From the NCBI RefSeq assembly GCF_029960785.1, contig NZ_JASBQE010000001.1:248001-312000 (forward strand): a stretch of 64,000 nucleotides of DNA, read 5' to 3'. Under the pieces are notes generated by a model. It made no database searches, was not told the origin of the DNA, and saw nothing but the letters and a program-made list of their open reading frames with translations. Below, piece by piece: positions 1 to 64,000 of this stretch (positions are counted from its first letter, which is position 1; each line of letters starts with the position of its first letter). The translations under genes were made by a program, and so were the position numbers. This stretch comes from Polyangium sp. 15x6 (GTDB lineage Bacteria > Myxococcota_A > Polyangia > Polyangiales > Polyangiaceae).

Positions 1-314
1 GGTTTCCCGACGCGGCCGTCGCGTTCGTGGGGTATCTCTGCTCGCCCGAGGTGCAGCGCTTCCGGGCGCTCGTCGGGGGATACATCCCCACCATTCTCGC
101 CGTGCAAAACGATCCGGACGTCGCCCGGGCGCTGCCTTTCCTCGAACGAGTGCGGGGAGCGACGCTCGTCGCGAGGCCCTCGAACCAGGCCGGAGCAAGG
201 TACAACGAGGTCTCCATCGCCTTTTATCAAGGCGTGAGCAAGGCGCTTTACGGGACGGACCCCGAGAAGGCGCTGGAGCAGATCGAACGGCGTATCCGGC
301 GCTCGCTGCGGTGA
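1..314 (+). CDS. Sugar ABC transporter substrate-binding protein, C-terminal part
   Basis: The frame is open from the left edge (first full codon at base 3) and stops at 314, so only the last ~103 residues are present. Pieces such as SPEVQRF, NEVSIAFYQGVSKALYG and a basic C-terminal helix resemble the C-terminal lobe of family-1 extracellular solute-binding proteins, which capture sugars outside the inner membrane and deliver them to an ABC permease. The decisive support is context: two MalF/MalG-type permease genes follow on the same strand, the first 10 bases downstream, as in carbohydrate importer operons. The substrate cannot be told. The signal peptide and ligand-binding residues lie outside the window. 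Confidence 0.75.
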   Translation, partial: FPDAAVAFVGYLCSPEVQRFRALVGGYIPTILAVQNDPDVARALPFLERVRGATLVARPSNQAGARYNEVSIAFYQGVSKALYGTDPEKALEQIERRIRRSLR

Positions 315-324
315 GGGACATGGG

Positions 325-1248
325 ATGAGCACGACGGCGAGCGAGGCGGAAAAGCAGGGGGAGGTCGCGGGGATTCGCGCGAGGCGGCGCGCCCGGGTCG
401 CGTGGGCGTTCCTGTCTCCGGCGCTGATTGTCACGGCCTTCGTGGCGCTCTACCCGCTCTGCGACACGCTGTATCTGAGCCTCACGAACACCCGCCTCGC
501 CAGCGAGGAGCCCCCGCGGTTCGTGGGTTTGTCGAATTATGTCGAGCTCGTCCACGACGGGTTTTTCCTCGACGCGTTGCTCCTCACCGTGCTCTTCGCC
601 GTGATCACCGTGATGCTGGAGCTCGCCCTCGGCCTGGGGATCGCGCTGCTCCTCGATGCTCGGTTCAAGGGCCGCTCCGCCGTGCGCGCGGCCATGCTCG
701 TTCCCTGGGCCATCCCCACGGCCGTGTCCACGCAGATGTGGAAATGGATGTACAACGACGTGTACGGCGTCTTTAATGACGTGCTCGTGAATCGGCTGGG
801 GCTCGTCTCCGAGCCGATCGCATTCACCGCGGACCCGAGGACCTCGCTCGCCGCGGCCGTGCTCGTCGATGTCTGGAAGACGACGCCGTTCGTCGCGTTG
901 CTCCTGCTCGCCGGCCTGCAGCTCATCCCGCGCGAGCTTTACGAGGCCGCGCGCGTGGACGGCGCGACGCGCCTGCAGGCCTTCACGCAGATCACGTTGC
1001 CGCTCCTCCGGCCGGCCCTGCTCGTCGCGCTCGTGTTCCGGACGCTCGACGCATTGCGTGTCTTCGATGTCTTCTACGTGATGTTCGGGAGCCGGCCCGA
1101 CATGCAGACCCTGGCCACGTATGCCCACGAGATCCTCGTCAGCATCTCCGACGTGGGATACGGATCGGCCGTCTCCACCGCGATTTTCCTGGTCATCGCC
1201 GTCTTCATCGTGATCTACGTGGTGCTCTTCCGACGGAGGGAAGCATGA
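325..1248 (+). CDS. Carbohydrate ABC transporter permease, MalF type
   Basis: A 307-residue integral membrane protein with about six hydrophobic segments. It has the cytoplasmic EAA loop of binding-protein-dependent permeases near residues 205-230 (EAARVDGA, then a run ending LPLLRP), the site that docks on the ATPase subunit. Length and the first segment after a basic N-terminus fit the MalF/UgpA class of sugar permeases. It starts 10 bases after the binding-protein gene, and its TGA overlaps the start of the next permease by four bases (ATGA), so the two permeases should be translationally coupled and form a heterodimer. No ATPase gene is seen in the window. The sugar is unknown. Confidence 0.9.
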   Translation: MSTTASEAEKQGEVAGIRARRRARVAWAFLSPALIVTAFVALYPLCDTLYLSLTNTRLASEEPPRFVGLSNYVELVHDGFFLDALLLTVLFAVITVMLELALGLGIALLLDARFKGRSAVRAAMLVPWAIPTAVSTQMWKWMYNDVYGVFNDVLVNRLGLVSEPIAFTADPRTSLAAAVLVDVWKTTPFVALLLLAGLQLIPRELYEAARVDGATRLQAFTQITLPLLRPALLVALVFRTLDALRVFDVFYVMFGSRPDMQTLATYAHEILVSISDVGYGSAVSTAIFLVIAVFIVIYVVLFRRREA

Positions 1249-2090
1249 AGGCCCGGGCCATGGCGCGGCGAGGGATCTTCGGGATGGCCGTCCTTTCCCT
1301 CGTCGTGTATCTCGTCTTTCCCTTCGGCTGGGCGCTCGTGTCCTCGTTCAAGACGAACGCCGAGCTCTTCTCGACGCCCGCGCGTTTCTGGCCCGAGCAC
1401 CCCACGCTCGAACATTATCGTCACGTCCTCGCGAACGACGATTTTCTCCATGCGGCGCTGAACAGCGTCCTCGTGGCGAGCTCCGTGACGCTCGTCTCCC
1501 TCGCCATCGGCGCGCTCGCGGCCTTCGCCCTCGGCCGGTACCAATTCCGCGGCCGGAGCCTCGTGCTCTACGTCGTCCTCTCGATGACCCTGTTTCCCCA
1601 GATCGCCGTCCTCGGCGCGCTCTTCCAGCTCGTCAATGCGCTTGGCCTCTACAATCGGCTGCCGGCCCTCACCCTGACGTATCTCGTCTTCACGTTGCCG
1701 TTCACCATCTGGGTGCTCACCGGATTCCTCGAGGCCGTGCCCGTCGAGATCGAAGAGGCGGCGTACATGGACGGGGCATCTCCGCTCCAGCTCTTCACGA
1801 AAATCATGCTCCCGCTCGCGGCCCCCGGAATGGTCACGACGGGATTGCTCTCCTTCATCGCCGCATGGAACGAGCTCCTGTTCGCGCTCTCGTTCACGCA
1901 AACCCCGGACAAACGGACCGTGACCTATGCGATCCTCTCGTTTTCCGCGACGACGAGCTCTGCATTCGAGGTGCCCTGGGGTCAGATGATGGCCGCTTCC
2001 GTGCTCGTGACGATGCCGCTCGTCCTGCTCGCGCTCGTTTTCCAGAGGCGCATCATCGCGGGGCTCACCGCGGGAGCCGTGAAGGGTTGA
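1245..2090 (+). CDS. Carbohydrate ABC transporter permease, MalG type
   Basis: A 281-residue membrane protein, the second permease of the sugar importer. It has the EAA motif near residues 168-190 (EEAAYMDGAS, then LFTKIMLPL) and the family's six hydrophobic segments. The start overlaps the stop of the preceding permease in an ATGA. This is the last intact gene of the operon: immediately after its stop the sequence turns into a methyltransferase fragment, so any downstream partner (for instance an ATPase) is either elsewhere or was lost. Confidence 0.9.
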   Translation: MKARAMARRGIFGMAVLSLVVYLVFPFGWALVSSFKTNAELFSTPARFWPEHPTLEHYRHVLANDDFLHAALNSVLVASSVTLVSLAIGALAAFALGRYQFRGRSLVLYVVLSMTLFPQIAVLGALFQLVNALGLYNRLPALTLTYLVFTLPFTIWVLTGFLEAVPVEIEEAAYMDGASPLQLFTKIMLPLAAPGMVTTGLLSFIAAWNELLFALSFTQTPDKRTVTYAILSFSATTSSAFEVPWGQMMAASVLVTMPLVLLALVFQRRIIAGLTAGAVKG

Positions 2091-2091
2091 G

Positions 2092-2409
2092 CGAGCCTCG
2101 CCGCCTGCGTTTTACGTGCTGAAGCGGATCCTTCACGACTGGGCGGATGATACGTGCGTGACCATCCTGAAGCATTGCAGGCGCGCGATGGCCGCGGGAG
2201 GGCGCGTGCTCGTCGTCGACGCGCTCATGCCCGCGGGGAATACGGATCACCCGAGCATGTCGCTCGATCTTTGCATGCTGACGGTCGTGCCCGGCCGCGA
2301 GCGCACCGAGGCCGAGTTCGATGCGCTTTTTCAGGCCGCCGGTTTGAAGATCGCCCGCGTGATCCCGACGAAGAACTCCGTCGCCATCCTGGAGGGCATC
2401 GCGGCCTGA
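2092..2409 (+). pseudogene. C-terminal remnant of an O-methyltransferase (PF00891-like)
   Basis: The frame is open from just after the permease stop and encodes about 105 residues. The fragment FYVLKRILHDWADD followed by GGRVLVVDALMP and a C-terminal FQAAGLKIARV is typical of the last third of SAM-dependent O-methyltransferases of the hydroxyneurosporene/caffeic-acid type, where VLKRILHDWDD precedes the post-motif helix. The N-terminal dimerisation domain and the glycine-rich SAM loop are missing. The only in-frame start is a GTG at 2116 inside the conserved motif. It is best read as a 5'-truncated gene joined to the transporter operon by rearrangement. A functional short protein is unlikely. 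Confidence 0.7.
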
Positions 2410-2629
2410 CGTCGTGTCGGCCCGACATCAGTCGCGACGGACAAAGTCTCTTCCGTGACGGACCAGCTCGGGAGCTCGGCTCCCTGGCATTCGAGCACGC
2501 CGGCCCAGGAATCGAGGGGTTTTCCTCCCGGTGGTCGTGACGTTCCCAGCTACCGGAATCGAGGCGTGATGTCCACTGCACAGCGATCTTGCTTGCGCTG
2601 CGGAAAACGCTCGTGGGAGCATACCCTTC
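2410..2629. other. Intergenic stretch with a short perfect palindrome
   Basis: This stretch separates the methyltransferase remnant from the DUF2330 gene. It holds a perfect 13-base palindrome, TGTCGG-C-CCGACA at 2415-2427, just after the remnant's stop. I see no convincing promoter hexamers and no coding frame with a reasonable start. The palindrome could be an operator or chance. Confidence 0.3.
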
Positions 2630-4360
2630 ATGCTGTCCCGCCTGCGAGCCCTCGGCCTCGCCGTTCCCCTCGCTCTCGCCGCGCTCACGAGCGCGCCCTC
2701 CGCCGACGCTTTTTGCGGTTTCTACGTCGCAGGCGCGGATTCCACGAAGCTTTTCAACAACGCGACCATGGTCGTGCTGATGCGCGAGGGCACCCGCACG
2801 GTGCTCTCGATGCAGAACAACTACCAGGGGCCGCCGGAGAACTTCGCGATGGTCGTGCCGGTGCCCGTGGTGCTGCAAAAAGAGAACGTCAAGACCTTGC
2901 CCATGGCGGTGTTCGACAAGGTCGACAAACTCGCGGCGCCGCGGCTCGTCGAATACTGGGAGCAGGACCCTTGCGCGCCGCTCCCGCCACCGATGCCGAT
3001 GGCCGCGCCGGGCGGCGCGAGGGTCATGCGTTCGGGGCCCGCGAAATCGGGCGCGGCCGACCTCGGCGTGACGATCGAGGCCCAGTTCACCGTGGGCGAA
3101 TACGAGGTCGTCATCCTGAGCGCGCGTGACTCGCTCGGGCTCGATACGTGGCTGCGCCAGGAGAAATACAAGATTCCCGCGGGCGCCGAGCCCCTGCTCC
3201 GCCCTTACGTGCAGGGCGGTAGCAAGTTCTTCGTGGCCAAGGTCGACACGAAGAAGGTGCGCTTCGAGAACGGGCAAGCCATGCTCTCGCCGCTCCGGTT
3301 CCATTACGACAGCGAAACGTTCGCGCTGCCGGTGCGGCTCGGGCTCGTGAACTCCTCGGGCACGCAGGACCTCATCGTGCACATCCTCGCGCGCGGGCAG
3401 CGGTACGAGACGGCGAATTACCCGAACGTCGCCATTCCGACGAACCTCGACGTGAAGGACAAGGTTCGTGACGATTTCGGCGCGTTTTACGCGGCGCTCT
3501 TCGATCGCACGCTCGCGAGGCAGCCGAACGCCGCGATCACCGAGTATGCGTGGGATGCGGGGTCGTGTGATCCGTGCCCCGGGCCCACGCTCGACGGCTC
3601 GGACCTTGCGACGCTCGGCGCGGACGTGATCGGCGACGCGCAGCAGGTCGCGGGACCGGCACCCGCGCCTCCAGGGCTCGGGCCCGCGCCCGCGCCGCCC
3701 ATGCCGAGGCCGATGCCGCGCTGGCGTGGAGGGAGCGGGTTTGTCTTGACGCGCCTTCACCTTCGGTATGGCAAGAATGGGCTCGGGGAGGATCTCGTCT
3801 TCCGGGCTGCACCGCCGATCGTCGGCGGGCGCGAGTTCTTGACCGACGGGAAAAAGCTCGAGACGGGCGCGGTGCAGAGCGGTATCAACAACTTCCAGGG
3901 GCGGTATGCGATCCGGCACGCGTGGACCGGAGCCGTCACGTGCCCGAATCCGCGTCGCGGGATCTGGGGTGGGCCGCCCAGCGGCGTGGCGAACAAGGGC
4001 ACGGAGGCCGCGCAAAAGCTCGCATTCGCGAAGCGCGGCGGGATCGAGCTCGCCGCCCTGGTTCAGCGCGACGAGAGTGAGACGCGGATCGATAGTGGTC
4101 CGCTCGTGCCCGCGCCGGCGATGTATGCAGCGGCGCCCGCCACGGATACGACGAATGCGACGCCGCTGCCTGCGGATTCGGCGACGCCCGGGGCGACGGG
4201 CGCGGGAGCGTCCGGGCCGCCGGCCGAGCCGCCGAAGGGGGGTTGTGCAGGGTGTCGCGTGGGCGAAACCGGCGGCGAGCCGGGGCCCGTCGGCGCTGGG
4301 TTCGTCGCGGCGATCGGAGCCGTCGCGCTCAGGCTCTCGCGGCGGCGAACGGCGCGTTGA
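2630..4360 (+). CDS. DUF2330 domain secreted protein with MYXO-CTERM-like anchor
   Basis: A 576-residue protein with an N-terminal signal peptide (hydrophobic to about residue 25, ending SADAFC). The following block (CGFYVAG, LFNNATMVVLMREG, QNNYQGPPENFAMVVPVPV) is characteristic of DUF2330, a family of unknown function common in myxobacteria. The middle is the DUF2330 body, then a Pro/Ala-rich stretch (about 345-365) and a low-complexity linker. The C-terminus has GGCAGC, a hydrophobic helix and RRR, the layout of a MYXO-CTERM sorting tail, which predicts processing and attachment at the outer surface. It is a single gene, facing a convergent hydrolase gene four bases away. Confidence 0.85.
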   Translation: MLSRLRALGLAVPLALAALTSAPSADAFCGFYVAGADSTKLFNNATMVVLMREGTRTVLSMQNNYQGPPENFAMVVPVPVVLQKENVKTLPMAVFDKVDKLAAPRLVEYWEQDPCAPLPPPMPMAAPGGARVMRSGPAKSGAADLGVTIEAQFTVGEYEVVILSARDSLGLDTWLRQEKYKIPAGAEPLLRPYVQGGSKFFVAKVDTKKVRFENGQAMLSPLRFHYDSETFALPVRLGLVNSSGTQDLIVHILARGQRYETANYPNVAIPTNLDVKDKVRDDFGAFYAALFDRTLARQPNAAITEYAWDAGSCDPCPGPTLDGSDLATLGADVIGDAQQVAGPAPAPPGLGPAPAPPMPRPMPRWRGGSGFVLTRLHLRYGKNGLGEDLVFRAAPPIVGGREFLTDGKKLETGAVQSGINNFQGRYAIRHAWTGAVTCPNPRRGIWGGPPSGVANKGTEAAQKLAFAKRGGIELAALVQRDESETRIDSGPLVPAPAMYAAAPATDTTNATPLPADSATPGATGAGASGPPAEPPKGGCAGCRVGETGGEPGPVGAGFVAAIGAVALRLSRRRTAR

Positions 4361-4364
4361 GGTT

Positions 4365-5153
4365 TTATCCGCGCAGGCGCTCGGCGAAGAAAGCGAGCAC
4401 GCGGTCGAGCGCCTGTCGCGTGGGATGACCCGCCTCGTCGACGAGGTCGTTCGTCACGACCGAATGCGCGCGCCGCGGGATGCCCCAGCGGTTGCCCGGG
4501 CCCGAGTCGATCTCGATGGTCTCGACCGCGGGGCCGAGCTCCTTGCGCAAGGACACGAAGCGCTCGCCCGGGCAAAGAGCGTCGTGCGTGAATCGCATCG
4601 CGAGCACCTGCGCGCCGGACGCGCATCGCTCCTTCACCGCGGCGAGATCACGCTCCGAGATGTGCATGCCCGCGCGGCGCGCCGCGCCGAGGCCGAACGG
4701 GAGCGACGGCTGGCTGAGCACCGGCGCCGCGACCGCGGGGTCGACCATGAGCGCGAGCGCGAAATTGCCCGTGATGCACATTCCGATCGCGCCGACGCCC
4801 TTGCCCCCGAGCTCCGCGTGCACGTGGCGGCAGAGCGCGCGCAGCCAATCGACGAGGGGGCTCGATTCGTTCGCCGCGAGCACGGCGAACTCGCGCGAGA
4901 TGCAGGCGCGCGCGAGCTCGGAGAGGGCGTAGGGCATCGAGAGCGGTTTTCCCGGCGTCCCGAAGAGCTGCGGCAGGAAGACCGTGAACCCCTCGGCGGC
5001 GACGCGCTCGGCGAAACCAATCACCGAAGGCGTGATGCCGGGCATCTCGCTCATGATGACGACGCCGGGCCCGCTGCCGCGACGGTAGACGTCCTTCTCG
5101 GCGCCGTCGTGGGTGAAGGAATCTCGCTTGAAACCGTCGAGCTCGATGGCCAT
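4365..5153 (-). CDS. Dienelactone hydrolase family protein
   Basis: An alpha/beta-hydrolase of 262 residues from ATG 5153 (an upstream in-frame ATG at 5186 would add 11 residues and overlap the next gene). The nucleophile elbow reads GMCITG, with Cys in place of Ser as in carboxymethylenebutenolidase. MSEMPGITP near the N-terminus fits the oxyanion-hole strand, and a late THDALCP and the following His region could supply the acid and base. The substrate is unknown; family members hydrolyse lactones and esters. It lies downstream of, and on the same strand as, the von Willebrand lipoprotein gene, so the two may be cotranscribed. Confidence 0.8.
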   Translation of the reverse strand: MAIELDGFKRDSFTHDGAEKDVYRRGSGPGVVIMSEMPGITPSVIGFAERVAAEGFTVFLPQLFGTPGKPLSMPYALSELARACISREFAVLAANESSPLVDWLRALCRHVHAELGGKGVGAIGMCITGNFALALMVDPAVAAPVLSQPSLPFGLGAARRAGMHISERDLAAVKERCASGAQVLAMRFTHDALCPGERFVSLRKELGPAVETIEIDSGPGNRWGIPRRAHSVVTNDLVDEAGHPTRQALDRVLAFFAERLRG

Positions 5154-5182
5154 GGCCGCGCATGGTAGCGCGGAACGTTCGC

Positions 5183-6619
5183 TCAATGAAGGGACTCGAC
5201 CGCCTGCTGGTGCACTTCCTTGCGCTTGCGAACGACGGAGGGGGCTTCCGAAGGCATGGGCATGGGGGTGGACATGGCGTCGTCGGAGAATTCGAAGCCG
5301 TACTCCCCGGAAGAGGCCTTCGGGGCCGGGCGATCGGCCTCCGGCATGTCCTTGGCCACCGAGGTCATGTTCGTCGCGAGCTTTTCGAGCTCGGCGCTCG
5401 GCGTGCGCTTCGATTGCGCGAGGGCCGCCGCGGCGCCTTTTTCGAGCATCCCGCGCGCGCGCACGTACGCGCCCTGCTTGCCGAGCTCGAGCGCCTGGAG
5501 CGTCGTCGCGGACGCCTCGGCGAGCGCGGCCGTGAGCTCGACCGCGGGGTTTTTCGCCTTCGCGACCTCGCCCTCGTCGAGCGTCGTCCGCGCGCCGAGG
5601 TAGAGGCGCCGCTCGAGGCGGCCGGCCTGTTCGAGCGCGTCGTCGAACGTGAGCACCGCGTCGAGCAGCTCGATCGGCACGCCCGCCTTGCGCGGCGTCA
5701 CCGTCATTCGAACCACGACGTCGCGGCTGTCGCCGCGCACGATGTCGCCGAGCGGCAGGTAGGCGGCGGCGCTGCCCGGCGAGACCATTTCACCTCCAAC
5801 GATCGCGTCGATGCGCACGCCGGGGCCTGGCGTCAGCGTGACCGAGGCCTGGCGGCCGTACACCGTGTCGAGGCGATCGAGCTCCTCCCGGAAGAACCCG
5901 GCGAGTTTGTCCGCGCTCTCGATGTATCGGTACCGCCCGCCGGAGAGGTCCGCGAGCTTGTTCATGAGCGTCTCGTCGTAATCGAGCCCGAGCCCGAGGG
6001 TCGTGACCGCGACGCCGCGGTCGGCGGCCCTCTTCGCGGTGTATTCGAGGTTTGCCGCCTGGTTCGGGATGCCGTCGCCGAGGAGCACGACGCGGTTCAC
6101 GCCATTCGGATTGTGATTCGCGAGCACCTCGTCGAGCGCCGTCTGGAGCCCGCCCGCCATTTCGGTCGTGCCGCGCGCCTCCATGGCCGCGATGCGCCGA
6201 CGCGCCTCTTCGCGGACCTCGTCGTCGAGCTCGGTCGACGGGATGAGGACCTCGGCCTTCGAATGAAACACGACGACCGCGAGCCGGTCGCCGTCCTTGA
6301 GCGAGTCGATCACCTGCAGGCTCGCGCGCCGCGCGGCCACGATTGCCTCGCCCTCCATCGAGCCCGAGGTGTCGATCGCGAGCGCGACGTTCACGGGGCC
6401 ACGCTCGCGCGCGGGGCGCGGCGCGGTCGAGATACGGAGGACGGCGTAGACCGTGCTGTCCCCGTTCGCGAGGAGCATGGGCGAGCCGAGCAGCGTCTCC
6501 ACGCGGACCGCGTTCGGATCCCGCGCGCCCGAGGGCGACGCGGCCGGCCCGCAGCCGAGGACGAAGAGGGCAGCGGCGAGGAGGAGGAGGATCGACGAAC
6601 GAAACGCGAGATCTCTCAT
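5183..6619 (-). CDS. von Willebrand factor A domain lipoprotein
   Basis: From the ATG at 6619 the 478-residue product begins with a lipoprotein signal peptide whose lipobox LFVLGC predicts lipidation at about Cys22. The vWA domain carries the MIDAS motif DTSGS and a later GDGIPNQ strand, so it should bind a divalent metal and a protein ligand at the envelope. The layout (vWA, then a beta-rich middle and a helical C-terminal third with AKNPAVELTAALAEAS) matches the YfbK/TerF-like vWA lipoproteins of deltaproteobacteria. The longer frame back to 6757 has no signal peptide at its start, so 6619 is preferred. Confidence 0.85.
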   Translation of the reverse strand: MRDLAFRSSILLLLAAALFVLGCGPAASPSGARDPNAVRVETLLGSPMLLANGDSTVYAVLRISTAPRPARERGPVNVALAIDTSGSMEGEAIVAARRASLQVIDSLKDGDRLAVVVFHSKAEVLIPSTELDDEVREEARRRIAAMEARGTTEMAGGLQTALDEVLANHNPNGVNRVVLLGDGIPNQAANLEYTAKRAADRGVAVTTLGLGLDYDETLMNKLADLSGGRYRYIESADKLAGFFREELDRLDTVYGRQASVTLTPGPGVRIDAIVGGEMVSPGSAAAYLPLGDIVRGDSRDVVVRMTVTPRKAGVPIELLDAVLTFDDALEQAGRLERRLYLGARTTLDEGEVAKAKNPAVELTAALAEASATTLQALELGKQGAYVRARGMLEKGAAAALAQSKRTPSAELEKLATNMTSVAKDMPEADRPAPKASSGEYGFEFSDDAMSTPMPMPSEAPSVVRKRKEVHQQAVESLH

Positions 6620-6868
6620 GGCGACTCCAGAGCCCGCTAAGACGCGCGAGGGCGCCCGAAGATTTGGCGGCGCGGTCGGAAGGGCGCGTTCGTGAATGAG
6701 GGAGGCCGCGTGGTCGCATCGCGGCAGGTGCTCGATGCGGGCGGACAAACCGTGCACGAAGAGCGCGGGTTACGGCGTGCACCTCGACACGACGCGGAGA
6801 CGACCCGGCGCGTGCGGTGGAGCGTGCTCCGCCTCGTGCCCTGCGCGCGAATCGAGTAGGCTTTCGCC

Positions 6869-7144
6869 ATGGTCTCCACCGTTCATTGCCCGAACTGCGG
6901 GGCGCCTGCGCAAGCAGGCAGCGCCACCTGTTTTTATTGCCGCGCCGTCCTCGCCTGGCCCGGCGCGCCCGGCGGCGCGGTGCAGGCGAACGGACCCGGC
7001 GGCATGCCGGCCGGGGTCGTCGAGGCGCTGCGCTCCGGCAACAAGATCGAGGCGATCCGGCTCTACCGAGAAGCGCGAAAATCCTCGCTCCTCGAAGCGA
7101 AAAACGCCGTGGAGGCCCTGGAGAAGCAGCTCGGCCTCGGGTGA
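6869..7144 (+). CDS. Zinc-ribbon protein with ribosomal L7/L12 C-terminal-like domain
   Basis: A 91-residue protein. Residues 7-25 form a zinc ribbon (CPNCG, then CFYC). Residues ~48-90 (GVVEALRSGNKIEAIRLYRE, then LLEAKNAVEALEKQ) match the L7/L12 C-terminal fold, in which KxxAIKxxRExTGxGLKEAK is the factor-binding face. Such fusions occur as stand-alone small proteins of unknown role in several bacteria. A function in translation factor recruitment would be inference only. It is transcribed away from the vWA lipoprotein gene across a 249-base divergent spacer. Confidence 0.75.
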   Translation: MVSTVHCPNCGAPAQAGSATCFYCRAVLAWPGAPGGAVQANGPGGMPAGVVEALRSGNKIEAIRLYREARKSSLLEAKNAVEALEKQLGLG

Positions 7145-7206
7145 GCGGGGCTTTCGCGGCCGATCTTTCGGAGAGACTTGCTCGAACGGACGGCATCCGT
7201 TATGTT

Positions 7207-7239
7207 GGACGACACCACGCTTTGTTGGAGGTGTCGTCC
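7207..7239 (+). promoter_or_regulatory. Hairpin/inverted repeat overlapping a ribosome-binding site
   Basis: GGACGACACC at 7207-7216 and GGTGTCGTCC at 7230-7239 are perfect 10-base complements separated by 13 bases. The right arm covers most of the GGAGGT Shine-Dalgarno (7227-7232) of the small gene starting at 7241. In RNA this stem would hide the ribosome-binding site. As DNA it could be a repressor operator. Either way it is placed to control the 48-residue peptide. Confidence 0.6.
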
Positions 7240-7240
7240 G

Positions 7241-7387
7241 ATGAACCAGCGCAACGCTCGTGTGATCGATCTCGACGAGGTGCGAAGGAAGCGCGCAGAC
7301 GAGCAGCGCCGGAAGGCCGATACGGCGCCGGTCGTGCTCGTCTGGGTGCCCGTCTGGTTCTGGGTGCCCGTCTGGCCTGCGATGTGA
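7241..7387 (+). CDS. Small Trp/Val/Pro-tailed peptide, function unknown
   Basis: A 48-residue ORF from ATG 7241, eight bases after a good Shine-Dalgarno GGAGGT. The N-terminal half is polar and basic (NARVIDLDEVRRKRADEQRRK). The C-terminal half is strikingly hydrophobic and aromatic (VVLVWVPVWFWVPVWPAM), a repeated V-W-V-P-V pattern too short and proline-rich for an ordinary transmembrane helix. I do not recognise the family. A longer reading to GTG/ATG codons at 7178 would bypass the Shine-Dalgarno and is disfavoured. It converges on the Met-rich gene, whose stop is 25 bases away. Confidence 0.5.
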   Translation: MNQRNARVIDLDEVRRKRADEQRRKADTAPVVLVWVPVWFWVPVWPAM

Positions 7388-7412
7388 ACGGGCAAGCGGC
7401 CCACCGCGCGGG

Positions 7413-7901
7413 CTACTTCGTCGTGCTGGGCATACACATCATCATCGGCATCCCCCCGCACATCATCATCAAGGGCATGCCGGCGGACATCATGCGGGCC
7501 ATGGCCTCGCCGCGCTCCTTCATCATGTCCATGGACGTGCCGTCGCCGGGCGTCAATTTGCAGGTCATTCCGTCCTTCGTCATTTCATAGGTCATACGAC
7601 ACATCAACGGCATGATGCCCATCATGCCGGGCATCATGCCCATCATGGGCATCATGTTCATCATGCCGGGCATCATGCCCATGCCCATCATGCCAGGCAT
7701 CATGTTCATCATGCCGGGCATCATGTTCATCATGCCGGGCATCATGCCGGGCATCATGCCCATCATGCCGGGCATGGGCATGCCGGACATACCGGGCATC
7801 ATGTTCATCATGGGCATACCCTGCATGGGCGAGCCCATCATGGGCATCGACGAGGACATCATCGGCATCGGCATGTTCATGGCGGGCATTGCATTCGTCA
7901 T
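7413..7901 (-). CDS. Methionine-rich repeat protein (42% Met)
   Basis: The 162-residue product contains 68 methionines. Residues 1-100 are built of MPGMM/NMMPGMM repeats with almost no other side chains. Residues ~101-150 are less repetitive (CRMTYEMTKDGMTCKLTPGDG, then MKERGEAMARMMSAGMPLMMMCGGMP) and contain four Cys. It has no clear signal peptide. The start is supported by AAGGAGA seven bases upstream of ATG 7901. Met-rich segments with scattered Cys bind Cu(I) in known copper proteins such as CopC-, CusB- and Ctr-like motifs, so copper handling is a reasonable guess but unproven. The opposite strand gives an Ile/Met-rich shadow frame without a Shine-Dalgarno. Confidence 0.65.
   Translation of the reverse strand: MTNAMPAMNMPMPMMSSSMPMMGSPMQGMPMMNMMPGMSGMPMPGMMGMMPGMMPGMMNMMPGMMNMMPGMMGMGMMPGMMNMMPMMGMMPGMMGIMPLMCRMTYEMTKDGMTCKLTPGDGTSMDMMKERGEAMARMMSAGMPLMMMCGGMPMMMCMPSTTK
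7605..7872. repeat. Imprecise tandem repeat encoding MPGMM units
   Basis: Units such as CATCATGCCGGGCATCATG recur imperfectly through this stretch with spacings in multiples of three. They are the coding repeats of the Met-rich protein and keep its frame. The unit is partly self-complementary (GCCGGGC; CATG), so both strands look alike. No unique spacers are present, so this is not a CRISPR array. Confidence 0.8.
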
Positions 7902-7958
7902 GGCTCGGTCTCCTTTTCCGTCGTTCTAACGCTCTTACACGGCTGCGGTAGCAGTCGC

Positions 7959-7978
7959 AATGCGGGAAATCCCGCATT
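7959..7978. promoter_or_regulatory. Perfect 20-base inverted repeat between divergent genes
   Basis: AATGCGGGA at 7959-7967 and TCCCGCATT at 7970-7978 are perfect complements with only AA between them. The element sits in the 148-base divergent spacer between the Met-rich gene (start 7901, minus) and the beta-helix protein gene (start 8050, plus). A two-base gap suits a dimeric repressor site better than an RNA hairpin. A TTT tail follows on the plus strand, but no plus-strand gene precedes it to be terminated. Confidence 0.5.
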
Positions 7979-8049
7979 TTTGCGGTGCGCCCGGAACGGA
8001 TTGGAATTCTCTTTTCGCTCCGTCCCAGTTGCGCGTAAGATCCGGGCCC

Positions 8050-10254
8050 ATGCTTCGATACCCTCTCCGCCCGATTCTCGTCTCTTCCCTCTTCCTTCTC
8101 GTCGCCGCTGGTGCCGGCTCCGCCCGCGCCGCGGACACGTCGACCCTCGGCGGCCTCACGCTCCGGCCCACGATTCACGCCGTGGGTATCACGGCTGCGG
8201 TCTCGGGGGACGATGACGGGGACGCCACCGTGAAGCTCGCGTTCCGCAAAGTCGGCGACGCGAGCTTCACGCCCGGCCATCCGCTCCTCCGCACGTCCGG
8301 CGGGCGCCGCGGCAGCGCCCTCTTTCTGGAGCCCGCGACGGAATACGAGGTGCGGGTCACGCTCGACGATCCCGACAACGGCGCGCCCCAGGAGGTCACG
8401 AACACGATCCGCACGCGTGACGACGCGCCCCCGCCGCAAGGCAGCAAGCACCTTTACGTGGACGCGAAGAATGGCTCGGATGGAAACGACGGATCGCAAG
8501 GTTCGCCATTCAAGAGCATCGGCGCCGCGGCGGCCGCGGCGGGCCCGGGGACGGTCGTGCACGTCGCGGCCGGGGTCTATCGCGAGACCGTGACGGTCGA
8601 CGGGAATCACGGCGGCGCCGCGGGAAACCCCGTCTGGTTCCTCGCCGAGCCGGGCGCGATCCTCGAAGGCTCCGACCCGGCGCTCGAGGACGGCTCGATG
8701 TTTCAATCGGAAGGCAATGGGATCTACTCGGCGCCTTTCTCCGGGGCATCGCAGTACGTCGCCGTGGACGATGTGCGCCTCTACGATTACAGCTCCCTCG
8801 CGGATCTGGAGTCCGCCGCCGCGGGTCTCGCCGGCGGGTTTTACGTCGACGCCGCCGCGGGCAAGATTTACTTGAAGCTCCCGGACGGCGGATCACCCGC
8901 CGGGCATGCGATTCACGTGGCCATTCGCAACGTCGGTATTCTCCTCGACACCGTCACCGACGTGGTGGTCGAGGGCTTCGAGATCCGGCATCTCGGCGCC
9001 GACGCCGAGGGGGCGGGCATCGACGTGCGCGACACGGCGCGCGCGTGGATCCGGAAAAACCACATTCACCACATGAATTCCGGCGTTCGCGTGCGCAGGC
9101 CGCTCGCGGCGGAGAACGTCATCGAGGACAACGTCGTTCGCGACACGAGCATCTGGTCGTGGCCCTGGAGCTCCGTCAAGAACCATACCCCCGAAGCGAG
9201 CGCCATCAGCATCACGGGCGGCGCTGGCAACGTCGTCCGGAAAAACCAGCTCACAGGCACGTTCAATGGGGTGTACATCGGCAGTTTCGACGATTCTTCG
9301 GAGACGGTCGCGCCGGATACGGACGTGTACGAGAACGTGCTCGTCGAGCACGGCGACGACGGGCTCGAACCCGAAGGGGCCTGCGTGAACGTCCGGCTCT
9401 GGAACAACCACATGCGCGGGGTGCTGAACGGGGTGTCGCTCGCGCCGATCGAGATCGGCCCGCTGTTCGTGGTGCGCAACGTGATCGACGGCTTCAAGGA
9501 GCACGCGCTCAAGGTGAACAACGGCTCGCAGGGCTTCATGCTCGTCTATCACACGACGAGCCGCCCGGCTGCGGAGCTAACGGAAGCGCAGGCGATTGCC
9601 CCGACGATTCCGTTCGCGAACCTGATCACGCGGAACAACATCTGGGCCTCGCACCGCTACGTCATCGAGAGCAGCATCACGCCGAGCGGGCCCGTGGACC
9701 TCGACTGGGACAATCTGTTCACGGACATCCTCGACGGGACGCCGCGGTTCGTGAAATGGCTCGACGTGAAGTATACGAGCATCGCGGAGCTCGCGGCCTC
9801 GGGCACGATCGAGAGCCACGGGGTCCAGATCGAGCCCAAGTACGAGGACGCGGAGGGCGGCGATTTCACGCCGGTGGAGGGGAGCGGGCTCGTCGACGTC
9901 GGCGTGGTGATCGAGGGCATCAACGATCGATTCGTGGTCGGCGCGGCGCCCGATCTCGGCGCATTCGAGCGGGGAGGCGTGGGGCCGCTGCCGGACGGCG
10001 GATTGCCGGACGGCGGCTCCGGGGCCTCGTCGAGCGGCGTGGGCGGAGGCGGTGGGGACGGCAATGGCGCGGGCGGCAATGGCAGCGGCGCGTCCGGGGA
10101 CGAGGGCGGTTGTGGGTGCCGCCTCGGGGATGGTGCCGCGCCGGGGATCGGGCTCTATGCATTCGGCGCGCTCGCCTGGGGGCTTTCGCGGCGGCGGCGA
10201 AGGGCGGCGCGCGATGAAGCGGCGCGGAGCGCGAGGGAGCGCTATCTCCCTTAG
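8050..10254 (+). CDS. Right-handed parallel beta-helix protein with MYXO-CTERM-like anchor
   Basis: The 734-residue protein starts at ATG 8050 with a signal peptide ending SARAAD. A fibronectin-like N-terminal part (~30-120) is followed by LYVDAKNGSDGNDGS and PFKSIGAAAAAAGPGTVVHVAAGVYRE split over two strands, the signature opening of DUF1565/pectate-lyase-fold beta-helices. Repeated NxIxxxxxGV-type rungs run to about residue 600. The C-terminus has a Gly-rich linker, then GGCGC, a hydrophobic helix and RRRRR, a MYXO-CTERM-like tail. It should be a surface protein that binds or cleaves polysaccharide; no lyase active site could be identified. The longer frame to 7960 crosses the inverted repeat and is less likely. 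Confidence 0.85.
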   Translation: MLRYPLRPILVSSLFLLVAAGAGSARAADTSTLGGLTLRPTIHAVGITAAVSGDDDGDATVKLAFRKVGDASFTPGHPLLRTSGGRRGSALFLEPATEYEVRVTLDDPDNGAPQEVTNTIRTRDDAPPPQGSKHLYVDAKNGSDGNDGSQGSPFKSIGAAAAAAGPGTVVHVAAGVYRETVTVDGNHGGAAGNPVWFLAEPGAILEGSDPALEDGSMFQSEGNGIYSAPFSGASQYVAVDDVRLYDYSSLADLESAAAGLAGGFYVDAAAGKIYLKLPDGGSPAGHAIHVAIRNVGILLDTVTDVVVEGFEIRHLGADAEGAGIDVRDTARAWIRKNHIHHMNSGVRVRRPLAAENVIEDNVVRDTSIWSWPWSSVKNHTPEASAISITGGAGNVVRKNQLTGTFNGVYIGSFDDSSETVAPDTDVYENVLVEHGDDGLEPEGACVNVRLWNNHMRGVLNGVSLAPIEIGPLFVVRNVIDGFKEHALKVNNGSQGFMLVYHTTSRPAAELTEAQAIAPTIPFANLITRNNIWASHRYVIESSITPSGPVDLDWDNLFTDILDGTPRFVKWLDVKYTSIAELAASGTIESHGVQIEPKYEDAEGGDFTPVEGSGLVDVGVVIEGINDRFVVGAAPDLGAFERGGVGPLPDGGLPDGGSGASSSGVGGGGGDGNGAGGNGSGASGDEGGCGCRLGDGAAPGIGLYAFGALAWGLSRRRRRAARDEAARSARERYLP

Positions 10255-11006
10255 AAGCTCATTTTCATTCCCACGGACCTCGGCCCCACGAAAAATTCCG
10301 GGCCTGCGGCGAGGTCTTCCCGCACGAGGACCTTCTGCTTGGCGACGATCCCGGCGACGAGCATGGCGACTCCGCCGGCCTGGACGAGGCCGTCGAAGAT
10401 GAAGAGGGGCCTCGCGTAGTTGTCGGATCCGCTGAAATTACCCGCCCCGGCGACGATGAACGGGCCGATCACGGGCACGTACAGCGCGGCCCAAGGGGTG
10501 CGGGTCGATTCAGCCGCGGCCGCGCCTGCCGCCGAGAAGAGGTAAAACGTCCCGAAGACCACGCTGCCCCCGATGACGAGCCCCTTTCGAATGCGCTCTT
10601 CGAGCACGTATCCCGGGGGAACGAGGCCTCCCTTGTACGGCATGACGGGCTTGCGCTCCTCGGTCTCGGCAGGGGCGGCGGGGGGATAGCCATACCCGGG
10701 AGGAGGCGGCGGATACGGATACCCCGGTTGTCCGTACGGATAAGGATAGGGGTACGGGTACGGGGGCTGGCCCGGCTGCGCGCCGGGCGGCGGAGTCCCG
10801 GGCGGGAGCGGCGCCGCCGCCCCGGGGGGCGGAGGAGCCGGCGCCGGCGCTGCCGCGGCCGGGGGAGGTGGCGCAGCAGGCGCCTTCTGCGACTGCGCCG
10901 AAGGCGTGGCCGGCGCGCCGAGCAAACCGACGCCAAAAGCCACGGCGCCGAGGTGCGTCGCATATTTCCGTTTTGGCCTCGTGTATCTCGTGTGATGCAA
11001 GCTCAA
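10251..11006 (-). CDS. Proline-rich exported protein with membrane segments, function unknown
   Basis: I prefer a TTG start at 11006 because GGGAGGG lies eight bases upstream; an ATG at 11054 would add 16 residues without a Shine-Dalgarno. The 251-residue product has a signal peptide ending near PSAQSQ, an Ala/Pro/Gly/Tyr-rich disordered region (about 30-130, with PYPYPYPYPY), then a C-terminal part with two or three hydrophobic segments (GLVIGGSVVFGTFYLFSAAG; AALYVPVIGPFIVAGAG; GGVAMLVAGIVA). This layout recurs in myxobacterial envelope proteins of unknown role. Its stop overlaps the stop of the convergent beta-helix gene by four bases. Confidence 0.65.
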   Translation of the reverse strand: MSLHHTRYTRPKRKYATHLGAVAFGVGLLGAPATPSAQSQKAPAAPPPPAAAAPAPAPPPPGAAAPLPPGTPPPGAQPGQPPYPYPYPYPYGQPGYPYPPPPPGYGYPPAAPAETEERKPVMPYKGGLVPPGYVLEERIRKGLVIGGSVVFGTFYLFSAAGAAAAESTRTPWAALYVPVIGPFIVAGAGNFSGSDNYARPLFIFDGLVQAGGVAMLVAGIVAKQKVLVREDLAAGPEFFVGPRSVGMKMSF

Positions 11007-11105
11007 GGTCGTTCCCTCCCGCCTGGACGCGTACGCCGCGCACCGAGGAGCCATCGTATCCCGGGCGCGCCGCGGGCTGCAAGCCGGATACGCGGACGCG
11101 CCGCG

Positions 11106-12860
11106 TCACGGCGTGGCGCCGGGCCGGAGATCCGTGCGAATGCGCAGTGATTCCGACTCGATCTGCTCCGGCTCGACGCCAATCTCCGTGAGGAGCATCT
11201 CCGCCAGCCGCACGGCGACCTCGGCTTCCTCGTAACAGACGGCCGTGGCGCGGTGCGTCTCGAGCGCCGCGCGCTCGCTCATGTAATGGGCGCGCACGAA
11301 GATCGGCAGGTCGGGCTGGAGGCTCCGCGCGACGTTGACCACCGCGGCCCGCGTCTCGGGGTTCGGCGTGGTCACGACGAGGTAATCGGCGGTCTCGATG
11401 CCCGCCGCGTGGAGGACCTCGGACCGCCTCGCGTCGCCGTACACGGCATTCCGGCCGGTGTTCATCAGCTCGGTGACGGTGTCGATGCTCAATTCCACGA
11501 TCACCGAGCAGACGTTGAATCGATCCAGGATGTCCACGGCCGTACGGCCGACGGGGCCATATCCCACGACGATCGCGCGGACGTCACAAGCGCGGACCGG
11601 CTCTTTCGGGGCCTGCTCTCGGAGCGCCTCCCCGCGCGCCTCGGCGCGGCGGTTGAGCCCTCGCCAGAGGGTGGGGCGGTCGCGCAGCCATTCTTCGAGG
11701 GGATCCATGAGTCGGAAGAGCAAGGGGTTCAGGGCGATGGATGCAATCGCGCTCGCCACGAGCACGCTGCGCCCCTCCGTCGGGAAGAGGTCGACCTTGT
11801 TCGCCGCGTCGGCGAGGATGAACGAGAACTCGCCGATCTGCGCGAGGCCGATCGCGACCGTGAGCGCCGTCCGCACCGAATACCCGAGGACCACGACGAC
11901 GACGAGCGCGGCGAGGGGTTTGGCGAGGAGGATGATCGCGAGCACCGAAAGGACGAGCCCGGGCTGCGCGAGGAGCGAGCGCGGATCGAACTGCATGCCG
12001 ACGGTGACGAAGAAGAGCACCGCGAAGGCGTCCCGCATCGGGAGCGCATCCGCGGCGGCCTGGTGGCTGACCTTCGATTGTCCGACGACCATGCCCGCGA
12101 GGAACGCGCCGAGCGCCATCGACGCGCCGAAGATGACGGCCGAGCCCGTGGCGACGGCGAGCGCGACCGCGAGGACGGCGAGCGTGAAGAGCTCCCGGCT
12201 GCGTGAGCGCGCGACGCGCGTGAGGAACCAGGGGACGGCGCGCGCCCCGAAGACGAGCACGATCGCGATGAGCGCGCTGAGCTTCACCAATCCGATGCCG
12301 ATGACTCCGACCGCCTGAAGGGGCGAGGCGTGCGCGCCCCGCAAAGACGCGAGCACCGGGACCATGAGGAGAATGACGACCGTGAAGATGTCCTCGACGA
12401 TGAGCCAGCCGACGGCGACGTGCCCGTGCGGCGTTTCGAGCGCATCGTGATCGGTGAGCATGCGGATCAGCACGACCGTGCTCGCCACGGCCACGGACAT
12501 CCCGAGCACGAGCCCGGCCGAGGTGGACCAGCCGAACGCGACCGCGACCGCGGCCCCGAGCGCGGTGGCGATGAGGCTCTGCACGATCGCGCCCGGTATG
12601 GCGATGCGCCGGACCTTGAGGAGATCGCCGAGGTGGAAATGCATTCCCACGCCGAACATGAGCAGGACGATGCCTACCTCGGCGAGCTGCGAGGCGAGCT
12701 CGAGGTTGGCCACGAATCCGGGGGTCCGCGGACCGACGACGACGCCGGCGAGGAGGTACCCCAGGATCGGCGAGGCGCCGAGCCGGTGTGTGAGCATGCC
12801 GAGCAGCAGCGCCGCGAGGAGCCCGCCCGTCAGCGTGAGGATGAGGTCGTAGGCATGCAT
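11106..12860 (-). CDS. Kef-type cation/proton antiporter with RCK (TrkA-N) domain
   Basis: A 584-residue protein from ATG 12860. About 12 membrane segments fill residues 1-390 in the CPA2 sodium/proton exchanger pattern (GYLLAGVVVGP at the start, a GLAQIGEFSFILA segment late). A cytoplasmic TrkA-N domain follows (about 425-545) with the Rossmann start IVVGYGPVGR and an acidic end to the second strand (VIVEL), the NAD-binding fold that gates Kef systems; a short C-terminal regulatory tail ends the protein. The architecture is that of YbaL/KefB. It likely exchanges K+ for H+ at the inner membrane during stress. The frame extends to 12920, but that part is low-complexity and lacks membrane character. 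Confidence 0.9.
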   Translation of the reverse strand: MHAYDLILTLTGGLLAALLLGMLTHRLGASPILGYLLAGVVVGPRTPGFVANLELASQLAEVGIVLLMFGVGMHFHLGDLLKVRRIAIPGAIVQSLIATALGAAVAVAFGWSTSAGLVLGMSVAVASTVVLIRMLTDHDALETPHGHVAVGWLIVEDIFTVVILLMVPVLASLRGAHASPLQAVGVIGIGLVKLSALIAIVLVFGARAVPWFLTRVARSRSRELFTLAVLAVALAVATGSAVIFGASMALGAFLAGMVVGQSKVSHQAAADALPMRDAFAVLFFVTVGMQFDPRSLLAQPGLVLSVLAIILLAKPLAALVVVVVLGYSVRTALTVAIGLAQIGEFSFILADAANKVDLFPTEGRSVLVASAIASIALNPLLFRLMDPLEEWLRDRPTLWRGLNRRAEARGEALREQAPKEPVRACDVRAIVVGYGPVGRTAVDILDRFNVCSVIVELSIDTVTELMNTGRNAVYGDARRSEVLHAAGIETADYLVVTTPNPETRAAVVNVARSLQPDLPIFVRAHYMSERAALETHRATAVCYEEAEVAVRLAEMLLTEIGVEPEQIESESLRIRTDLRPGATP

Positions 12861-12957
12861 TCGTCCCGAGGACGAAGAGCAGGAGGCGGACCCGGTGAGA
12901 GCGACCCGACGAGCGAGCATCTTGGGGGCGATTTCGCCCGCTCGCTCGGCGCGGAAT

Positions 12958-13752
12958 TCACGCGATGGCGCGCACCACGCCGCCGTCCACGAGGAGCGCC
13001 GCGCCCGTGGTGGCGGACGCGCGAGCGCTGCACACGTAAGCGATCATGGAGGCGACCTCGTCCGGCGTCGCGAATCGCTGGATGATCGAGGTCGGCCGTG
13101 CGGTGGCGAAGAACTCGCGCTCGACGGTGGCGACGTCCACGCCGCGCGCCGCCGCGAGCTGGGCGACGAACGCGCCCACGCCCTCGGACGACGTCGGGCC
13201 GGGCAGGACGCTGTTCACGGTCACGCCGGTCCCGCGCAGCGTCTCGGCCAGGCCCTTCGCGACCGCGAGCTGCGCCGTCTTCGTCATGCCGTAATGGATC
13301 ATCTCGGTCGGGATCTGGAGCCCCGACTCGCTCGACACGAAGACGACGCGGCCCCAGTTGCGGGCCCGCATGCCGGCCACGTAATGGCGCGAGAGCCGCA
13401 CGCCGCTGAGCACGTTCGTCTCGAAGAACCGGAGCCAGTCCTCGTCCGGGATCTCTTCGAATGGTTTGGGCTCGAAGATTCCCATGTTGTTGACGAGCAC
13501 GTCGACGTCGGGGAGCTTCGAGGTCAGCGCCTGGCATCCGGCCGCGGTCGAGAGGTCGGCCGAGATGCCGTCGATCGTCGCGCCGGGCAGCGCGCGCCGG
13601 AGCGCGTCCACGGCGCCTTGCACGCGGGCCTCGGTCCGTCCGTTCACCGTCACGTGCGCGCCCTCGCTCGCCAGCGCGTGCGCGGCGGCGAGGCCGATTC
13701 CCGCGGTCGAGCCCGTCACGAGCGCCCGCTTCCCCGTCAATCCGAGATCCAT
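12958..13752 (-). CDS. SDR family NAD(P)-dependent oxidoreductase
   Basis: A 264-residue short-chain dehydrogenase. The start at 13752 is set by AAGGAGGA just upstream. It has the cofactor loop TGSTAGIG, the NNMG motif, the catalytic Ser in SSESG and YxxxK as YGMTK, and the C-terminal LLVDGG of classical SDRs, so all catalytic residues are present. An Arg/Thr after the second strand (NGRTEARV) suggests NADPH preference, as inference. The substrate is unknown. It lies upstream of the Kef-type gene on the same strand with a 97-base gap. Confidence 0.9.
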   Translation of the reverse strand: MDLGLTGKRALVTGSTAGIGLAAAHALASEGAHVTVNGRTEARVQGAVDALRRALPGATIDGISADLSTAAGCQALTSKLPDVDVLVNNMGIFEPKPFEEIPDEDWLRFFETNVLSGVRLSRHYVAGMRARNWGRVVFVSSESGLQIPTEMIHYGMTKTAQLAVAKGLAETLRGTGVTVNSVLPGPTSSEGVGAFVAQLAAARGVDVATVEREFFATARPTSIIQRFATPDEVASMIAYVCSARASATTGAALLVDGGVVRAIA

Positions 13753-13928
13753 GTCTTCCTCCTTGCTCGGGCGGATGCTAGCGCGCGCCGCGGCCACGCG
13801 CAGCGAGCTCGACGGTTTTGCCGGATCGCCCCTCCGCGCGAGCGAGGGGTCGTGCCTCGGACCGCCCGGAGCGCAGGCGCGAAAATGGATCCCGGGGCGG
13901 CGCGCACGCCGTTTGCCGGAGTGCCCGT

Positions 13929-14198
13929 ATGGCTACACATCCGAAACACGGGACACCCGACGATCCGCTCGCCCGACAGCCGTCCGGTGGGACGCAGGGC
14001 GATGTGCGTCGCGGCGAGCACACCCCCACGGGCCAGAGCCATTACCACGAGCTCGGCTTGAAGGAGCAAAGATCGCCGCTCGCGCCGCGAGGCGGGTCGA
14101 CCGCGGACGACGCGCCGATGGTCGACAAGAGCGACGCGAGCGCGCATCAAGCCGAGGGACCTGGAGGAAAAGGGACGGGCGGCGGAGGCGGCGCGTAA
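13929..14198 (+). CDS. Small hydrophilic, probably disordered protein
   Basis: An 89-residue protein from ATG 13929, rich in Gly, Pro, Asp, His and Gln with no hydrophobic core and a poly-Gly end. Phrases such as DDPLARQPSGGTQGDVRRGEH and APMVDKSDASAHQAEGPG look like a conserved small myxobacterial protein. Two similar tiny proteins occur at 61185 and 61462. No known domain is recognised. G/C third positions support it being a real gene. Confidence 0.5.
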   Translation: MATHPKHGTPDDPLARQPSGGTQGDVRRGEHTPTGQSHYHELGLKEQRSPLAPRGGSTADDAPMVDKSDASAHQAEGPGGKGTGGGGGA

Positions 14199-14218
14199 CG
14201 GGTTTGTCCACGCGCGTC

Positions 14219-14263
14219 AAAAAAAGAGCCCCGGGGAGCAGGGAGGGAGACTGCTCTCCGGGG
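14219..14263 (-). terminator. Rho-independent terminator of the M56/BlaI operon
   Basis: CCCCGGGGAGCAG (14229-14241) pairs with CTGCTCTCCGGGG (14251-14263) over 13 bases with a single G-U, around a nine-base loop. Read on the minus strand, the stem is followed by CTC and seven T. It lies 35 bases beyond the stop codon of the peptidase gene at 14298. Confidence 0.85.
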
Positions 14264-14297
14264 CCGTGTTGATGTTCGTCGATTCGCCTGCGGTGTT

Positions 14298-16348
<2,051 letters not shown>

Positions 16349-16352
<4 letters not shown>

Positions 16353-16780
16353 CGCTTCCCTTCCTTCTTGGCCGCGGCGATCATTCGTTCGAGCTCGGAC
16401 AGCTCGTCGGCGCGTATCTCGTGGCGCGAGATCAGGTGCGACACGAGCGCCACCGGATCTCCCCGGAAGAGGCGCTCGGTCAGGTCGGAGACCATGCCTC
16501 GCGTGACCTGATCCTCGCTCACCGTGGGCCGATAAATGAATTTCCGACCCTCGGCGCGGTGCGCCACGACGCCCTTCTCCTCCATCTTCTTCAGCATGGT
16601 GGCGATGGTCGTGGGCGCGAGGCCACGCTCCGAAAGCAAGGCCTGGTGCACGTCCGTGACCGTGGCCTCGCCGAGCTCCCAGAGCACTCGCATGATCGCG
16701 AGCTGCAAATCACCGAGGTGCGTGAGCCTCTGCCCCCCCTCGGCTTCGTCCTCGAATGCGTCCTTGTCCTTGTTCGACAC
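16349..16780 (-). CDS. BlaI/MecI-family transcriptional repressor
   Basis: A 143-residue protein of the family's usual length. Residues ~20-85 form the winged helix (LQLAIMRVLWELGEATVTDV, then APTTIATMLKKMEEKGVV with the recognition helix, then the wing GRKFIYRP). The C-terminal helices dimerise. In this family the partner M56 protease cuts in the segment after the wing to release DNA. The peptidase gene overlaps its stop by four bases, so repressor and sensor are coupled. A double palindromic operator sits 15 bases upstream of its start, predicting autoregulation. Confidence 0.9.
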
Positions 16781-16795
16781 GTGCTCCTCGCAACT

Positions 16796-16823
16796 ACTAC
16801 TCGGGTAATACTACCTGGGTAGT
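16796..16823. promoter_or_regulatory. Tandem palindromic BlaI-type operator
   Basis: Two abutting 14-base palindromes: ACTACT-CG-GGTAAT (16796-16809, imperfect) and ACTACC-TG-GGTAGT (16810-16823, perfect six-base arms). A wider inverted repeat CAACTAC/GTAGTTG (16791-16797, 16819-16825) encloses them. TAC-GTA half sites with near-centre symmetry are what BlaI/MecI/CopY repressors bind. The site lies directly before the repressor gene and 137 bases before the divergent yaeQ, so it may control both. Confidence 0.75.
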
Positions 16824-16960
16824 TGATGGAGGGCAAGGAAGATCCTCCAAACCTGGAACGTCGGGATCCTGCTCGCGTGTCAGCCGATCGGCCGCACGAC
16901 CGCGCGTGTCTCCGGCGCGATCCGGCACATCGCCCAGCTTCCGCTATCCTGCGGCCGCCC

Positions 16961-17509
16961 ATGGCCCTGACCGCGACCATCTACCATCTGCAGGTGAATC
17001 TCTCCGACGTCGATCGTGGCGTGTACGAGGAGCTCGATCTCCGCATCGCGCGACACCCGTCGGAGAGCATGCGTTATTTGCTGACGCGTACGATTGCGTA
17101 CTGCCTCAGCTACGAGGAAGGCATTACGTTCAGCAAAGAGGGTCTCTGCTCGACGGAAGAGCCGCCGGTGGTCATTCGTGATCCCACCGGGCTCCTCGTC
17201 GCCTGGATCGATATCGGATCCCCTTCGGCCGAGCGCTTGCACAAGGCCGCCAAGGCCGCGCGTCGCGTCGCGCTCTTCACGCACGCGCCGCTCGCGCTTC
17301 TTCAGCGCGAAGCGTCGTCGCGCGTCATTCACAAGGTCGAGGCGATCGAGGTGTGGCGAATCGAACCGAGTTTCCTCGATGCGCTCGAAGCCAAGGTCGA
17401 TCGAAATACGAAGCTCGACCTCCTACGAGACGACGAACAGCTTTACATCACCATCGGTGACAGCGTCGTCTCCGGGACGATCACGCGCTGCTCGCTCGTC
17501 GAAAAATAA
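16961..17509 (+). CDS. yaeQ: YaeQ family protein
   Basis: A 182-residue protein, the same length as the enterobacterial YaeQ. The start MALTATIYHLQVNLSDVDRG, the RHPSES motif, CLSYEEGITFSKEG, then WIDIGSPSAERLHKA are strongly characteristic of the family. YaeQ has a PD-(D/E)xK-like fold; it was once linked to RfaH-independent transcription of haemolysin genes, but its biochemical role is unsettled. ATG 16961 is chosen over the frame extension to 16823, which would run through the BlaI operator and lacks family similarity. It is transcribed away from the repressor. Confidence 0.85.
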   Translation: MALTATIYHLQVNLSDVDRGVYEELDLRIARHPSESMRYLLTRTIAYCLSYEEGITFSKEGLCSTEEPPVVIRDPTGLLVAWIDIGSPSAERLHKAAKAARRVALFTHAPLALLQREASSRVIHKVEAIEVWRIEPSFLDALEAKVDRNTKLDLLRDDEQLYITIGDSVVSGTITRCSLVEK

Positions 17510-17546
17510 CGAAACCGAATTTCGTCTCGCGCGTAGAATCCTGCTT

Positions 17547-17585
17547 GATGTGTGTCCCGACCAGGGGGGGTCGTCGGCACACATC
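17547..17585 (+). promoter_or_regulatory. Long 5'-leader hairpin before the beta-propeller cytochrome gene
   Basis: GATGTGTG (17547-17554) pairs with CACACATC (17578-17585). Inside it, after a two-base bulge, CCGAC (17557-17561) pairs with GTCGG (17573-17577), closing an 11-base loop that contains seven G in a row. It ends six bases before the Shine-Dalgarno of the gene at 17606. It may stabilise the leader or modulate initiation, or be a DNA operator. Confidence 0.4.
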
Positions 17586-17605
17586 GAAAAAAGGAAGGGG
17601 AGACG

Positions 17606-20542
17606 ATGCAAAGAGCTTCGATGAGCAGGCCGGTGCGGCGTCATTTTGGTGGCGCTTTCGCAGGCATATGCGCTTTGGTTCTGGGAAGTGCCGTGACCGG
17701 GGCGGGGTGCGGCGACGATCCGGTGAACCTTCCGGGGACGACGACCTCATCGTCGAGCTCGGGCAGCGGCGGCGCAGGCGGCGGGACCGGCGGCGGGAAC
17801 ACCGGCGGCGGCGGCATGGGCGGGCAAGGCGGAATGGGCGGGGGCGGAATGGGCGGGCAAGGCGGCGCCGGGGGCGGCGCCGAGCTTTGCACGACGCCGG
17901 CGCCCGGCGCGACGCGCGGCGCGGCGGTCGCGATTTCAGCGGACGACTCGCTCGTCGTCGCCGTGAACCGCGACGCGGGCAGCGTGACGGTGCTGTCGGT
18001 CGAATACGACGCCGTGGACGGCCTGCCGGCGCTCACGAAAAAGGCCGAGATCGCCGTGGGCGGCGAGCCCTGGCAGGTCGCGATCGACGGCTGCGGCGAC
18101 AAGGCGTACGTGGCGCTGCGCAAGGACCAGAAGGTCGTGGAGATCCGCGATCTCAAGGGAACGCCCGTCATGGGCAAGGAGGTCGCCGTCGGCTCGGAGC
18201 CCACGGCCATCGCGATCACGCCGAACAACACGGCGCTCTACGTCGCCAACTGGGTCGACGGCACGCTCTCGCACGTCGACATCGCCTCGCTCACGGTGTC
18301 GAAGACGATCGATCTGAACGGGCCGCTCGCCGGCACGGGCCTGCTCGGTCCCTCGGTCGCCGCCGACAAGGCGCGGCCGGCGCTCGCACACCCGCGCTCG
18401 CTCGCGATCACGAACGACGGCGACGCCGATGACAGCGACGAGAAGATCTACGCGACCGAGTTCTTCGCCCAGCGCACGGAGCCCGAGCAGATCAACGCGC
18501 AGGGCGTGTCGAACGTCGACACGAACTGGGCCGGCATCGTCTACAGCGTGAAAGCCGCGGACGGCGCGGTATCCACGATCACCCTGCCTTCGCTCGACGA
18601 CACGGGCTTCGTCGATCACAAGGGGCAAACCACGGGCTGCTTCCCGAACCAGCTCCAGTCGATCACGATCCAGAAGGATCTCGCGTACGTCACGTCGATC
18701 TGCGCGTCGCCGGCCGGCCCCGTCGGGCCGTACCAGAAGAACGCCTGCACGACGAACGCGCAGTGCCAGGGCGTGAACCTTCTGAGCACGTGCAATGCGA
18801 CCACGGGCTCCTGCACGTACAGCTGCTCGACCGACGCCGATTGCGGCGCCGACGCGCCCGCCGGGACGTGCGAGGGCGGCGGCGGGTTCGGCACCGGCTC
18901 GTGCCGCGCGATCCCGACGAACACCAAGACCGTCGTGCACCCGGTCGTGAACGTGATCGACACGAAGGCCGACATGGCCGCGGCCGTGGCGCCGACGAAC
19001 CTGAACCGGTCCTTCCGCGACGCGTACGTCGCGGCGAACGTCGCCGACGACGCGAACCGTCGTTATCCGCTGGTCGCGAACGACATCGCGTTCGTCGGGG
19101 CCACGGGCGAGGCGTACGTGCCGGCAAACGGCGCAGACGCGGTGTTCCGCGTGAACTTCAACGACACGACCGGCGCCGTCACGAGCGTCGGCGCCGCGGA
19201 CGAGAAGTTCATCGACCTCGCGCCGCAGACGCTCGCCGAGAGCCTGAAGGGCGTGGGCCCGATCGGCATCGCCGTGGCGAACACGCACGCGTTCGCGTTC
19301 GTGGCGAACGACATCAGTCGGAACGTGTCGGCCGTCGCGATCGATCCGGCGAAGCAGGTCGTCGCGGGCGCCGATCTCGGGTCGGCGCGTGTCGTCTCGA
19401 CGGCGCCTCTGCCCGCGGACGCGGCGGGGATGTCGGTGCTGCGCGGCAAGCGGATGTTCAACACGGGGCTCGGGCGCTGGTCGCTCCGGGGCCAGGCGTG
19501 GGTCTCGTGCCAGGCGTGCCACATCGACGGCCTGAGCGACAACGTGACGTGGTACTTCGCCCGCGGCCCGCGGCAGTCGACGAGCCTCGAGGGGAGCTAC
19601 GCGTCGAAGGATCCCACCGATGTGCGCATCTTCGGCTGGACGGCGTTCCAGGACGAGGCGCACGACTTCGAGAACAGCGCGCGCGGCACGCAGGGCGGCG
19701 TGGGCGCGCTCGTGACGAAGGACAGCACGCCGCCGGTGACCACGGACCGGATCAACCTCGCGGACACGGTGAAATACGCGCCCGCGGGCGCCGCGGGCCT
19801 CAACGGCTCGACGGAGGCGATCAACGACACGGACAGCGTGCGCAAGGACTGGGACGACTTCGAGGCGTACGCGCAGAGCCTCCGCTCGCCGCGCAAGCCC
19901 TCGAACCTCGACCCGGCGAAGGTCGCGGCGGGCATGACGTTGTTCATGGAGGGCGGGAGCTGCCAGGGCTGCCACGGCGGCGCGAAGTGGACGCTCTCGA
20001 AGCGCTTCTACACGCCGTCGGCCACGACGAACGAGGCGCTGCTCGCGAAGGCCTACGAGGGTGACGCGCTCATCGCCGCCGGGTTCCCTGCGGCCTTGCT
20101 TCCGGCCACCGCGGGGAACCAGTTCATGCGCGGTCCGAACCCGAAGAACGCGGGGCTCGATCAGATCCAGTGCGTGCTCCGCCCCGTGGGGACGTTCGCG
20201 ATCTCGCCGGCCGCGGTGAACGTGATCGAGGTGCGCGCGGACATGGTCGCGAAGGCCCAGGGGGACGAGGCCGTCGGAAAGGGCTTCAACGTGCCTTCGC
20301 TGCTCGGCATGCAGGTCGGCGCGCCGTTCTTCCACGCCGGCAACGCACGGACGCTCGAGGAGCTGTTCTCGACCACGTTCGCCGCGCACAACAAGGCGCT
20401 CGCCGCGCCGAGCTACCTCACGGGCCCGGACGACATCGCGAACCTCGTGGCCTTCGTGCTCTCGATCGACGAGGACACGACGCTGATCGATCTGCCGGCC
20501 CAGCCCGGCGCCAAGGGCGGCGATTTCTGCGCCGCGCCTTGA
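17606..20542 (+). CDS. Beta-propeller (YVTN) lipoprotein with c-type cytochrome domains
   Basis: A 978-residue protein; ATG 17606 follows AAGGAAGGGG. The lipobox AGC is at the end of a signal peptide (SAVTGAGC), followed by a Ser/Gly linker (~30-90). Residues ~100-620 form YVTN-type propeller repeats (VAITPNNTALYVANW; SEPTAIAI), interrupted by a Cys-rich insert (~390-440). The last third holds two haem attachment sites, CQACH and CQGCH, and a late RTLEELFSTTF of the di-haem cytochrome c peroxidase/MauG class. It probably transfers electrons or oxidises a substrate at the outer membrane face; the substrate is unknown. A structured hairpin lies in its leader. Confidence 0.85.
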   Translation: MQRASMSRPVRRHFGGAFAGICALVLGSAVTGAGCGDDPVNLPGTTTSSSSSGSGGAGGGTGGGNTGGGGMGGQGGMGGGGMGGQGGAGGGAELCTTPAPGATRGAAVAISADDSLVVAVNRDAGSVTVLSVEYDAVDGLPALTKKAEIAVGGEPWQVAIDGCGDKAYVALRKDQKVVEIRDLKGTPVMGKEVAVGSEPTAIAITPNNTALYVANWVDGTLSHVDIASLTVSKTIDLNGPLAGTGLLGPSVAADKARPALAHPRSLAITNDGDADDSDEKIYATEFFAQRTEPEQINAQGVSNVDTNWAGIVYSVKAADGAVSTITLPSLDDTGFVDHKGQTTGCFPNQLQSITIQKDLAYVTSICASPAGPVGPYQKNACTTNAQCQGVNLLSTCNATTGSCTYSCSTDADCGADAPAGTCEGGGGFGTGSCRAIPTNTKTVVHPVVNVIDTKADMAAAVAPTNLNRSFRDAYVAANVADDANRRYPLVANDIAFVGATGEAYVPANGADAVFRVNFNDTTGAVTSVGAADEKFIDLAPQTLAESLKGVGPIGIAVANTHAFAFVANDISRNVSAVAIDPAKQVVAGADLGSARVVSTAPLPADAAGMSVLRGKRMFNTGLGRWSLRGQAWVSCQACHIDGLSDNVTWYFARGPRQSTSLEGSYASKDPTDVRIFGWTAFQDEAHDFENSARGTQGGVGALVTKDSTPPVTTDRINLADTVKYAPAGAAGLNGSTEAINDTDSVRKDWDDFEAYAQSLRSPRKPSNLDPAKVAAGMTLFMEGGSCQGCHGGAKWTLSKRFYTPSATTNEALLAKAYEGDALIAAGFPAALLPATAGNQFMRGPNPKNAGLDQIQCVLRPVGTFAISPAAVNVIEVRADMVAKAQGDEAVGKGFNVPSLLGMQVGAPFFHAGNARTLEELFSTTFAAHNKALAAPSYLTGPDDIANLVAFVLSIDEDTTLIDLPAQPGAKGGDFCAAP

Positions 20543-20571
20543 TCCCCGGATTCTTCCGATAGGCAAATACG

Positions 20572-20602
20572 CGCCCGCCCCGCGTCCTCGTCGGGGCGGG
20601 CG
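20572..20602. terminator. GC-rich hairpin between convergent genes
   Basis: CGCCCGCCCCG (20572-20582) and CGGGGCGGGCG (20592-20602) form a perfect 11-base stem with a nine-base loop in the 72-base gap between two convergent stops. Neither side carries a run of T, so it is either a weak bidirectional terminator or a 3'-end-stabilising structure. Confidence 0.55.
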
Positions 20603-20614
20603 GCGGCCCTTCGT

Positions 20615-23600
20615 TCATCGATGCTGCGGCCCGCCTCGACGCGGGGCGGGCGAGGCGTCGACGTGGCGCGATCGCCGGAGCGCGTACTCCATGCCGCTCT
20701 GGAGCGTGCCCATCGTGACGAACGATTTCAGATCGACGTCGAGCGCGACGAGTGTCTGGGCGATGCGCGGCGCGATGCCCGTGAGCACCGTCTCGGCCCC
20801 GAGCAGCCGGAGCGCGGCGGCCACGTTCACCAGCATGCCCGCCACCTGCGTGTCGACGTGCTTCATGCCCGTCACGTCGAGGATCACGACCCGGGCCCCG
20901 AGGCGCTGGGCGCCGTCGAGAGCCACGCTGAGCACCAGCTCGGCGCGCTCGGTGTCCATCGTGCCGATGAGCGGCATCACCACGATGTCCTTCGTGATCG
21001 GCAAGAGCGGCGTCGATAGCTCCGCCAGGCGCTGGCGTTGCCCCGCGATGACCTGCTCGTGCAGCGCCGCGCGCTCCTGCTCGATCTGGCGGCGCTGGCC
21101 GAGCTCCTGTTCGAGCGCCCGGTTCATGTCGAACAAGCTGTCGTTGACCCGGCGCAGCTCTTCCGTCCGGTGCGCGACCTCCATCTCGAGACGCTCGTTC
21201 GCGCGCTTGACCTGCTCGTTCGCGGCGTGCGCGTTCTCGATGAGGCGCGCGATCTCGATGGCGATGGCCGCCTGCGAGGAGAGGAGCGCGAGGAGCTCCA
21301 CGCGCGCCGCGTCGAAGACGCCGGCCGTCATGCGGTTTTCGAGGTAGAGCGCGCCGCTCAGCCGGCCTTGATGGAGCAGAGGCAAGCAGAGGATCGATTT
21401 CGGGGCGAACTCCTGGATGTACGGGTCGTCCGAGAACCGCGTGGCCTTGCGCGAGTTGTCGAGGACCACCGGTTCGAGGGTGCGCGTGACGTAGTGGACG
21501 ACGCTCTTTGCGCAGTCCTGCACGGCTTCGAGCGGCTGTCCGCGTCCCACGTCGAGCGAGCAGCCGGCGGGCTGGAACGTCGCTTCGACGACGAGCGCAC
21601 CGCCCCGCGCGAGGATGAGCGAGCCCTGGTCGGCGCCCGCGTTCTCGAGCACGAGCTTGGCGAGCCGATCGATGACCTTGGGCAGGTCGATCTCGCTCGC
21701 GATTTCCTGAGCAGCTCGGACGACGAGCGCTGCGTCGCGGAGGCTGCCGATGCTGGTTTGTCCGATGAGGGTGCGGGTCGCGAGCGAGGCGCTCGAGCCG
21801 GTGGTCGTCGCCGCCCCGCGCGTGCGGGAGACGTCGCGGAGCGAAGGCCAGATGTGCGTGGCCTCGTTCTCCAGCGCGTCGATCTTCGGCGTCGCGCCCC
21901 AGTGCTTGTAGGCGCGGTAGGCGTTCTTCATGTAGCCGCCGCCCGCGGTCGGCGCGCCGATGCTCAGGTAGAACTTGGCGCAGAGCTCACCAGTGAGCGC
22001 CTCGAGATGGGGGGCCTTGTTCTCCTGACAGAGCGTGATCGCCCGTTCGTAGAGCCGGACCGCGCCTTCGAGGTTGCCTTCCGTGCGCGCCGCCTCGGCG
22101 TTCACCATGGCATCGAAGTGCGCGAAGCTCTTCGGCGACCACGCGGCGAGCTGCGTGACCTCCGCGCGGCATTTGCGCAGGATCTCGGCCCGTCGCTCGG
22201 CCTCCTCGGGCGCCTCCGCGCGAGGCAGCCCGAGCAGCACGAGGGCGCGGAGGCAGGGGTGCACCTTCGAGGCGAGGTTTCCGCCGGTATGCGAGATCCA
22301 GTGCTCGGCGACCTCGGATGCCTTCCAGGCGTCCTCGTATCGGCCGTAAATCAGGTAGACGAGCACTTTCAAGATGGCGTGGTGCGCCCTCGTATTGCCG
22401 AAATGCTCGCCTTCGAGCCGATCGAGGTATTCTTTCTCGTTGAACGTGTCGTCGTCGAGCGAGGTGCGCTCGCGCGTCTTGCCCGCGAGGCACGCGACCG
22501 TCTGCCGCACGACCGTCATCGTGGCCAGGTTGAGGGAGTTCTTCGTGCGCCGGACGATCGCGAGGTTTTTGTCGGCTTCCTGCAAGAGCTCCTCGATGGG
22601 GTCGCCCGCGAAGACATTCCCCATCGTCTCGAGGAAGCACGCCGTCCCGAGCATGGCGAATTCGCCGCTTTCCAGGCCCTTCTGCCGCGCGATGGTCCAG
22701 CTTTTGATGGCGTCGCGCATGGGGTGCTGCATGTGCGTGCCGCTGCCCCAGGCGACGTGGAGCCGCGAGAGTTGCATGACGCTCGGAAACCGTTGGTTGA
22801 TGGCACCCGCGACCTCGCAAAATGCCAGGCCCTCGGTCACGCGCCCGAACATCCCCGCGAGGACATAGCCGGCGCACGCATACGGAAATGGGCAGAGCTC
22901 CGTGGGGCCGTGTACGAGCGAGAGGTTCACGGCCCGGAAATTGATGACGGAGAAGGCGATCGCGCTGACGTAGTGCCCGCTGTCCGCAATGGCGTCGAGG
23001 ATCGACAGGATGGCGCGCATCACCGGATCCGTGGCCTCGGGCTCGTCGACGAGGCTCCAGATGGGCCGCCCGCGCAGGTTGGGGGTGATCTGCGAGAGCT
23101 CCGCCACCATCACCTCGGGCGAATTCATTTCGTCGAGCGTGAGTTCGTGCCCGAGCATCGCGAGCGTCTCGCTGCCGACCCGCAGCGCCTCGAGGAATTC
23201 CCCGTACGAGGCGTGCTTGTAGATGCGCTGTCGCTGGATCTCCGCGCGTTCGAGATCCGTGCGGGCGTGGCGCAAGGCCTCGGCGAAGAGCGCCTCGGCG
23301 CGCTCGGCGTCGCCGCAAGCGAACGCGCACTGACCGCCCTCGATGTGGAGGGAATGGCAGAGATCGTAATGCTCGTCCCAGTCGGCCGCATCGAGCAGCT
23401 CGATGCCCGCGCGCGTGTAAATGGCCCCCGCGTGATACGCCGTCGCGGCTTTGGCCTTTTGCCCGGCGCGCAGGTTGATCTCCGCGAGGTCGCGCCGCTC
23501 GGCCCGATCGGTGATCGCCGAGGCGCCGAGGTTCAAATGGTGGACGAGGTCGAGCAGGTCCTCGTCGCGGGGACGCTCGCCCGATCGCTTGCGGAGCAGG

Positions 23601-25789
23601 CGCCCGATGGAGAGGTGGAGCTGCTTTCGTTGCTCCGGCTCCACGAGCATGTAGGCCGCCGAGAGCACGCGGTCGTGGACGAACTGGTAGCGGACATTGA
23701 AGAGCGACGACGATACCTCGCGCGCCTCGCTCCCGACCCCGGATTCGAGATACCTGTAATCGCCGTCCAGTGACACGACGAGCCCCGCGCGCAGCGCCTC
23801 CCAGAGCGCCGCGGAGACCTCGTGCACCGGCTTCTCGGCGATCGTCGCGAGCGAGCCGAAATCGAAGGAATGGCCGATGCAGGCCGCGCGCTCGAGCACG
23901 TGCTGCGTCTCCGGCGAGAGGCGGCGGAGGACGCCGACCATCAGGTCGACCACGTTGTCGGTCACGTTCGCGGCGCGGATCGCCGCGTCGTCCCATTGCC
24001 ATGCGCCGCTCTCCGGGTCGAAGCGGAGCAGGCCCCGCTCGTACAATGCGACCATGAACTGGTGCGCGAAGAACGGGTTGCCCTGCGTCTTTTCATGGAC
24101 GAGGTCCGCGAGCGTTCGGACCTCCTGGGGCTCGCTCGTCAGCGTGTCGGCGACGAGGCTCCCCACCATCTCACGGTCGAGCGGCGCGAGGTGGATCTTC
24201 GCCGGCTGAAAGCCCGAGCTCTCGAGCTCGGCGAGCAGGTTCGAGAGCGGATGGCCGGCCGAGACCTCGTTGTCGCGATACGCGCCGATGATGAGCAGAT
24301 GCCGGCTCCACGTGTCCGTGAGGAGCAGGTGCATGAGCCGCTGCGAGGCGGGATCCATCCACTGGAGATCGTCGAGGAAGATCACCAGCGGATGCTTTTC
24401 GCTCGCGAACACGTGCAGGAAGTTCTGGAGCGTGAGCTCGAAGCGGTTTTTCGCCTGATCGGGCGGAAGATCGGAGACCTTGGGCTGCGCGCCGAGGACG
24501 AGCTCGAGCTCGGGGACGAGCTCGATGAGGATCGCGCCATTGCCGCCGAGCGCCGTGAGGAGCTCGCTCTTGTAGGCCGCGAGCGTCTCCGGCGGCTCTG
24601 TCAGGATCTGCTGGACGAGCTCCCGGAGCGCGTGCACGACGGGCGCGAGCGGGACGTCCCGCGAGATCTGGTCGAACTTGCCGGAGGCGAAATAGCCGCC
24701 GCCGTGCCGCGCGATGATCTTGTGAATCTCGCGGACCAGCGCCGATTTCCCCACGCCGGAGTAGCCGGCGACGAGGCAGAGCTCCGGGCCGCGCGCGCGC
24801 GCGCGGCCGAACGCCTGCAGGAGCGCCTCGAGGTCGCGCTCGCGGCCGTAGAGCCGCTGCGCGCGGCGGAGCTCCGGCGCCTTGTCGCGTTGCCGCAGCG
24901 GAAACGTCGCGATGGTCCCGTTCGTTTTCCATTGCCGCAGACATTCGGAGAGATCCGCCCGGACGCCGGCGTCGCTCTGGTATCGCTCCTCCGGCGTCTT
25001 CGCGAGGAGCATCATCACGAGGTCGGAGAGCGGCGCGGGCACCGCGGGCACGAGTTCGCACGGCGGCACAGGCGGGCGCGTGAGATGGCTCTGGACGATC
25101 TCCGAGAGCTCGCGCTGCGGGAATGGCACGGAGCCCGTCAGCATCTCGTAAAGGATCACGCCGAGCGAGTAGAGGTCCGCGCGTGAATCGACGGCCCGGT
25201 TCATTCGCCCCGTCTGCTCGGGCGCCATGTAGAGCAGCGTCCCTTCGAGCGACCGCGGGCCCGTCGGCGCGTGGAGCTCGCGGGAGAGGCGCGCGGAAAT
25301 CCCGAAATCGATGAGGTGCGCCGTCCAGCTCGACTCCTCGATTAGGACGTTTCGCGGGGTCACATCCTTGTGGATGATGCCCTTCCGGTGGACCGCGGCG
25401 AGTGCATTCGAGATCGACAGGGCAATCGTGAGCGAGGTCTCGATATCGAGCCTCCGGCTCTCCAGGATCTCGCGCAGCGTCGGATGGCCGAGGTCGGCCA
25501 TGATCAGGACGACGCCGCGGCCGTGCTCCTCGAGCGCGATCGCCTCGGGCGCGGAGTCCACGCCGAGCTCGCGCAGGATTGTGAATTCACGCCGCAGGCG
25601 GCCGACTTCCCGGACGGTGGGATATTCGTTTTTCGTCTGCTTGAGGACGACCCGCGCGCCGTCGGCGATTCTCTTGCCGCGGAACACCAGCGTCTCCGCC
25701 CCTTCGTAGATGGGGGTCAGCGCGGTGAAACCCTCGAAGGATACCCCATGGAAGTCATCGGCTGCGCGATGGTTCGGCTCGGCGGACAT
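20615..25789 (-). CDS. Hybrid sensor: Ser/Thr kinase, AAA ATPase, TPR-like, GAF and STAS domains
   Basis: A 1724-residue cytoplasmic signalling protein; ATG 25789 follows AGGAG. Order: Hanks-type kinase (~15-285; catalytic loop HKDVTPRN, metal site DFG, but the Gly-rich loop is degenerate); AAA_16-type ATPase (~320-520; Walker A GYSGVGKS, then FLDDLQWMD); a long helical TPR-like region; GAF (~1325-1510); coiled coil; STAS (~1590-1710). The STAS keeps both threonines of RsbR-type stressosome proteins (VDTQVAG and RIAQT). HKDVTPRN is usual for this multidomain family, which often ends in a histidine kinase; here the end is STAS instead. The ligand is unknown. It converges with the upstream cytochrome gene. 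Confidence 0.85.
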   Translation of the reverse strand: MSAEPNHRAADDFHGVSFEGFTALTPIYEGAETLVFRGKRIADGARVVLKQTKNEYPTVREVGRLRREFTILRELGVDSAPEAIALEEHGRGVVLIMADLGHPTLREILESRRLDIETSLTIALSISNALAAVHRKGIIHKDVTPRNVLIEESSWTAHLIDFGISARLSRELHAPTGPRSLEGTLLYMAPEQTGRMNRAVDSRADLYSLGVILYEMLTGSVPFPQRELSEIVQSHLTRPPVPPCELVPAVPAPLSDLVMMLLAKTPEERYQSDAGVRADLSECLRQWKTNGTIATFPLRQRDKAPELRRAQRLYGRERDLEALLQAFGRARARGPELCLVAGYSGVGKSALVREIHKIIARHGGGYFASGKFDQISRDVPLAPVVHALRELVQQILTEPPETLAAYKSELLTALGGNGAILIELVPELELVLGAQPKVSDLPPDQAKNRFELTLQNFLHVFASEKHPLVIFLDDLQWMDPASQRLMHLLLTDTWSRHLLIIGAYRDNEVSAGHPLSNLLAELESSGFQPAKIHLAPLDREMVGSLVADTLTSEPQEVRTLADLVHEKTQGNPFFAHQFMVALYERGLLRFDPESGAWQWDDAAIRAANVTDNVVDLMVGVLRRLSPETQHVLERAACIGHSFDFGSLATIAEKPVHEVSAALWEALRAGLVVSLDGDYRYLESGVGSEAREVSSSLFNVRYQFVHDRVLSAAYMLVEPEQRKQLHLSIGRLLRKRSGERPRDEDLLDLVHHLNLGASAITDRAERRDLAEINLRAGQKAKAATAYHAGAIYTRAGIELLDAADWDEHYDLCHSLHIEGGQCAFACGDAERAEALFAEALRHARTDLERAEIQRQRIYKHASYGEFLEALRVGSETLAMLGHELTLDEMNSPEVMVAELSQITPNLRGRPIWSLVDEPEATDPVMRAILSILDAIADSGHYVSAIAFSVINFRAVNLSLVHGPTELCPFPYACAGYVLAGMFGRVTEGLAFCEVAGAINQRFPSVMQLSRLHVAWGSGTHMQHPMRDAIKSWTIARQKGLESGEFAMLGTACFLETMGNVFAGDPIEELLQEADKNLAIVRRTKNSLNLATMTVVRQTVACLAGKTRERTSLDDDTFNEKEYLDRLEGEHFGNTRAHHAILKVLVYLIYGRYEDAWKASEVAEHWISHTGGNLASKVHPCLRALVLLGLPRAEAPEEAERRAEILRKCRAEVTQLAAWSPKSFAHFDAMVNAEAARTEGNLEGAVRLYERAITLCQENKAPHLEALTGELCAKFYLSIGAPTAGGGYMKNAYRAYKHWGATPKIDALENEATHIWPSLRDVSRTRGAATTTGSSASLATRTLIGQTSIGSLRDAALVVRAAQEIASEIDLPKVIDRLAKLVLENAGADQGSLILARGGALVVEATFQPAGCSLDVGRGQPLEAVQDCAKSVVHYVTRTLEPVVLDNSRKATRFSDDPYIQEFAPKSILCLPLLHQGRLSGALYLENRMTAGVFDAARVELLALLSSQAAIAIEIARLIENAHAANEQVKRANERLEMEVAHRTEELRRVNDSLFDMNRALEQELGQRRQIEQERAALHEQVIAGQRQRLAELSTPLLPITKDIVVMPLIGTMDTERAELVLSVALDGAQRLGARVVILDVTGMKHVDTQVAGMLVNVAAALRLLGAETVLTGIAPRIAQTLVALDVDLKSFVTMGTLQSGMEYALRRSRHVDASPAPRRGGPQHR

Positions 25790-25979
25790 GACATCTCCTG
25801 GACATGTCCCCCCGTGAGAGCACGAAGCTATCCGGAGCCGCGGCCTGCAACAAGGCTTCATGCCCCTTCGCGTCGATTTTCTGCGGTACCTTCACCGTCA
25901 GCCAGCCGACGCTGGATCGTGGAGTGTTCGCCGCGCGGCGTAGGTCATGTCACACCAAACCCGCGCGGCGGTGCCGCAT

Positions 25980-28784
25980 TCATTCGTCGCCGTCACGGAC
26001 GCCGTCTTCGTCGCGATCGATGCCGATACGCTCGCCGGAGCCGGGCGGGACGGCGGTGAACGTGAGCTCGGTGTGGAGGAGGTTCGCGACGAGCACCAGC
26101 ATGGCCCGCGAGAGAGGGCCGAACGACTGCTTGCTCGATACGAATTGATTCGCGCCGACATAGAGGAAGCCGATTTCCTCGAACCCGAATCGCATCTTCG
26201 CCACGACGTCGCACTCCCCCTCGTCCGCTCGCGCAAGCAGGAGGTCGACGCGCGCGCTCGCCGCGGCGCCGTTGTCGCTCGTCCACGTGACTTGCTGGCC
26301 GACGATCGGCGCGAGGTTCGAATCGAACGCGAGGATGAATTGCTCGACCTGGCGGCGCTTGATGTCGCCGTCGCCGCCGGGCCGGTCGTCGAACCCATTC
26401 GGGCTGAAGCCGCTCAGGAGGTCGAACCCCGGCGAGTGCATGAAGCGGAAGATCGTATCCTCGGCGCCGTCGTTGAGGAAGCCGAAGCCGCGGACCTGAT
26501 CACCCGTGAGCTCGTTGTGGCCGGGGAGAATCGACGGCACCGCCGGCATCCCGAACATCCCGACCTTCTGATAGAGATTGCGCAGGTGCGGGATCTTCAT
26601 CGGCTGCGGGACCTCGTTGAGGACGTACTGGCCGTCCGTGCCGAAGAAACCCGGGAATGGCTCGCCGTACTGGGAATTCGCGTCGGGGTCGAGGCGGTGG
26701 CAGTCCTCGCACGCGATGATGGCCGCGTCGGGCGTGAAGAAATGGTCACGCCCGGCTTGCTGGTCCGGCGTGAGCGAATTATCGAGGTGCCGGATCGGGT
26801 TCGGCGGGTACATGATCTGGAGGGCGAAATCCGTGAATGCCTCCATGTCGTCGGCCGGGATGGGCTGGGTGCGCCCGAGGAGGCCGACGAACCCGCCCTG
26901 AAACGTCGCGAAGGCCCCGCGCTCGTCGAACGTGCCGTCGTTCGGCTGGGCGCTCGGCTCGGCATTGCCCATGGTGCGGTCGCCGCGCCAGTGCATGGGG
27001 CCGTGGTTCGCCATGCCGCGCAGGCTCTGCGTGGTCATGGGGCCCTTGAGGGAGTCGAGGTTGTCGAACGTCTGGAAGAACTCCGGCAAAGCGAGGCGAA
27101 CCGGCCCCGGAAGCGGGATCGTGGTCTCGTCCGGATTGCCGAGGTCCCAGGCGAGGCTGTCGAAATCGCCGAACACGTGGCAGCTCGCGCAGGACGACTC
27201 GCCGTTGCTGGAGCTGAACCGGGCGTCGTAGAGGTATTGCCGGCCCTCGGTGACGCTCGGGGGCTCGGGGTTGTACATCGGGACGCGCGCGATCACGGTC
27301 TTCGTCGCGGGGTTGACGACGGCGATCTTGTTGTCGAAGCGCGTGAGCACGTAGAGCCGATTGCGCGCTTCGTCGAGCACGAGGCCCGTCGGCCCCACGG
27401 GCTCGCCGCCGTCGTCGAGGACGATGTGGCTCGACGCGCTCGGGACGAAGGTATCGTTCTCGATCTGCGCCGTGTCGAAGATGCCGATCTTGCTCGAGCC
27501 GAGCGCCGCCACGTAGAGCTTCTGGCCGTTTTTCGTGATGGCCATCCCGACCGGGGTCGCGAGGCTCTTCGCGTTCGTGGGGTTCGGGAGCGGCGCGACG
27601 GGCGCGTTGTAATCGATGTGCTTGTTGAGGTGCCGCGGGGTCACGGTGCCATTGCCGAGGACCGTGATCCGGGACTCGTGGAGGTGGCCACGCACGGTCG
27701 AGCCGGCGAACGTCCCCGGTCCCTCGAACCGCTGGAGGTTGTTCGCCTCGGTATTCGTGACGTAGACTTTTCCGTTCGCCGGGTTGACGATCATGTTGAA
27801 GAGGATCGTGCCGACGCCGGAATAAAAGCCCGAAGAGCCCGGGAGCTGGGCCGGCGGGTTCGCGGTGGCGTCGATGACGAAGACGTCCTTGTCGGGGAGG
27901 GAGAAGTTGACGGCCGCGTCCCAGGTATCGCCTTCGTAGTCGACCCAGTGCTCGCCGTCGTATTTGATGATGAGCGCGGTGGGCGCCTGCTCCACGCCGA
28001 GGGAGTCGGTCCTCGGGGCCGGCAGACCTCCGAGCTGGGCCACGAGGTCCCTGTGAATGGACGTCGTTCGATTGCCGGTGTGAAAGCCGGCGGCGTACAC
28101 GCGCGACCCGTCCGGGCTCACCGCGAGCGCGCGCGGCGTGTCGGTGAACAAAGTGATGATGTTGAGGGGAGCGCCTCCGAGTGTGTTCGGGCCGAGATTC
28201 GTCGCGTCGAAGACCCAGACGTCGGCCCGGCCGATACCGGGGGTCGTGAGCTGAGGATCAAAAGGAACGTTCTGACCGCGGTGGGCCGTCGTGATGAAGG
28301 CGCGACGTTTGCCGGGTCCGCCAAACACGATGTCGCGCGGCTCATCGCCGACGAGCAGCGTCCGCACGACGCGCGGCGCGAAGCCGGGCGTCACGTCGAC
28401 CACGCTGACGCTATCGGAGAGATGATTGACCACCCACACCTCGTCATTGCTCCGCGCCGCGACCGCGACGGGCTCGAGGCCCACGGTGACGGAGCCGAGA
28501 TGAACGAGGCCCAGGCTCGTGACGTGGAAAACCTCCAGACGGTTGTCGGGGGTGTTGACCGCATAGAGCCTGTTTCCGTCAGGAGAGAGAGCGAGCGGTC
28601 GTACCTGACCACTCTCGAAGAGCGCAAAGGAGGAGGAGGCCTCGGCCGCCGCCGGCGCCGCGAGCGTCGCGAGGGCGGCCGCAAAACCAAGCGTCGTCCC
28701 GAGGCGGCGACGCGGAATCAGGGTCCGCGCCTCGTTCTCCTGTGAGGGTGAATGCCGTTCGCCCGGAGAGAGCTTCGTGGACAT
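25980..28784 (-). CDS. Beta-propeller (YVTN) protein with c-type cytochrome domains, exported
   Basis: A 934-residue protein with a Sec signal peptide (~30-50, ending APAAAEAS). The N-terminal ~530 residues are YVTN/propeller repeats (VRPLALSPDGNRLYAVNTPD; LEPVAVAARSNDEVWVVN). Haem sites CASCH and CEDCH lie in the C-terminal half with MHWRGDRTMGN and a PNPIRHLDNSLT segment, typical of propeller-cytochromes of deltaproteobacteria related to di-haem peroxidases. It is the second such protein in the window, on the other side of the hybrid kinase and on the kinase's strand; coregulation is possible. Its partner reductase is not visible. Confidence 0.85.
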   Translation of the reverse strand: MSTKLSPGERHSPSQENEARTLIPRRRLGTTLGFAAALATLAAPAAAEASSSFALFESGQVRPLALSPDGNRLYAVNTPDNRLEVFHVTSLGLVHLGSVTVGLEPVAVAARSNDEVWVVNHLSDSVSVVDVTPGFAPRVVRTLLVGDEPRDIVFGGPGKRRAFITTAHRGQNVPFDPQLTTPGIGRADVWVFDATNLGPNTLGGAPLNIITLFTDTPRALAVSPDGSRVYAAGFHTGNRTTSIHRDLVAQLGGLPAPRTDSLGVEQAPTALIIKYDGEHWVDYEGDTWDAAVNFSLPDKDVFVIDATANPPAQLPGSSGFYSGVGTILFNMIVNPANGKVYVTNTEANNLQRFEGPGTFAGSTVRGHLHESRITVLGNGTVTPRHLNKHIDYNAPVAPLPNPTNAKSLATPVGMAITKNGQKLYVAALGSSKIGIFDTAQIENDTFVPSASSHIVLDDGGEPVGPTGLVLDEARNRLYVLTRFDNKIAVVNPATKTVIARVPMYNPEPPSVTEGRQYLYDARFSSSNGESSCASCHVFGDFDSLAWDLGNPDETTIPLPGPVRLALPEFFQTFDNLDSLKGPMTTQSLRGMANHGPMHWRGDRTMGNAEPSAQPNDGTFDERGAFATFQGGFVGLLGRTQPIPADDMEAFTDFALQIMYPPNPIRHLDNSLTPDQQAGRDHFFTPDAAIIACEDCHRLDPDANSQYGEPFPGFFGTDGQYVLNEVPQPMKIPHLRNLYQKVGMFGMPAVPSILPGHNELTGDQVRGFGFLNDGAEDTIFRFMHSPGFDLLSGFSPNGFDDRPGGDGDIKRRQVEQFILAFDSNLAPIVGQQVTWTSDNGAAASARVDLLLARADEGECDVVAKMRFGFEEIGFLYVGANQFVSSKQSFGPLSRAMLVLVANLLHTELTFTAVPPGSGERIGIDRDEDGVRDGDE

Positions 28785-29172
28785 GGCGCCTCTTTCTCGA
28801 TGGGGCGATCAAGCCGAGAGCGCCGCATCGGCACAAAAGGAGGTCATTACGTTCGCCACCGGCGACCGTACGATCCGGGCACGAGTAAATTCTGAGCCCA
28901 AGTGTATCCTACAGAAATGGGTTCGCCTTTCAAGAGCAATTTGAGTCAATTGCATGAACGTCGAACTTTCGACGCGTGTACGGCATCTTCGGGGCGAACC
29001 GAGGCGCACCGAGGCAATGCGCTCGTATTGGCGGATTCTACTTGGGTTGAAATTTGTCGACAAAGAGCGGTGTCGCGCCTGCCCGGTCGTGCTCGATCGC
29101 GACGGGCGCGGGGGGGCGCTCAGTTGATGTCGATAATAAGGAGGGAGGGGAGGACGGTCTTTCGGCACCGCG
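28785..29172. other. 388-base gap, probable promoter region of the propeller-cytochrome gene
   Basis: No plausible gene is found; the frames here lack starts with ribosome sites. The part around 28890-28975 is clearly more AT-rich than its surroundings. On the minus strand it contains TTGAAA-N16-TAGGAT (about 28932 to 28905), a candidate housekeeping promoter for the gene starting at 28784, and a short dyad CGTCGAA-CT-TTCGACG at 28959-28974. The right end is the 3' untranslated part of the lipoprotein gene that stops at 29173. Confidence 0.35.
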
Positions 29173-30945
29173 TCATTTGACGCAGTCGCAGCAAAGGCCG
29201 TCGGCCACGCCGGAGAGCGCCTTGTCGAGGCCTGCGGCGTCGCTCGCCTGCAAGTAGAGGACCTCGCCATTCGGATCCTTGGCGACGAAGCCGCCGGGCC
29301 CTTCCTGGCATCCCGCCGGGAACCCCTTGGCCGTCTGCCCCGCGCAGGCCATGTCGTTGAGGAACGCGGCGCCAACGCCGCCCGGCTGAATGGCGCCCTC
29401 CGCCGAGAAGCCCACCACGAAGGTGCGGATCCCCGAAGCCGCGAGCTGCTGCACGATGGGAAGCGGGCTCGGATCGGGGCAGGACTGGTCCCAGTCCGCG
29501 CCGTCGGTCACGAGCACGACGTATTGGTCGCGGCCGGGCGTGACGCTCTTGAGGAGGTGGTCCGTGGCCGTGAAGAGGGCCTCACCCGTGGGCGTGCTGA
29601 TGCAGATGCGGGTGGTGGCCGGATCGAGGTATTGCTGGATGGCCGCGCCGCTCCCGAGGGCGGGAGGCACGACGATCTCGCCGCTCTCGCAGAATGGATT
29701 CGTCGCCTGCTTCGCGTTCGTGACCCGCTCGGCGAGCGTGATGCACGTCTCGCCGCCCGGATCGCGGGGCCAGAGCTCGAGGCCGTAACGCGCGTGCTTG
29801 TCGCGGGGTGGGGCCACCATCTTCTCGATCGCGGTGACGGCCTGGTACCACTTGCTGCTCGGGTAATCGGGCCCGTCGGCGGGCGTATCGCCGTTCGGGG
29901 TCTTGTGCATCGTGAGCGTGCGGTCGAGGGCGATGAGGATTTCGGGGGGATCACACGTATCGCCGCAATTGCAGCAGAGCTTGCCGCCAATCGACTTGAG
30001 CGCGAGCGCGAGCTCGGTCGCGTTGCCGGCCTTGAGGTAGAGCGACGTGCCCGTGGGATCGGTGGCGGTGAAGTTTCCATTGCCGTCGTCGGCGCAGGGA
30101 GCGGGGAACCCCTTCGCGGTGCCGCCGGCGCAGGCCATGTTGTTGAGGAACTCGGCGCCGACGCCGCCGGGCTGGATGTCACCGGTGGCCGAGAAGCCGA
30201 CGATGTACGTCCTGATGCCCTTTTTCATGAGGGCCTGCGCGATGGGCAAGGGATTCGGGTCGGGGCAGGACTGGTCCCAGTCCGCGCCGTCGGTCACGAG
30301 CACGACGTATTGCTCGCGCCCAGCGGCGGCGATTTCCTGGAGGTGCTGCTCGGCGGTGAGCAGCGCGTTGCCGGTGGGCGTCGTCGTGCAGAGCGTGGTC
30401 GTGGCCGGATCGAGGAGCGCTTGAATGGCCGTGCCTTGATCGAGCCCCGGCGAGATCAGGACCTCGCCCTCCTGGCAGGTGGGGTTCGTCGCTTGCTTCG
30501 TATCGAGCACGCGCTCGGCGAGGGTGATGCAGGTGCCGCCGCCCGGGTCTTTGGGCCAGAGCTCGACGCCGAACCGAATGCCTTTGTCGAGGGGAGGCGC
30601 GACGAGCTGCTCGATGGCCGTGATGGCCTGGAACCATTTCGAGCTCTTGTAATCAGGCCCGTCGTTGGGTGTCCCGCCCTCCGGGGTCTTGTGCATCGTG
30701 AGCGTCCTGTCGAGCACGACGAGCACGTCGGGCGGATCGCAGACCGCGGGTTCGCCGCCGCCGGAGCCGCCCGCGGCGATGAATCCGCCGACGCCGGGGT
30801 CGGCGCCCGTGCCGCCGGAGCCGCCGGATGCAGTGGCGTTCGAGGAGGCGCTGCCGGAGGAGCCGCCATTGCCGCCACATGAGGCAGCGAGGGAGACCGC
30901 GAGGAGAGGGAGAGCGAGGGAGCCAAGGAGGATGCGGGAGATCAT
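29173..30945 (-). CDS. Lipoprotein with two tandem von Willebrand A-like domains
   Basis: A 590-residue protein with a lipoprotein signal (SLAASC at ~23), a Gly/Ser linker, then two consecutive, closely similar domains of about 255 residues. Both begin CDPP, both have LDRTLTMHKTP followed by GPDY and SSKW, both contain VVLVTDGADWDQSCPDP and both end in a Cys pair cluster (CCNC, CCDC). This is a vWA fold whose MIDAS reads DRTLT, that is DxTxT in place of DxSxS. Internal duplication is plain. It should be a surface adhesion or ligand-binding protein. It is monocistronic, facing the MerR-type gene across 97 bases. Confidence 0.85.
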   Translation of the reverse strand: MISRILLGSLALPLLAVSLAASCGGNGGSSGSASSNATASGGSGGTGADPGVGGFIAAGGSGGGEPAVCDPPDVLVVLDRTLTMHKTPEGGTPNDGPDYKSSKWFQAITAIEQLVAPPLDKGIRFGVELWPKDPGGGTCITLAERVLDTKQATNPTCQEGEVLISPGLDQGTAIQALLDPATTTLCTTTPTGNALLTAEQHLQEIAAAGREQYVVLVTDGADWDQSCPDPNPLPIAQALMKKGIRTYIVGFSATGDIQPGGVGAEFLNNMACAGGTAKGFPAPCADDGNGNFTATDPTGTSLYLKAGNATELALALKSIGGKLCCNCGDTCDPPEILIALDRTLTMHKTPNGDTPADGPDYPSSKWYQAVTAIEKMVAPPRDKHARYGLELWPRDPGGETCITLAERVTNAKQATNPFCESGEIVVPPALGSGAAIQQYLDPATTRICISTPTGEALFTATDHLLKSVTPGRDQYVVLVTDGADWDQSCPDPSPLPIVQQLAASGIRTFVVGFSAEGAIQPGGVGAAFLNDMACAGQTAKGFPAGCQEGPGGFVAKDPNGEVLYLQASDAAGLDKALSGVADGLCCDCVK

Positions 30946-31004
30946 GGCAAAGCGTACCTCGGCCCGTGGGGATTCGACTACCCCTCCTTTTTCTCGAAGG
31001 CCCC

Positions 31005-31035
31005 TTGACCCTCACGTCGCGTGAGGGCCTAGAGT
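31005..31035 (+). promoter_or_regulatory. MerR-type promoter with 19-base spacer and perfect dyad
   Basis: TTGACC (31005-31010) and TAGAGT (31030-31035) are spaced by 19 bases, the over-long spacing that MerR-family activators untwist. The spacer carries a perfect dyad, CCCTCACG-TCG-CGTGAGGG (31009-31027). The predicted transcript begins only a few bases before the GTG start at 31043. Autoregulation of the following regulator is strongly suggested. Confidence 0.75.
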
Positions 31036-31042
31036 CCGGTTC

Positions 31043-31816
31043 GTGACTGCGGGAGAGCGCAAAGACAAGGGCACGAAGAAGCGCACGTGGAAGGTGGGAG
31101 AGCTGGCGAAGGCCACGGGGACGTCCGTCCGGACGCTCCACTGGTACGACGAGATAGGGCTCCTCTCGCCGTCCGACCATTCACGCGCGGGATACCGGCT
31201 TTACGGGGAGGGAGACGTGGCCCGGTTGCAGCAGATTTTATCGCTGAGGCAGCTCGGCCTGTCGCTCGACGAGATCCGGGATCTCCTCGCGCGGCCCGAC
31301 GTTTCGCCGCTCTCCATCGTCCGCATGCACATCACGCGTTTGCAAGAACAGATGGAGCTCACCCGAAAGCTCCTCGGTCGCCTGGAGGCGCTCGCTTCCT
31401 GGATGGCCGCGAGCGAGCGCGTATCGGCCGACGAACTTTTGAAGACGATCGAGGTGATGAACATGTTCGATAAATACTACACGAAGGAGCAGCTCGCGGA
31501 GCTCGAGGCGCGGCGGCAGGCGTTCGGCGAGGAGGCGATGCAGGCCGTGCAAGAGGAATGGCCGGCGCTCATCGCGAAGGTCCGCGCGGAAATGGAGAAG
31601 GGCACGCCGCCCGAGGACCCGGCCGTGCAGGCGCTCGCCGGGCGCTGGGCGGAGCTCATCGAGATGTTCACCGGGGGAAACCCGGGCATTCGCCAGTCGC
31701 TCGAAAACCTCTACAAGAACGAGCCCGGCTTCGCGGCGCAGCAGGGATACGACCCGGCGCTCTACGATTACGTGAACCGGGCGCAGGCCGCGCGAAAGGG
31801 AGGCTCGAGCGCATAG
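31043..31816 (+). CDS. MerR family regulator with TipAS antibiotic-recognition domain
   Basis: A 257-residue protein. Residues 15-85 are the MerR winged helix (WKVGELAKATGTSVRTLHWY, DEIGLL, GYRLYGEGD), then a dimerisation coiled coil (~85-140). Residues ~145-250 (YTKEQLAELEARRQ; GNPGIRQSLENLYKNEPGF; YDYVNRAQA) match the TipAS domain, which in Streptomyces TipAL binds thiopeptides. It should activate its own promoter when it traps a ligand. The nearest target is its own promoter, with a 19-base spacer; no efflux gene follows directly. The start is GTG 31043, placed almost at the predicted transcription start. Confidence 0.9.
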   Translation: MTAGERKDKGTKKRTWKVGELAKATGTSVRTLHWYDEIGLLSPSDHSRAGYRLYGEGDVARLQQILSLRQLGLSLDEIRDLLARPDVSPLSIVRMHITRLQEQMELTRKLLGRLEALASWMAASERVSADELLKTIEVMNMFDKYYTKEQLAELEARRQAFGEEAMQAVQEEWPALIAKVRAEMEKGTPPEDPAVQALAGRWAELIEMFTGGNPGIRQSLENLYKNEPGFAAQQGYDPALYDYVNRAQAARKGGSSA

Positions 31817-31882
31817 GACGACATCGACCTTGTCTCGGCCGCGCGACCTGCCGTACCCTGACGCGCCCTCCCGGGCGCGCGC

Positions 31883-32875
31883 ATGGATGACGCAGGTTTT
31901 TACGAGCTCTTCGTGGGGGCCTGGCTCTTCGCCGGGCTCGTCGCGGCCGGGGCCTACGTGGGCGATCGGTTCGTCTCGTACGAAGTCGCCGCCAAGCTGT
32001 CTTCGTATGCGCGGAAGGCGCGGGGCCGCGGGTGGTTCACGACATCGAGGCTACTCCTCGCGGCATCGCGGCGGAGCCTGCCCGCGGCCTACGTGCAGGC
32101 CGAGACCGCAATGGTCCTGTACTATCAGGGCCGGATGGAGGAGGCCTCCCGCGCGATCGACGACGTCCCCGTCTTCGAGGAGCCGAGCGGCGAGTTTGCC
32201 CTCTATGTCGTGAACCTGCTCGTCTGCGTGGATGTGGCGTCCGGGCATTACGCCCGAGCACTCGCGCGCCGCGCGGCATGGTCGCTCGCGCAGAACGACG
32301 CGATTCTGTGCATCAACGAGGCCGAGGCGCTGGCGAACCTCGGCCGCTGGGAGGAGTCGCTCGCGCATGTGCGGCGGGCCCTCGAATCCGACGAGCCGCT
32401 CGCCCGCACGGGCGCAGCGCTGCACGGGACGTGGGTGCTCGCCTTGCAAGCGCGCGCCGCGGAGGCGCGTGCTCGGTTTGCCCTCGCGCGCGAGGCCGAC
32501 CTCCCGGACGATTTCCGGAGCGAATACCATTTCGCCGAGGCCTTCCTGTGCCTCGCCGAGGGGGACCCTGCGGCTGCGCGGCGCGCGGTCCTCCGCGGCG
32601 ACGCGGTCGCGAGACGCGCGTCGTCGCGGCGCAACGCGCTCTTTTTGCTCGGCCGCATCGACGCCCGCGAAGGGCGCTTCGAGGAGGCGCTCGCGCGGTT
32701 CGAGGAGGGCGCGCGGCACGTGTTCCGTGGGCAGGGAGGCGATGGCCTGCTCGCCTGGGGAGATACGCTCGCGTCGCTCGGGCGCGCGGAGCAGGCGGCC
32801 GTGGCGTGGCAGCTCGTGATCGAAAGAGATCCCGAGTCATACGCGGCGGCGCTCGCGCGGGAGCGCCTCGGTTGA
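31883..32875 (+). CDS. Tetratricopeptide repeat protein with N-terminal membrane anchor
   Basis: A 330-residue protein with one hydrophobic segment near residues 5-26 (FVGAWLFAGLVAAGAYVGD) and about seven degenerate TPR units, for example QNDAILCINEAEALANLGRW and EEALARFEEGARHVF. The TPR part probably faces the cytoplasm and scaffolds other proteins; no enzymatic motif is seen. It starts 66 bases after the MerR gene on the same strand. Its stop is four bases from the stop of the convergent oxidase-like gene. Confidence 0.7.
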   Translation: MDDAGFYELFVGAWLFAGLVAAGAYVGDRFVSYEVAAKLSSYARKARGRGWFTTSRLLLAASRRSLPAAYVQAETAMVLYYQGRMEEASRAIDDVPVFEEPSGEFALYVVNLLVCVDVASGHYARALARRAAWSLAQNDAILCINEAEALANLGRWEESLAHVRRALESDEPLARTGAALHGTWVLALQARAAEARARFALAREADLPDDFRSEYHFAEAFLCLAEGDPAAARRAVLRGDAVARRASSRRNALFLLGRIDAREGRFEEALARFEEGARHVFRGQGGDGLLAWGDTLASLGRAEQAAVAWQLVIERDPESYAAALARERLG

Positions 32876-32879
32876 GCGA

Positions 32880-33440
32880 TCAACCTGATTTTCCGAAGTC
32901 GAGCCCCGGCAGTCCGTCGAGGCTCGTCGCGTTCTTTTTCTCCATGTATTCGCGCATCCCCTCCGGCCCTTTGTGCTCGGCCCAATCCGCGAGCTGGGTC
33001 CGTTCCTCGACGAACTCGTACAAAGGCACGCCGTACCCGCACGACGTCGCGATCCGCGTGGCCTCGATACGCAAAATCGCGCGCTCGCCGGGCCGCGGCG
33101 GCCCGAAGTGCTCGCGTAGGGCCGCGAATCGCGGGTCGCTGGGCTCGAAGGCCTCGGCGCGTCCGTGAATGCGGAGGATACGCGGCGGTCCTTCGAATGC
33201 GCAGAAGAGCACCACGATGCGCCCGTTCTCGCGGGCGTGCGCGATCGTCTCGACGCCGCTCCCTGCGAAATCCAGGTATCCGAGCGTGCGCGGACCGAGC
33301 ACGCGCAGCGTATCGTGCCCCTTCGGCGAGAGGTTCACGAATCCGTCCCCGGCGAGCGGCGCCGTGGCGACGAAAAACATGTGTTGCCGCCCGATGAACC
33401 CGATGAGCTCCTCATCGAGGCTGTCGTAGAGTTTTCCCAC
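32880..33440 (-). CDS. Pyridoxamine 5'-phosphate oxidase family protein
   Basis: A 186-residue protein from GTG 33440, the only start that avoids overlap with the divergent methyltransferase gene at 33489. The split-barrel flavin fold is indicated by FFVATAPLAGDGFVNLSPKG, YLDFAGSGVETIAHARENGR and IVVLFCAFEGPPRILRIHGR. These belong to PPOX-class proteins that bind FMN or F420; the true PLP-synthesis residues are not evident, so the substrate is unknown. Confidence 0.8.
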   Translation of the reverse strand: MGKLYDSLDEELIGFIGRQHMFFVATAPLAGDGFVNLSPKGHDTLRVLGPRTLGYLDFAGSGVETIAHARENGRIVVLFCAFEGPPRILRIHGRAEAFEPSDPRFAALREHFGPPRPGERAILRIEATRIATSCGYGVPLYEFVEERTQLADWAEHKGPEGMREYMEKKNATSLDGLPGLDFGKSG

Positions 33441-33488
33441 GGCCGACGAGGGTAGCAGACTCCGCGCGCTCCATGGTATGTAACGGCC

Positions 33489-34277
33489 ATGGATCCCTCC
33501 GAAACCTGGCTCCAGCGCTGGCACGACGTTCGCCCCGGGGCCACGTCGCGCGCGTTCCTCCGCGGAAAACCCTCGACCTACGAATGGCTCGCCGAGCATG
33601 CGCGGCCGGGCGATCGGGTGCTCGATCTCGCGTGCGGCGACGGGGCGCTGCTCTCGCTGCTTCGAGCCCGCGGCATCCAGGGCGCCGTGGGGATCGATAT
33701 GAGCGAGGGTGAGCTCGCGGCGGCGCGCGCGCGGCTCGGGCCGGAGGCGACCCTCGTGAAGGGGCGAGCGCAGGAACTCCCCTTCGAGGATTCTTCGTTC
33801 GACCTCGTCACGTGCCACCTCGCGCTCATGTTGATGCGCCCCGTGGAGGAGGCCCTCGCCGAGGTGCGGCGCGTCTTGCGGCCCGGCGGCGCCTTCGCGG
33901 CCGTGGTGGGCGGCCGTATCGCGGGGCCGACCGACGATGCGTGGACGCTGCTCGTGCGTCGCCTCCGCGAAGAGCCCTTCGAGGGGCCGTCGATCGGTGA
34001 CCTTCGGACCTACAGCGAAGAGGGGCTCCGGGAGCTGCTCCAGCCTTTCGTGAACGTGCGGATCGAGCCCATCCTCGTCGATTTGTCGGGCACGCCCGAC
34101 CAGGTCCTCGCCCAGTTCCGGGAGACGTACGACATCACTCGAATGGTGCCCGCCCGCGTGTCGGCCTTTGAAGAGGCCCTTCGCGTGGATTGGCAGGCCC
34201 TCCTGCGGCCGGACGGAACGCTGCCCTGCTCCATGGGAACGAGGTGGGTCTCGGCCACGACGCAGGCGCCTCGATAA
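33489..34277 (+). CDS. Class I SAM-dependent methyltransferase
   Basis: A 262-residue protein with the methyltransferase-11 pattern. Motif I VLDLACGDGALL at ~38-49, an acidic end of strand 2 (VGIDMS), motif for strand 4 DSSFDLVTCHLALM and LRPGGAFAAVV. The substrate is not predictable; the domain resembles UbiE/MenG-type small-molecule methyltransferases. It is divergent from the PPOX gene across 48 bases. The C-terminal part is helical and may form a lid. Confidence 0.85.
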   Translation: MDPSETWLQRWHDVRPGATSRAFLRGKPSTYEWLAEHARPGDRVLDLACGDGALLSLLRARGIQGAVGIDMSEGELAAARARLGPEATLVKGRAQELPFEDSSFDLVTCHLALMLMRPVEEALAEVRRVLRPGGAFAAVVGGRIAGPTDDAWTLLVRRLREEPFEGPSIGDLRTYSEEGLRELLQPFVNVRIEPILVDLSGTPDQVLAQFRETYDITRMVPARVSAFEEALRVDWQALLRPDGTLPCSMGTRWVSATTQAPR

Positions 34278-34336
34278 CGAGATCCTTGCGCCCGCGTGAA
34301 TACGCGGGCACGCTCCCGCAACGCACGGTCATCCCC

Positions 34337-35398
34337 TTGAGCCCTCCCGCACGCAGCCGGATTCCGCTCTCGCTGCTCGCCGCGCTCGTCCTGCACGCGG
34401 CGGGGCTCCTCGTCGTGCGCGCCCTCCCGCCCCGCCCCCTCGAGCTCTCGACGATCGGGCATGCCTTCGAGCGATCCCCCGAGCTCTGGATCGACCTCCG
34501 CCCGATCGAGCCCGCTTCCTCGTCGCCCCCGCGCGGCGCCCTGGAAACGCCTCTGCCGGCCCCCGAGCCCCCGCCCCGCGTGGCGGTCCTGCCGCGGCGC
34601 GCGACCTCGCCGTCGCCCGCGCCCGCGCCGCCCGAGTCGAATCCTGCGCCTTCCCCGAGCCCCGCGCCGGCCTCGACCGCCCCTTCCGATTACGACGGAC
34701 CTCCGGACGAACTCCCGCGCGCGGGCGCCGTGCCTGCGCTCGCCGGTCCGCCGATCTGGGCGGTCCCGGGCGCCATGCCCCACGAGCCTGCGCCGTCGCC
34801 CGCGCCCATTCGACCCACGGCCCAGGCCGTCCTCGCCGGGAGCGCCGAGCAGGCGAGGTTCCCCGCGGCTGGCACCCTGGCGTCGGCGATCGCCGAAGGG
34901 GTCCGGTCGTCGAGCACGCCCCCCGAATCCGACAGCACTTTCCTCCTCACGCTCGACGCGCGCGGACAAATTGCCTCCGTCGAGGTCGTCGTGGCCAAGG
35001 GCGGCGATCGAAAAGAATGGGAGCGTATTGCGCGCGCGGTGAAAGAGAAATTCGCCGGACGGGTGTTTCCGATGCCGACTGCATTCGCGGGCGGTGGGCG
35101 CGTCTTCGTCAGCACGAGGAGCCGCCTCACCATGCCCGACGGCACGGCGCACGGCATTCCGAATCCCAAGCCGGCCCTGATCGGTGGCAACTCGAGCATC
35201 ATCACGATCCCCGGCGCGCATGACGATCGATTGTCGAACCCCATGATGAACCAGAACCTGCCCCCGGACGCCATCATGATTGGCATCAAGTTCGATTTCG
35301 ATGTCGCCAATATCGGAGCGAAGCGGCGGCGCGTCGTGCACACGCAGGTCCACGCCGAGCCCATCGGCGCGGCGCTGCCCCCTCCCGCCGCGCCTTGA
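34337..35398 (+). CDS. TonB-like energy transducer or periplasmic-spanning protein
   Basis: The start is uncertain. No ATG with a ribosome site is in frame; I use TTG 34337, just before the basic and hydrophobic anchor SRIPLSLLAALVLHAAGLLVV. An in-frame ATG at 34190 would overlap the methyltransferase by 88 bases. About 353 residues: one membrane helix, a long Pro/Ala/Ser periplasmic stretch (~45-160), then a folded C-terminal part (~185-260: STFLLTLDARGQIASVEVVV, ARAVKEKFAGRVFPMP) resembling TonB C-terminal domains. It would couple the inner membrane to an outer-membrane protein, but no ExbBD or receptor is adjacent. Confidence 0.65.
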   Translation: MSPPARSRIPLSLLAALVLHAAGLLVVRALPPRPLELSTIGHAFERSPELWIDLRPIEPASSSPPRGALETPLPAPEPPPRVAVLPRRATSPSPAPAPPESNPAPSPSPAPASTAPSDYDGPPDELPRAGAVPALAGPPIWAVPGAMPHEPAPSPAPIRPTAQAVLAGSAEQARFPAAGTLASAIAEGVRSSSTPPESDSTFLLTLDARGQIASVEVVVAKGGDRKEWERIARAVKEKFAGRVFPMPTAFAGGGRVFVSTRSRLTMPDGTAHGIPNPKPALIGGNSSIITIPGAHDDRLSNPMMNQNLPPDAIMIGIKFDFDVANIGAKRRRVVHTQVHAEPIGAALPPPAAP

Positions 35399-35407
35399 TG
35401 GCGTTTT

Positions 35408-35995
35408 TCAGGGGGTGGGCGTACCGAGGTTCAGGAACGTAATGAGCTTCAGCGTGCGCTTCTTGATCTTCCACGCGCCGTTGACGCGGACGACCTCGTC
35501 TTCGTAGGTGCCATTGGCCACGTCGATCGTGCCGTCCGCGAGGACGTGCGTCGCGTGCAGGTACGAGGTCATCGTGGCGTCGTCGTCGTCGATGACGTCG
35601 ATGCTGATGCTGCCCATCAGGTGCTGCGTCGACGTGTAGCCGCTCGAGGTGAAGACGCCGTCGACGAAGTCGGCCCAGTCGTCCGTGCCGGTCGCGGTGC
35701 TGCTCGGCGGGCCATTGGTGGGGGTCCCCGGGAAATAGACCGCGAGCTCCGCGTCGCTCGTGAAGCAGGTTGCGTAGGTGTTCTTGCCACCCTGCAGATT
35801 GCCCCGCCCGATTGCGTCGGTCCCGAGCGCGTAACAGACCGGCAGCTTGGCGATTTCCAGCTCGGCGACGGCCTTCCACCCGTTCGTGGGATAAGAGATG
35901 AAGCCTGTGAGCAGCACGGCCGCCGCTCCGGCCGTCACGGTGAGAGCAGCTACCTTCGCGCGTCGCGATACGGCTGCGAACGAGGTCTTGGTCAT
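35408..35995 (-). CDS. Exported SnoaL/NTF2-like fold protein
   Basis: A 195-residue protein; ATG 35995 is preceded by AAGGAGG. It has an N-terminal hydrophobic segment (~12-32, ending LLTGFISYP) that is either a signal peptide or an anchor. The rest suggests the cone-shaped SnoaL-like fold: ATCFTSDAELAVYF, then DDWADFVDGVF, TSTQHLMGSISIDVIDDDDA, EDEVVRVNGAWKIKKRTLK. Such folds bind small ligands or act as isomerases; none of the catalytic residues can be assigned. Convergent with the TonB-like gene. Confidence 0.7.
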   Translation of the reverse strand: MTKTSFAAVSRRAKVAALTVTAGAAAVLLTGFISYPTNGWKAVAELEIAKLPVCYALGTDAIGRGNLQGGKNTYATCFTSDAELAVYFPGTPTNGPPSSTATGTDDWADFVDGVFTSSGYTSTQHLMGSISIDVIDDDDATMTSYLHATHVLADGTIDVANGTYEDEVVRVNGAWKIKKRTLKLITFLNLGTPTP

Positions 35996-36207
35996 AGGAG
36001 CCTCCTTCAGGGACGCATGCCCCGAATTTCCACATAGCCTCGTTTCCGTGCTCGACACAAGAACTATGAAAAGAAAGCAAGCTTCCGCTTCGTTTCTCCG
36101 TCAAATGGTTGGCGTGCTTTCGTGTGACAGATCGCGTAGATACGATCCATCTTTCGATACGCCTCGATTGACAACGGTTCTACTATCTGCGCAATGTCCA
36201 TCGGCGC

Positions 36208-37362
36208 ATGGGAACCGCCCGAGACGTACGCGCCCTTTCCTACGAGCGTTTCTTCCAGACCTCCGCTGACCTCCTCGCCGTGCTGGATCGGGAGGGGCGC
36301 TTCGTGCACGCCAACCAGGCGTTTCGCGACGTGCTCGGGTACCTGGTGGAGACGCTCCTCGGGCAGCCCTTCTCTGCAATCGTACATCCCGACGATACCG
36401 CCGATGTGCGCGCCTTTCTCGCGGGCGGCGGGGAGGGGGATACGACGCTCCGGGTCACGAAGCGGCTTTTGCATAGAGACCTCAGCGCTCGGACGGTCGC
36501 CCTCGCGCTGCGGCACGTGGCCGAGGACGAGGCGTTTTATGTGACCGGACGCGCGGCGCACGAGCAGGGCGACGCGGTGGTGAGCCGGAGGCGCGAGGAG
36601 GTGCTGCAGAAGATGCAGGCGACGGCCCGGGTCGGCGGCTGGGAAGTCGATAACCGGACCGGAGACCTTTACTGGACCGAGGAGACCTACCGCATCCACG
36701 AGGTGCCCCCGGGGTTTCGGCCGGTCATCGAGACGGCCATCAATTTCTATACACCCGAGGCGATTCCCATCATCACCGCCGCTGTGCAGGGATGCATGCG
36801 AGGCGAGGCGTACGACCTGGAACTGCAGATCCTCACAGCGACGGGAAAACGCCTGTGGGTGCGCGCCTCGGGGCATCCGGTGTTCGAGGACGGCCAGGTG
36901 ATCCGGCTGATCGGAGCCTTCCAGGACATCGACGATTTCAAGCGTCGCGAGCTCGAGCTCGAGGAGAAGCTCGCGATCATCGAGGAGCAGCGCACGGCCA
37001 TTCACGCGATGTCCGCGCCGATCATCCAGGTATGGGACGGCGTGCTCGCGCTCCCCGTGGTGGGGAGGCTCGACGAGGCGCGCGCCTCGGAGATCACCGG
37101 GCGTATGCTCTCCGCCGTGGTGGCGCACGCGGCGCATCATGCGATCCTCGACCTGACCGGCGTGGAGAGCGTCGACGAGGCGACGGCCGATCACGTGGTG
37201 CGGATCATTCATTCGATCCAGCTCCTCGGCGCGCAGAGCATCGTGACGGGCATCCGGCCGGCCGTGGCGCAGACCTTGATCTCGCTCGGCGCCGGATTTG
37301 CCGGCGCGCGGACGGTCAGTCACCTCCGCGAGGCCATCAAGATCTGCATGCGCGGCAAGTGA
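36208..37362 (+). CDS. PAS-PAS-STAS (RsbR-like) signalling protein
   Basis: A 384-residue protein. PAS 1 at ~10-115 (LLAVLDREGRFVHANQAFRD), PAS 2 at ~140-250 (GWEVDNRTGDLYWTEETYRI; LIGAFQDIDDFKRRE), a short coiled linker and a STAS domain (~270-380, IIQVWDGVLALPVVGRLD, ILDLTGV). The STAS resembles the stressosome protein RsbR. Compared with RsbR the first phospho-threonine position (usually VDT) is Glu324 in VDEATADH, while Thr356 in AVAQT is kept. Its STAS is closely similar to the one ending the 1724-residue hybrid kinase. No partner anti-sigma kinase is adjacent. Confidence 0.85.
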   Translation: MGTARDVRALSYERFFQTSADLLAVLDREGRFVHANQAFRDVLGYLVETLLGQPFSAIVHPDDTADVRAFLAGGGEGDTTLRVTKRLLHRDLSARTVALALRHVAEDEAFYVTGRAAHEQGDAVVSRRREEVLQKMQATARVGGWEVDNRTGDLYWTEETYRIHEVPPGFRPVIETAINFYTPEAIPIITAAVQGCMRGEAYDLELQILTATGKRLWVRASGHPVFEDGQVIRLIGAFQDIDDFKRRELELEEKLAIIEEQRTAIHAMSAPIIQVWDGVLALPVVGRLDEARASEITGRMLSAVVAHAAHHAILDLTGVESVDEATADHVVRIIHSIQLLGAQSIVTGIRPAVAQTLISLGAGFAGARTVSHLREAIKICMRGK

Positions 37363-37363
37363 T

Positions 37364-38179
37364 TCAGACCTCGGTTCGAAGGAGCCACGCCTCGTAGGCG
37401 GGTACGCCGAGGCCCGCGAGCGACGGGAGGATCACCGTATCGATCCGGCGATGGAAAGCCTCGCTGCGGGCGCGCGCGGGCGCGAGGCCGAGGTCGCCGC
37501 AGAGCTCGTCCTCCGCATCGGAATCGGAGGCGCCGTGCGCGCGATCGTAGTGGGCGAACGTTTGCGCGAGGTCGGCCGCCAGCCATTCCTGCTCGTCGTC
37601 CGTGAGCCGCGGCAGCACGAGGCGCGCGAGCGCCCAGCCGAAGCGGTCGTGCAGGATCTCGTCGCGGAGCAGGATCCGGAGCACCGCCTCGATACATGGA
37701 TTTTTCGCGTGGGCCAGAAGGACCCGCAGAATGGCGACCGAGGCCGACTCGCCCACGCAGAACATCGACGTCGTCCAGCGCGCCACGAAGAGGTGCGCGG
37801 GCAGGTCGTTCCGGTGGAGGCGCAGATCGTTCGGCTTCAAAGTGAACCCCGCGTGCCCGCCGAGCGCGTCGGCGACGCGCGCGCAGAGCTCGGTGTGGCG
37901 GGCCTCGTCGGAGAGCAGGCGCGACGCGGCGGTCGTCACTTCGAGGGGCAGGCCCACCTCGGCGAACCGCGCGATGAGCTCGCCGAACACGATCATCGAG
38001 CGGTACTCGGCGACCGTCCGCGCCGCCCACGCGCTCCGGGCGATCTCCACGTCCTCGGCGTCGAGATCATCGGCCCTCAAACGATCCCACGGCGGCACCT
38101 CGTAGCCGCGATCCAGCATGCGACGGTGGAGCGTGCCGAAGAGCCGCTCCGTCGTCCCGAGGGGAACCGGCGTTCGCAT
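37364..38179 (-). CDS. Ferritin-like di-iron protein, AurF/CmlI-like motif spacing
   Basis: A 271-residue all-helical protein. Two repeated metal motifs are visible: Glu58-X32-DEARH (91-95) and Glu144-X28-DEILH (173-177). This spacing, E-X28-37-DEXXH twice, is the signature reported for the non-haem di-iron N-oxygenases AurF and CmlI, and more generally fits ferritin-like di-iron carboxylates. The substrate is unknown, and no biosynthetic cluster surrounds it. It is followed, 18 bases away on the same strand as seen from 38527, by a lipoprotein gene upstream. The stop adjoins the PAS-STAS gene stop. Confidence 0.75.
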   Translation of the reverse strand: MRTPVPLGTTERLFGTLHRRMLDRGYEVPPWDRLRADDLDAEDVEIARSAWAARTVAEYRSMIVFGELIARFAEVGLPLEVTTAASRLLSDEARHTELCARVADALGGHAGFTLKPNDLRLHRNDLPAHLFVARWTTSMFCVGESASVAILRVLLAHAKNPCIEAVLRILLRDEILHDRFGWALARLVLPRLTDDEQEWLAADLAQTFAHYDRAHGASDSDAEDELCGDLGLAPARARSEAFHRRIDTVILPSLAGLGVPAYEAWLLRTEV

Positions 38180-38197
38180 GGGCGGCGTTTGTCCGGG

Positions 38198-38527
38198 TCA
38201 GCGCTGGTTCGGCGCCGTATTGATCGTCTGGCCGGGATCCGGCGGGGTGAGCTTGGCGCCGGTGTCCGAGGGCGGCGTGTTGACGTGGTGGATCGTCGGT
38301 TTGCTCGTGTCGGGCGCCGTCGGCGTGGGCTCCGCCGTCGGGGCCGCGGGGGGCTCGTTGTCCGTGGGCTCCGGCTCGGGGCGCCGCTCGTTGATCGTCT
38401 CCTCGGGCGGGCCGCCCATCCGATCGTTGATGATCGGCTTGGCGCACCCGGCGGCCGCCGTGGTGAGGGTCGCTGCGGCGAGGAGACGCGCGCGGATGCG
38501 TGCGAGGCGGGCCGGATCGATCGACAT
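38198..38527 (-). CDS. Small Pro/Thr-rich lipoprotein
   Basis: A 109-residue protein with a lipoprotein signal (ATLTTAAAGC, Cys at ~28) and a mature part that is almost wholly Pro, Thr, Glu and Asn (RPEPEPTDNEPPAAP and similar), so disordered. It is directly upstream of the di-iron protein gene (18 bases) and probably cotranscribed with it. No functional domain is recognised. Confidence 0.7.
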   Translation of the reverse strand: MSIDPARLARIRARLLAAATLTTAAAGCAKPIINDRMGGPPEETINERRPEPEPTDNEPPAAPTAEPTPTAPDTSKPTIHHVNTPPSDTGAKLTPPDPGQTINTAPNQR

Positions 38528-38721
38528 GGTTCCCCGAGGCTACCTGCACCGGGCCCGGAGGAGCAAGCCCGTTCCGGGCGTCGGCCCGTGGGCTTCGAGG
38601 CCGCGGCGAGGCGCATCGAGAAAAATCGACCGCGCCCTGTCACGCCTGCCGGGGGCTCGTGTTCTCTGCTCATGAAAGGACGGCGAAGAGGCTGTCCGGA
38701 ATGAAACGAAAGGAGCGAGCC

Positions 38722-39144
38722 ATGAGTGGTTTCAGCCTGGTTCAGTTCATGTGCGAGGGTGGGTTCGGGATGTGGACGGTCCTCGCCGCCGGCTGTGCGG
38801 CCGTCGGCGCGGCCGTGCGATATGCGGCGGCGCCCGACCGCGACAAACTCGCGTTCACCGCGGCGCTTTCGGTGACGACGCTGATCGCCACGATTGCCGG
38901 GGTCTGGACGAATGTCGGCGCGGTGATGTCTTTCCTCGAAGATTCGGCGCGTGTGCCCGACGCGGAGGTCACGCGGGTCCTGTTCACGGGCCTCAAGGAG
39001 GCTGGGCGGCCGGGGACGCTGGGCGGACTGCTCTTGACCCTGGTCGCAATCGTGGTGTCCGTGGGCGTGCTTCGGCGCGCGCGGCTCGGCGCGAAGGGCG
39101 GCGAGGGCGCGAAGGGGACGGAGGGTCGGGCGGCGATCGCGTGA
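38722..39144 (+). CDS. Small inner-membrane protein, function unknown
   Basis: A 140-residue protein from ATG 38722, preceded by AGGAG at a good distance; the frame goes back to 38500 but that part is non-coding in style. It has three predicted membrane segments: FGMWTVLAAGCAAVGAAVRY, LAFTAALSVTTLIATIAGVW and LGGLLLTLVAIVVSVGVLRR. The tail is Gly/Ala/Lys-rich. The pattern is reminiscent of MotA/TolQ/ExbB subunits but is too short to assign. Divergent from the lipoprotein gene across 194 bases. Confidence 0.6.
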   Translation: MSGFSLVQFMCEGGFGMWTVLAAGCAAVGAAVRYAAAPDRDKLAFTAALSVTTLIATIAGVWTNVGAVMSFLEDSARVPDAEVTRVLFTGLKEAGRPGTLGGLLLTLVAIVVSVGVLRRARLGAKGGEGAKGTEGRAAIA

Positions 39145-39147
39145 CCG

Positions 39148-39441
39148 TCAGGCCGCCTTCTTGCGGAGCGGGCCTTCTTTCTTCCCTTTTTCGAGATCAC
39201 GTTTGGCTTGCCGCCGCGTCCGCGCCTTGGCTTTGCCCGGCGCGGGCGGCGGCACGGCCACGCCGGCGCGGCGCGCCTTGGACAGGGCGATCGCAATGGC
39301 TTGCTTGGGGTTTTTCACCCCGTGCTTGCCCTCCTTGACGTGCTCGATTTCCTCGCGGACGAACTCGCCGGCCTGCGTGCTCGGCGCCTTGCCCTCGCGC
39401 TGGTCCTGCCGGGCTCGCTCGATGGTCTTTTTCTCGGGCAT
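39148..39441 (-). CDS. DUF6496 family small basic protein
   Basis: A 97-residue, very basic protein. MPEKKTIERARQDQREGK, STQAGEFVREEIEHVKEGKH and KQAIAIALSKARRAGV match DUF6496, a family of small proteins found in many soil bacteria, sometimes compared with KGG-type stress proteins. ATG 39441 is chosen because the family begins at MPEKKT; an upstream codon at 39456 adds five residues. The C-terminal Arg/Lys/Pro region suggests nucleic-acid contact, as inference only. Convergent with the membrane protein gene. Confidence 0.75.
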   Translation of the reverse strand: MPEKKTIERARQDQREGKAPSTQAGEFVREEIEHVKEGKHGVKNPKQAIAIALSKARRAGVAVPPPAPGKAKARTRRQAKRDLEKGKKEGPLRKKAA

Positions 39442-39489
39442 GGGGCCTCCGCGCATCGCGTGGGGCCCGGCGTGGGCGTCCGCAAGGCG

Positions 39490-40122
39490 TTAGCTGGTCG
39501 CGTTCGGAAATTGCGTGAAGACCCGCGCCACGATCGGGTTCGTCTCGGCCCGCTCCGCGGCGGCGATGCAGCGCGGCGCGACCTCGCGAATTTTCTCGCG
39601 CCCGGGGCGCCAGCGGGACATCATCGCCGCGTACACGTCGAGGATCGTCATGGTCTCGCCCAGCAAATAGGTGCCAGGCGAAATCCCCTGCTCGATCGCG
39701 CGCCAGCAATCGAGCGTCCGCTGCACGGTCGCCGCCTTGAGCTCCTTCTGCGCGCCCTCGTCCTTCACCCACCGCGCGGGGAAATCGCCGACGGTGTACA
39801 TCGGATAGATGCTGGACACGAAATACACGAGCCAGCGCAAGAACACCGGCCGTTTCGGGTCGCCGGGCGGCGGGGCGAGCTTCGTTTCCGGGTGGCGCTC
39901 GAGGAGCCAGAGGAGAATGGCCGCGCTCTCGGTGAAGACCGTGCCGTCCTGCAGCACGACCGTGGGCACCTGCGCGAGAGGATTCAGCGCGCGTAGCTCG
40001 TCGAGCGCAGGGCCCGGCGTCCAGGGCTCGACCTCCCGGCGCTCGTAGGTTTCTCCGAGGAGATCACACGCGGCCTCGACAACGACCGAGCCGCATCCCT
40101 TGCATCCGTAGATCGTCAACAT
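39490..40122 (-). CDS. Glutathione S-transferase family protein
   Basis: A 210-residue protein with the thioredoxin-fold N-terminal domain (YGCKGCGSVVVEAACDLL, NPLAQVPTVVLQDGTVFTES with the cis-Pro and the ES glutathione-binding pair) and the helical C-terminal domain (LLGETMTILDVYAAMMSRW, the N-capping box). An unusual CKGC near the N-terminus could be redox active. It probably conjugates or reduces small electrophiles in the cytoplasm. It is divergent from the AAA+ gene with a 29-base gap. Confidence 0.85.
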   Translation of the reverse strand: MLTIYGCKGCGSVVVEAACDLLGETYERREVEPWTPGPALDELRALNPLAQVPTVVLQDGTVFTESAAILLWLLERHPETKLAPPPGDPKRPVFLRWLVYFVSSIYPMYTVGDFPARWVKDEGAQKELKAATVQRTLDCWRAIEQGISPGTYLLGETMTILDVYAAMMSRWRPGREKIREVAPRCIAAAERAETNPIVARVFTQFPNATS

Positions 40123-40151
40123 GGGGGCTTTTTGGCGCGGATCGTGGCGCG

Positions 40152-41462
40152 ATGCAAGTGCCGCGCGAGGCCGCCGGCGACAAACCGTGGAGGGTGCTCC
40201 CGCGGGAGGGAAGGAGGTCCTCTTTGGATCTGGATCCGATGTTCTTGCAGCGCGCGCTCGAGCTTCGCAGCAACGCGATCGGTTATCACCTGGGGCGAGA
40301 GCTCGAAGCCTGGGCGAGGCCGCGTGCCGTCCTCGAATTGCTGGGCAACGAGATCGACCTCCTTTCCTTCGCGCGCGCCGGGCGCTGCGAGGCGACGTTT
40401 CGCGAGGACATCCGCAACGACGCCGGCGTTCGCTGGGCCCAGCGCGGCCGAATCGAACACGAGCACGGGACCTCGTGGCTCCGCGTCATGTGGGAGGGGC
40501 ACGCGCTCGAGGCGATCAGGATAGACTATACGCACGACCGTTCGAACACATTTACCCATTTCATCGTGGCGGAGAACATGGACACGGCGCGTGCGTTCGC
40601 GACGGCCCTGGCCGATTTCTGCGCGCTCCCCCCGAACGCGGCGCTCGTGTTTTCGAACGGGTGCTGGAGCCGGGATCGGTCCGGTTTCACGGCGATCCAG
40701 AACGCTCGCGCCGAGGACCTCGTTTTCCCCCCGGGGTTTTTCGAATGCATCCGCGGTGACGTGCGCCATTTCATTTCGAGTCGCGAGACCTATGCGAAAT
40801 ACGGCATCGCGTACAAGCGCGGACTGCTCTTCGCCGGGCCCCCTGGAAACGGAAAGACCGCTTGCATCCGCGTGCTCTTGCGCGAGCTCGGGCTACCTTG
40901 CCTCGTCGTCCGGAGCTTTCAGTCGCGGTATGGCGAGGTCGAGCAGAGCGTCGCGACCGTGTTCTCCAAGGCCAAGCGGGCCGCGCCCTGCGCGCTCGTG
41001 CTCGAGGATCTCGACGTCCTCGTCCGCGGCACCGCCCTTTCCGCGCTGCTCGAGGATCTCGACGGCCTCAGCGGCGATACCGGGATCTTGACGCTCGCGA
41101 CGAGCAATCACCCCGAAGAGCTCGATCCGGCCCTCGTCGACCGTCCGAGCCGCTTCGACCGCGTCTATCGCTTCGAACCTCCGGCGACGTCCGAGCGACG
41201 CCGTTATTTCGAGCGCTGGAACGAGCGCCTCGAACCCGAGCTGCGCCTCGACGCCGCGGTCATCGCCGATCTCGTGGAGCGCACGGGCGATCTGTCGTTT
41301 GCTTTCCTGCAGGAGCTCATCGTCAGCGCGATGGTCCGATGGGTGGCCGAGCCACACCGCCACCCCATGCCCGAGCTCCTCCGCAGCGAGCTCGATTCGC
41401 TCCTCGCGCAGCGCGGCGCCGCGACGGCATCGCCGCCTCCGCCGCAGCGCCGCGAGCCTTGA
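40152..41462 (+). CDS. AAA+ ATPase
   Basis: A 436-residue protein. The N-terminal ~215 residues have no recognised domain. The AAA+ core follows: Walker A GPPGNGKT at ~234-241, Walker B ALVLEDLD near 276-283, sensor 1 LATSNHP near 313-319, the arginine finger region DRPSRFDRVYRF and a helical lid (~345-410). This order resembles the BCS1/FtsH/spastin group of classical AAA proteins, which remodel or unfold protein complexes. No partner protease or substrate gene is adjacent. Confidence 0.85.
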   Translation: MQVPREAAGDKPWRVLPREGRRSSLDLDPMFLQRALELRSNAIGYHLGRELEAWARPRAVLELLGNEIDLLSFARAGRCEATFREDIRNDAGVRWAQRGRIEHEHGTSWLRVMWEGHALEAIRIDYTHDRSNTFTHFIVAENMDTARAFATALADFCALPPNAALVFSNGCWSRDRSGFTAIQNARAEDLVFPPGFFECIRGDVRHFISSRETYAKYGIAYKRGLLFAGPPGNGKTACIRVLLRELGLPCLVVRSFQSRYGEVEQSVATVFSKAKRAAPCALVLEDLDVLVRGTALSALLEDLDGLSGDTGILTLATSNHPEELDPALVDRPSRFDRVYRFEPPATSERRRYFERWNERLEPELRLDAAVIADLVERTGDLSFAFLQELIVSAMVRWVAEPHRHPMPELLRSELDSLLAQRGAATASPPPPQRREP

Positions 41463-41463
41463 T

Positions 41464-42027
41464 CTAGGGGCTACACTTCCAGACCTCGTTCAGGTCCTTG
41501 GCGAGCGAGTACAGGGCGACGTTCGCGTGCTCGTAGAACCCGTTCGCGTACGGGTTCGGACAGCCCGCCATTCGTTTGGCCTTGCTCACCTGCTCCGGCA
41601 CCTCGCTGTGCCAGAAGAACAGGTTGTAGATCGGAATGAAGATCTTCCACGGCTTGAAGTTGTCGTCCTGCGTGTAGGCCTGCAGCTCGCTCAGCATGGC
41701 CCACGCGACGTACACGCCGTAGAAGCAAAAGAAGCTGAAAATGAGGACCATCGTCGGGTCCCGCGTCGTGCCCTTCGGGCCGACCATCCCGCTGTGCGCC
41801 GTCGGCACCATGCCGAACTGGGCGGGGGCCGCGTAGTTGCCGAACCCTTGCGGCGGCGGCCCCCAGCCCTGCTGCGGCGGGGCGCCCCAGCCGGGCTGCG
41901 GCGCGCCGGGATATCCTTGCGGCGGCGCGCCCCATCCCTGGGGAGCTGCTCCCTGGAGGCGATTGCCGCACTTGATGCACGTGGGCGCGCCATCGGCGTT
42001 CGGCGTACCACAGGTCGGACAGAACAC
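41464..42027 (-). CDS. Zinc-ribbon protein with DUF4234-like membrane domain
   Basis: GTG 42027 is chosen because GGGAGG precedes it and because the protein then begins with the zinc ribbon (CPTCG, CIKCG at ~3-22); no start further upstream is supported. The 187 residues continue with a Gly/Pro/Gln repeat region (WGAPPQGYPGAPQPGWGAPP) and a C-terminal domain with two membrane segments (MVLIFSFFCFYGVYVAWAML, then FIPIYNLFFW), ending in AGCPNPYANGF and KDLNEVW. This resembles DUF4234-type proteins of unknown function. The zinc ribbon would be cytoplasmic. Confidence 0.7.
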   Translation of the reverse strand: MFCPTCGTPNADGAPTCIKCGNRLQGAAPQGWGAPPQGYPGAPQPGWGAPPQQGWGPPPQGFGNYAAPAQFGMVPTAHSGMVGPKGTTRDPTMVLIFSFFCFYGVYVAWAMLSELQAYTQDDNFKPWKIFIPIYNLFFWHSEVPEQVSKAKRMAGCPNPYANGFYEHANVALYSLAKDLNEVWKCSP

Positions 42028-42178
42028 GCACCAACCTCCCTCGGGGGATTCGCGGAAAAGCGCGCAAGCACCGGCCTGCGTCGCCCTCAGAGCGTACCGA
42101 GGAAGCTCTCGCTTCACAAGCAGGAGATGGCCCCGGCCGCCGAGGTCTGCTCCTCTGCCCGGAGGAGGTCGATCGTTC

Positions 42179-42640
42179 ATGAGACGTACAAGCGAAACGC
42201 CGCGTATCTTCGTGTTCGCCGCGCTCGTCGGGAGCCTCGCCGCGGGCGCGGGCTGCGCGGACGAGCCCACCCCGCGCTCCACGAGCGCCCCCGCGGCGGC
42301 TTACGAGGTCGTGCCCCAATGGTTGAAGCCGCCGGCCGGACAGACCCTCGGCGAGGCCGTCGGGGTCGGCGTCGACTCGCACAACCACGTCTTCGTGTTC
42401 CACCGCGCGGATCGGGGCTGGGGAAACGAAGAGATCATCGACAAACCCACGATCTGGATGGTCGAGGCCGATTCGGGCGAGGTGCTCGCCTCGTGGGGGG
42501 AAAACGTCTTCCTCGTGCCGCACGGGCTCGGCGTCGACAAGAACGACCACGTCTGGGTGACCGACGTCGGGCTCGATCAGATCTTCGAGTTCAGCCACGA
42601 CGGCGCGCTCCTCCAGACCATCGGCAGGGGGCACGAATGA
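42179..42640 (+). CDS. NHL-repeat lipoprotein, N-terminal half of a split lyase-like propeller
   Basis: A 153-residue lipoprotein (signal ending AAGAGC, Cys ~25; GGAGGAGG before ATG 42179). The mature part YEVVPQWLKPPAGQTLGEAV, VGVDSHNHVFVFHR, GEVLASWG, VPHGLGVDKNDHVWVTDVGL matches the first half of NHL propellers of the peptidyl-alpha-hydroxyglycine alpha-amidating lyase-like family, which are normally one chain of about 330 residues. It contributes about two to three blades, then stops; the next gene overlaps by ATGA and continues the propeller. It would be inactive on its own. Confidence 0.8.
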   Translation: MRRTSETPRIFVFAALVGSLAAGAGCADEPTPRSTSAPAAAYEVVPQWLKPPAGQTLGEAVGVGVDSHNHVFVFHRADRGWGNEEIIDKPTIWMVEADSGEVLASWGENVFLVPHGLGVDKNDHVWVTDVGLDQIFEFSHDGALLQTIGRGHE

Positions 42641-43230
42641 GACCTCGGTTTTTCCTGTTCCTCCCGGCGCTCGTCGTCGCGTGCGGCAGCCCGCCCGACG
42701 AGTTCGGCAAACCCACCGACGTGTTCCTCACGCCGAACGGCGAGCTCTATGTTTCGGATGGATACGAAAACACCCGCGTGGCGCGGTTCGATGCGCGGGG
42801 CATGTTCCTCGACGCGTGGGGCGATCCGGGGAGCGAGCCGGGGCATTTCGACATTCCGCACGGCATCGCGTCCGACGGAAAGGACCGCGTGTACGTCGCG
42901 GATCGTGGCAATGCGCGGCTCCAGATCTTCGACCTCGAAGGCACGCTCGTCGACGTCTGGAGCGGGCCCGAGATCGGGCGGCCCTGGGGGGTCGAGGTGG
43001 CCCCGAACGGGCACGTCTTCGTGATCGACGGCGGCGACCAGCTCGAAGACGCGCCGTCGGGGCGCGCGCTCGAGCTCGATCGTGACGGCAAGGTGATCAC
43101 GAGCTGGGGCAGCTTCGGCCGCGAGGAAGGGCAGTTCGACACGGGGCACGATATCACCGTCGGGCCGGACGGCAGCGTGTACGTGGTCGAGCAGGTGGGG
43201 CGACGCGTGCAGAAGTTCCGCCCGAAATGA
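42637..43230 (+). CDS. NHL-repeat lipoprotein, C-terminal half of a split lyase-like propeller
   Basis: A 197-residue protein whose ATG overlaps the previous stop (ATGA). It opens with its own lipoprotein signal (FLFLPALVVAC, Cys ~16), then PPDEFGKPTDVFLTPNGELY and GHFDIPHGIASDGKDRVYVA, GRPWGVEVAPNGHVFVIDG and TGHDITVGPDGSVYVVEQ: four NHL blades that match the second half of the lyase-like propeller. Since the ends line up as one protein and both halves have lipoboxes, the two are probably a lipidated heterodimer. The alternative is a decayed single gene, but the second signal peptide argues for function. Confidence 0.8.
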   Translation: MRPRFFLFLPALVVACGSPPDEFGKPTDVFLTPNGELYVSDGYENTRVARFDARGMFLDAWGDPGSEPGHFDIPHGIASDGKDRVYVADRGNARLQIFDLEGTLVDVWSGPEIGRPWGVEVAPNGHVFVIDGGDQLEDAPSGRALELDRDGKVITSWGSFGREEGQFDTGHDITVGPDGSVYVVEQVGRRVQKFRPK

Positions 43231-43288
43231 TGCCTTGATATCGTGACCGCCTCTTTCCACACGCTGCGAGGGTTGGTAGATTCACCCT

Positions 43289-43966
43289 GTGACCCAGCGC
43301 TTCCTGCTCCTGCTCTCCGCATCGGCCCTGCTTGCCGGCTGCGGAGCAGATCCCTCCCCGCCGTCCACGCCGCCGCCCCCCGCGCCCGATGCGACGCCGG
43401 ACAAGGGCCACATGGTGTTCATCCACGGCGCCGGCAATGGCGAGCGTTCGGACGAGATCACCAGGCACGAGGAGGGGTGCCAGAAAAATGACCTCGCGAG
43501 CTGCCATGCGCTCGGGCTCGCGCTGATGACGCCGAAGGACAAGCAGGGGGACAACAACAAGCGCGCGTTCGCGGCCTTCGAGAAGGGGTGCTTCGGCGGG
43601 TATGCGGCGAGCTGCAACGGCCTCGGCGTGATGTACCACCATGGGATGGGCGTCGCCCGCAACCTCGTTCGCTCGATGGAGCTCTATAAAAGAGCCTGCG
43701 GGGGCGACGTGAGCACGGCGTGCCTGCACGTGGCCATGGCCTACGAGAGCGGCAACGACGCCGTCGTGGCCGATTGGCCGTCGGCGGTCTCCTATTACGA
43801 GAGCGCCTGCAACCTCGGCGCGTCGCAAGGCTGCATGACGGCGGGCAAGGCGTTTGCAGAGGGCGACCGGGTCGAGCGGGATCCGGAGAGGGCGCGCAAG
43901 CTGTACGACCGCGGCTGCCAGGAAGAAAACGAGGACGCGTGCAAGGCGCGCGACGAGCTCAAGTAA
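43289..43966 (+). CDS. Sel1-repeat lipoprotein
   Basis: A 225-residue protein; GTG 43289. Lipoprotein signal LLSASALLAGC (Cys ~18), then a Pro-rich linker and Sel1-like repeats from ~50 to 220. Cysteines recur at fixed points in each unit (CQKNDLASCHALG; CFGGYAASCNGLGVMYHHG; CGGDVSTACLHVA; CNLGASQGCMTAG; CQEENEDACK), predicting disulphides across each helical pair, as in the HcpA-type Cys-rich repeat proteins. It would be a periplasmic or surface scaffold. It starts 58 bases after the NHL gene and may share its transcript. Confidence 0.85.
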   Translation: MTQRFLLLLSASALLAGCGADPSPPSTPPPPAPDATPDKGHMVFIHGAGNGERSDEITRHEEGCQKNDLASCHALGLALMTPKDKQGDNNKRAFAAFEKGCFGGYAASCNGLGVMYHHGMGVARNLVRSMELYKRACGGDVSTACLHVAMAYESGNDAVVADWPSAVSYYESACNLGASQGCMTAGKAFAEGDRVERDPERARKLYDRGCQEENEDACKARDELK

Positions 43967-44118
43967 AATCGACGCAGTGCCACACCTCGTCGGGCGGCCG
44001 CGCGCAGTAGCCGATACGCGCGCCGAGCGAGAGGAGGGCACCGTGGGTGCTGTCCACCGCATGAGGCGCGAGCCTGAGGAGCAGGCCGACGTGTTGCCGC
44101 TCGTAGGGGGTCCGCCGC
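43959..44118 (-). pseudogene. Possible remnant of a decayed gene
   Basis: On the minus strand a frame ending at 43959 gives PYERQHVGLLLRLAPHAVDS followed by THGALLSLGARIGYCARPPD and EVWHCVDFT, with about 80% G/C third positions, which looks like genuine coding sequence. It has no start codon with a ribosome site, and about 40 codons upstream the protein-like reading seems to continue in another frame (LDDVRVAAFRRIVREAANGG). A frameshifted gene fragment is the simplest reading; chance in a GC-rich region is possible. Family unknown. It overlaps the end of the Sel1 gene by eight bases. Confidence 0.3.
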
Positions 44119-44309
44119 CATTGGCTGCTTCCCGCACGATACGGCGGAAAGCAGCAACGCGCACATCGTCGAGGTTCGGGCCGCGGGTATCGCCAGGAAG
44201 ATCGTCGACCTCACAGCAAAAGGCTACCCATGATCCTTCGCGGGTCTTGTCTTCCAAACCTTGCTTCCCGTAGAGTGGGACGCTCGGAGTGCGGGAGCGG
44301 ACGATTCGC
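44119..44309. other. Non-coding part of the gap before the YdeI-like gene
   Basis: Together with the remnant at 43959-44118 this makes up a gap of 343 bases between the Sel1 and YdeI-like genes. I see no gene with a start and ribosome site here. On the minus strand it may carry the other-frame part of the decayed gene. No clear terminator or promoter hexamers are evident. Confidence 0.3.
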
Positions 44310-44957
44310 ATGAAAAAGACGGTAGCGAACAAGACGACGGCCAAAACGACGACGCCCAAGAAGACGGCGGCAAAGGCGACCCCCGCGGGGGACATGCCCA
44401 TCGTCGCATTCGAGCACCCGCGCGCGTGGTCGACGTGGCTCGCCTCGAACCACGCCTCGTCGCGCGGCGTGTGGCTCAAGCTCGCGAAGAAGGCCTCGGG
44501 CGTCGCGTCGGTGACCTATCTGGAGGCCGTCGACGTGGCGCTCGTGTGGGGCTGGATCGACGGACAGAAGCAGAGCTTCGACGAGGCGGCGTGGCTCCAG
44601 AAGTTCACGCCGCGCGGACCGAAGAGCATTTGGTCGAAGATCAATCGGGAGAAGGCGCTCGCCCTCATCGCGTCCGGCGAGATGCAGCCGCCGGGCCTCG
44701 CGGAGGTCGAGCGCGCGAAGCGGGACGGCCGCTGGGACCAGGCCTACGACTCGCCGAGCCGCGCCACCGTGCCGCCCGATCTATCGGACGCCTTCGCGAA
44801 AAACCCCGGCGCAGCCGCGTTCTTCGCCACGCTCGACGCGACGAACCGCTACGCCGTGTTATTTCGTATTCAGACCGCGAAGAAACCCGAGACGCGTCAG
44901 AAGCGCATCATGCAATTCGTCGAGATGCTGGCGAAACACGAAAAACTTCATCCTTGA
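44310..44957 (+). CDS. YdeI/OmpD-associated family protein
   Basis: A 215-residue protein from ATG 44310. A Lys/Thr/Ala-rich leader (~1-28, KKTVANKTTAKTTTPKKTAA) precedes the conserved domain: EHPRAWSTWLASNHASSRG, VWLKLAKKASGVASVTYLEA, ALVWGWIDGQKQSFDEAAWL, FTPRGPKSIWSKINREK. This is the YdeI-like (bacteriocin-protection, OmpD-associated) family; the name comes from a Salmonella resistance phenotype, and the molecular role is unclear. The basic leader may bind nucleic acid. Convergent with the MYXO-CTERM gene, seven bases apart. Confidence 0.8.
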   Translation: MKKTVANKTTAKTTTPKKTAAKATPAGDMPIVAFEHPRAWSTWLASNHASSRGVWLKLAKKASGVASVTYLEAVDVALVWGWIDGQKQSFDEAAWLQKFTPRGPKSIWSKINREKALALIASGEMQPPGLAEVERAKRDGRWDQAYDSPSRATVPPDLSDAFAKNPGAAAFFATLDATNRYAVLFRIQTAKKPETRQKRIMQFVEMLAKHEKLHP

Positions 44958-44964
44958 TCCCACC

Positions 44965-45804
44965 TCACCGGGACCGCTTCCGGCGGGTTCGCATCGCCAG
45001 AAGCGCAGGCGCCGCGAGGAGGAGCCAGGCACCCTGCGCGGCGCCATTCCCCATCGAGAATGAGCATCCGGAATCGTTCACCGGGTGGACGTTCACGGGA
45101 TCGCCACCCGCGCCGCCATTGCCGCCGCTGCCATTGCCGCCGCTTCCGCCGCTCCCACCTGCGCCCGTCGAGGAGCCCGCGCCGGCGTCGTCGGGGACGC
45201 CCGCGTCCATTTCCACCGGCGCGGGCGGCACGTAGGTGCTTCCCTCGGAAACGATTGTCACGACGAACCGCACCTTCGTGGGCATGTACAGCGCAGCCGT
45301 CTCGGCGCCGACGTTGTCCGCCGAGGGTTTTCCATTCTGCGTGTCCTTCAGGATGAGCGCAATTTTACCCGACCCGAGGGTCCAGTCGACGGCGGTGCCG
45401 GGTGGCGACCAGAAATCCGAGAACTTCGTCGCCCAGTCGTAGACGCCCACGGTCGTGTACGCCGGAGCCTGCCCGACGCACGCATACGTCGGCTGCGCCT
45501 CGAAGCAGGCCTGGAAACGCGTGGGCGTGTCCGTCGGCTTCGTGTAGACCTCGAGGTGCATGTGCGCCGTGCCCGTGGTGTAATCGATCGGGCTCTTCCA
45601 GTTCGAGGGCGTCCCGGGGCGCGGCTCGACGCGGTAATGGGAGTCCGGCATGTCGGGCGTATGCTCGTACGTCTCGTCGACCACGACGAACTGTTCGGCC
45701 GCCGCGAAGGAGCTCCAGCACGAAACGAGCGCCGCGGCCGCGAGGAAAACGCCTGCGCGCCGGGGCGCGCGCGAAATCGAACCAACGCTACTATCACGCA
45801 TCAT
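44965..45804 (-). CDS. Secreted protein with MYXO-CTERM-like anchor, function unknown
   Basis: A 279-residue protein with a signal peptide (ending SSFAAAEQ), a mature domain (~38-205) with two or more Cys (RFQACFEAQPTYACVGQ), then a Ser/Gly/Asn-rich linker (SGGSGGNGSGGNGGAGG) and a C-terminal NDSGCSFS, hydrophobic helix, RTRRKRSR. This tail matches MYXO-CTERM. The mature domain is not recognised. It is probably a cell-surface protein. Not clearly operonic; the next gene on the same strand ends six bases away. Confidence 0.75.
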   Translation of the reverse strand: MMRDSSVGSISRAPRRAGVFLAAAALVSCWSSFAAAEQFVVVDETYEHTPDMPDSHYRVEPRPGTPSNWKSPIDYTTGTAHMHLEVYTKPTDTPTRFQACFEAQPTYACVGQAPAYTTVGVYDWATKFSDFWSPPGTAVDWTLGSGKIALILKDTQNGKPSADNVGAETAALYMPTKVRFVVTIVSEGSTYVPPAPVEMDAGVPDDAGAGSSTGAGGSGGSGGNGSGGNGGAGGDPVNVHPVNDSGCSFSMGNGAAQGAWLLLAAPALLAMRTRRKRSR

Positions 45805-45810
45805 TCGAGG

Positions 45811-46866
45811 CTATCGGATTTCCCGACGTGCGTCGAGCGGGGCGAGCGCGCGCGTCAACGTGGCGGCGTCGACCTCGGCGATCGTGCTCGTATTCTGGCC
45901 GGCCCAGAGCGGGGAAAAATCTCCGCTGCCATCGCGCTCGGCCCGGGCGCGCAAGGGCGCGACGGCCGCGGCCGCCCACGGGAACGGCGGCGCGGCGGGA
46001 TTCATGGGGCCGAGCTCGCGCATGAGCCGATTCACGATGCCGCGCGCAGGTCGTCCCGAAAACAGGTTGGTGAGGGCGGTGTGGTGACCCGCGGGGCTCT
46101 TCAGCGCGGCGCGATGCACGGCGCTCGTATCGGCCTCGGGGCAAAGGAGATATGCGGTCCCGACCTGCACGCCGGCCGCGCCGAGCGCCATCGCCGCGCG
46201 GACGCTGCGCGCATCGGCGATGCCGCCGGCCGCGACGACGGGCACCTTCACCGCGTCGATGATCTGCGGCACGAGCGCGAACGTGCCCATCTGCTCGGTG
46301 AGATCATCGCTCAGGAAATGGCCGCGGTGCCCGCCCGCTTCGAGGCCCTGGGCGATGATCACGTCCGCGCCGTGGGCTTCGAGCCAGCGCGCCTCGAAGG
46401 CGGTCGTGGCCGACGAGAGAACCTTGGAGCCCCAACCTTTGACCCGCGCGAGCAAATCAGCGGAAGGCAATCCGAAATGGAAGCTCACCACGGGCGGCGC
46501 GAATTCGGCGACGATGTCGGCCACCTCGTGCGTGAAGGGCGCGCGCCCGGCGCCCGCGGGGGCGAGGCTCGGGTCGAGCCCGAGCTCTTTGTAAAAGGGC
46601 TCCAGCATCCCCCGATAACGAGCTTCCGCCGTGGGGTCCGGCGTGATCGGCGTGTGGCAGAAAAAGTTGACGTTGAAAGGCTTGTTCGTCCCGCTCCGGA
46701 GCGCCTGGAGCTCGCGGCGTAGCGCGTCGGGCCCGAGCGTCGCGCAGGGGAGGGAGCCGAGCCCGCCTGCATTCGATACAGCGATGGCGAGCCGGCTCCC
46801 CTGGACACCGGCCATGGGCGCCTGGATGATGTCGAGCTCGATTCCCAGCAGATCGCGGATCCGCAT
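45811..46866 (-). CDS. Nitronate monooxygenase family FMN enzyme
   Basis: A 351-residue TIM-barrel protein; ATG 46866 follows GGGAGGG. The start IRDLLGIELDIIQAPMAGVQ, SNAGGLGSLPCA, then VSFHFGLPS, GADVIIAQGLEAGGHRG with the catalytic-region His, and PVVAAGGIADARSVRAAMAL, GAAGVQVGTAYLLCPEA are all typical of the 2-nitropropane dioxygenase/nitronate monooxygenase family, which oxidises toxic alkyl nitronates with FMN. The frame continues upstream to 47250, but that part overlaps the preceding lipoprotein gene and has no similarity. Confidence 0.9.
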   Translation of the reverse strand: MRIRDLLGIELDIIQAPMAGVQGSRLAIAVSNAGGLGSLPCATLGPDALRRELQALRSGTNKPFNVNFFCHTPITPDPTAEARYRGMLEPFYKELGLDPSLAPAGAGRAPFTHEVADIVAEFAPPVVSFHFGLPSADLLARVKGWGSKVLSSATTAFEARWLEAHGADVIIAQGLEAGGHRGHFLSDDLTEQMGTFALVPQIIDAVKVPVVAAGGIADARSVRAAMALGAAGVQVGTAYLLCPEADTSAVHRAALKSPAGHHTALTNLFSGRPARGIVNRLMRELGPMNPAAPPFPWAAAAVAPLRARAERDGSGDFSPLWAGQNTSTIAEVDAATLTRALAPLDARREIR

Positions 46867-46886
46867 CGTTTCCCTCCCGTTTTCCC

Positions 46887-48020
46887 TCAACCTTTGGGCT
46901 CGTCCGGCGAGCAAACCTTTTGCGCTTCGAGCGGCTTCGGCTCGGGTTTTTTCCTGGGCACGTCCCCGCGCTCGCAATCGTCCGGCGTGAAGCCGAAGCC
47001 GCCGAGACATGCCACGTACCGAGCGTCGCACTGCGGCTCCCCCGAGAGAAAGCAGCTGAGGTGCACCCGCGCGCAGTAGCCGCAGGAGTGCCGCAACGCG
47101 AGGGCGAGGCGCTCGGCCTCGTAACGCTCTCGTTGCGCTTCGAGCGCCTCCTCCGTGATCGGCGCGCTGAAGAGCTGGGCGCGCCAACTCCCTCGTGTCG
47201 TGTTCCGGGGCGTCACGCGAAGAACGATGCGCCCGTCTTCCTGGGGGCAAAATGGCGTGATCGCCGAGACTTCGCGATAGACCGGGACCCAGATACCGCC
47301 ATCATCGAAAAACTTTGCCTCCACGGCCGTCTCGGCGTCGATCGAGCCGTCGACGTCGTAGCTGCCTCGAAAGACGAGCCCGTAACAGCGGCCGCGGCGC
47401 ACGGGGATTCGCAGGACCCCGGGGCTCTCGGCCTTCCGGTCGAGGGGCATGCCCTCGGGCGAAAGCTTGCCGACGAGCTGGCCGAGGCGCTCGCGGATGT
47501 TCGCCTCTTCCGCTTCGAGGTAAAGCGACATCGGGCAATCCGACGGCGAAAAACCGGACGCGCAAGTGCCCGGGTAGGGGCCGTTGCGGTCCTTCGGGAC
47601 GCATTGGTTCGTCGACAGGCAGAAGCCGCAATATCCCCAGTTGTTGCACACGCCGCACTTCGTGATCGCCCTGCACGCGGCCGCGGCCTCCGCCTGATCT
47701 TTGGGTGTCGGATCCGTGCCCGGCGGGCGCGGGGGCGTCGGCGCGAGCAAGGGCCGCGGGCCCGAAGGCGGCGCCTCGAAGGGGCTCGCGCCGCGGAACG
47801 CGCCCGACGGCGAATCGTCCGCGAGCGGCGCGCTCGGAGGGTTCGCGGCGACGCCAGGGCCCGCGGGGGATTCGGGCGCGCCGCGCTGCGCCACGCGCGA
47901 CGGCGATGCCTTTGCGCTCCCGTCCTGCGGTCGTGCGGGATGCGGCGCGCTCGCACACGCGGCGACGAAGGCCGTCAGCGTGAGGAAGCCGAGGGTGGGC
48001 GCGCTGGTATTGGCATGCAT
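46887..48020 (-). CDS. Cysteine-rich lipoprotein, function unknown
   Basis: A 377-residue protein from ATG 48020. The signal has the lipobox TAFVAAC (Cys ~22), then a Pro/Ser/Ala-rich stretch to about 115. The mature part has a Cys-rich motif (CRAITKCGVCNNWGYCGFC, then CVPKD and CASGFSPSDC), a middle beta-rich domain (GVLRIPVRRGRCYGLVFRGS; GIWVPVYREVSAITPFC) and a final Cys pair cluster (CGYCARVHLSCFLSGEPQC). Regular Cys spacing suggests a disulphide-stabilised extracellular domain. The much longer frame to 50045 is the shadow of the kinase gene. Confidence 0.75.
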   Translation of the reverse strand: MHANTSAPTLGFLTLTAFVAACASAPHPARPQDGSAKASPSRVAQRGAPESPAGPGVAANPPSAPLADDSPSGAFRGASPFEAPPSGPRPLLAPTPPRPPGTDPTPKDQAEAAAACRAITKCGVCNNWGYCGFCLSTNQCVPKDRNGPYPGTCASGFSPSDCPMSLYLEAEEANIRERLGQLVGKLSPEGMPLDRKAESPGVLRIPVRRGRCYGLVFRGSYDVDGSIDAETAVEAKFFDDGGIWVPVYREVSAITPFCPQEDGRIVLRVTPRNTTRGSWRAQLFSAPITEEALEAQRERYEAERLALALRHSCGYCARVHLSCFLSGEPQCDARYVACLGGFGFTPDDCERGDVPRKKPEPKPLEAQKVCSPDEPKG

Positions 48021-48206
48021 GGGCGCGGAGGCGTGCGGGCCGATCTTAGGCCGAGGTTGGCTGGTCGGGAAGCCTTCCCGGTGCGGTGAGATCGTTCGAG
48101 ACGGGAACCCTACATCGATCCCTCTAGGCGGCCGCGCGCCGAGCAGGTACCGTATCGTCGACCTCGATACCCGAGGTCGATCCACACGCTCGATCTCGCT
48201 CCCGAC

Positions 48207-50309
48207 ATGACCTCCAAGCAACCCCAAGGCGGCACAGCGCAGGCGGACCGGGCAGCCCAAGACCGCGCACGCGGCATGATCGACCGGGTGATCTCGGATC
48301 GGTACCGCATCCGCGAGCTCATCGCGATGGGCGGGATGGGCGCGGTCTACCGCGGCGAGCACCTGCTGCTGAAGAAGCGCATCGCGATCAAGATCCTTCA
48401 CCCGGAGACGGAAAACCTCCCGGAGCTCGTCAAGCGTTTCGAGCGGGAGGCGATCGCAGGCGCGCACATCCAGCACCCGAACGTCGCGAGCGCGACCGAT
48501 TTCGGCAAGCTGCCCGATGGGAGCTACTTCCTCGTCATCGAGTACGTCAAGGGCAAGACGCTCCATCAGCTCTTGCAAGACGGCCCGCTTCCGCCGCGCC
48601 GCGCCGCGCGCTTGACGCGGCAGCTCGCCTCGGCCCTCGACGCCATCCACCGCCTCGACATCGTCCATCGCGATCTCAAGCCGCGCAACATCATGGTCGT
48701 CGACGGCCCGGCCGAGACCGTGAAGATCATCGACCTCGGCCTCGCGAAGGTGAAGGTCAACGAGCTCTCCGCGGGCGACCGGGAGCGGCAAGACTCGCGC
48801 GCCTCGATCGGGGACGAGGACGAGTACGGCACCCTCACCGTCGCCGGCACGATCTTCGGGACGATCGCGTATCTCTCGCCCGAGGCGGCCGACGGCATGG
48901 ACGCGGTGGACGCGCGCAGCGATCTCTATGCGCTCGGGCTGATGTTCTACGAGATGCTCTCGGGCAAACACCCGTTCACCGCGGTGAACCCCGTCGAGCT
49001 CTTCATGCAGCACCGGTTCCAGCCGCCGCTGGCGATCTCCGAGCGCTGCCCGGGCGTGACGGTGCCCGCGCCGCTCGAGGCGGTCGCGCGGAAGCTGCTC
49101 GAAAAGGTCCCGGCGAATCGATATCAGACCGGGCAGGAGCTCGCCGCGGCGATCGACGAAGCATTGTGGGAGATGGGGCCCCCGGCCGAGGGCGAGGACG
49201 ATGCGCCCCCGATGAGCGAGGGGTACGAGGGCGAGGCGAGCATGCGCACGTCGGTCCCCTCGATGCGGCCGCCCGCGCTGTCGCAAAGGCCGCCCCCGGT
49301 GACGCCGTCGCAAAGGCCGCCGGTGCCGTCGCAAAGGCCGGCCGCGCCGACGTTGCCCTCGGAAGGCGCGGAGGCGCCCGTCTCGAAGCCGGTGGCGAAG
49401 CCCATTCTGCCATTGGCGCAACCGCTGACCACCGAACCGGTGGAGGAGAAAGCGGCCGAGGCGCCGGCGGTCGACAAGATCGAGCTGACCGAGGCGCCGG
49501 CGCCCGCCGTTCAAAAGAAGAAGAAATCGTCGGCGGCCACCGTGCTCACCGTGGTCGTGGGCGTGGCGCTCGGTTGCGGCGCGGCGTATGCGGCCCTCGT
49601 GATGCAAAAGCGGAATGCGACGACGTCGGTCGCGCCGCAAGCGACGGTGACGGCGACGGCGACGGCGCCGGCCGCGCCCAAGCCGCCCGCGCCCGCGGCC
49701 ACGCCGGCCGAGGCCATCCCCGCGGCGACGGCATCGGCCGCGCCCGAGCCTGCGGCATCGGCTGCCGTCCCGGCATCCACGTTGTCGGCGGCGGACATCG
49801 ACGAGGCGAAGAAAAAATTCAAGAATGCATTCCGGTTCCAGGACTGGAGGGGCGCGAGCCGCGTGGTGATCGACCTCGGCAAAGCCGCGCCGGAGGCGTT
49901 CAAGGATCGCGAGTTCTCGCAGCTCGTGCAGGGCCTCGCGATCCAGCTCTCGCGGGAGAACGCCGATACGGAGCTGCTCGAGCTCTTCGCGAACGATCTC
50001 GGCAGCGACGGGCTCGACATGCTGTACGCGTTCGTCGAGGGACAAGGAAAGGCGCCGATCGCGGTGGCCGCGACGAAGCTCCTGCAGGACGAGAAGAGGC
50101 TCGCCAAGGCCTCGCCGGCGATGCGCATCGCGCTCGACCTGCGGAATGCCGCGTGCGTGGACAAACTCGCCCTGCTCGACCGCGCGCAGAAGGACGGCGA
50201 CTTCCGCGCGCGCCTCGTGCTGGAGACGCTCGGGCGCGCGTGTTTTCCTCAGAACCCGAACGTCGAGAAGGTCATTTACGACCTCCGGACGCGGTTCCCG
50301 AAGCGGTGA
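48207..50309 (+). CDS. Transmembrane Ser/Thr protein kinase (PknB type)
   Basis: A 700-residue protein. The kinase domain spans ~32-310: G-loop MGGMGAVYRG, catalytic Lys62 (IAIKIL), loop HRDLKPRN at 154-161, metal site DLG (176-178, the usual DFG Phe is Leu), and a SPEA activation end. A Pro/Ser/Gln repeat linker (SQRPPPVTPSQRPPVPSQR) leads to one membrane helix at ~445-465. The extracellular part is Ala/Pro-rich, then a small helical domain (~535-695, KKKFKNAFRFQDWRGASRVV). It senses an external cue and phosphorylates cytoplasmic targets; the targets are not predictable. Convergent with an M23 peptidase gene three bases away. Confidence 0.9.
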   Translation: MTSKQPQGGTAQADRAAQDRARGMIDRVISDRYRIRELIAMGGMGAVYRGEHLLLKKRIAIKILHPETENLPELVKRFEREAIAGAHIQHPNVASATDFGKLPDGSYFLVIEYVKGKTLHQLLQDGPLPPRRAARLTRQLASALDAIHRLDIVHRDLKPRNIMVVDGPAETVKIIDLGLAKVKVNELSAGDRERQDSRASIGDEDEYGTLTVAGTIFGTIAYLSPEAADGMDAVDARSDLYALGLMFYEMLSGKHPFTAVNPVELFMQHRFQPPLAISERCPGVTVPAPLEAVARKLLEKVPANRYQTGQELAAAIDEALWEMGPPAEGEDDAPPMSEGYEGEASMRTSVPSMRPPALSQRPPPVTPSQRPPVPSQRPAAPTLPSEGAEAPVSKPVAKPILPLAQPLTTEPVEEKAAEAPAVDKIELTEAPAPAVQKKKKSSAATVLTVVVGVALGCGAAYAALVMQKRNATTSVAPQATVTATATAPAAPKPPAPAATPAEAIPAATASAAPEPAASAAVPASTLSAADIDEAKKKFKNAFRFQDWRGASRVVIDLGKAAPEAFKDREFSQLVQGLAIQLSRENADTELLELFANDLGSDGLDMLYAFVEGQGKAPIAVAATKLLQDEKRLAKASPAMRIALDLRNAACVDKLALLDRAQKDGDFRARLVLETLGRACFPQNPNVEKVIYDLRTRFPKR

Positions 50310-50312
50310 CGG

Positions 50313-51335
50313 TCATTTCTCGCTGCTGACCAAAAGCTCGGGGTCGATCCGGACCTCGAAGAAATTCATGCGCCAATCGAGGTGCGGCCCGTTCGTGCGG
50401 CCCGTCATCCCCACGCGCGCGACGGTCTGACCCTGCTTGACCTCGTCGCCCACCTTGGCGGAAAAGCCCTGCAGGTGGATGAAGGTCGACGTCAAACCCT
50501 GCCCGTGGTCGATGATGAGCGTGTCGCCGCTCAGAGGCAGGTTTTTCTCGGCGAACACCACGGTGCCGCAGGCAGGCGCGCGCACGGGCGTGCCCGTGGG
50601 CACCGCGATGTCGACGCCCCAGTGGATCCCGCCGTCCGTGCCATTGAGCAAGCGCGGCTGCCCGTAGCGCGAGGTGACCTTGCCCTTCGAGGGCCAGATG
50701 AATCCCTCCTTGAAGCAGGTCTTTTTCGTGTATTTCTTCCGGACGGCGTCGAGCTTTTGCTCGGCCTGCGTGAGCTTGACCCGCGTGGGCATGTCGAGCT
50801 CGACCATGTCCTTCGGCAGGTTGTCGATCTTGTCGGTCTCGAACGTGCGTTGTTCCACGTCGAAGACGCGTTCGAGCACCTGGCCGTCCTCGAACGTGAT
50901 CGTCATCTTCTCCTGCTTCGGGGCGTTGCGCCCGAACGCGATCAAGAAGTCGCCCTCGTCGCTGACGATGGCTCGATGCCCGGGGAAGGCCATTTTCCGT
51001 AGTTTGCCGTCTAGCTTCGCGCGGAGGAGCGCACCCTGCGTGGCGCGTCCGTCGAGCGTCAGGCGGCTCGGATCCGCGACGGGGGCGGCATCCGTGCCCG
51101 CATCCGGAGGTTCGGCGCTCGCCGCGGAAGGAGCCGCGGAAGGCGCCGCGCTCGCGCTGGCCGTGGGCGCCGCGGCCGCCGCGGGCTCGGTCGAGGCGGA
51201 CGGGGCCGTCCATGCGACCGGCGGAGCCATGCTGGCTGGCGGCGCTGCCGTGGAATCTGCGGGCGATCCCGAAGGACCACCGCGCTCGCATGCCGTGAGG
51301 GTCAGGGTGCAAGCGAGGAGAGCGGTGATTCGCAT
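50313..51335 (-). CDS. M23 family metallopeptidase lipoprotein
   Basis: A 340-residue protein from ATG 51335 with a lipobox (TLTAC, Cys ~16), an Ala/Ser/Pro linker (~20-85), a beta-rich domain (GHRAIVSDEGDFLIAFGRNA) and a C-terminal LytM/M23 domain (KGKVTSRYG; GIHWGVDIAVPTGTPVRAPA; HLDWRMNFF). The HWGVD and HLDW zinc ligands are in place, so an active peptidoglycan endopeptidase or a lysostaphin-like enzyme is expected; an amidase activator without activity would lack these. The frame extends to 51398, but ATG 51335 gives the signal peptide. Confidence 0.9.
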   Translation of the reverse strand: MRITALLACTLTLTACERGGPSGSPADSTAAPPASMAPPVAWTAPSASTEPAAAAAPTASASAAPSAAPSAASAEPPDAGTDAAPVADPSRLTLDGRATQGALLRAKLDGKLRKMAFPGHRAIVSDEGDFLIAFGRNAPKQEKMTITFEDGQVLERVFDVEQRTFETDKIDNLPKDMVELDMPTRVKLTQAEQKLDAVRKKYTKKTCFKEGFIWPSKGKVTSRYGQPRLLNGTDGGIHWGVDIAVPTGTPVRAPACGTVVFAEKNLPLSGDTLIIDHGQGLTSTFIHLQGFSAKVGDEVKQGQTVARVGMTGRTNGPHLDWRMNFFEVRIDPELLVSSEK

Positions 51336-51431
51336 GAGGGCATCGTGCCAGAGCCCGTGGACGGGCACGAGACGAGAGCACGACGTCTGCGCCCTCATGT
51401 CCGGGGCGTAATGACGGAAAAGGAAAAATGA

Positions 51432-51704
51432 TCAATCGCGGTGGAATCGCTGCCGTGAGCGCTCCCGCGCCTTGTCTGCCTCGATCTCGCGATCCCGCGG
51501 CTCGGCCGTCGTGGTGAGCGATTGCATGAGCACGCGCGCCGTGGCCGCGACGTCTTCCACGGCTTTTTCGAACGCTGCTTCGTTGGCCCGCGACGGCTTG
51601 TTGAAGCCGCTCAGCTTGCGGACGAACTGCAGCGACGCCGCGCGGATCTCCTCCTCGGTGGCGGGGGGCTCGAAGTTGAACAGGGTCTTGATGTTCCGGC
51701 ACAT
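51432..51704 (-). CDS. DUF2277 family protein
   Basis: A 90-residue protein. MCRNIKTLFNFEPPATEEEI, RAASLQFVRKLSGFNKPSRA, NEAAFEKAVEDVAATARVL and PPRDREIE-like ending match DUF2277, a family of small proteins of unknown function. It begins 14 bases after the sigma factor gene stop, with CTGGAG before ATG 51704, so it is probably the last gene of the YCII-sigma operon. Its place there is not typical of the reported ECF42 neighbourhood and may be of interest. Confidence 0.85.
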   Translation of the reverse strand: MCRNIKTLFNFEPPATEEEIRAASLQFVRKLSGFNKPSRANEAAFEKAVEDVAATARVLMQSLTTTAEPRDREIEADKARERSRQRFHRD

Positions 51705-51718
51705 GGCGATCTCCAGGG

Positions 51719-53005
51719 TCAGTCCGTGCGAACCGAGGCGCGCGCACACGCGGCGGCGCGTTCGAGCAGGAGCGCGCGTTCGCGAGCGTTTCGTGTGAGG
51801 GACGCGGCGCGCTCGAACTCGACGCGCGCTTCGGCGTCGCGGCCGAGCTTGGTCAAGAGATCGCCGCGTACGCTCGGCAAGAGGTGGTAGCTCGCGAGCG
51901 AGGGCTCCGAGACCAGCGTGTCCACGAGCGCGAGCCCCGCGGCCGGGCCGAACGCCATGGAGAACGCGACGGCGCGGTTCAGCTCCACCACGGGTGAACC
52001 CGTGACGTCCACGAGCGCCGTGTACAGCGCCGCGATGCGCGTCCAGTCCGTCTCCGCCGCGGTCCACGCGCGCGCGTGGCAAGCGGCGATCGCGGCCTGC
52101 AGCGCGTACGGCCCGAGCGCGCCCCCGAGCGCCTCGGCGCGCGCGAGGGCCGTGAGGCCGCGGCGGATGAGCAGGTGGTCCCAGAGCGCGCGGTTCTGAT
52201 CGAGCAGCAGGATCGGATCTCCCGACGGCCCGACCCGCGCCCGCGCGCGTGACGCCTGGATCTCCATGAGCGCGACGAGCCCGTGGACCTCCGGCTCCTT
52301 CGAGAGAAGCTCGGCCAGGATGCGGCCGAGGCGCAGCGCGTCCTCGCAGAGCGCGGGCCGCATCAAGTCGTCTCCGGCCGTCGCCGAATACCCCTCGTTG
52401 AAGACCAGGTAAATCACCTGGAGCACCGACGACAAACGGGCCGCGAGCTCCTCCCCGCGCGGGACTTCGAACGGGACCTTCGCTTCCGCGAGGGTGCGTT
52501 TGGCGCGGACGATGCGCTGGGCCACGGTCGGCTCCGGGACCAGGTACGCGCGCGCGATCTCCTCGGTCGTCAATCCGCCGAGCAAGCGCAGCGTGAGCGC
52601 GACGCGCGCCTCCATCGACAGCACCGGGTGACAAGCCGTGAAGACGAGGCGCAGGAGATCGTCGCCCACGTCCTCGTCGATCGCGGCTTCGAGGTCGGGC
52701 GCGGCGGCTTGCTGATCGGCCTCGATCGCGTGGCCGATCTCTTCGTGCTTGCGCTCGATCCGCTTGCTCCGGCGCATGGCGTCGATCGCGCGGTGCTTCG
52801 CGGTGGCCATGAGCCAGGCGCCCGGGTTGTCCGGGATGCCCGACGCTGGCCACCGCTCGAGCGCGGCGACGAGCGCGTCCTGCGCGATCTCCTCGGCGAG
52901 GCCGACGTCCCGCACGATCCGCGCGAGGCCGGCGATGAGCTTGGCCGACTCGATCCGGAAGACTGCGTCGATCGCTCGATGCGTAGCGGAGGCCGTCACG
53001 GCCAC
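51719..53005 (-). CDS. ECF42-type RNA polymerase sigma factor
   Basis: A 428-residue protein, much longer than ordinary ECF sigma factors. Sigma-2 is ~10-80 (LAEEIAQDALVAALERWPAS, NPGAWLMATAKHRAIDAMRR), sigma-4 ~125-185 (ALTLRLLGGLTTEEIARAYL, EPTVAQRIVRAKRTL). A ~230-residue C-terminal extension follows (YLVFNEGYSA; DQNRALWDHLLI; TDWTRIAALYTALV; GSPVVELNRAVAF) of the DUF6596/TPR type, which defines ECF42. No anti-sigma gene is nearby; in the group the extension regulates activity. GTG 53005. It lies downstream of two YCII genes with matching promoters, the usual ECF42 context. Confidence 0.9.
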   Translation of the reverse strand: MAVTASATHRAIDAVFRIESAKLIAGLARIVRDVGLAEEIAQDALVAALERWPASGIPDNPGAWLMATAKHRAIDAMRRSKRIERKHEEIGHAIEADQQAAAPDLEAAIDEDVGDDLLRLVFTACHPVLSMEARVALTLRLLGGLTTEEIARAYLVPEPTVAQRIVRAKRTLAEAKVPFEVPRGEELAARLSSVLQVIYLVFNEGYSATAGDDLMRPALCEDALRLGRILAELLSKEPEVHGLVALMEIQASRARARVGPSGDPILLLDQNRALWDHLLIRRGLTALARAEALGGALGPYALQAAIAACHARAWTAAETDWTRIAALYTALVDVTGSPVVELNRAVAFSMAFGPAAGLALVDTLVSEPSLASYHLLPSVRGDLLTKLGRDAEARVEFERAASLTRNARERALLLERAAACARASVRTD

Positions 53006-53106
53006 CGATCAGAGCATCTTCTTCCGCCCGCGCAAGGTTCGGTTCACGCTTGGGGGCTTCGCTCGGACGAGCCGAGCTCCGCCCCCAACCCCCCGGTTTG
53101 CCCCCG

Positions 53107-53547
53107 TCACTTCTTCCCGGCGAGCCGCGCCTCCGACTCGGCGCGGAGGCGCTCCTCCTTCGCGCGGTTCTCGCCCGTGGGATCGACCGGCGCAAAATCC
53201 TCGGGCGAGAACACCTGCCGGATCTCGACCTCGCTGTCGGTGTACATCGGATTCGGCATCCGCTTGACCCACTCGATCGCCTCTTCCTTCGACCGCACCT
53301 GCCAGATCCAGAAGCCCGAGACGAGCTCCTTGGTCTCGGCGAAGGGCCCGTCGACCACGGTCCTGTCCTTCCCGGAGAACCGGACGCGGGCGCCCTTCGA
53401 GCTCGGGTGCAGCCCCTCGCCCGCGAGGAGGACGCCGGCGCGCACCAACTCCTCATTGTACTTCATCATCGCGGTGAGGAGCTCCTCGCTCGGAAGAACG
53501 CCGGTCTCGCTGTCCTTGGTGGCCTTGACCAGAATCATGAACTTCAT
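53107..53547 (-). CDS. YCII-related (DGPF) protein
   Basis: A 146-residue protein. MKFMILVKATKDSETGVLPS, ELVRAGVLLAGEGLHPSSKG, VVDGPFAETKELVSGFWIWQ and SKEEAIEWVKRMP are the full signature of the YCII-related/DGPF family found next to ECF42 sigma factors. Its biochemical role is unknown; the fold is a ferredoxin-like dimer. ATG 53547 has AAGGAG upstream. A promoter of ECF42 type lies at 53585-53611, so the gene is likely a target of the sigma factor at 51719-53005. Confidence 0.9.
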   Translation of the reverse strand: MKFMILVKATKDSETGVLPSEELLTAMMKYNEELVRAGVLLAGEGLHPSSKGARVRFSGKDRTVVDGPFAETKELVSGFWIWQVRSKEEAIEWVKRMPNPMYTDSEVEIRQVFSPEDFAPVDPTGENRAKEERLRAESEARLAGKK

Positions 53548-53584
53548 CGTCGTTTCTCCTTCTCGCGTTTCAGCTACACGTCAC

Positions 53585-53611
53585 GTCGAACGAACGTCCC
53601 TGGAATCGACA
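53585..53611 (-). promoter_or_regulatory. Candidate ECF42 promoter of the first YCII gene
   Basis: Read on the minus strand: TGTCGA, 17 bases, CGAC. It lies between the stop of the upstream YCII gene and the start of the downstream one, giving a leader of about 30 bases. TGTCGA at -35 and CGA/TC at -10 are what was reported for ECF42 promoters. The same pattern at identical spacing precedes the other YCII gene. Confidence 0.75.
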
Positions 53612-53618
53612 AACGTAT

Positions 53619-54050
53619 CTACTTTTTTTTCCAGAACGTTCGAAGCCACGTCGGGGCCGCCTTCTCGACGATGGCCATCATCTCGGGCGGAATGTCTTCC
53701 GCGTTCGTCATCGGCAAGATGGTGAGAATGTCGTCGTGGCCGATCCCCGTGGGGCAGCGCAGGGCCCATTCGATGGCCTCTTCGCGACTGTTCACGTCGA
53801 TCAGGTAAAACCCGCCGACGAGCTCCTTCGTCTCGACGAACGGCCCGTCGAGCACGACGCGCTTTCCGTCCTTGATGCCTAGGCGCGCGCCCTGCCCGCC
53901 CGGGTTCACGCCCTCGGCCGTCACGAGCACGCCCGCCTTCGTCAGGTCCTCGTTGAACTTCATGTAGGCCGCGATGAGCTCGTCGCTCGGCGGAGCTCCC
54001 TCGTTCTTCGGGGCGTTCGGATCGGGGGCGGCGCAAATCATGAATCGCAT
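53619..54050 (-). CDS. YCII-related (DGPF) protein
   Basis: A 143-residue paralogue of the preceding YCII protein, with MRFMICAAPDPNAPKNEGAP, KAGVLVTAEGVNPGGQGARL, VVLDGPFVETKELVGGFYLI, SREEAIEWALRCPTG. The DGPF motif is present. AAGGAG precedes ATG 54050 at a good distance. It is the first gene of the probable operon that runs through the second YCII gene and the sigma factor to DUF2277, with its own ECF42-type promoter at 54110-54136. The two paralogues differ in the C-terminal half. Confidence 0.9.
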   Translation of the reverse strand: MRFMICAAPDPNAPKNEGAPPSDELIAAYMKFNEDLTKAGVLVTAEGVNPGGQGARLGIKDGKRVVLDGPFVETKELVGGFYLIDVNSREEAIEWALRCPTGIGHDDILTILPMTNAEDIPPEMMAIVEKAAPTWLRTFWKKK

Positions 54051-54109
54051 GGTCGTCTCTCCTTCTTGGCTTGCTCGGGCTGGGCTCCCCGACGGGCCTT
54101 CATCATCAC

Positions 54110-54136
54110 GACGACCGAGCGATGCCCAGATCGACA
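54110..54136 (-). promoter_or_regulatory. Candidate ECF42 promoter of the second YCII gene
   Basis: Read on the minus strand: TGTCGA, 17 bases, CGTC. The predicted start of transcription is about 50 bases before ATG 54050. Both -35 and -10 and the 17-base spacing match the site at 53585-53611. Confidence 0.75.
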
Positions 54137-54177
54137 CGCCCCCAAAATTTTTTTGTCTGTCGGAGAGAACACTTAAC

Positions 54178-54190
54178 AGTTTGCCAAACT
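54178..54190. promoter_or_regulatory. Palindrome, candidate ArsR-family operator
   Basis: AGTTTG-C-CAAACT, a perfect palindrome with six-base arms around one base, ends five bases before the TTGACA -35 of the ArsR-SRPBCC operon. It is placed to be bound by the regulator it precedes. It could also affect the YCII promoter on the other side. Confidence 0.5.
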
Positions 54191-54195
54191 ATTTC

Positions 54196-54223
54196 TTGAC
54201 AACCCCGGGCCGGGGACGATACT
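54196..54223 (+). promoter_or_regulatory. Housekeeping-type promoter of the ArsR-SRPBCC operon
   Basis: TTGACA (54196-54201) and GATACT (54218-54223) are 16 bases apart. The spacer contains the palindrome CCCCGG-G-CCGGGG. Transcription should begin about 54230, at or next to the GTG start codon at 54231, so the message would be leaderless or nearly so. Confidence 0.65.
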
Positions 54224-54230
54224 TAGGCAC

Positions 54231-54578
54231 GTGCTTAACCAAAGCGCGTCCCTCGATCGTATGTTCCAGGCGCTCGCGGATCCGACCCGTCGGGTCATGA
54301 TCGAGCGCTTGAGCCGTGGGCCGGCCTCGGTGAGTGAGCTCGCCGAGCCGCTTTCCATGTCGCTGCCGGCGGTGATGCAGCACCTTTCGGTGCTGGAGAC
54401 GAGCGGCCTCGTGCGCTCGGAGAAGGCCGGGCGGGTGCGGACCTGCCGGCTCGAGCCCGCGGCACTCAGGACGGCCGAGCGATGGATCGCCGAAAGGCGA
54501 GCGAGCTGGGAGCGCTGCTTCGACCGGCTCGGCGAATACCTCGCCGAGCACCCCGACGAACCCGATCCAAAGGAATGA
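54231..54578 (+). CDS. ArsR-family winged-helix regulator
   Basis: A 115-residue protein. MFQALADPTRRVMIERLSRG, VSELAEPLSMSLPAVMQHLS (recognition helix), VLETSGLVRSEKAGRVRTCR (wing) are the usual ArsR signature. The metal-binding Cys motif (ELCVCDL) is missing; it belongs to the metal-independent subgroup that pairs with an SRPBCC gene, thought to be an autorepressor. GTG 54231 sits at the predicted transcription start. The SRPBCC gene begins three bases after the stop. Confidence 0.9.
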   Translation: MLNQSASLDRMFQALADPTRRVMIERLSRGPASVSELAEPLSMSLPAVMQHLSVLETSGLVRSEKAGRVRTCRLEPAALRTAERWIAERRASWERCFDRLGEYLAEHPDEPDPKE

Positions 54579-54581
54579 ACC

Positions 54582-55046
54582 ATGACCGAACGATCCGTCA
54601 CGCACACCACTTTCGTCATCGAGCGGTTTTACCCGGTCTCGCCGGCGCGCGTGTATGCCGCTTTCTCGAGGACGGAGGAGAAGCAGAAGTGGTTCGGCTG
54701 CCACGAGGGCGGCACGCACGAGCTCGATTTCCGCGTCGGAGGGCGCGAGACGTATCGAGGCGGGCCGAAGGGGGGCCCGATTTATACGAATGAGACGCGT
54801 TTTCAGGATATCGTTCCGAACCAGCGAATCGTTTACACGTACGACATGCACCGCGACGAGACGCGGATCTCGGTCTCGCTGGTGACGATCGAGCTGAAGG
54901 CAGAGGGCAAGGGGACGCGGCTCGTGTTCACCGAGCAGGGCGCGTTCCTCGACGGGCACGACGCGCCGGAGGGGCGCGAGCACGGGACGAAGGTCGGGCT
55001 CGACAAACTCGCCGAGGGGCTCGCGCGAGAGGCCTCGGCCGCTTGA
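54582..55046 (+). CDS. SRPBCC (AHSA1/START-like) protein
   Basis: A 154-residue protein of the AHSA1-type subgroup of the SRPBCC superfamily: [81 protein letters not shown] deep hydrophobic pocket is expected that binds a small ligand. It shares the operon and probably the signal of the ArsR regulator. In many genomes such pairs occur beside a YCII/DGPF gene, as here on the other strand. Its stop directly adjoins the stop of the convergent crotonase gene. Confidence 0.9.
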
Positions 55047-55922
55047 TCAGCCCTGCCCCTCGTCGGGATCCTTGATCGAGGGGATCGGTTTTCCGCTGTC
55101 GCGCCACGTGACCGCGGCCTTCCAGCCTTGCTCCTCGCTGAGCTTCTTGAACCACATGCCTTCCGGCGAATGGCGGGTGATGCCGTCGAACAGCGTGGCG
55201 ATCATCTGCGTATTGGCGAGGCCCATGTTCTCGTAGGCCTGGTTGACCAAGAGCTTCTGCATCATGAGCTGATTGCGCGGCACGCCGCTCATGCGCTCGG
55301 CGAGCGCCTCGACGCGCGCGTCGAGCCCCTCGGCCGGCACCGCGTCGAGCACGAGCCCCATGGCCTTCGCCTCGACGCCGCGCACGAGATCGCCGGTGAG
55401 GAGCATGCGTTTGGCGCCCTCGACGCCGAGCCGATACACCCACATCGCCGTCGTCGGACAGCCCCACACGCGGGCCGGCGGATATCCGATCAACGCATCC
55501 TCGGCCATCACCACGAGGTCGCAGCAAAGCGCGATGTCGCTGCCGCCGGCGACCGCGTGCCCGTGCACCTTGCAGATCGTGGGTTTGTAGCTCCGCCACA
55601 GGCTCATGAAGTCGTCCGTGAAGCGCTTCATGAGGCGATAATCGAGCATGGGATCCCAGGGCATGTCCTGGATGCCGATGGTGCGTCCCTCCCCCTCCGC
55701 GAAGAGGGTGAGGTCGTAGCCGGCGCAAAACGAAGCGCCCGCGCCGTCGAGGACGATGACGTGGACGCCGTCGTCGTCGTTCGCCCGCTCGACGGCCGCC
55801 CGGATCTCCCCGGGCATTTCGTCGGTGATGGCATTGCGACGATCGGGGCGGTTCAGCGTGATTCGCGCGATACGGCCCTCGGCGCGGTAGAGGAGCGTTT
55901 TGTAGGGCATGAGCGGAGCCAT
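55047..55922 (-). CDS. Enoyl-CoA hydratase/isomerase family protein (crotonase)
   Basis: A 291-residue protein. [37 protein letters not shown] and [20 protein letters not shown] are the crotonase signatures: the oxyanion-hole glycines (CAGYD; AGGSD) are present. The catalytic Glu positions of classic hydratases are not in the usual place (the second block reads [13 protein letters not shown]), so a hydrolase or isomerase activity is as likely as hydration. The start may be ATG 55922 or ATG 55910 (MPYKTLLY). Monocistronic. Confidence 0.85.
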
Positions 55923-56094
55923 AGCACGGGACGGGTGATCGCGATCAGCCGGGTGCGCTCACCCTCCTGATCGCGACCGCTCACCCCAAGCGAGAAATCC
56001 AAGGAACATCGAGGATTTGGGTCACGGTTCGTGGTGGCACGCGGTTCGCTCGTCCCCGGGCCGCGTGCGTTCCTACCCCCGCGCGCCTGGTGCC

Positions 56095-56958
56095 ATGCCG
56101 CGACCCATGCCCCCTTCCGTCAACTACCACCTCTGGAAGCCGTGCAACATGCGGTGTCGCCATTGTTTTGCCACCTTCGACGACGTCGCCGCCACGGTCC
56201 TGCCCCGCGGCCATTTGCCTCGCGCGGAGTCCCTCCGCGTGGTGGAGCTCCTCGCCGAACGATTCCGCAAAATCACGTTCGCCGGAGGCGAGCCGACGCT
56301 TTGCCCGTGGCTCCCGGAGCTCGTCCGGGTCGCGAAAGAGCGCGGGGCCGTGACCATGCTCGTCACGAACGGCTCCCGCCTCGCGGATGACTATCTCGCG
56401 TCTCTCCAGGGACGGCTCGATTGGCTCACCTTGAGTATCGACAGCGCCTCCGAGGAGAGGCACGTCGCCCTCGGGCGCGCCGTCAGGGGCAGCGCCATTC
56501 CCACCGTCAGGTACGTCGAGATGACCGAGCGGGCCCGCACGCTGGGAATGCGCATCAAGGTGAATACCGTGGTCACCTCGATGCACGCGGGCGAGGACAT
56601 GTCCGATTTGATCCTCGCCCTCCGCCCGGAGCGATGGAAGATCTTGCGCGTGCTGCCCATCGAGGGCCAGAACTCCGGGAGCGTCGAGCCGCTCCTGTGC
56701 ACGGCCGAGGCCTTTCGTGCGTTCGTGGCGCGGCACGCACGTGTCGAGGAGCGTGGCATCGTCCTCGTACCCGAGGACCACGAGGACATCCTCGGCAGCT
56801 ACGCCATGGTGGATCCTGCCGGCCGCTTCTTCGACGACATGGACAGCGTGCACCATTACGGCCGCCCGATCCTGGAGGTCGGCGTGGAGGCCGCCTGGGA
56901 CAGCGTTCGGTTCTCGCTCGCCCGTTTCCAGGGCCGCGGGGGACATTATGATTTTTGA
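56095..56958 (+). CDS. Prokaryotic viperin (pVip), antiviral radical-SAM enzyme
   Basis: A 287-residue protein from ATG 56095 (ATG 56107 is an alternative; both are 5' of the conserved core). The opening SVNYHLWKPCNMRCRHCFAT carries the iron-sulphur motif CX3CX2C at Cys17, 21 and 24. FAGGEPTL is the SAM-binding GGE strand, and LVTNGSRL, WLTLSIDSASEE and KVNTVV follow in radical-SAM order. The ending PILEVGVEAA, VRFSLARFQGRGGHYDF matches viperin, whose C-terminus binds CTP, GTP or UTP. Known pVips convert nucleoside triphosphates to 3'-deoxy-3',4'-didehydro forms that stop phage transcription. No nucleotide kinase is adjacent. It converges with the FHA regulator gene, four bases away. Confidence 0.88.
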   Translation: MPRPMPPSVNYHLWKPCNMRCRHCFATFDDVAATVLPRGHLPRAESLRVVELLAERFRKITFAGGEPTLCPWLPELVRVAKERGAVTMLVTNGSRLADDYLASLQGRLDWLTLSIDSASEERHVALGRAVRGSAIPTVRYVEMTERARTLGMRIKVNTVVTSMHAGEDMSDLILALRPERWKILRVLPIEGQNSGSVEPLLCTAEAFRAFVARHARVEERGIVLVPEDHEDILGSYAMVDPAGRFFDDMDSVHHYGRPILEVGVEAAWDSVRFSLARFQGRGGHYDF

Positions 56959-56962
56959 GCCG

Positions 56963-58231
56963 TCATCCCTCTTCGGCGATCTTGCGCAGGAGCCGCAAGA
57001 GCCTCGCCCTGTCCACCCCGAGCCTCCGCGCCGCTTCGCTCTTGTTGCCCTTGCACTCCGCGAGCACGCGATTGACGAAATCGCGCGAGAGCGGCCGGGC
57101 TCCGACGTCTTCGCGAGGCCCGCCGAGGACGTCGGCGACGCCGCGCAGGGTGATGCCGCCGCTCGGCTCGAGATAGGTCACGACGAGGTCGAGATCACGC
57201 ACGTTGGCGTGGAAGGGCGCGAGCATGAGCCGCTCCAGCGCTTCCACCTCCACGCGTCGTGGATCGAGCGTCGCCCCGCGCCGGCGAAAGAGATGTTCCA
57301 GGATGGAGAACAGGTCCTCGGGTCGCTCCCGGAGCGGCGGGATCTCGATGCGCGCCGGAAATCGCGCGTACAGGTCCCGCCGAAACGTCCCGGCTTCGAT
57401 CATGTCCTCGATGTCGCGGTTCGTCGCGGCGACGAGGTGGACGTCCACCTTGATGGGCTTGCTCTCGCCGACGGGCAAGACCTCCCGGTTCTCGAGGAGG
57501 CGAAGCATCTTGGGCTGCAATTCGGGCGCGAGCTCGCCGAGCTCGTCCAGAAAAACCGTGCCGCGCGCGTGGGCGCGCAGGATGCCCTCGCCGCCGTCCG
57601 CGCTGCCCGAGAATGCGCCTTTTTTCCAGCCGAAGAGGTGCGCCTCGAAGACCGTGGCAGGCATCGCGGCCACATTCACGGCGGCGAAGGGTTTTCCCGC
57701 GCGGCCGAGCGCGGCCGTGACCTGCTCGGCCAAGAGCTCTTTTCCCGTCCCCGTCTCCCCCAGGATGAGCACGTTGGGCACGGGCCGATGGGCGAGCCGC
57801 GCGAGGTCTCTGCGTACGCCTCGCAATCCGAACGGCCCGACGAGCGCTCCGAGCGGTGCTTCCGGGGCGAGCGGGCCGTCGAACCGCTCCCGGAAGACGA
57901 GGAGCGTGCGGCCGATCCGCACGACGGCGCCGTCCTCGAGCGGCACGGCTTCCCGCGGTCGAAGCGCGTGGCCGCCGATGAACGTCCCGTTGCGCGAGTC
58001 GAGATCCTCGATGTGGATGCGTCCTCCGGGCCGCGAGAACCGCAGGTGCTTGCTCGAGACCTCCCCGTCGATCACGCCGCGCTGGGCGAGGAAGGCGCGG
58101 CCCAGGGGCTCGTTCGGGCCCGGCAGCGGAAGGGCGGCGAGCGTGGGGAACGCGACGAGCAGGACGGGCTCGCCGCTCGGACCGTCGTCGCGCGCCGGTG
58201 GGCGATGCTCTTCCGTGGTGGTCTGGCTCAT
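56963..58231 (-). CDS. FHA-domain AAA+ transcriptional regulator (sigma-54 activator type)
   Basis: A 422-residue protein from ATG 58231, overlapping the kinase stop by ATGA. FHA domain at ~40-115 (GVIDGEVSSKHLRFSR; DLDSRNGTFIGG), which reads phosphothreonine. AAA+ domain at ~130-370: Walker A GETGTGKE (158-165), Walker B VFLDELGE (226-233) and the loop GAFSGS (205-210), which in sigma-54 activators is GAFTGA. A Fis-type helix-turn-helix ends the protein (KGNKSEAARRLGVDRARLLR). FHA plus activator plus an adjacent kinase is a known myxobacterial pairing: the kinase is expected to phosphorylate and switch on the regulator. Target genes unknown. Confidence 0.9.
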   Translation of the reverse strand: MSQTTTEEHRPPARDDGPSGEPVLLVAFPTLAALPLPGPNEPLGRAFLAQRGVIDGEVSSKHLRFSRPGGRIHIEDLDSRNGTFIGGHALRPREAVPLEDGAVVRIGRTLLVFRERFDGPLAPEAPLGALVGPFGLRGVRRDLARLAHRPVPNVLILGETGTGKELLAEQVTAALGRAGKPFAAVNVAAMPATVFEAHLFGWKKGAFSGSADGGEGILRAHARGTVFLDELGELAPELQPKMLRLLENREVLPVGESKPIKVDVHLVAATNRDIEDMIEAGTFRRDLYARFPARIEIPPLRERPEDLFSILEHLFRRRGATLDPRRVEVEALERLMLAPFHANVRDLDLVVTYLEPSGGITLRGVADVLGGPREDVGARPLSRDFVNRVLAECKGNKSEAARRLGVDRARLLRLLRKIAEEG

Positions 58232-60051
58232 GGCGATGGGTCGTCGAGGTAAAACGCGACGGGGATCTGCCTGTCGCCAATACGAAACTCCGTCCCGACG
58301 CACAATGCGGAGGTCAAGAGCCCGGTCGGATGAAAGACGTGGTTCCCATGGGCGACCGCCTCGCCCCGCGAATCCTTGATTGTGATCTCGAGGCCAGGCT
58401 TCTGGGAAAGCTGCCCGGCCGTCACGGAGAGACGACGCTCGCGGGCGAGCACCCCGTCGCGCGAAGCGTCTGCGCCTTGCACGGCGTCGAGACATGGCGC
58501 TTCGCTTCGGGGATCGTCGGCGCGGCGGAAGCAGACCGAGAGGCCTGTCTGTCCCCCTTTGACCCCGGCGAGCCGCAGCAGGAATTGCCGATCGCGGGGT
58601 AACATCTCCGCGCAGCGCCCGGGGACGTACGTCCGGCCCGAGCTGCATTGCGCGCATTGATCCGGCTTTTTTTCGCACCACGTTCCGCGCGTGTCCTGCC
58701 TCGAAGGGGTACACGCGGGCCCACCGCAGCAGGTGCCGGCGCGGTCTTGCTCGACGGCTTTCGGGGACGACGGTGACGACGTCGGCGAAAGCTGGTGCGC
58801 CGTCGGGCTGGGGGTCGGCGTCGGCAGCGACAGCAGCGGGACGTCGTCCGTGGTGAGCTTTCCCGGTGGCTTCAGGTAAATGGCCCCGGCGAGGAGTGTG
58901 ATCGCTCCCGCCAGCGCGTACATCGCTCCCCGCGTCGAGCGCCCTGCGGGTTGGTCCCGACGCACGGGCGCGACCGGTGCCCGCGCGGCGGGCATCGGGG
59001 CCGTCCTCGCGACCGGAGCCATGGGCTCCGTGGGCGGCGCTAGGGACGGCGCCGCGGCCGGCGTGTGGGGTTCGGTGCGCGAGGGGAGGGCGCTCGAAGA
59101 CGCGCGCCGGCTCGGCGGCGGCGCGCCCGTTTTCAGCACCGACGCGAGCGCGGCCCCGTGCTCTGGGCGATCCTCCGGTCGCAGCGAGAGGCACGCCGCG
59201 ATGGCGGTGCCCCACGGCCCGGACAAACCCGGGCTCGGCCAGGGCCTCCGCCCCGCGTCGATGTCCGCGTACCGTTGCGCCATGGCCTCGAACGAGGCCG
59301 AAGGGCCGAGGCCTGCGGGATGCGTGCCCCAGAGGAGCTCCCACGCGATCACGCCGAACGCGAACATGTCGCGCGCGCAGCTCTCCTCGGCCGCTGCGCG
59401 TCGGCCGCCTGGGCGGAACAGCTCGGGCGCGAGATAACGTACGGTCCCGATCACGCCGCCCACGGCCGTCAAGCGCTGCGGATTGCCGATGGGAACGGCG
59501 ATCCCGAAATCGATGACCTTCACGGACCCGGGCCGTTGCGGGTTTTGCCAGAACGCGTCCGTCACGAGCACGTTCGCCGGCTTCAGATCGCGGTGCGCGA
59601 GCCCGGCCGCGTGCACGTAGGCGAGCACGTCGACCACCTGCGCGAGCGCGGCGAACCGATGTCCCTTGGACATCCGCGGATCGTGCATCGCCGCGTCGAG
59701 CGTCGAGCCGTGGACGAGGTCGAGCACGACCCCCACGAGGCCCTTGTCGAGGTCCTCGAACAACGCGTGACACGCGCAGAGCCCCGGGTGAGCGAGCGCC
59801 GCCAGGATCTTCGCCTCGCGCCGCGCGCGCGCGAACGCCGCCTGCCCCGCCTCCGAGAGGTGAACGAGCTTCAATGCGCGCGTGGCCCCATCGTCCAGGG
59901 GATCGACCACCTGCCACACCGCCCCCTGTCCACCCTCCCCAAGGGGCCGGATCAGCGTGTAGCGATCGACACGGTCACCCGGACGCAAATCCACGTACTG
60001 CCGCGTACACCATTCAGCCGGCGGAGGGAAGGCGGAAGACGGGGCGAGCAC
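58228..60051 (-). CDS. Transmembrane Ser/Thr protein kinase with Cys-rich extracellular part
   Basis: A 607-residue protein. Kinase at ~30-300: GEGGQGAVW (38-46), Lys61 (ALKLV), HRDLKPAN (153-160), DFG (181-183), all catalytic residues present. Pro/Ala linker ~315-375, one membrane helix at ~382-398 (YALAGAITLLAGAIYLK), then a periplasmic part with a Pro/Ser/Thr stretch and a Cys-rich domain (CCGGPAC, CEKKPDQCAQC, RCAEM, CFRRADD, SALCVG). It probably senses an envelope signal and acts through the FHA regulator, whose start overlaps its stop. The GTG/ATG choice at 60051 is not certain; a start closer to the kinase domain is possible. Confidence 0.88.
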   Translation of the reverse strand: MLAPSSAFPPPAEWCTRQYVDLRPGDRVDRYTLIRPLGEGGQGAVWQVVDPLDDGATRALKLVHLSEAGQAAFARARREAKILAALAHPGLCACHALFEDLDKGLVGVVLDLVHGSTLDAAMHDPRMSKGHRFAALAQVVDVLAYVHAAGLAHRDLKPANVLVTDAFWQNPQRPGSVKVIDFGIAVPIGNPQRLTAVGGVIGTVRYLAPELFRPGGRRAAAEESCARDMFAFGVIAWELLWGTHPAGLGPSASFEAMAQRYADIDAGRRPWPSPGLSGPWGTAIAACLSLRPEDRPEHGAALASVLKTGAPPPSRRASSSALPSRTEPHTPAAAPSLAPPTEPMAPVARTAPMPAARAPVAPVRRDQPAGRSTRGAMYALAGAITLLAGAIYLKPPGKLTTDDVPLLSLPTPTPSPTAHQLSPTSSPSSPKAVEQDRAGTCCGGPACTPSRQDTRGTWCEKKPDQCAQCSSGRTYVPGRCAEMLPRDRQFLLRLAGVKGGQTGLSVCFRRADDPRSEAPCLDAVQGADASRDGVLARERRLSVTAGQLSQKPGLEITIKDSRGEAVAHGNHVFHPTGLLTSALCVGTEFRIGDRQIPVAFYLDDPSP

Positions 60052-60158
60052 CGCGTTTGTCCGATCTCTCTCCCCGGTCGGGCGGGAGAGCGCGACCGTT
60101 GGTGCTCACACCATCGGAAGTGGGCTGCCTGCGGGCGCTTTCGTCGTAGAATGGAGGC

Positions 60159-61112
60159 GTGAGGTCCGTGCCCCCGCGCGCCCTGGGCTCCGCGATCGTG
60201 ATCGTCGCTGCGGCGTCGATCGCGGTCTTCGCCGCGCAGCGCGGGGCGCCGTCGAACACGAACGCAGGGGCTTCCGCTGCGCCGGTTTCGTCCGCGCTCC
60301 GGATCGGATCTCTCCCGGGCGTCGCGTCCGTGCTCGCCTCCGCGCCGAATGACGCGCCGCTCGGCGCGAGCCCGCCTTCGCCGCCGCCCGCGCCCGCGCG
60401 TTGCACGCCGGAGCCCGCGGTCGAGGTGCGCGCCGCCGAGCCTCCGCCCGCGGCGGAGCTCTTTCGCCTCGCCAAGGAAAAACCCGAGGTGCTCGGGTCC
60501 GCATCGGTGGGATCGCCCACGCGGGGATCGCTGTTCGGCGGCGTGGAGCTCAAGGACTCCGACGGCATCCTGCGCGCCGGTGGGTATGGCTGGGGCACCG
60601 AGCTCGTCATTCGCTCGATCGAGCGCGCGGTGCGGGAGGTGCGGCGGTGTTTTCCGGATTCGCCGCGGCTCTACGTCGGCGACATCGCCCGCGAGCGCGG
60701 AGGCTGGCTCAAGCCCCACCGAAGCCATCAATCCGGGCTCGATGCCGATATCGGGTATTACTACAAATCGCAGGCGATCTGGTATCAGCGCGCCACGGCG
60801 GAGAACCTCGACGCGGCGCGCACGTGGGCGCTCGTTCGGGCGCTGATCGAGGGCGGCAACGTCGAGATGATCTTCATCGATGTCTCGGTGCAGCGCCTCT
60901 TGCAGGCGTACATCGCGACCCTGCCCGAAGGCGAGCGGCTGCCCGAGGACGTTTTTCCGAGCCCGACGAAGCGGGACTCGATCATCCGCCACGCCTGGGG
61001 CCACGCGACGCATTTTCACGTCCGGTTCCGGGATCCGGCCGCGGTGGCGCTCGGGCAGCGGCTCGCGAACATCCTGCCGCGGCTCCGCGGGGCGCGGCGG
61101 GCGCCGCGGTGA
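60159..61112 (+). CDS. Penicillin-insensitive murein endopeptidase-like protein (M74)
   Basis: A 317-residue protein; GTG 60159, no clear Shine-Dalgarno. It has an N-terminal hydrophobic segment (AIVIVAAASIAVFAA, signal or anchor) and an Ala/Pro/Ser linker. The conserved domain (~135-300) has HRSHQSGLDADIGYY at ~187-201 and HAWGHATHFHVRF at ~279-290, the two zinc motifs of the MepA/LAS family. Family members cut D-alanyl-meso-DAP crosslinks in peptidoglycan. The upstream neighbour is the kinase (divergent). Confidence 0.85.
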   Translation: MRSVPPRALGSAIVIVAAASIAVFAAQRGAPSNTNAGASAAPVSSALRIGSLPGVASVLASAPNDAPLGASPPSPPPAPARCTPEPAVEVRAAEPPPAAELFRLAKEKPEVLGSASVGSPTRGSLFGGVELKDSDGILRAGGYGWGTELVIRSIERAVREVRRCFPDSPRLYVGDIARERGGWLKPHRSHQSGLDADIGYYYKSQAIWYQRATAENLDAARTWALVRALIEGGNVEMIFIDVSVQRLLQAYIATLPEGERLPEDVFPSPTKRDSIIRHAWGHATHFHVRFRDPAAVALGQRLANILPRLRGARRAPR

Positions 61113-61184
61113 CGAGTTTTCCTTTGCTCCGCGCTTGCCGCGGGCGCATGTCGGCCCGAGATCGACGCCGGGAGGTTGCATCCG

Positions 61185-61376
61185 ATGGCGAACCAGAATC
61201 AGGGACCAAGCAAGCCGAAGGGTGAAAGGCCCACGGAGCAGGGCGTCCGGCAGGACATCGAGACCGTCGAGAGCGAGCGCCTCGCACAGGAGCACGTGCA
61301 GCAGACCGGATACGAGGGCGACAGGCCGGCGACGGGACTCGTCAGCGATCGCGAGGACAAACCCGATCAAGGATGA
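61185..61376 (+). CDS. Tiny hydrophilic protein, function unknown
   Basis: A 63-residue protein; ATG 61185 with GGAGG ten bases upstream. Polar throughout (NQNQGPSKPKGERPTEQG; DIETVESERLAQEHVQQTGY; DREDKPDQG), so probably disordered. No known family. It resembles the small protein at 61462 and the one at 13929 in composition. The three lie in intergenic-looking DNA but have ribosome sites and G/C third-position bias. Confidence 0.5.
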   Translation: MANQNQGPSKPKGERPTEQGVRQDIETVESERLAQEHVQQTGYEGDRPATGLVSDREDKPDQG

Positions 61377-61461
61377 CGATGCCGCACGGGCGGCCCGAAG
61401 AAACGCGCGCCATGGCGCTCCGTCCCGCGTGGCCCCAGGCTCGCTCCGAGGAGGCGAGATC

Positions 61462-61731
61462 ATGGCCGAAAATCGGAGCGGGCCCGGCAAGCCGGTAGGC
61501 GTGGAGCAAGGCCCCGGCGGGTCGCCCGCCGAATGGAACGACACGTCGAGGTCGGCGGGAGATCGAACCGACGCGACCGTGATGGGCCCGGCGACCTCGG
61601 ACGCGCGCGTCGGGCCAGGCGAGCCGGAGCCGGAACACGCGCAGATCAGGGGCGACGTGCCGGGCGAGCCGTGGCGGCACGGCGTGCCCTTCGATCGTGC
61701 GCATCCGCGCGGCCGCGGCGGGCGGGGATGA
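61462..61731 (+). CDS. Small hydrophilic protein, function unknown
   Basis: An 89-residue protein; ATG 61462 with GAGGAGG upstream. Gly/Pro/Arg-rich and polar (GPGKPVGVEQGPGGSPAEWN; SDARVGPGEPEPEHAQIRGD; VPFDRAHPRGRGGRG). No hydrophobic core. It forms a short tandem with the 63-residue protein 85 bases upstream. No known family. The longer frame to 60880 overlaps the endopeptidase gene and is a shadow. Confidence 0.5.
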   Translation: MAENRSGPGKPVGVEQGPGGSPAEWNDTSRSAGDRTDATVMGPATSDARVGPGEPEPEHAQIRGDVPGEPWRHGVPFDRAHPRGRGGRG

Positions 61732-61748
61732 CGAATCGAAGCGGCCCG

Positions 61749-62651
61749 TCAGGGAAAACCGACGCCCTTGCAGGCGGCGGGATCGAAATACCCGTGCACG
61801 GCCCCGCACGTGCCGTCCCCCGCCGTCCCCTTCTTGATGCAATACTTCCCCGCCGTATCACCGAGCCCGACGTAGGGGACGAGCTCCTTGCACTCGAAGT
61901 CGTCCGGGCACTCGCAATAGTTTCCTTCGTCCGGGGCGCCCTCCGCGGGGCCGCAGCGGCAGGAGCAATACACCGCTTGCTCGGGAGGGCGTGACCCGCA
62001 CTGGCCGCAAACGGCGCTCGAGACCGGCGCGTCCGATCCGGGGACGCAGCAGCTCTTGCCCTCGTTTTCGAGCGCGCTCGCGCCTTCGCTCTGGCAGCTC
62101 CCGGGCACGTGGCAGACGTACTTCTTGCATTGCTTCGTGGTCACGTCGCACGTCGTGCCCTGGGGGCAATGCTCGTCCGCGGTGCATTCGCACGAGCCGT
62201 GCTCCGCGTTGCATGCACCGCCGTAGTTCGCGCATTGCGAGGCGCCACCGTCGGCCGCCTGGGGATCACAAGGGACCGGGACGACGCCCGACTCGACGCA
62301 CGATTGGTCCGGGCCGCAGCTCGCGTCGAGGGGGCCCGTGCACGGGGTCGGCTCGGGTTGTCCGAGCGGGCAGCTCGTGCGGCCCTGGAAGTTGTTGACC
62401 AGGCAGATCCCCGTCTCGCATTGCTGGAAGTCGTTCGTCACGATGTTGCGCTCCGTGACCTTCGTGCCGGGGAATCGGGCGTCGAGCTCGACGAAGGGCA
62501 CACACGGATTCCCTACGTCGCTCGATGTCTGGATGGGCTCCGCGACGATCACGTTGCAGCCGGGCAGGAGTCCGGACGCGGCGGAAAAGAGACCGACGAG
62601 GGCGATCGATAGGACGAACGCACCATTTCGCAAACCATTTCGTAGCGACAT
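61749..62651 (-). CDS. Cysteine-rich lipoprotein, function unknown
   Basis: A 300-residue protein from ATG 62651 (GGAGAGG upstream). The lipobox LLPGC (Cys ~32) follows a hydrophobic signal segment. The mature part has over 25 Cys in short loops (QCETGICLVNNFQGRTSCPL; CGPDQSCVES; GGACNAEHGSCECTADEHCP; CSCRCGPAEG), which predicts an EGF-like or disulphide-rich surface protein, a class common in myxobacteria. The frame extends to 62699, but ATG 62651 gives the signal and the better ribosome site. Confidence 0.8.
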   Translation of the reverse strand: MSLRNGLRNGAFVLSIALVGLFSAASGLLPGCNVIVAEPIQTSSDVGNPCVPFVELDARFPGTKVTERNIVTNDFQQCETGICLVNNFQGRTSCPLGQPEPTPCTGPLDASCGPDQSCVESGVVPVPCDPQAADGGASQCANYGGACNAEHGSCECTADEHCPQGTTCDVTTKQCKKYVCHVPGSCQSEGASALENEGKSCCVPGSDAPVSSAVCGQCGSRPPEQAVYCSCRCGPAEGAPDEGNYCECPDDFECKELVPYVGLGDTAGKYCIKKGTAGDGTCGAVHGYFDPAACKGVGFP

Positions 62652-62717
62652 GAGCACCTCTCCCCCGAACAGTCTCCAGAGCCCGTCTGCACGGCTCACG
62701 GGGCCGAGATTTTTATT

Positions 62718-63761
62718 TCAATCCCAGGAGAGCTCGGCGCCGAGGGAGGGAGAGACGAAGGGTAAACCCCAGGTCGCCGCGACGCGCCCCACGAATTCGA
62801 CGACCGGCCGCTGGACCGTCACGCCGGTGAGCACGTCCGCTCGGAGTCGAAGATGCGGCGTCACCGCATAGCCGAGCCCCGCGCGAAGGTATGGCGCGAG
62901 GGTGAAGAGCGTCTCGCTCGCCCCCGCATACGAGCGCTCGGGGCGGCCCTCGAAATGGAGCAGGACCGCCGAGAGGCCGGCGCCCACGTTCGCGTTCCAC
63001 GCGGCGCCGTGCGGCGCGAACGAGCCCCGGAGCCCCACGCCGAGCAGGCCGAAACGCGCGGTCGCCACGCCTTCGGGGCCGGCGAGGTTTGCCGGAACAA
63101 CCGGGATCGAGACGAAGGTGCTCAGCCCGATTCGCTCGCTCGGTCGCTGGATGTGCAGGGACGTATGCAGGAGCCCCGAGGGGCCGATGCCTCCCGGGCT
63201 CATCAGCATGGAAGGCCCGAGCTCGAGCGTGAGAAAAGGCCGCCTGCCGGGGACAGGGGCGGCGCGCGGCGTTTCGGCGTGGCGAGGGGCGAGGATCTCT
63301 CGAATGGCCGCAGGCGGGGCCACCTCGCCGGGCGGAGGTCGCGGCGCGTCGAGCTCCATGAGGCTCGCGCGGAGCAGCTCCATCACCCGGAGCGCCATCG
63401 TGGCGCCGCCGCCGTGAGGAGGTTCGTCTTCCGCGACGAGCTCACGCAGCACGGTTTTTCCGGTCATTCGATCGACGATCCACACCTCGACGCCGGCGCT
63501 CGACGGAACGATACGCACGGCCGCGACCGCGTCGCCCTTGCGCGCGGCCTCCTCGAGCGGCTCGCGCGACGGCGGCCCCGCCTCCATCTCGACGTCGAGG
63601 ACCTCGAAATGGAGCGCCTCGAGCTCGGCCCGGAGGCGCACCGCGATTGCCGCGTCTTTCGCGGGCGCGACGAGGACGATCCGTGGCTCGCCGCTCGCGC
63701 GCGCAGCGGCGAGAGGGAAGGAAGCCACGGCGAGCAGCACGCAAAGCGCGGCCGCCCTCAT
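62718..63761 (-). CDS. Exported protein with C-terminal outer-membrane-like beta domain
   Basis: A 347-residue protein with a signal peptide (ending AARASGEP). Residues ~25-120 resemble a small alpha/beta domain (RIVLVAPAKDAAIAVRLRAE; VEVWIVDRMTGKTVLREL). A Pro/Ala linker leads to a C-terminal ~170 residues of alternating hydrophobic strands (FLTLELGPSMLMSPGGIGPS; GLSTFVSIPVVPANL; PYLRAGLGYAVTPHLRLRAD) ending in LSWD, which suggests a beta-barrel. The ATG overlaps the stop of the upstream TPR-like gene (ATGA), so it is translationally coupled to it. Confidence 0.7.
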   Translation of the reverse strand: MRAAALCVLLAVASFPLAAARASGEPRIVLVAPAKDAAIAVRLRAELEALHFEVLDVEMEAGPPSREPLEEAARKGDAVAAVRIVPSSAGVEVWIVDRMTGKTVLRELVAEDEPPHGGGATMALRVMELLRASLMELDAPRPPPGEVAPPAAIREILAPRHAETPRAAPVPGRRPFLTLELGPSMLMSPGGIGPSGLLHTSLHIQRPSERIGLSTFVSIPVVPANLAGPEGVATARFGLLGVGLRGSFAPHGAAWNANVGAGLSAVLLHFEGRPERSYAGASETLFTLAPYLRAGLGYAVTPHLRLRADVLTGVTVQRPVVEFVGRVAATWGLPFVSPSLGAELSWD

Positions 63762-64000
63762 TCGTCCCCCGCCGCCGCCCGAGCGACCTCGGCGTGGGGA
63801 CCGCCCGGGAAATCCCGCAGATAAGCGCGCGCCGCCTCGCGGGCGAGCGCTTTGTCACCGGAGCGCAGGCGCGCTTCGAGGAGCCGCCCCGCAGCCTCCC
63901 GGGCGAGCCTCCCGCGCGGTCGCTCGCGCAGGTACGTCGAAAACCAGCGCGCGGCCTCCGCGTGCCCGGCCTGTTTGTCGAAGGAGATGATTCCAAGGAG
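63758..64000 (-). CDS. TPR-like protein, C-terminal part running off the right edge
   Basis: Read on the minus strand from the right edge, 80 residues are open without a start: LLGIISFDKQAGHAEAARWF, STYLRERPRGRLAREAAGRL, LEARLRSGDKALAREAARAY, LRDFPGGPHAEVARAAAGDE, then TGA. Pairs of helices with the pattern A-R-x-x-A-x-x-Y-L-x-x-F/P-x-G are those of TPR/YbgF-YfiO type proteins. The stop overlaps the start of the next gene by ATGA. In myxobacteria such genes often sit next to FecR/sigma factor genes, which would lie outside the window. Confidence 0.7.
   Translation of the reverse strand, partial: LLGIISFDKQAGHAEAARWFSTYLRERPRGRLAREAAGRLLEARLRSGDKALAREAARAYLRDFPGGPHAEVARAAAGDE

Follow-up and report, generated by a model that had tools for sequence, protein, structure and literature searches.

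Prokaryotic viperins (pVips) produce ddhCTP, ddhUTP or ddhGTP, nucleotides of a kind that halts the synthesis of viral RNA, according to later papers reporting Bernheim et al. 2021 (PMC10732462, PMC9642334, PMC12926258). On the regulatory side, the closest described systems are the FHA-domain sigma-54 enhancer-binding proteins, which combine an FHA domain, an AAA+ domain and a Fis-type helix-turn-helix (HTH), have a Ser/Thr kinase partner and use tandem palindromes placed ahead of a -24/-12 promoter, an organization that is found again, both in the protein and in its putative sites, at the locus described here. FHA domains bind phosphothreonine. An ATP-driven activator is required at sigma-54 promoters, as stated in two further papers (PMC7057263, PMC4987338). 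In the open-access literature searched, where Bernheim et al. 2021 was represented by later papers, we found no description of a self-contained kinase/FHA/sigma-54 control of viperin, nor of FHA sigma-54 activators tied to genes of anti-phage type (viperin, CBASS cyclase, type I restriction-modification). In the window, i.e. the whole stretch of 64,000 nucleotides that was analysed, a viperin gene shares a 4-kb insertion with a Ser/Thr kinase gene, a sigma-54 activator gene and matching control sites. This common location suggests that the defence enzyme may be produced in response to a signal and not all the time.

Specifically, the open reading frame at positions 56095..56958 (+ strand) encodes a prokaryotic viperin (radical-SAM nucleotide dehydratase family) of 287 aa, as judged from profiles, an AlphaFold2 model and conserved residues; its translation reads MPRPMPPSVNYHLWKPCNMRCRHCFATF...KITFAGGEPTLC...FQGRGGHYDF*. 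The frame extends upstream of the ATG at 56095, and a TTG at 56017 would give a product of 313 aa; the ATG is the start that the relatives also have, and the proposed promoter is upstream of it. The first-pass annotation of this DNA had read the gene as a pVip on the basis of Cys17/21/24, FAGGEPTL and RGGHYDF, all of which are indeed found in the frame at the positions it gave. The three cysteines (C17, C21, C24) form the CX3CX2C cluster motif, and the protein possesses both the C-terminal RGGxY tail and the viperin fold.

The NCBIfam viperin model NF038283 matches residues 7-282 of the protein with 287 bits (cut-off 180, E 1.3e-85), while the vertebrate-type viperin model reaches 130 bits and the MoaA model 64 bits; three PADLOC pVip models score 313, 278 and 237 bits. 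A sequence search of the Protein Data Bank returned viperins as top matches, with E values down to 1.7e-34, and the non-viperin matches were tetraether lipid synthase and MoaA only, at E 1e-7 or worse. When the AlphaFold2 model, built with 29 aligned relatives and having a mean pLDDT of 95.6, was compared with solved structures by Foldseek, ranks 1-30 were occupied by viperins only (TM 0.73-0.91), the first being mouse viperin with CTP (6q2p; TM 0.91, 1.7 A). It could be argued that a different radical-SAM family, MoaA-like or of the SPASM peptide maturase type, has been mistaken for a viperin, given that the CX3CX2C core is common to all these families and that MoaA does obtain a score. However, the viperin model exceeds MoaA in score by a factor of 4-5, with a match over the full length, and the first non-viperin fold, SkfB, follows the viperins at TM 0.67 and 7.4 A. 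Such a confusion is ruled out by the profile and fold searches, and we regard its probability as negligible. The profile comparison that the first-pass annotation had proposed as a check on its own reading thus came out on the side of viperin, and the identification holds because no competing radical-SAM family matches better, either by profile or by fold.

The active site appears intact. Residues N10, K59, R128, K155, N157, R180, K182 and Y236 align with identical residues of mouse viperin (N77, K120, R194, K220, N222, R245, K247 and Y302), which we take to be its nucleotide and triphosphate contacts, and all the cluster-ligand and nucleotide-contact positions examined are identical to those of the mouse protein. 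In addition, the 29-member viperin alignment contains 37 invariant columns. Every family member compared has the same nucleotide-contact residues, and therefore the substrate cannot be read from the sequence. All together, we consider it practically certain that the frame encodes a genuine prokaryotic viperin enzyme which, taken alone, is a fresh member of an already known family.

The host, with a genome of 13.4 Mb, belongs to the genus Polyangium, in agreement with the myxobacterial origin proposed by the first-pass annotation. The closest viperins are those of Polyangium fumosum (87% identity) and Polyangium sp. y55x31 (80%), followed by those of Corallococcus, Myxococcus and Citreicoccus (62-66%), while the proteins of Bacteroidota, Chloroflexota and Actinomycetota are 40-53% identical. 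A viperin above the cut-off is present in 7 of the 59 genomes of the host's order and absent from two of the six Polyangium genomes. In a quick tree, the Polyangium viperins and a protein from another genus (L123) form one starred clade (97), which, together with the Myxococcaceae viperins, falls inside a mostly myxobacterial set of 22 members (98). One Polyangium genome with the cassette (G005) carries a divergent second viperin (L119:7254-8087; 41% identity, 252.8 bits to the viperin model).

Compared with the prokaryotic viperins described by NF038283, the window protein shares the cluster motif, the nucleotide-contact positions, the fold and a full-length match. The difference lies in its surroundings, since the locus has no adjacent or fused nucleotide kinase and presents, instead, kinase/FHA/sigma-54 genes and control sites. 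When kinase domains taken from fused relatives were used as queries, no nucleotide kinase was found in the window, and the open frame of 339 aa contains a radical-SAM domain only. Many Bacteroidota relatives have a cytidylate-kinase-like domain (PF13189), either as an N- or C-terminal fusion or as the product of an adjacent gene. The pVip-kinase fusions (PADLOC PDLC02905; Bacteroidota, e.g. L052 and L066) provide the top-scoring PADLOC model, at 313 bits, and their viperin domain is about 50% identical to the window protein; they differ from it by the PF13189 domain, and the myxobacterial viperins group apart from them in the quick tree. The Myxococcaceae viperins (L041-L048), which are the nearest relatives outside the Polyangium family, have in most cases an overlapping gene of the deoxynucleotide monophosphate kinase type (PF21448) downstream, a partner that is missing from the window, and upstream a gene whose product has a hydrophobic N-terminus and contains a sigma-70 region 4, unlike the regulator type of the window, PF21448 and sigma-70 region 4 each having been found in the one protein tested. 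In six of these loci (L041, L043, L044, L046, L047 and L048) a P-loop kinase gene overlaps the viperin stop. Elsewhere, a viperin is fused to (L074:4929-6419) or located beside (L116:5438-6948) a TauD/TfdA-type dioxygenase, and we know of no described viperin–dioxygenase pair.

Alignment with a Polyangium genome devoid of viperin (G002) delimited a 4.16-kb insertion at positions 55912..60072, which contains the palindromes, the promoter, the viperin, the activator and the kinase, and nothing else. G002 represents the empty site: its alignment with the window stops at 55911 and starts again at 60073, about 18 bp separating the two blocks. The insert starts 24 bp ahead of the first palindrome and extends about 20 bp past the kinase open frame; no obvious direct repeat was seen at the joints on inspection by eye. 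Like family membership and the intact active site, these cassette boundaries come directly from sequence and structure comparison. The flanking genes, of which one codes for a sigma factor of the ECF type and the other for a murein endopeptidase-like protein, also occur in each of the five other Polyangium genomes, at a distance of 7.2 kb in the window, 6.2 kb in the two genomes with viperin at this site (G003 and G005) and 2.9-3.5 kb in G001, G002 and G004. An enoyl-CoA hydratase-like gene (55047-55922) is found at the left edge of the insertion; it is present at the empty site (G001, G002 and G004) and absent in G003 and G005, which have the viperin insertion. PADLOC gave no matches on the six flanking proteins, and hence the site is not a classic defence island. 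The first-pass annotation had described the viperin as stand-alone, without the nucleotide kinase often associated with pVips. The second part of this description stands; the first needs correcting, because the viperin gene shares its insertion with genes for a Ser/Thr kinase and for an FHA/sigma-54 activator.

The activator gene (56963..58231, - strand) is convergent with the viperin gene, from which it is separated by 4 bp, and codes for a 422-aa sigma-54 activator with an N-terminal FHA domain and a C-terminal Fis-type HTH. Its Pfam scores are all above cut-off (Sigma54_activat 170.6 bits, FHA 45.7, HTH_8 24.9), and both the FHA core and the recognition helix are intact. Upstream of it lies the gene of a Ser/Thr protein kinase of about 600 aa (58228..60051, - strand; Pfam Pkinase 115.7 bits), in which the HRDLKP, DFG, APE and glycine-loop motifs are all present. 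The kinase gene overlaps the activator start by 4 bp, and the two genes therefore probably constitute one operon.

The same order of kinase, activator and viperin is observed in G003, in G005 and in L123, which comes from another genus, while in a third genus (L124) the kinase and activator are located on the opposite side of the viperin. In G004 the viperin is elsewhere in the genome; it adjoins a kinase 66% identical to that of the window, and an activator-subfamily gene, paired with a different kinase, lies 5 kb away. This relocated viperin (L122:3482-7641) is beside a tyrosine-recombinase-like gene and a gene with an AlbA/Schlafen-like start, at a site unlike that of the other Polyangium genomes. 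The linkage of the three genes is thus kept through rearrangement in three genera and through the relocation in G004, which supports the existence of a cassette.

Upstream of the viperin gene, a tandem palindrome, TGATCGCGATCA followed by TGATCGCGACCG at 32 bp start-to-start, maps to positions 55936..55979 and is proposed, from its recurrence and its conservation in relatives, to provide the activator (enhancer) sites. The exact 12-mer TGATCGCGATCA occurs five times in the 13.4-Mb genome (reversed control, 0), the other four copies being within coding frames; with these numbers, the idea of a genome-wide housekeeping site was discarded. The looser tandem GATCGCGA-N21-25-GATCGCGA is found twice in the same genome. 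A sigma-54 type -24/-12 element, TGGCACGCGGTTCGCT, follows at 56035..56050 (+ strand), 56 bp past the tandem palindrome and 44 bp ahead of the viperin ATG. It is conserved in relatives, represents the sole match in the window to TGGCAC-N5-TYGCW (0.13 expected) and agrees with the sigma-54 consensus at 11 of 12 positions, with the right spacing between the -24 GG and the -12 GC, as a predicted promoter. In L123, whose viperin is 69% identical, the promoter arrangement is the same, the second site being weaker and at a distance of 31 bp.

To what extent these sites accompany the activator was assessed on an activator subfamily defined by E <=1e-70, comprising 34 members in 31 of the 290 genomes of the class, all but one in the Polyangium family and usually one per genome. 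The subfamily has a conserved recognition helix, AARRLGV.R..L.R. The tandem palindrome was detected in 17 of 35 subfamily loci (0.51 Mb) and in none of ten Markov replicas. Two tandem matches in the non-FHA control loci (0.33 Mb), L171 and L173, proved to come from activator-subfamily loci listed under other identifiers, and the genuine non-FHA control loci contained no tandem palindromes. A sigma-54-type element is present 34-102 bp from the tandem, on one side, at 17 of 19 tandems, with about 0.045 expected for each, where the analyst chose both the sigma-54 score and the distance limits of 25-105 bp, the latter after the first cases had been seen. The corresponding binomial P of 2e-21 treats related promoters as independent. 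Four of the viperin promoters are close orthologues and hence not independent; merging the obvious orthologues leaves roughly 11 of 13 tandems with the element, which is still far from chance. A gene-blind scan for tandem palindromes in 98 genomes of the family also reached loci in G065, G091 and G102, where an activator of the same subfamily, with 47-51% identity, is present.

The conserved palindromes, the -24/-12 elements and their tie to the activator subfamily are therefore established at the level of sequence and structure comparison. The only viperin-linked locus with kinase and activator but no palindromes is L124, whose activator has a diverged helix, VEREVERRYGIKRGKLRR; this single case fits with the activator being the putative reader of the palindromes. 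Other occurrences are worth reporting in their own right. In G116, a perfect tandem palindrome and a sigma-54-type element are found directly upstream of a B12-binding radical-SAM gene (L202:5430-7030), with no activator-subfamily gene within 6 kb. A coiled-coil protein gene is the common neighbour of the activator at L203:5456-6538, L242:8463-9473, L246 and L248:8543-9565, and in L203 and L242 it comes after palindromes and a -24/-12 element, as another, putative target.

Genes related to anti-phage defence other than viperin adjoin members of the subfamily. At L194:6118-7065 (G023), a CBASS-type oligonucleotide cyclase (PADLOC 338.7 bits) takes the place of the viperin; it is convergent with an activator that is the closest outside relative of the window one (59%), and is preceded by two palindrome-like sites 22 bp apart and by a -24/-12 element, CGGCACGACGGGTGCT. 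In G001, a Polyangium without viperin, a Ser/Thr kinase, an FHA/sigma-54 activator, hsdR, hsdM and hsdS are co-directional (L200:731-10907), with the activator directly upstream of the type I restriction operon. At this locus palindromes and -24/-12 elements are also seen ahead of a second kinase gene and of a small gene. In a Myxococcales MAG, a CBASS-type cyclase, a sigma-factor-like gene, a Ser/Thr kinase and a viperin lie in series (L050:4805-8912). Many subfamily members adjoin coiled-coil or lipoprotein-like genes with no known defence role, so that the activator does not regulate defence exclusively and a subfamily devoted to defence is ruled out.

Different explanations of the locus can be weighed against these data. 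The viperin might be an ordinary, constitutive pVip, with the kinase and activator as chance neighbours and a fortuitous -24/-12 match. Genes of this kind are abundant in Polyangium, the host genome alone giving 130 matches with the kinase and no fewer than 47 with the activator, and their random adjacency would not be very rare. Against this stand an insertion that holds these parts only, a linkage that outlives rearrangement in three genera, and tandems and sigma-54 elements found at 17 of 35 subfamily loci and at none of the non-FHA control loci; we assign a small probability to mere coincidence. A still smaller one is given to the proposal that kinase and activator form a defence or sensing module of their own, which acts on other genes and carries the viperin as an independent passenger. 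This proposal draws on the matches of the kinase to the PD-T4-6 and mads_6 kinase models of PADLOC, a generic kinase similarity. It is opposed by the palindromes and promoter, which are within the insertion and directly upstream of the viperin, and by the finding of the tandem only twice in the 13.4-Mb genome, both of which make the viperin look like the main target.

The viperin-fold enzyme could also have a housekeeping or secondary-metabolic role, in which the ddh-nucleotide is a metabolite and not a weapon against phages. Myxobacteria are rich in secondary metabolism, TauD-type dioxygenases are fused to or beside viperin relatives (L074, L116), and none of the six flanking proteins tested was recognised by PADLOC. 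However, the presence of viperin is patchy in the genus, the insertion site is clean and the related viperin of L050 adjoins a CBASS-type cyclase and a kinase, so we hold a metabolic role to be very improbable.

In conclusion, the best reading of the data, which we consider reasonably probable, is a phospho-signalling, sigma-54-dependent, inducible viperin cassette. Within it, control of the viperin by sigma-54 and the activator is likely on sequence grounds, while infection as the inducing signal is conceivable, if rather doubtful. Against this reading count L124, where viperin, kinase and activator occur together in the absence of palindromes, the 5-kb distance and the different kinase partner of the activator in G004, and the large number of subfamily members that adjoin genes with no known role in defence. 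According to this model, the neighbouring Ser/Thr kinase and the FHA-domain sigma-54 activator would sense or relay a signal, in a manner dependent on phosphorylation by the kinase; the activator would then bind the two palindromes upstream of the viperin and open the sigma-54 promoter, and the viperin would be produced on demand. The enzyme, in turn, would dehydrate a ribonucleoside triphosphate (CTP, UTP or GTP) to its 3'-deoxy-3',4'-didehydro form, a predicted chain terminator against phage RNA polymerases, and phage infection may be the signal at the start of this chain.

Little is understood of how bacteria time the production of anti-phage enzymes that are costly or toxic, and the chain terminators made by viperin might harm the host cell too. 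Here, the viperin comes with what appears to be a complete and self-contained on-switch. If confirmed, this would be an inducible bacterial viperin for which kinase, activator and promoter are all named, and the palindrome of the activator could be used to trace more inducible defence genes in myxobacteria. We also suggest, tentatively and as an unlikely extension, that the Ser/Thr-kinase/FHA/sigma-54 switch may be an exchangeable front end for anti-phage genes of the Polyangium family (viperin, CBASS cyclase, type I restriction). If this were true, these bacteria would possess an innate response set off by infection, with viperin induced at the level of transcription, broadly as interferon induces viperin in vertebrates.
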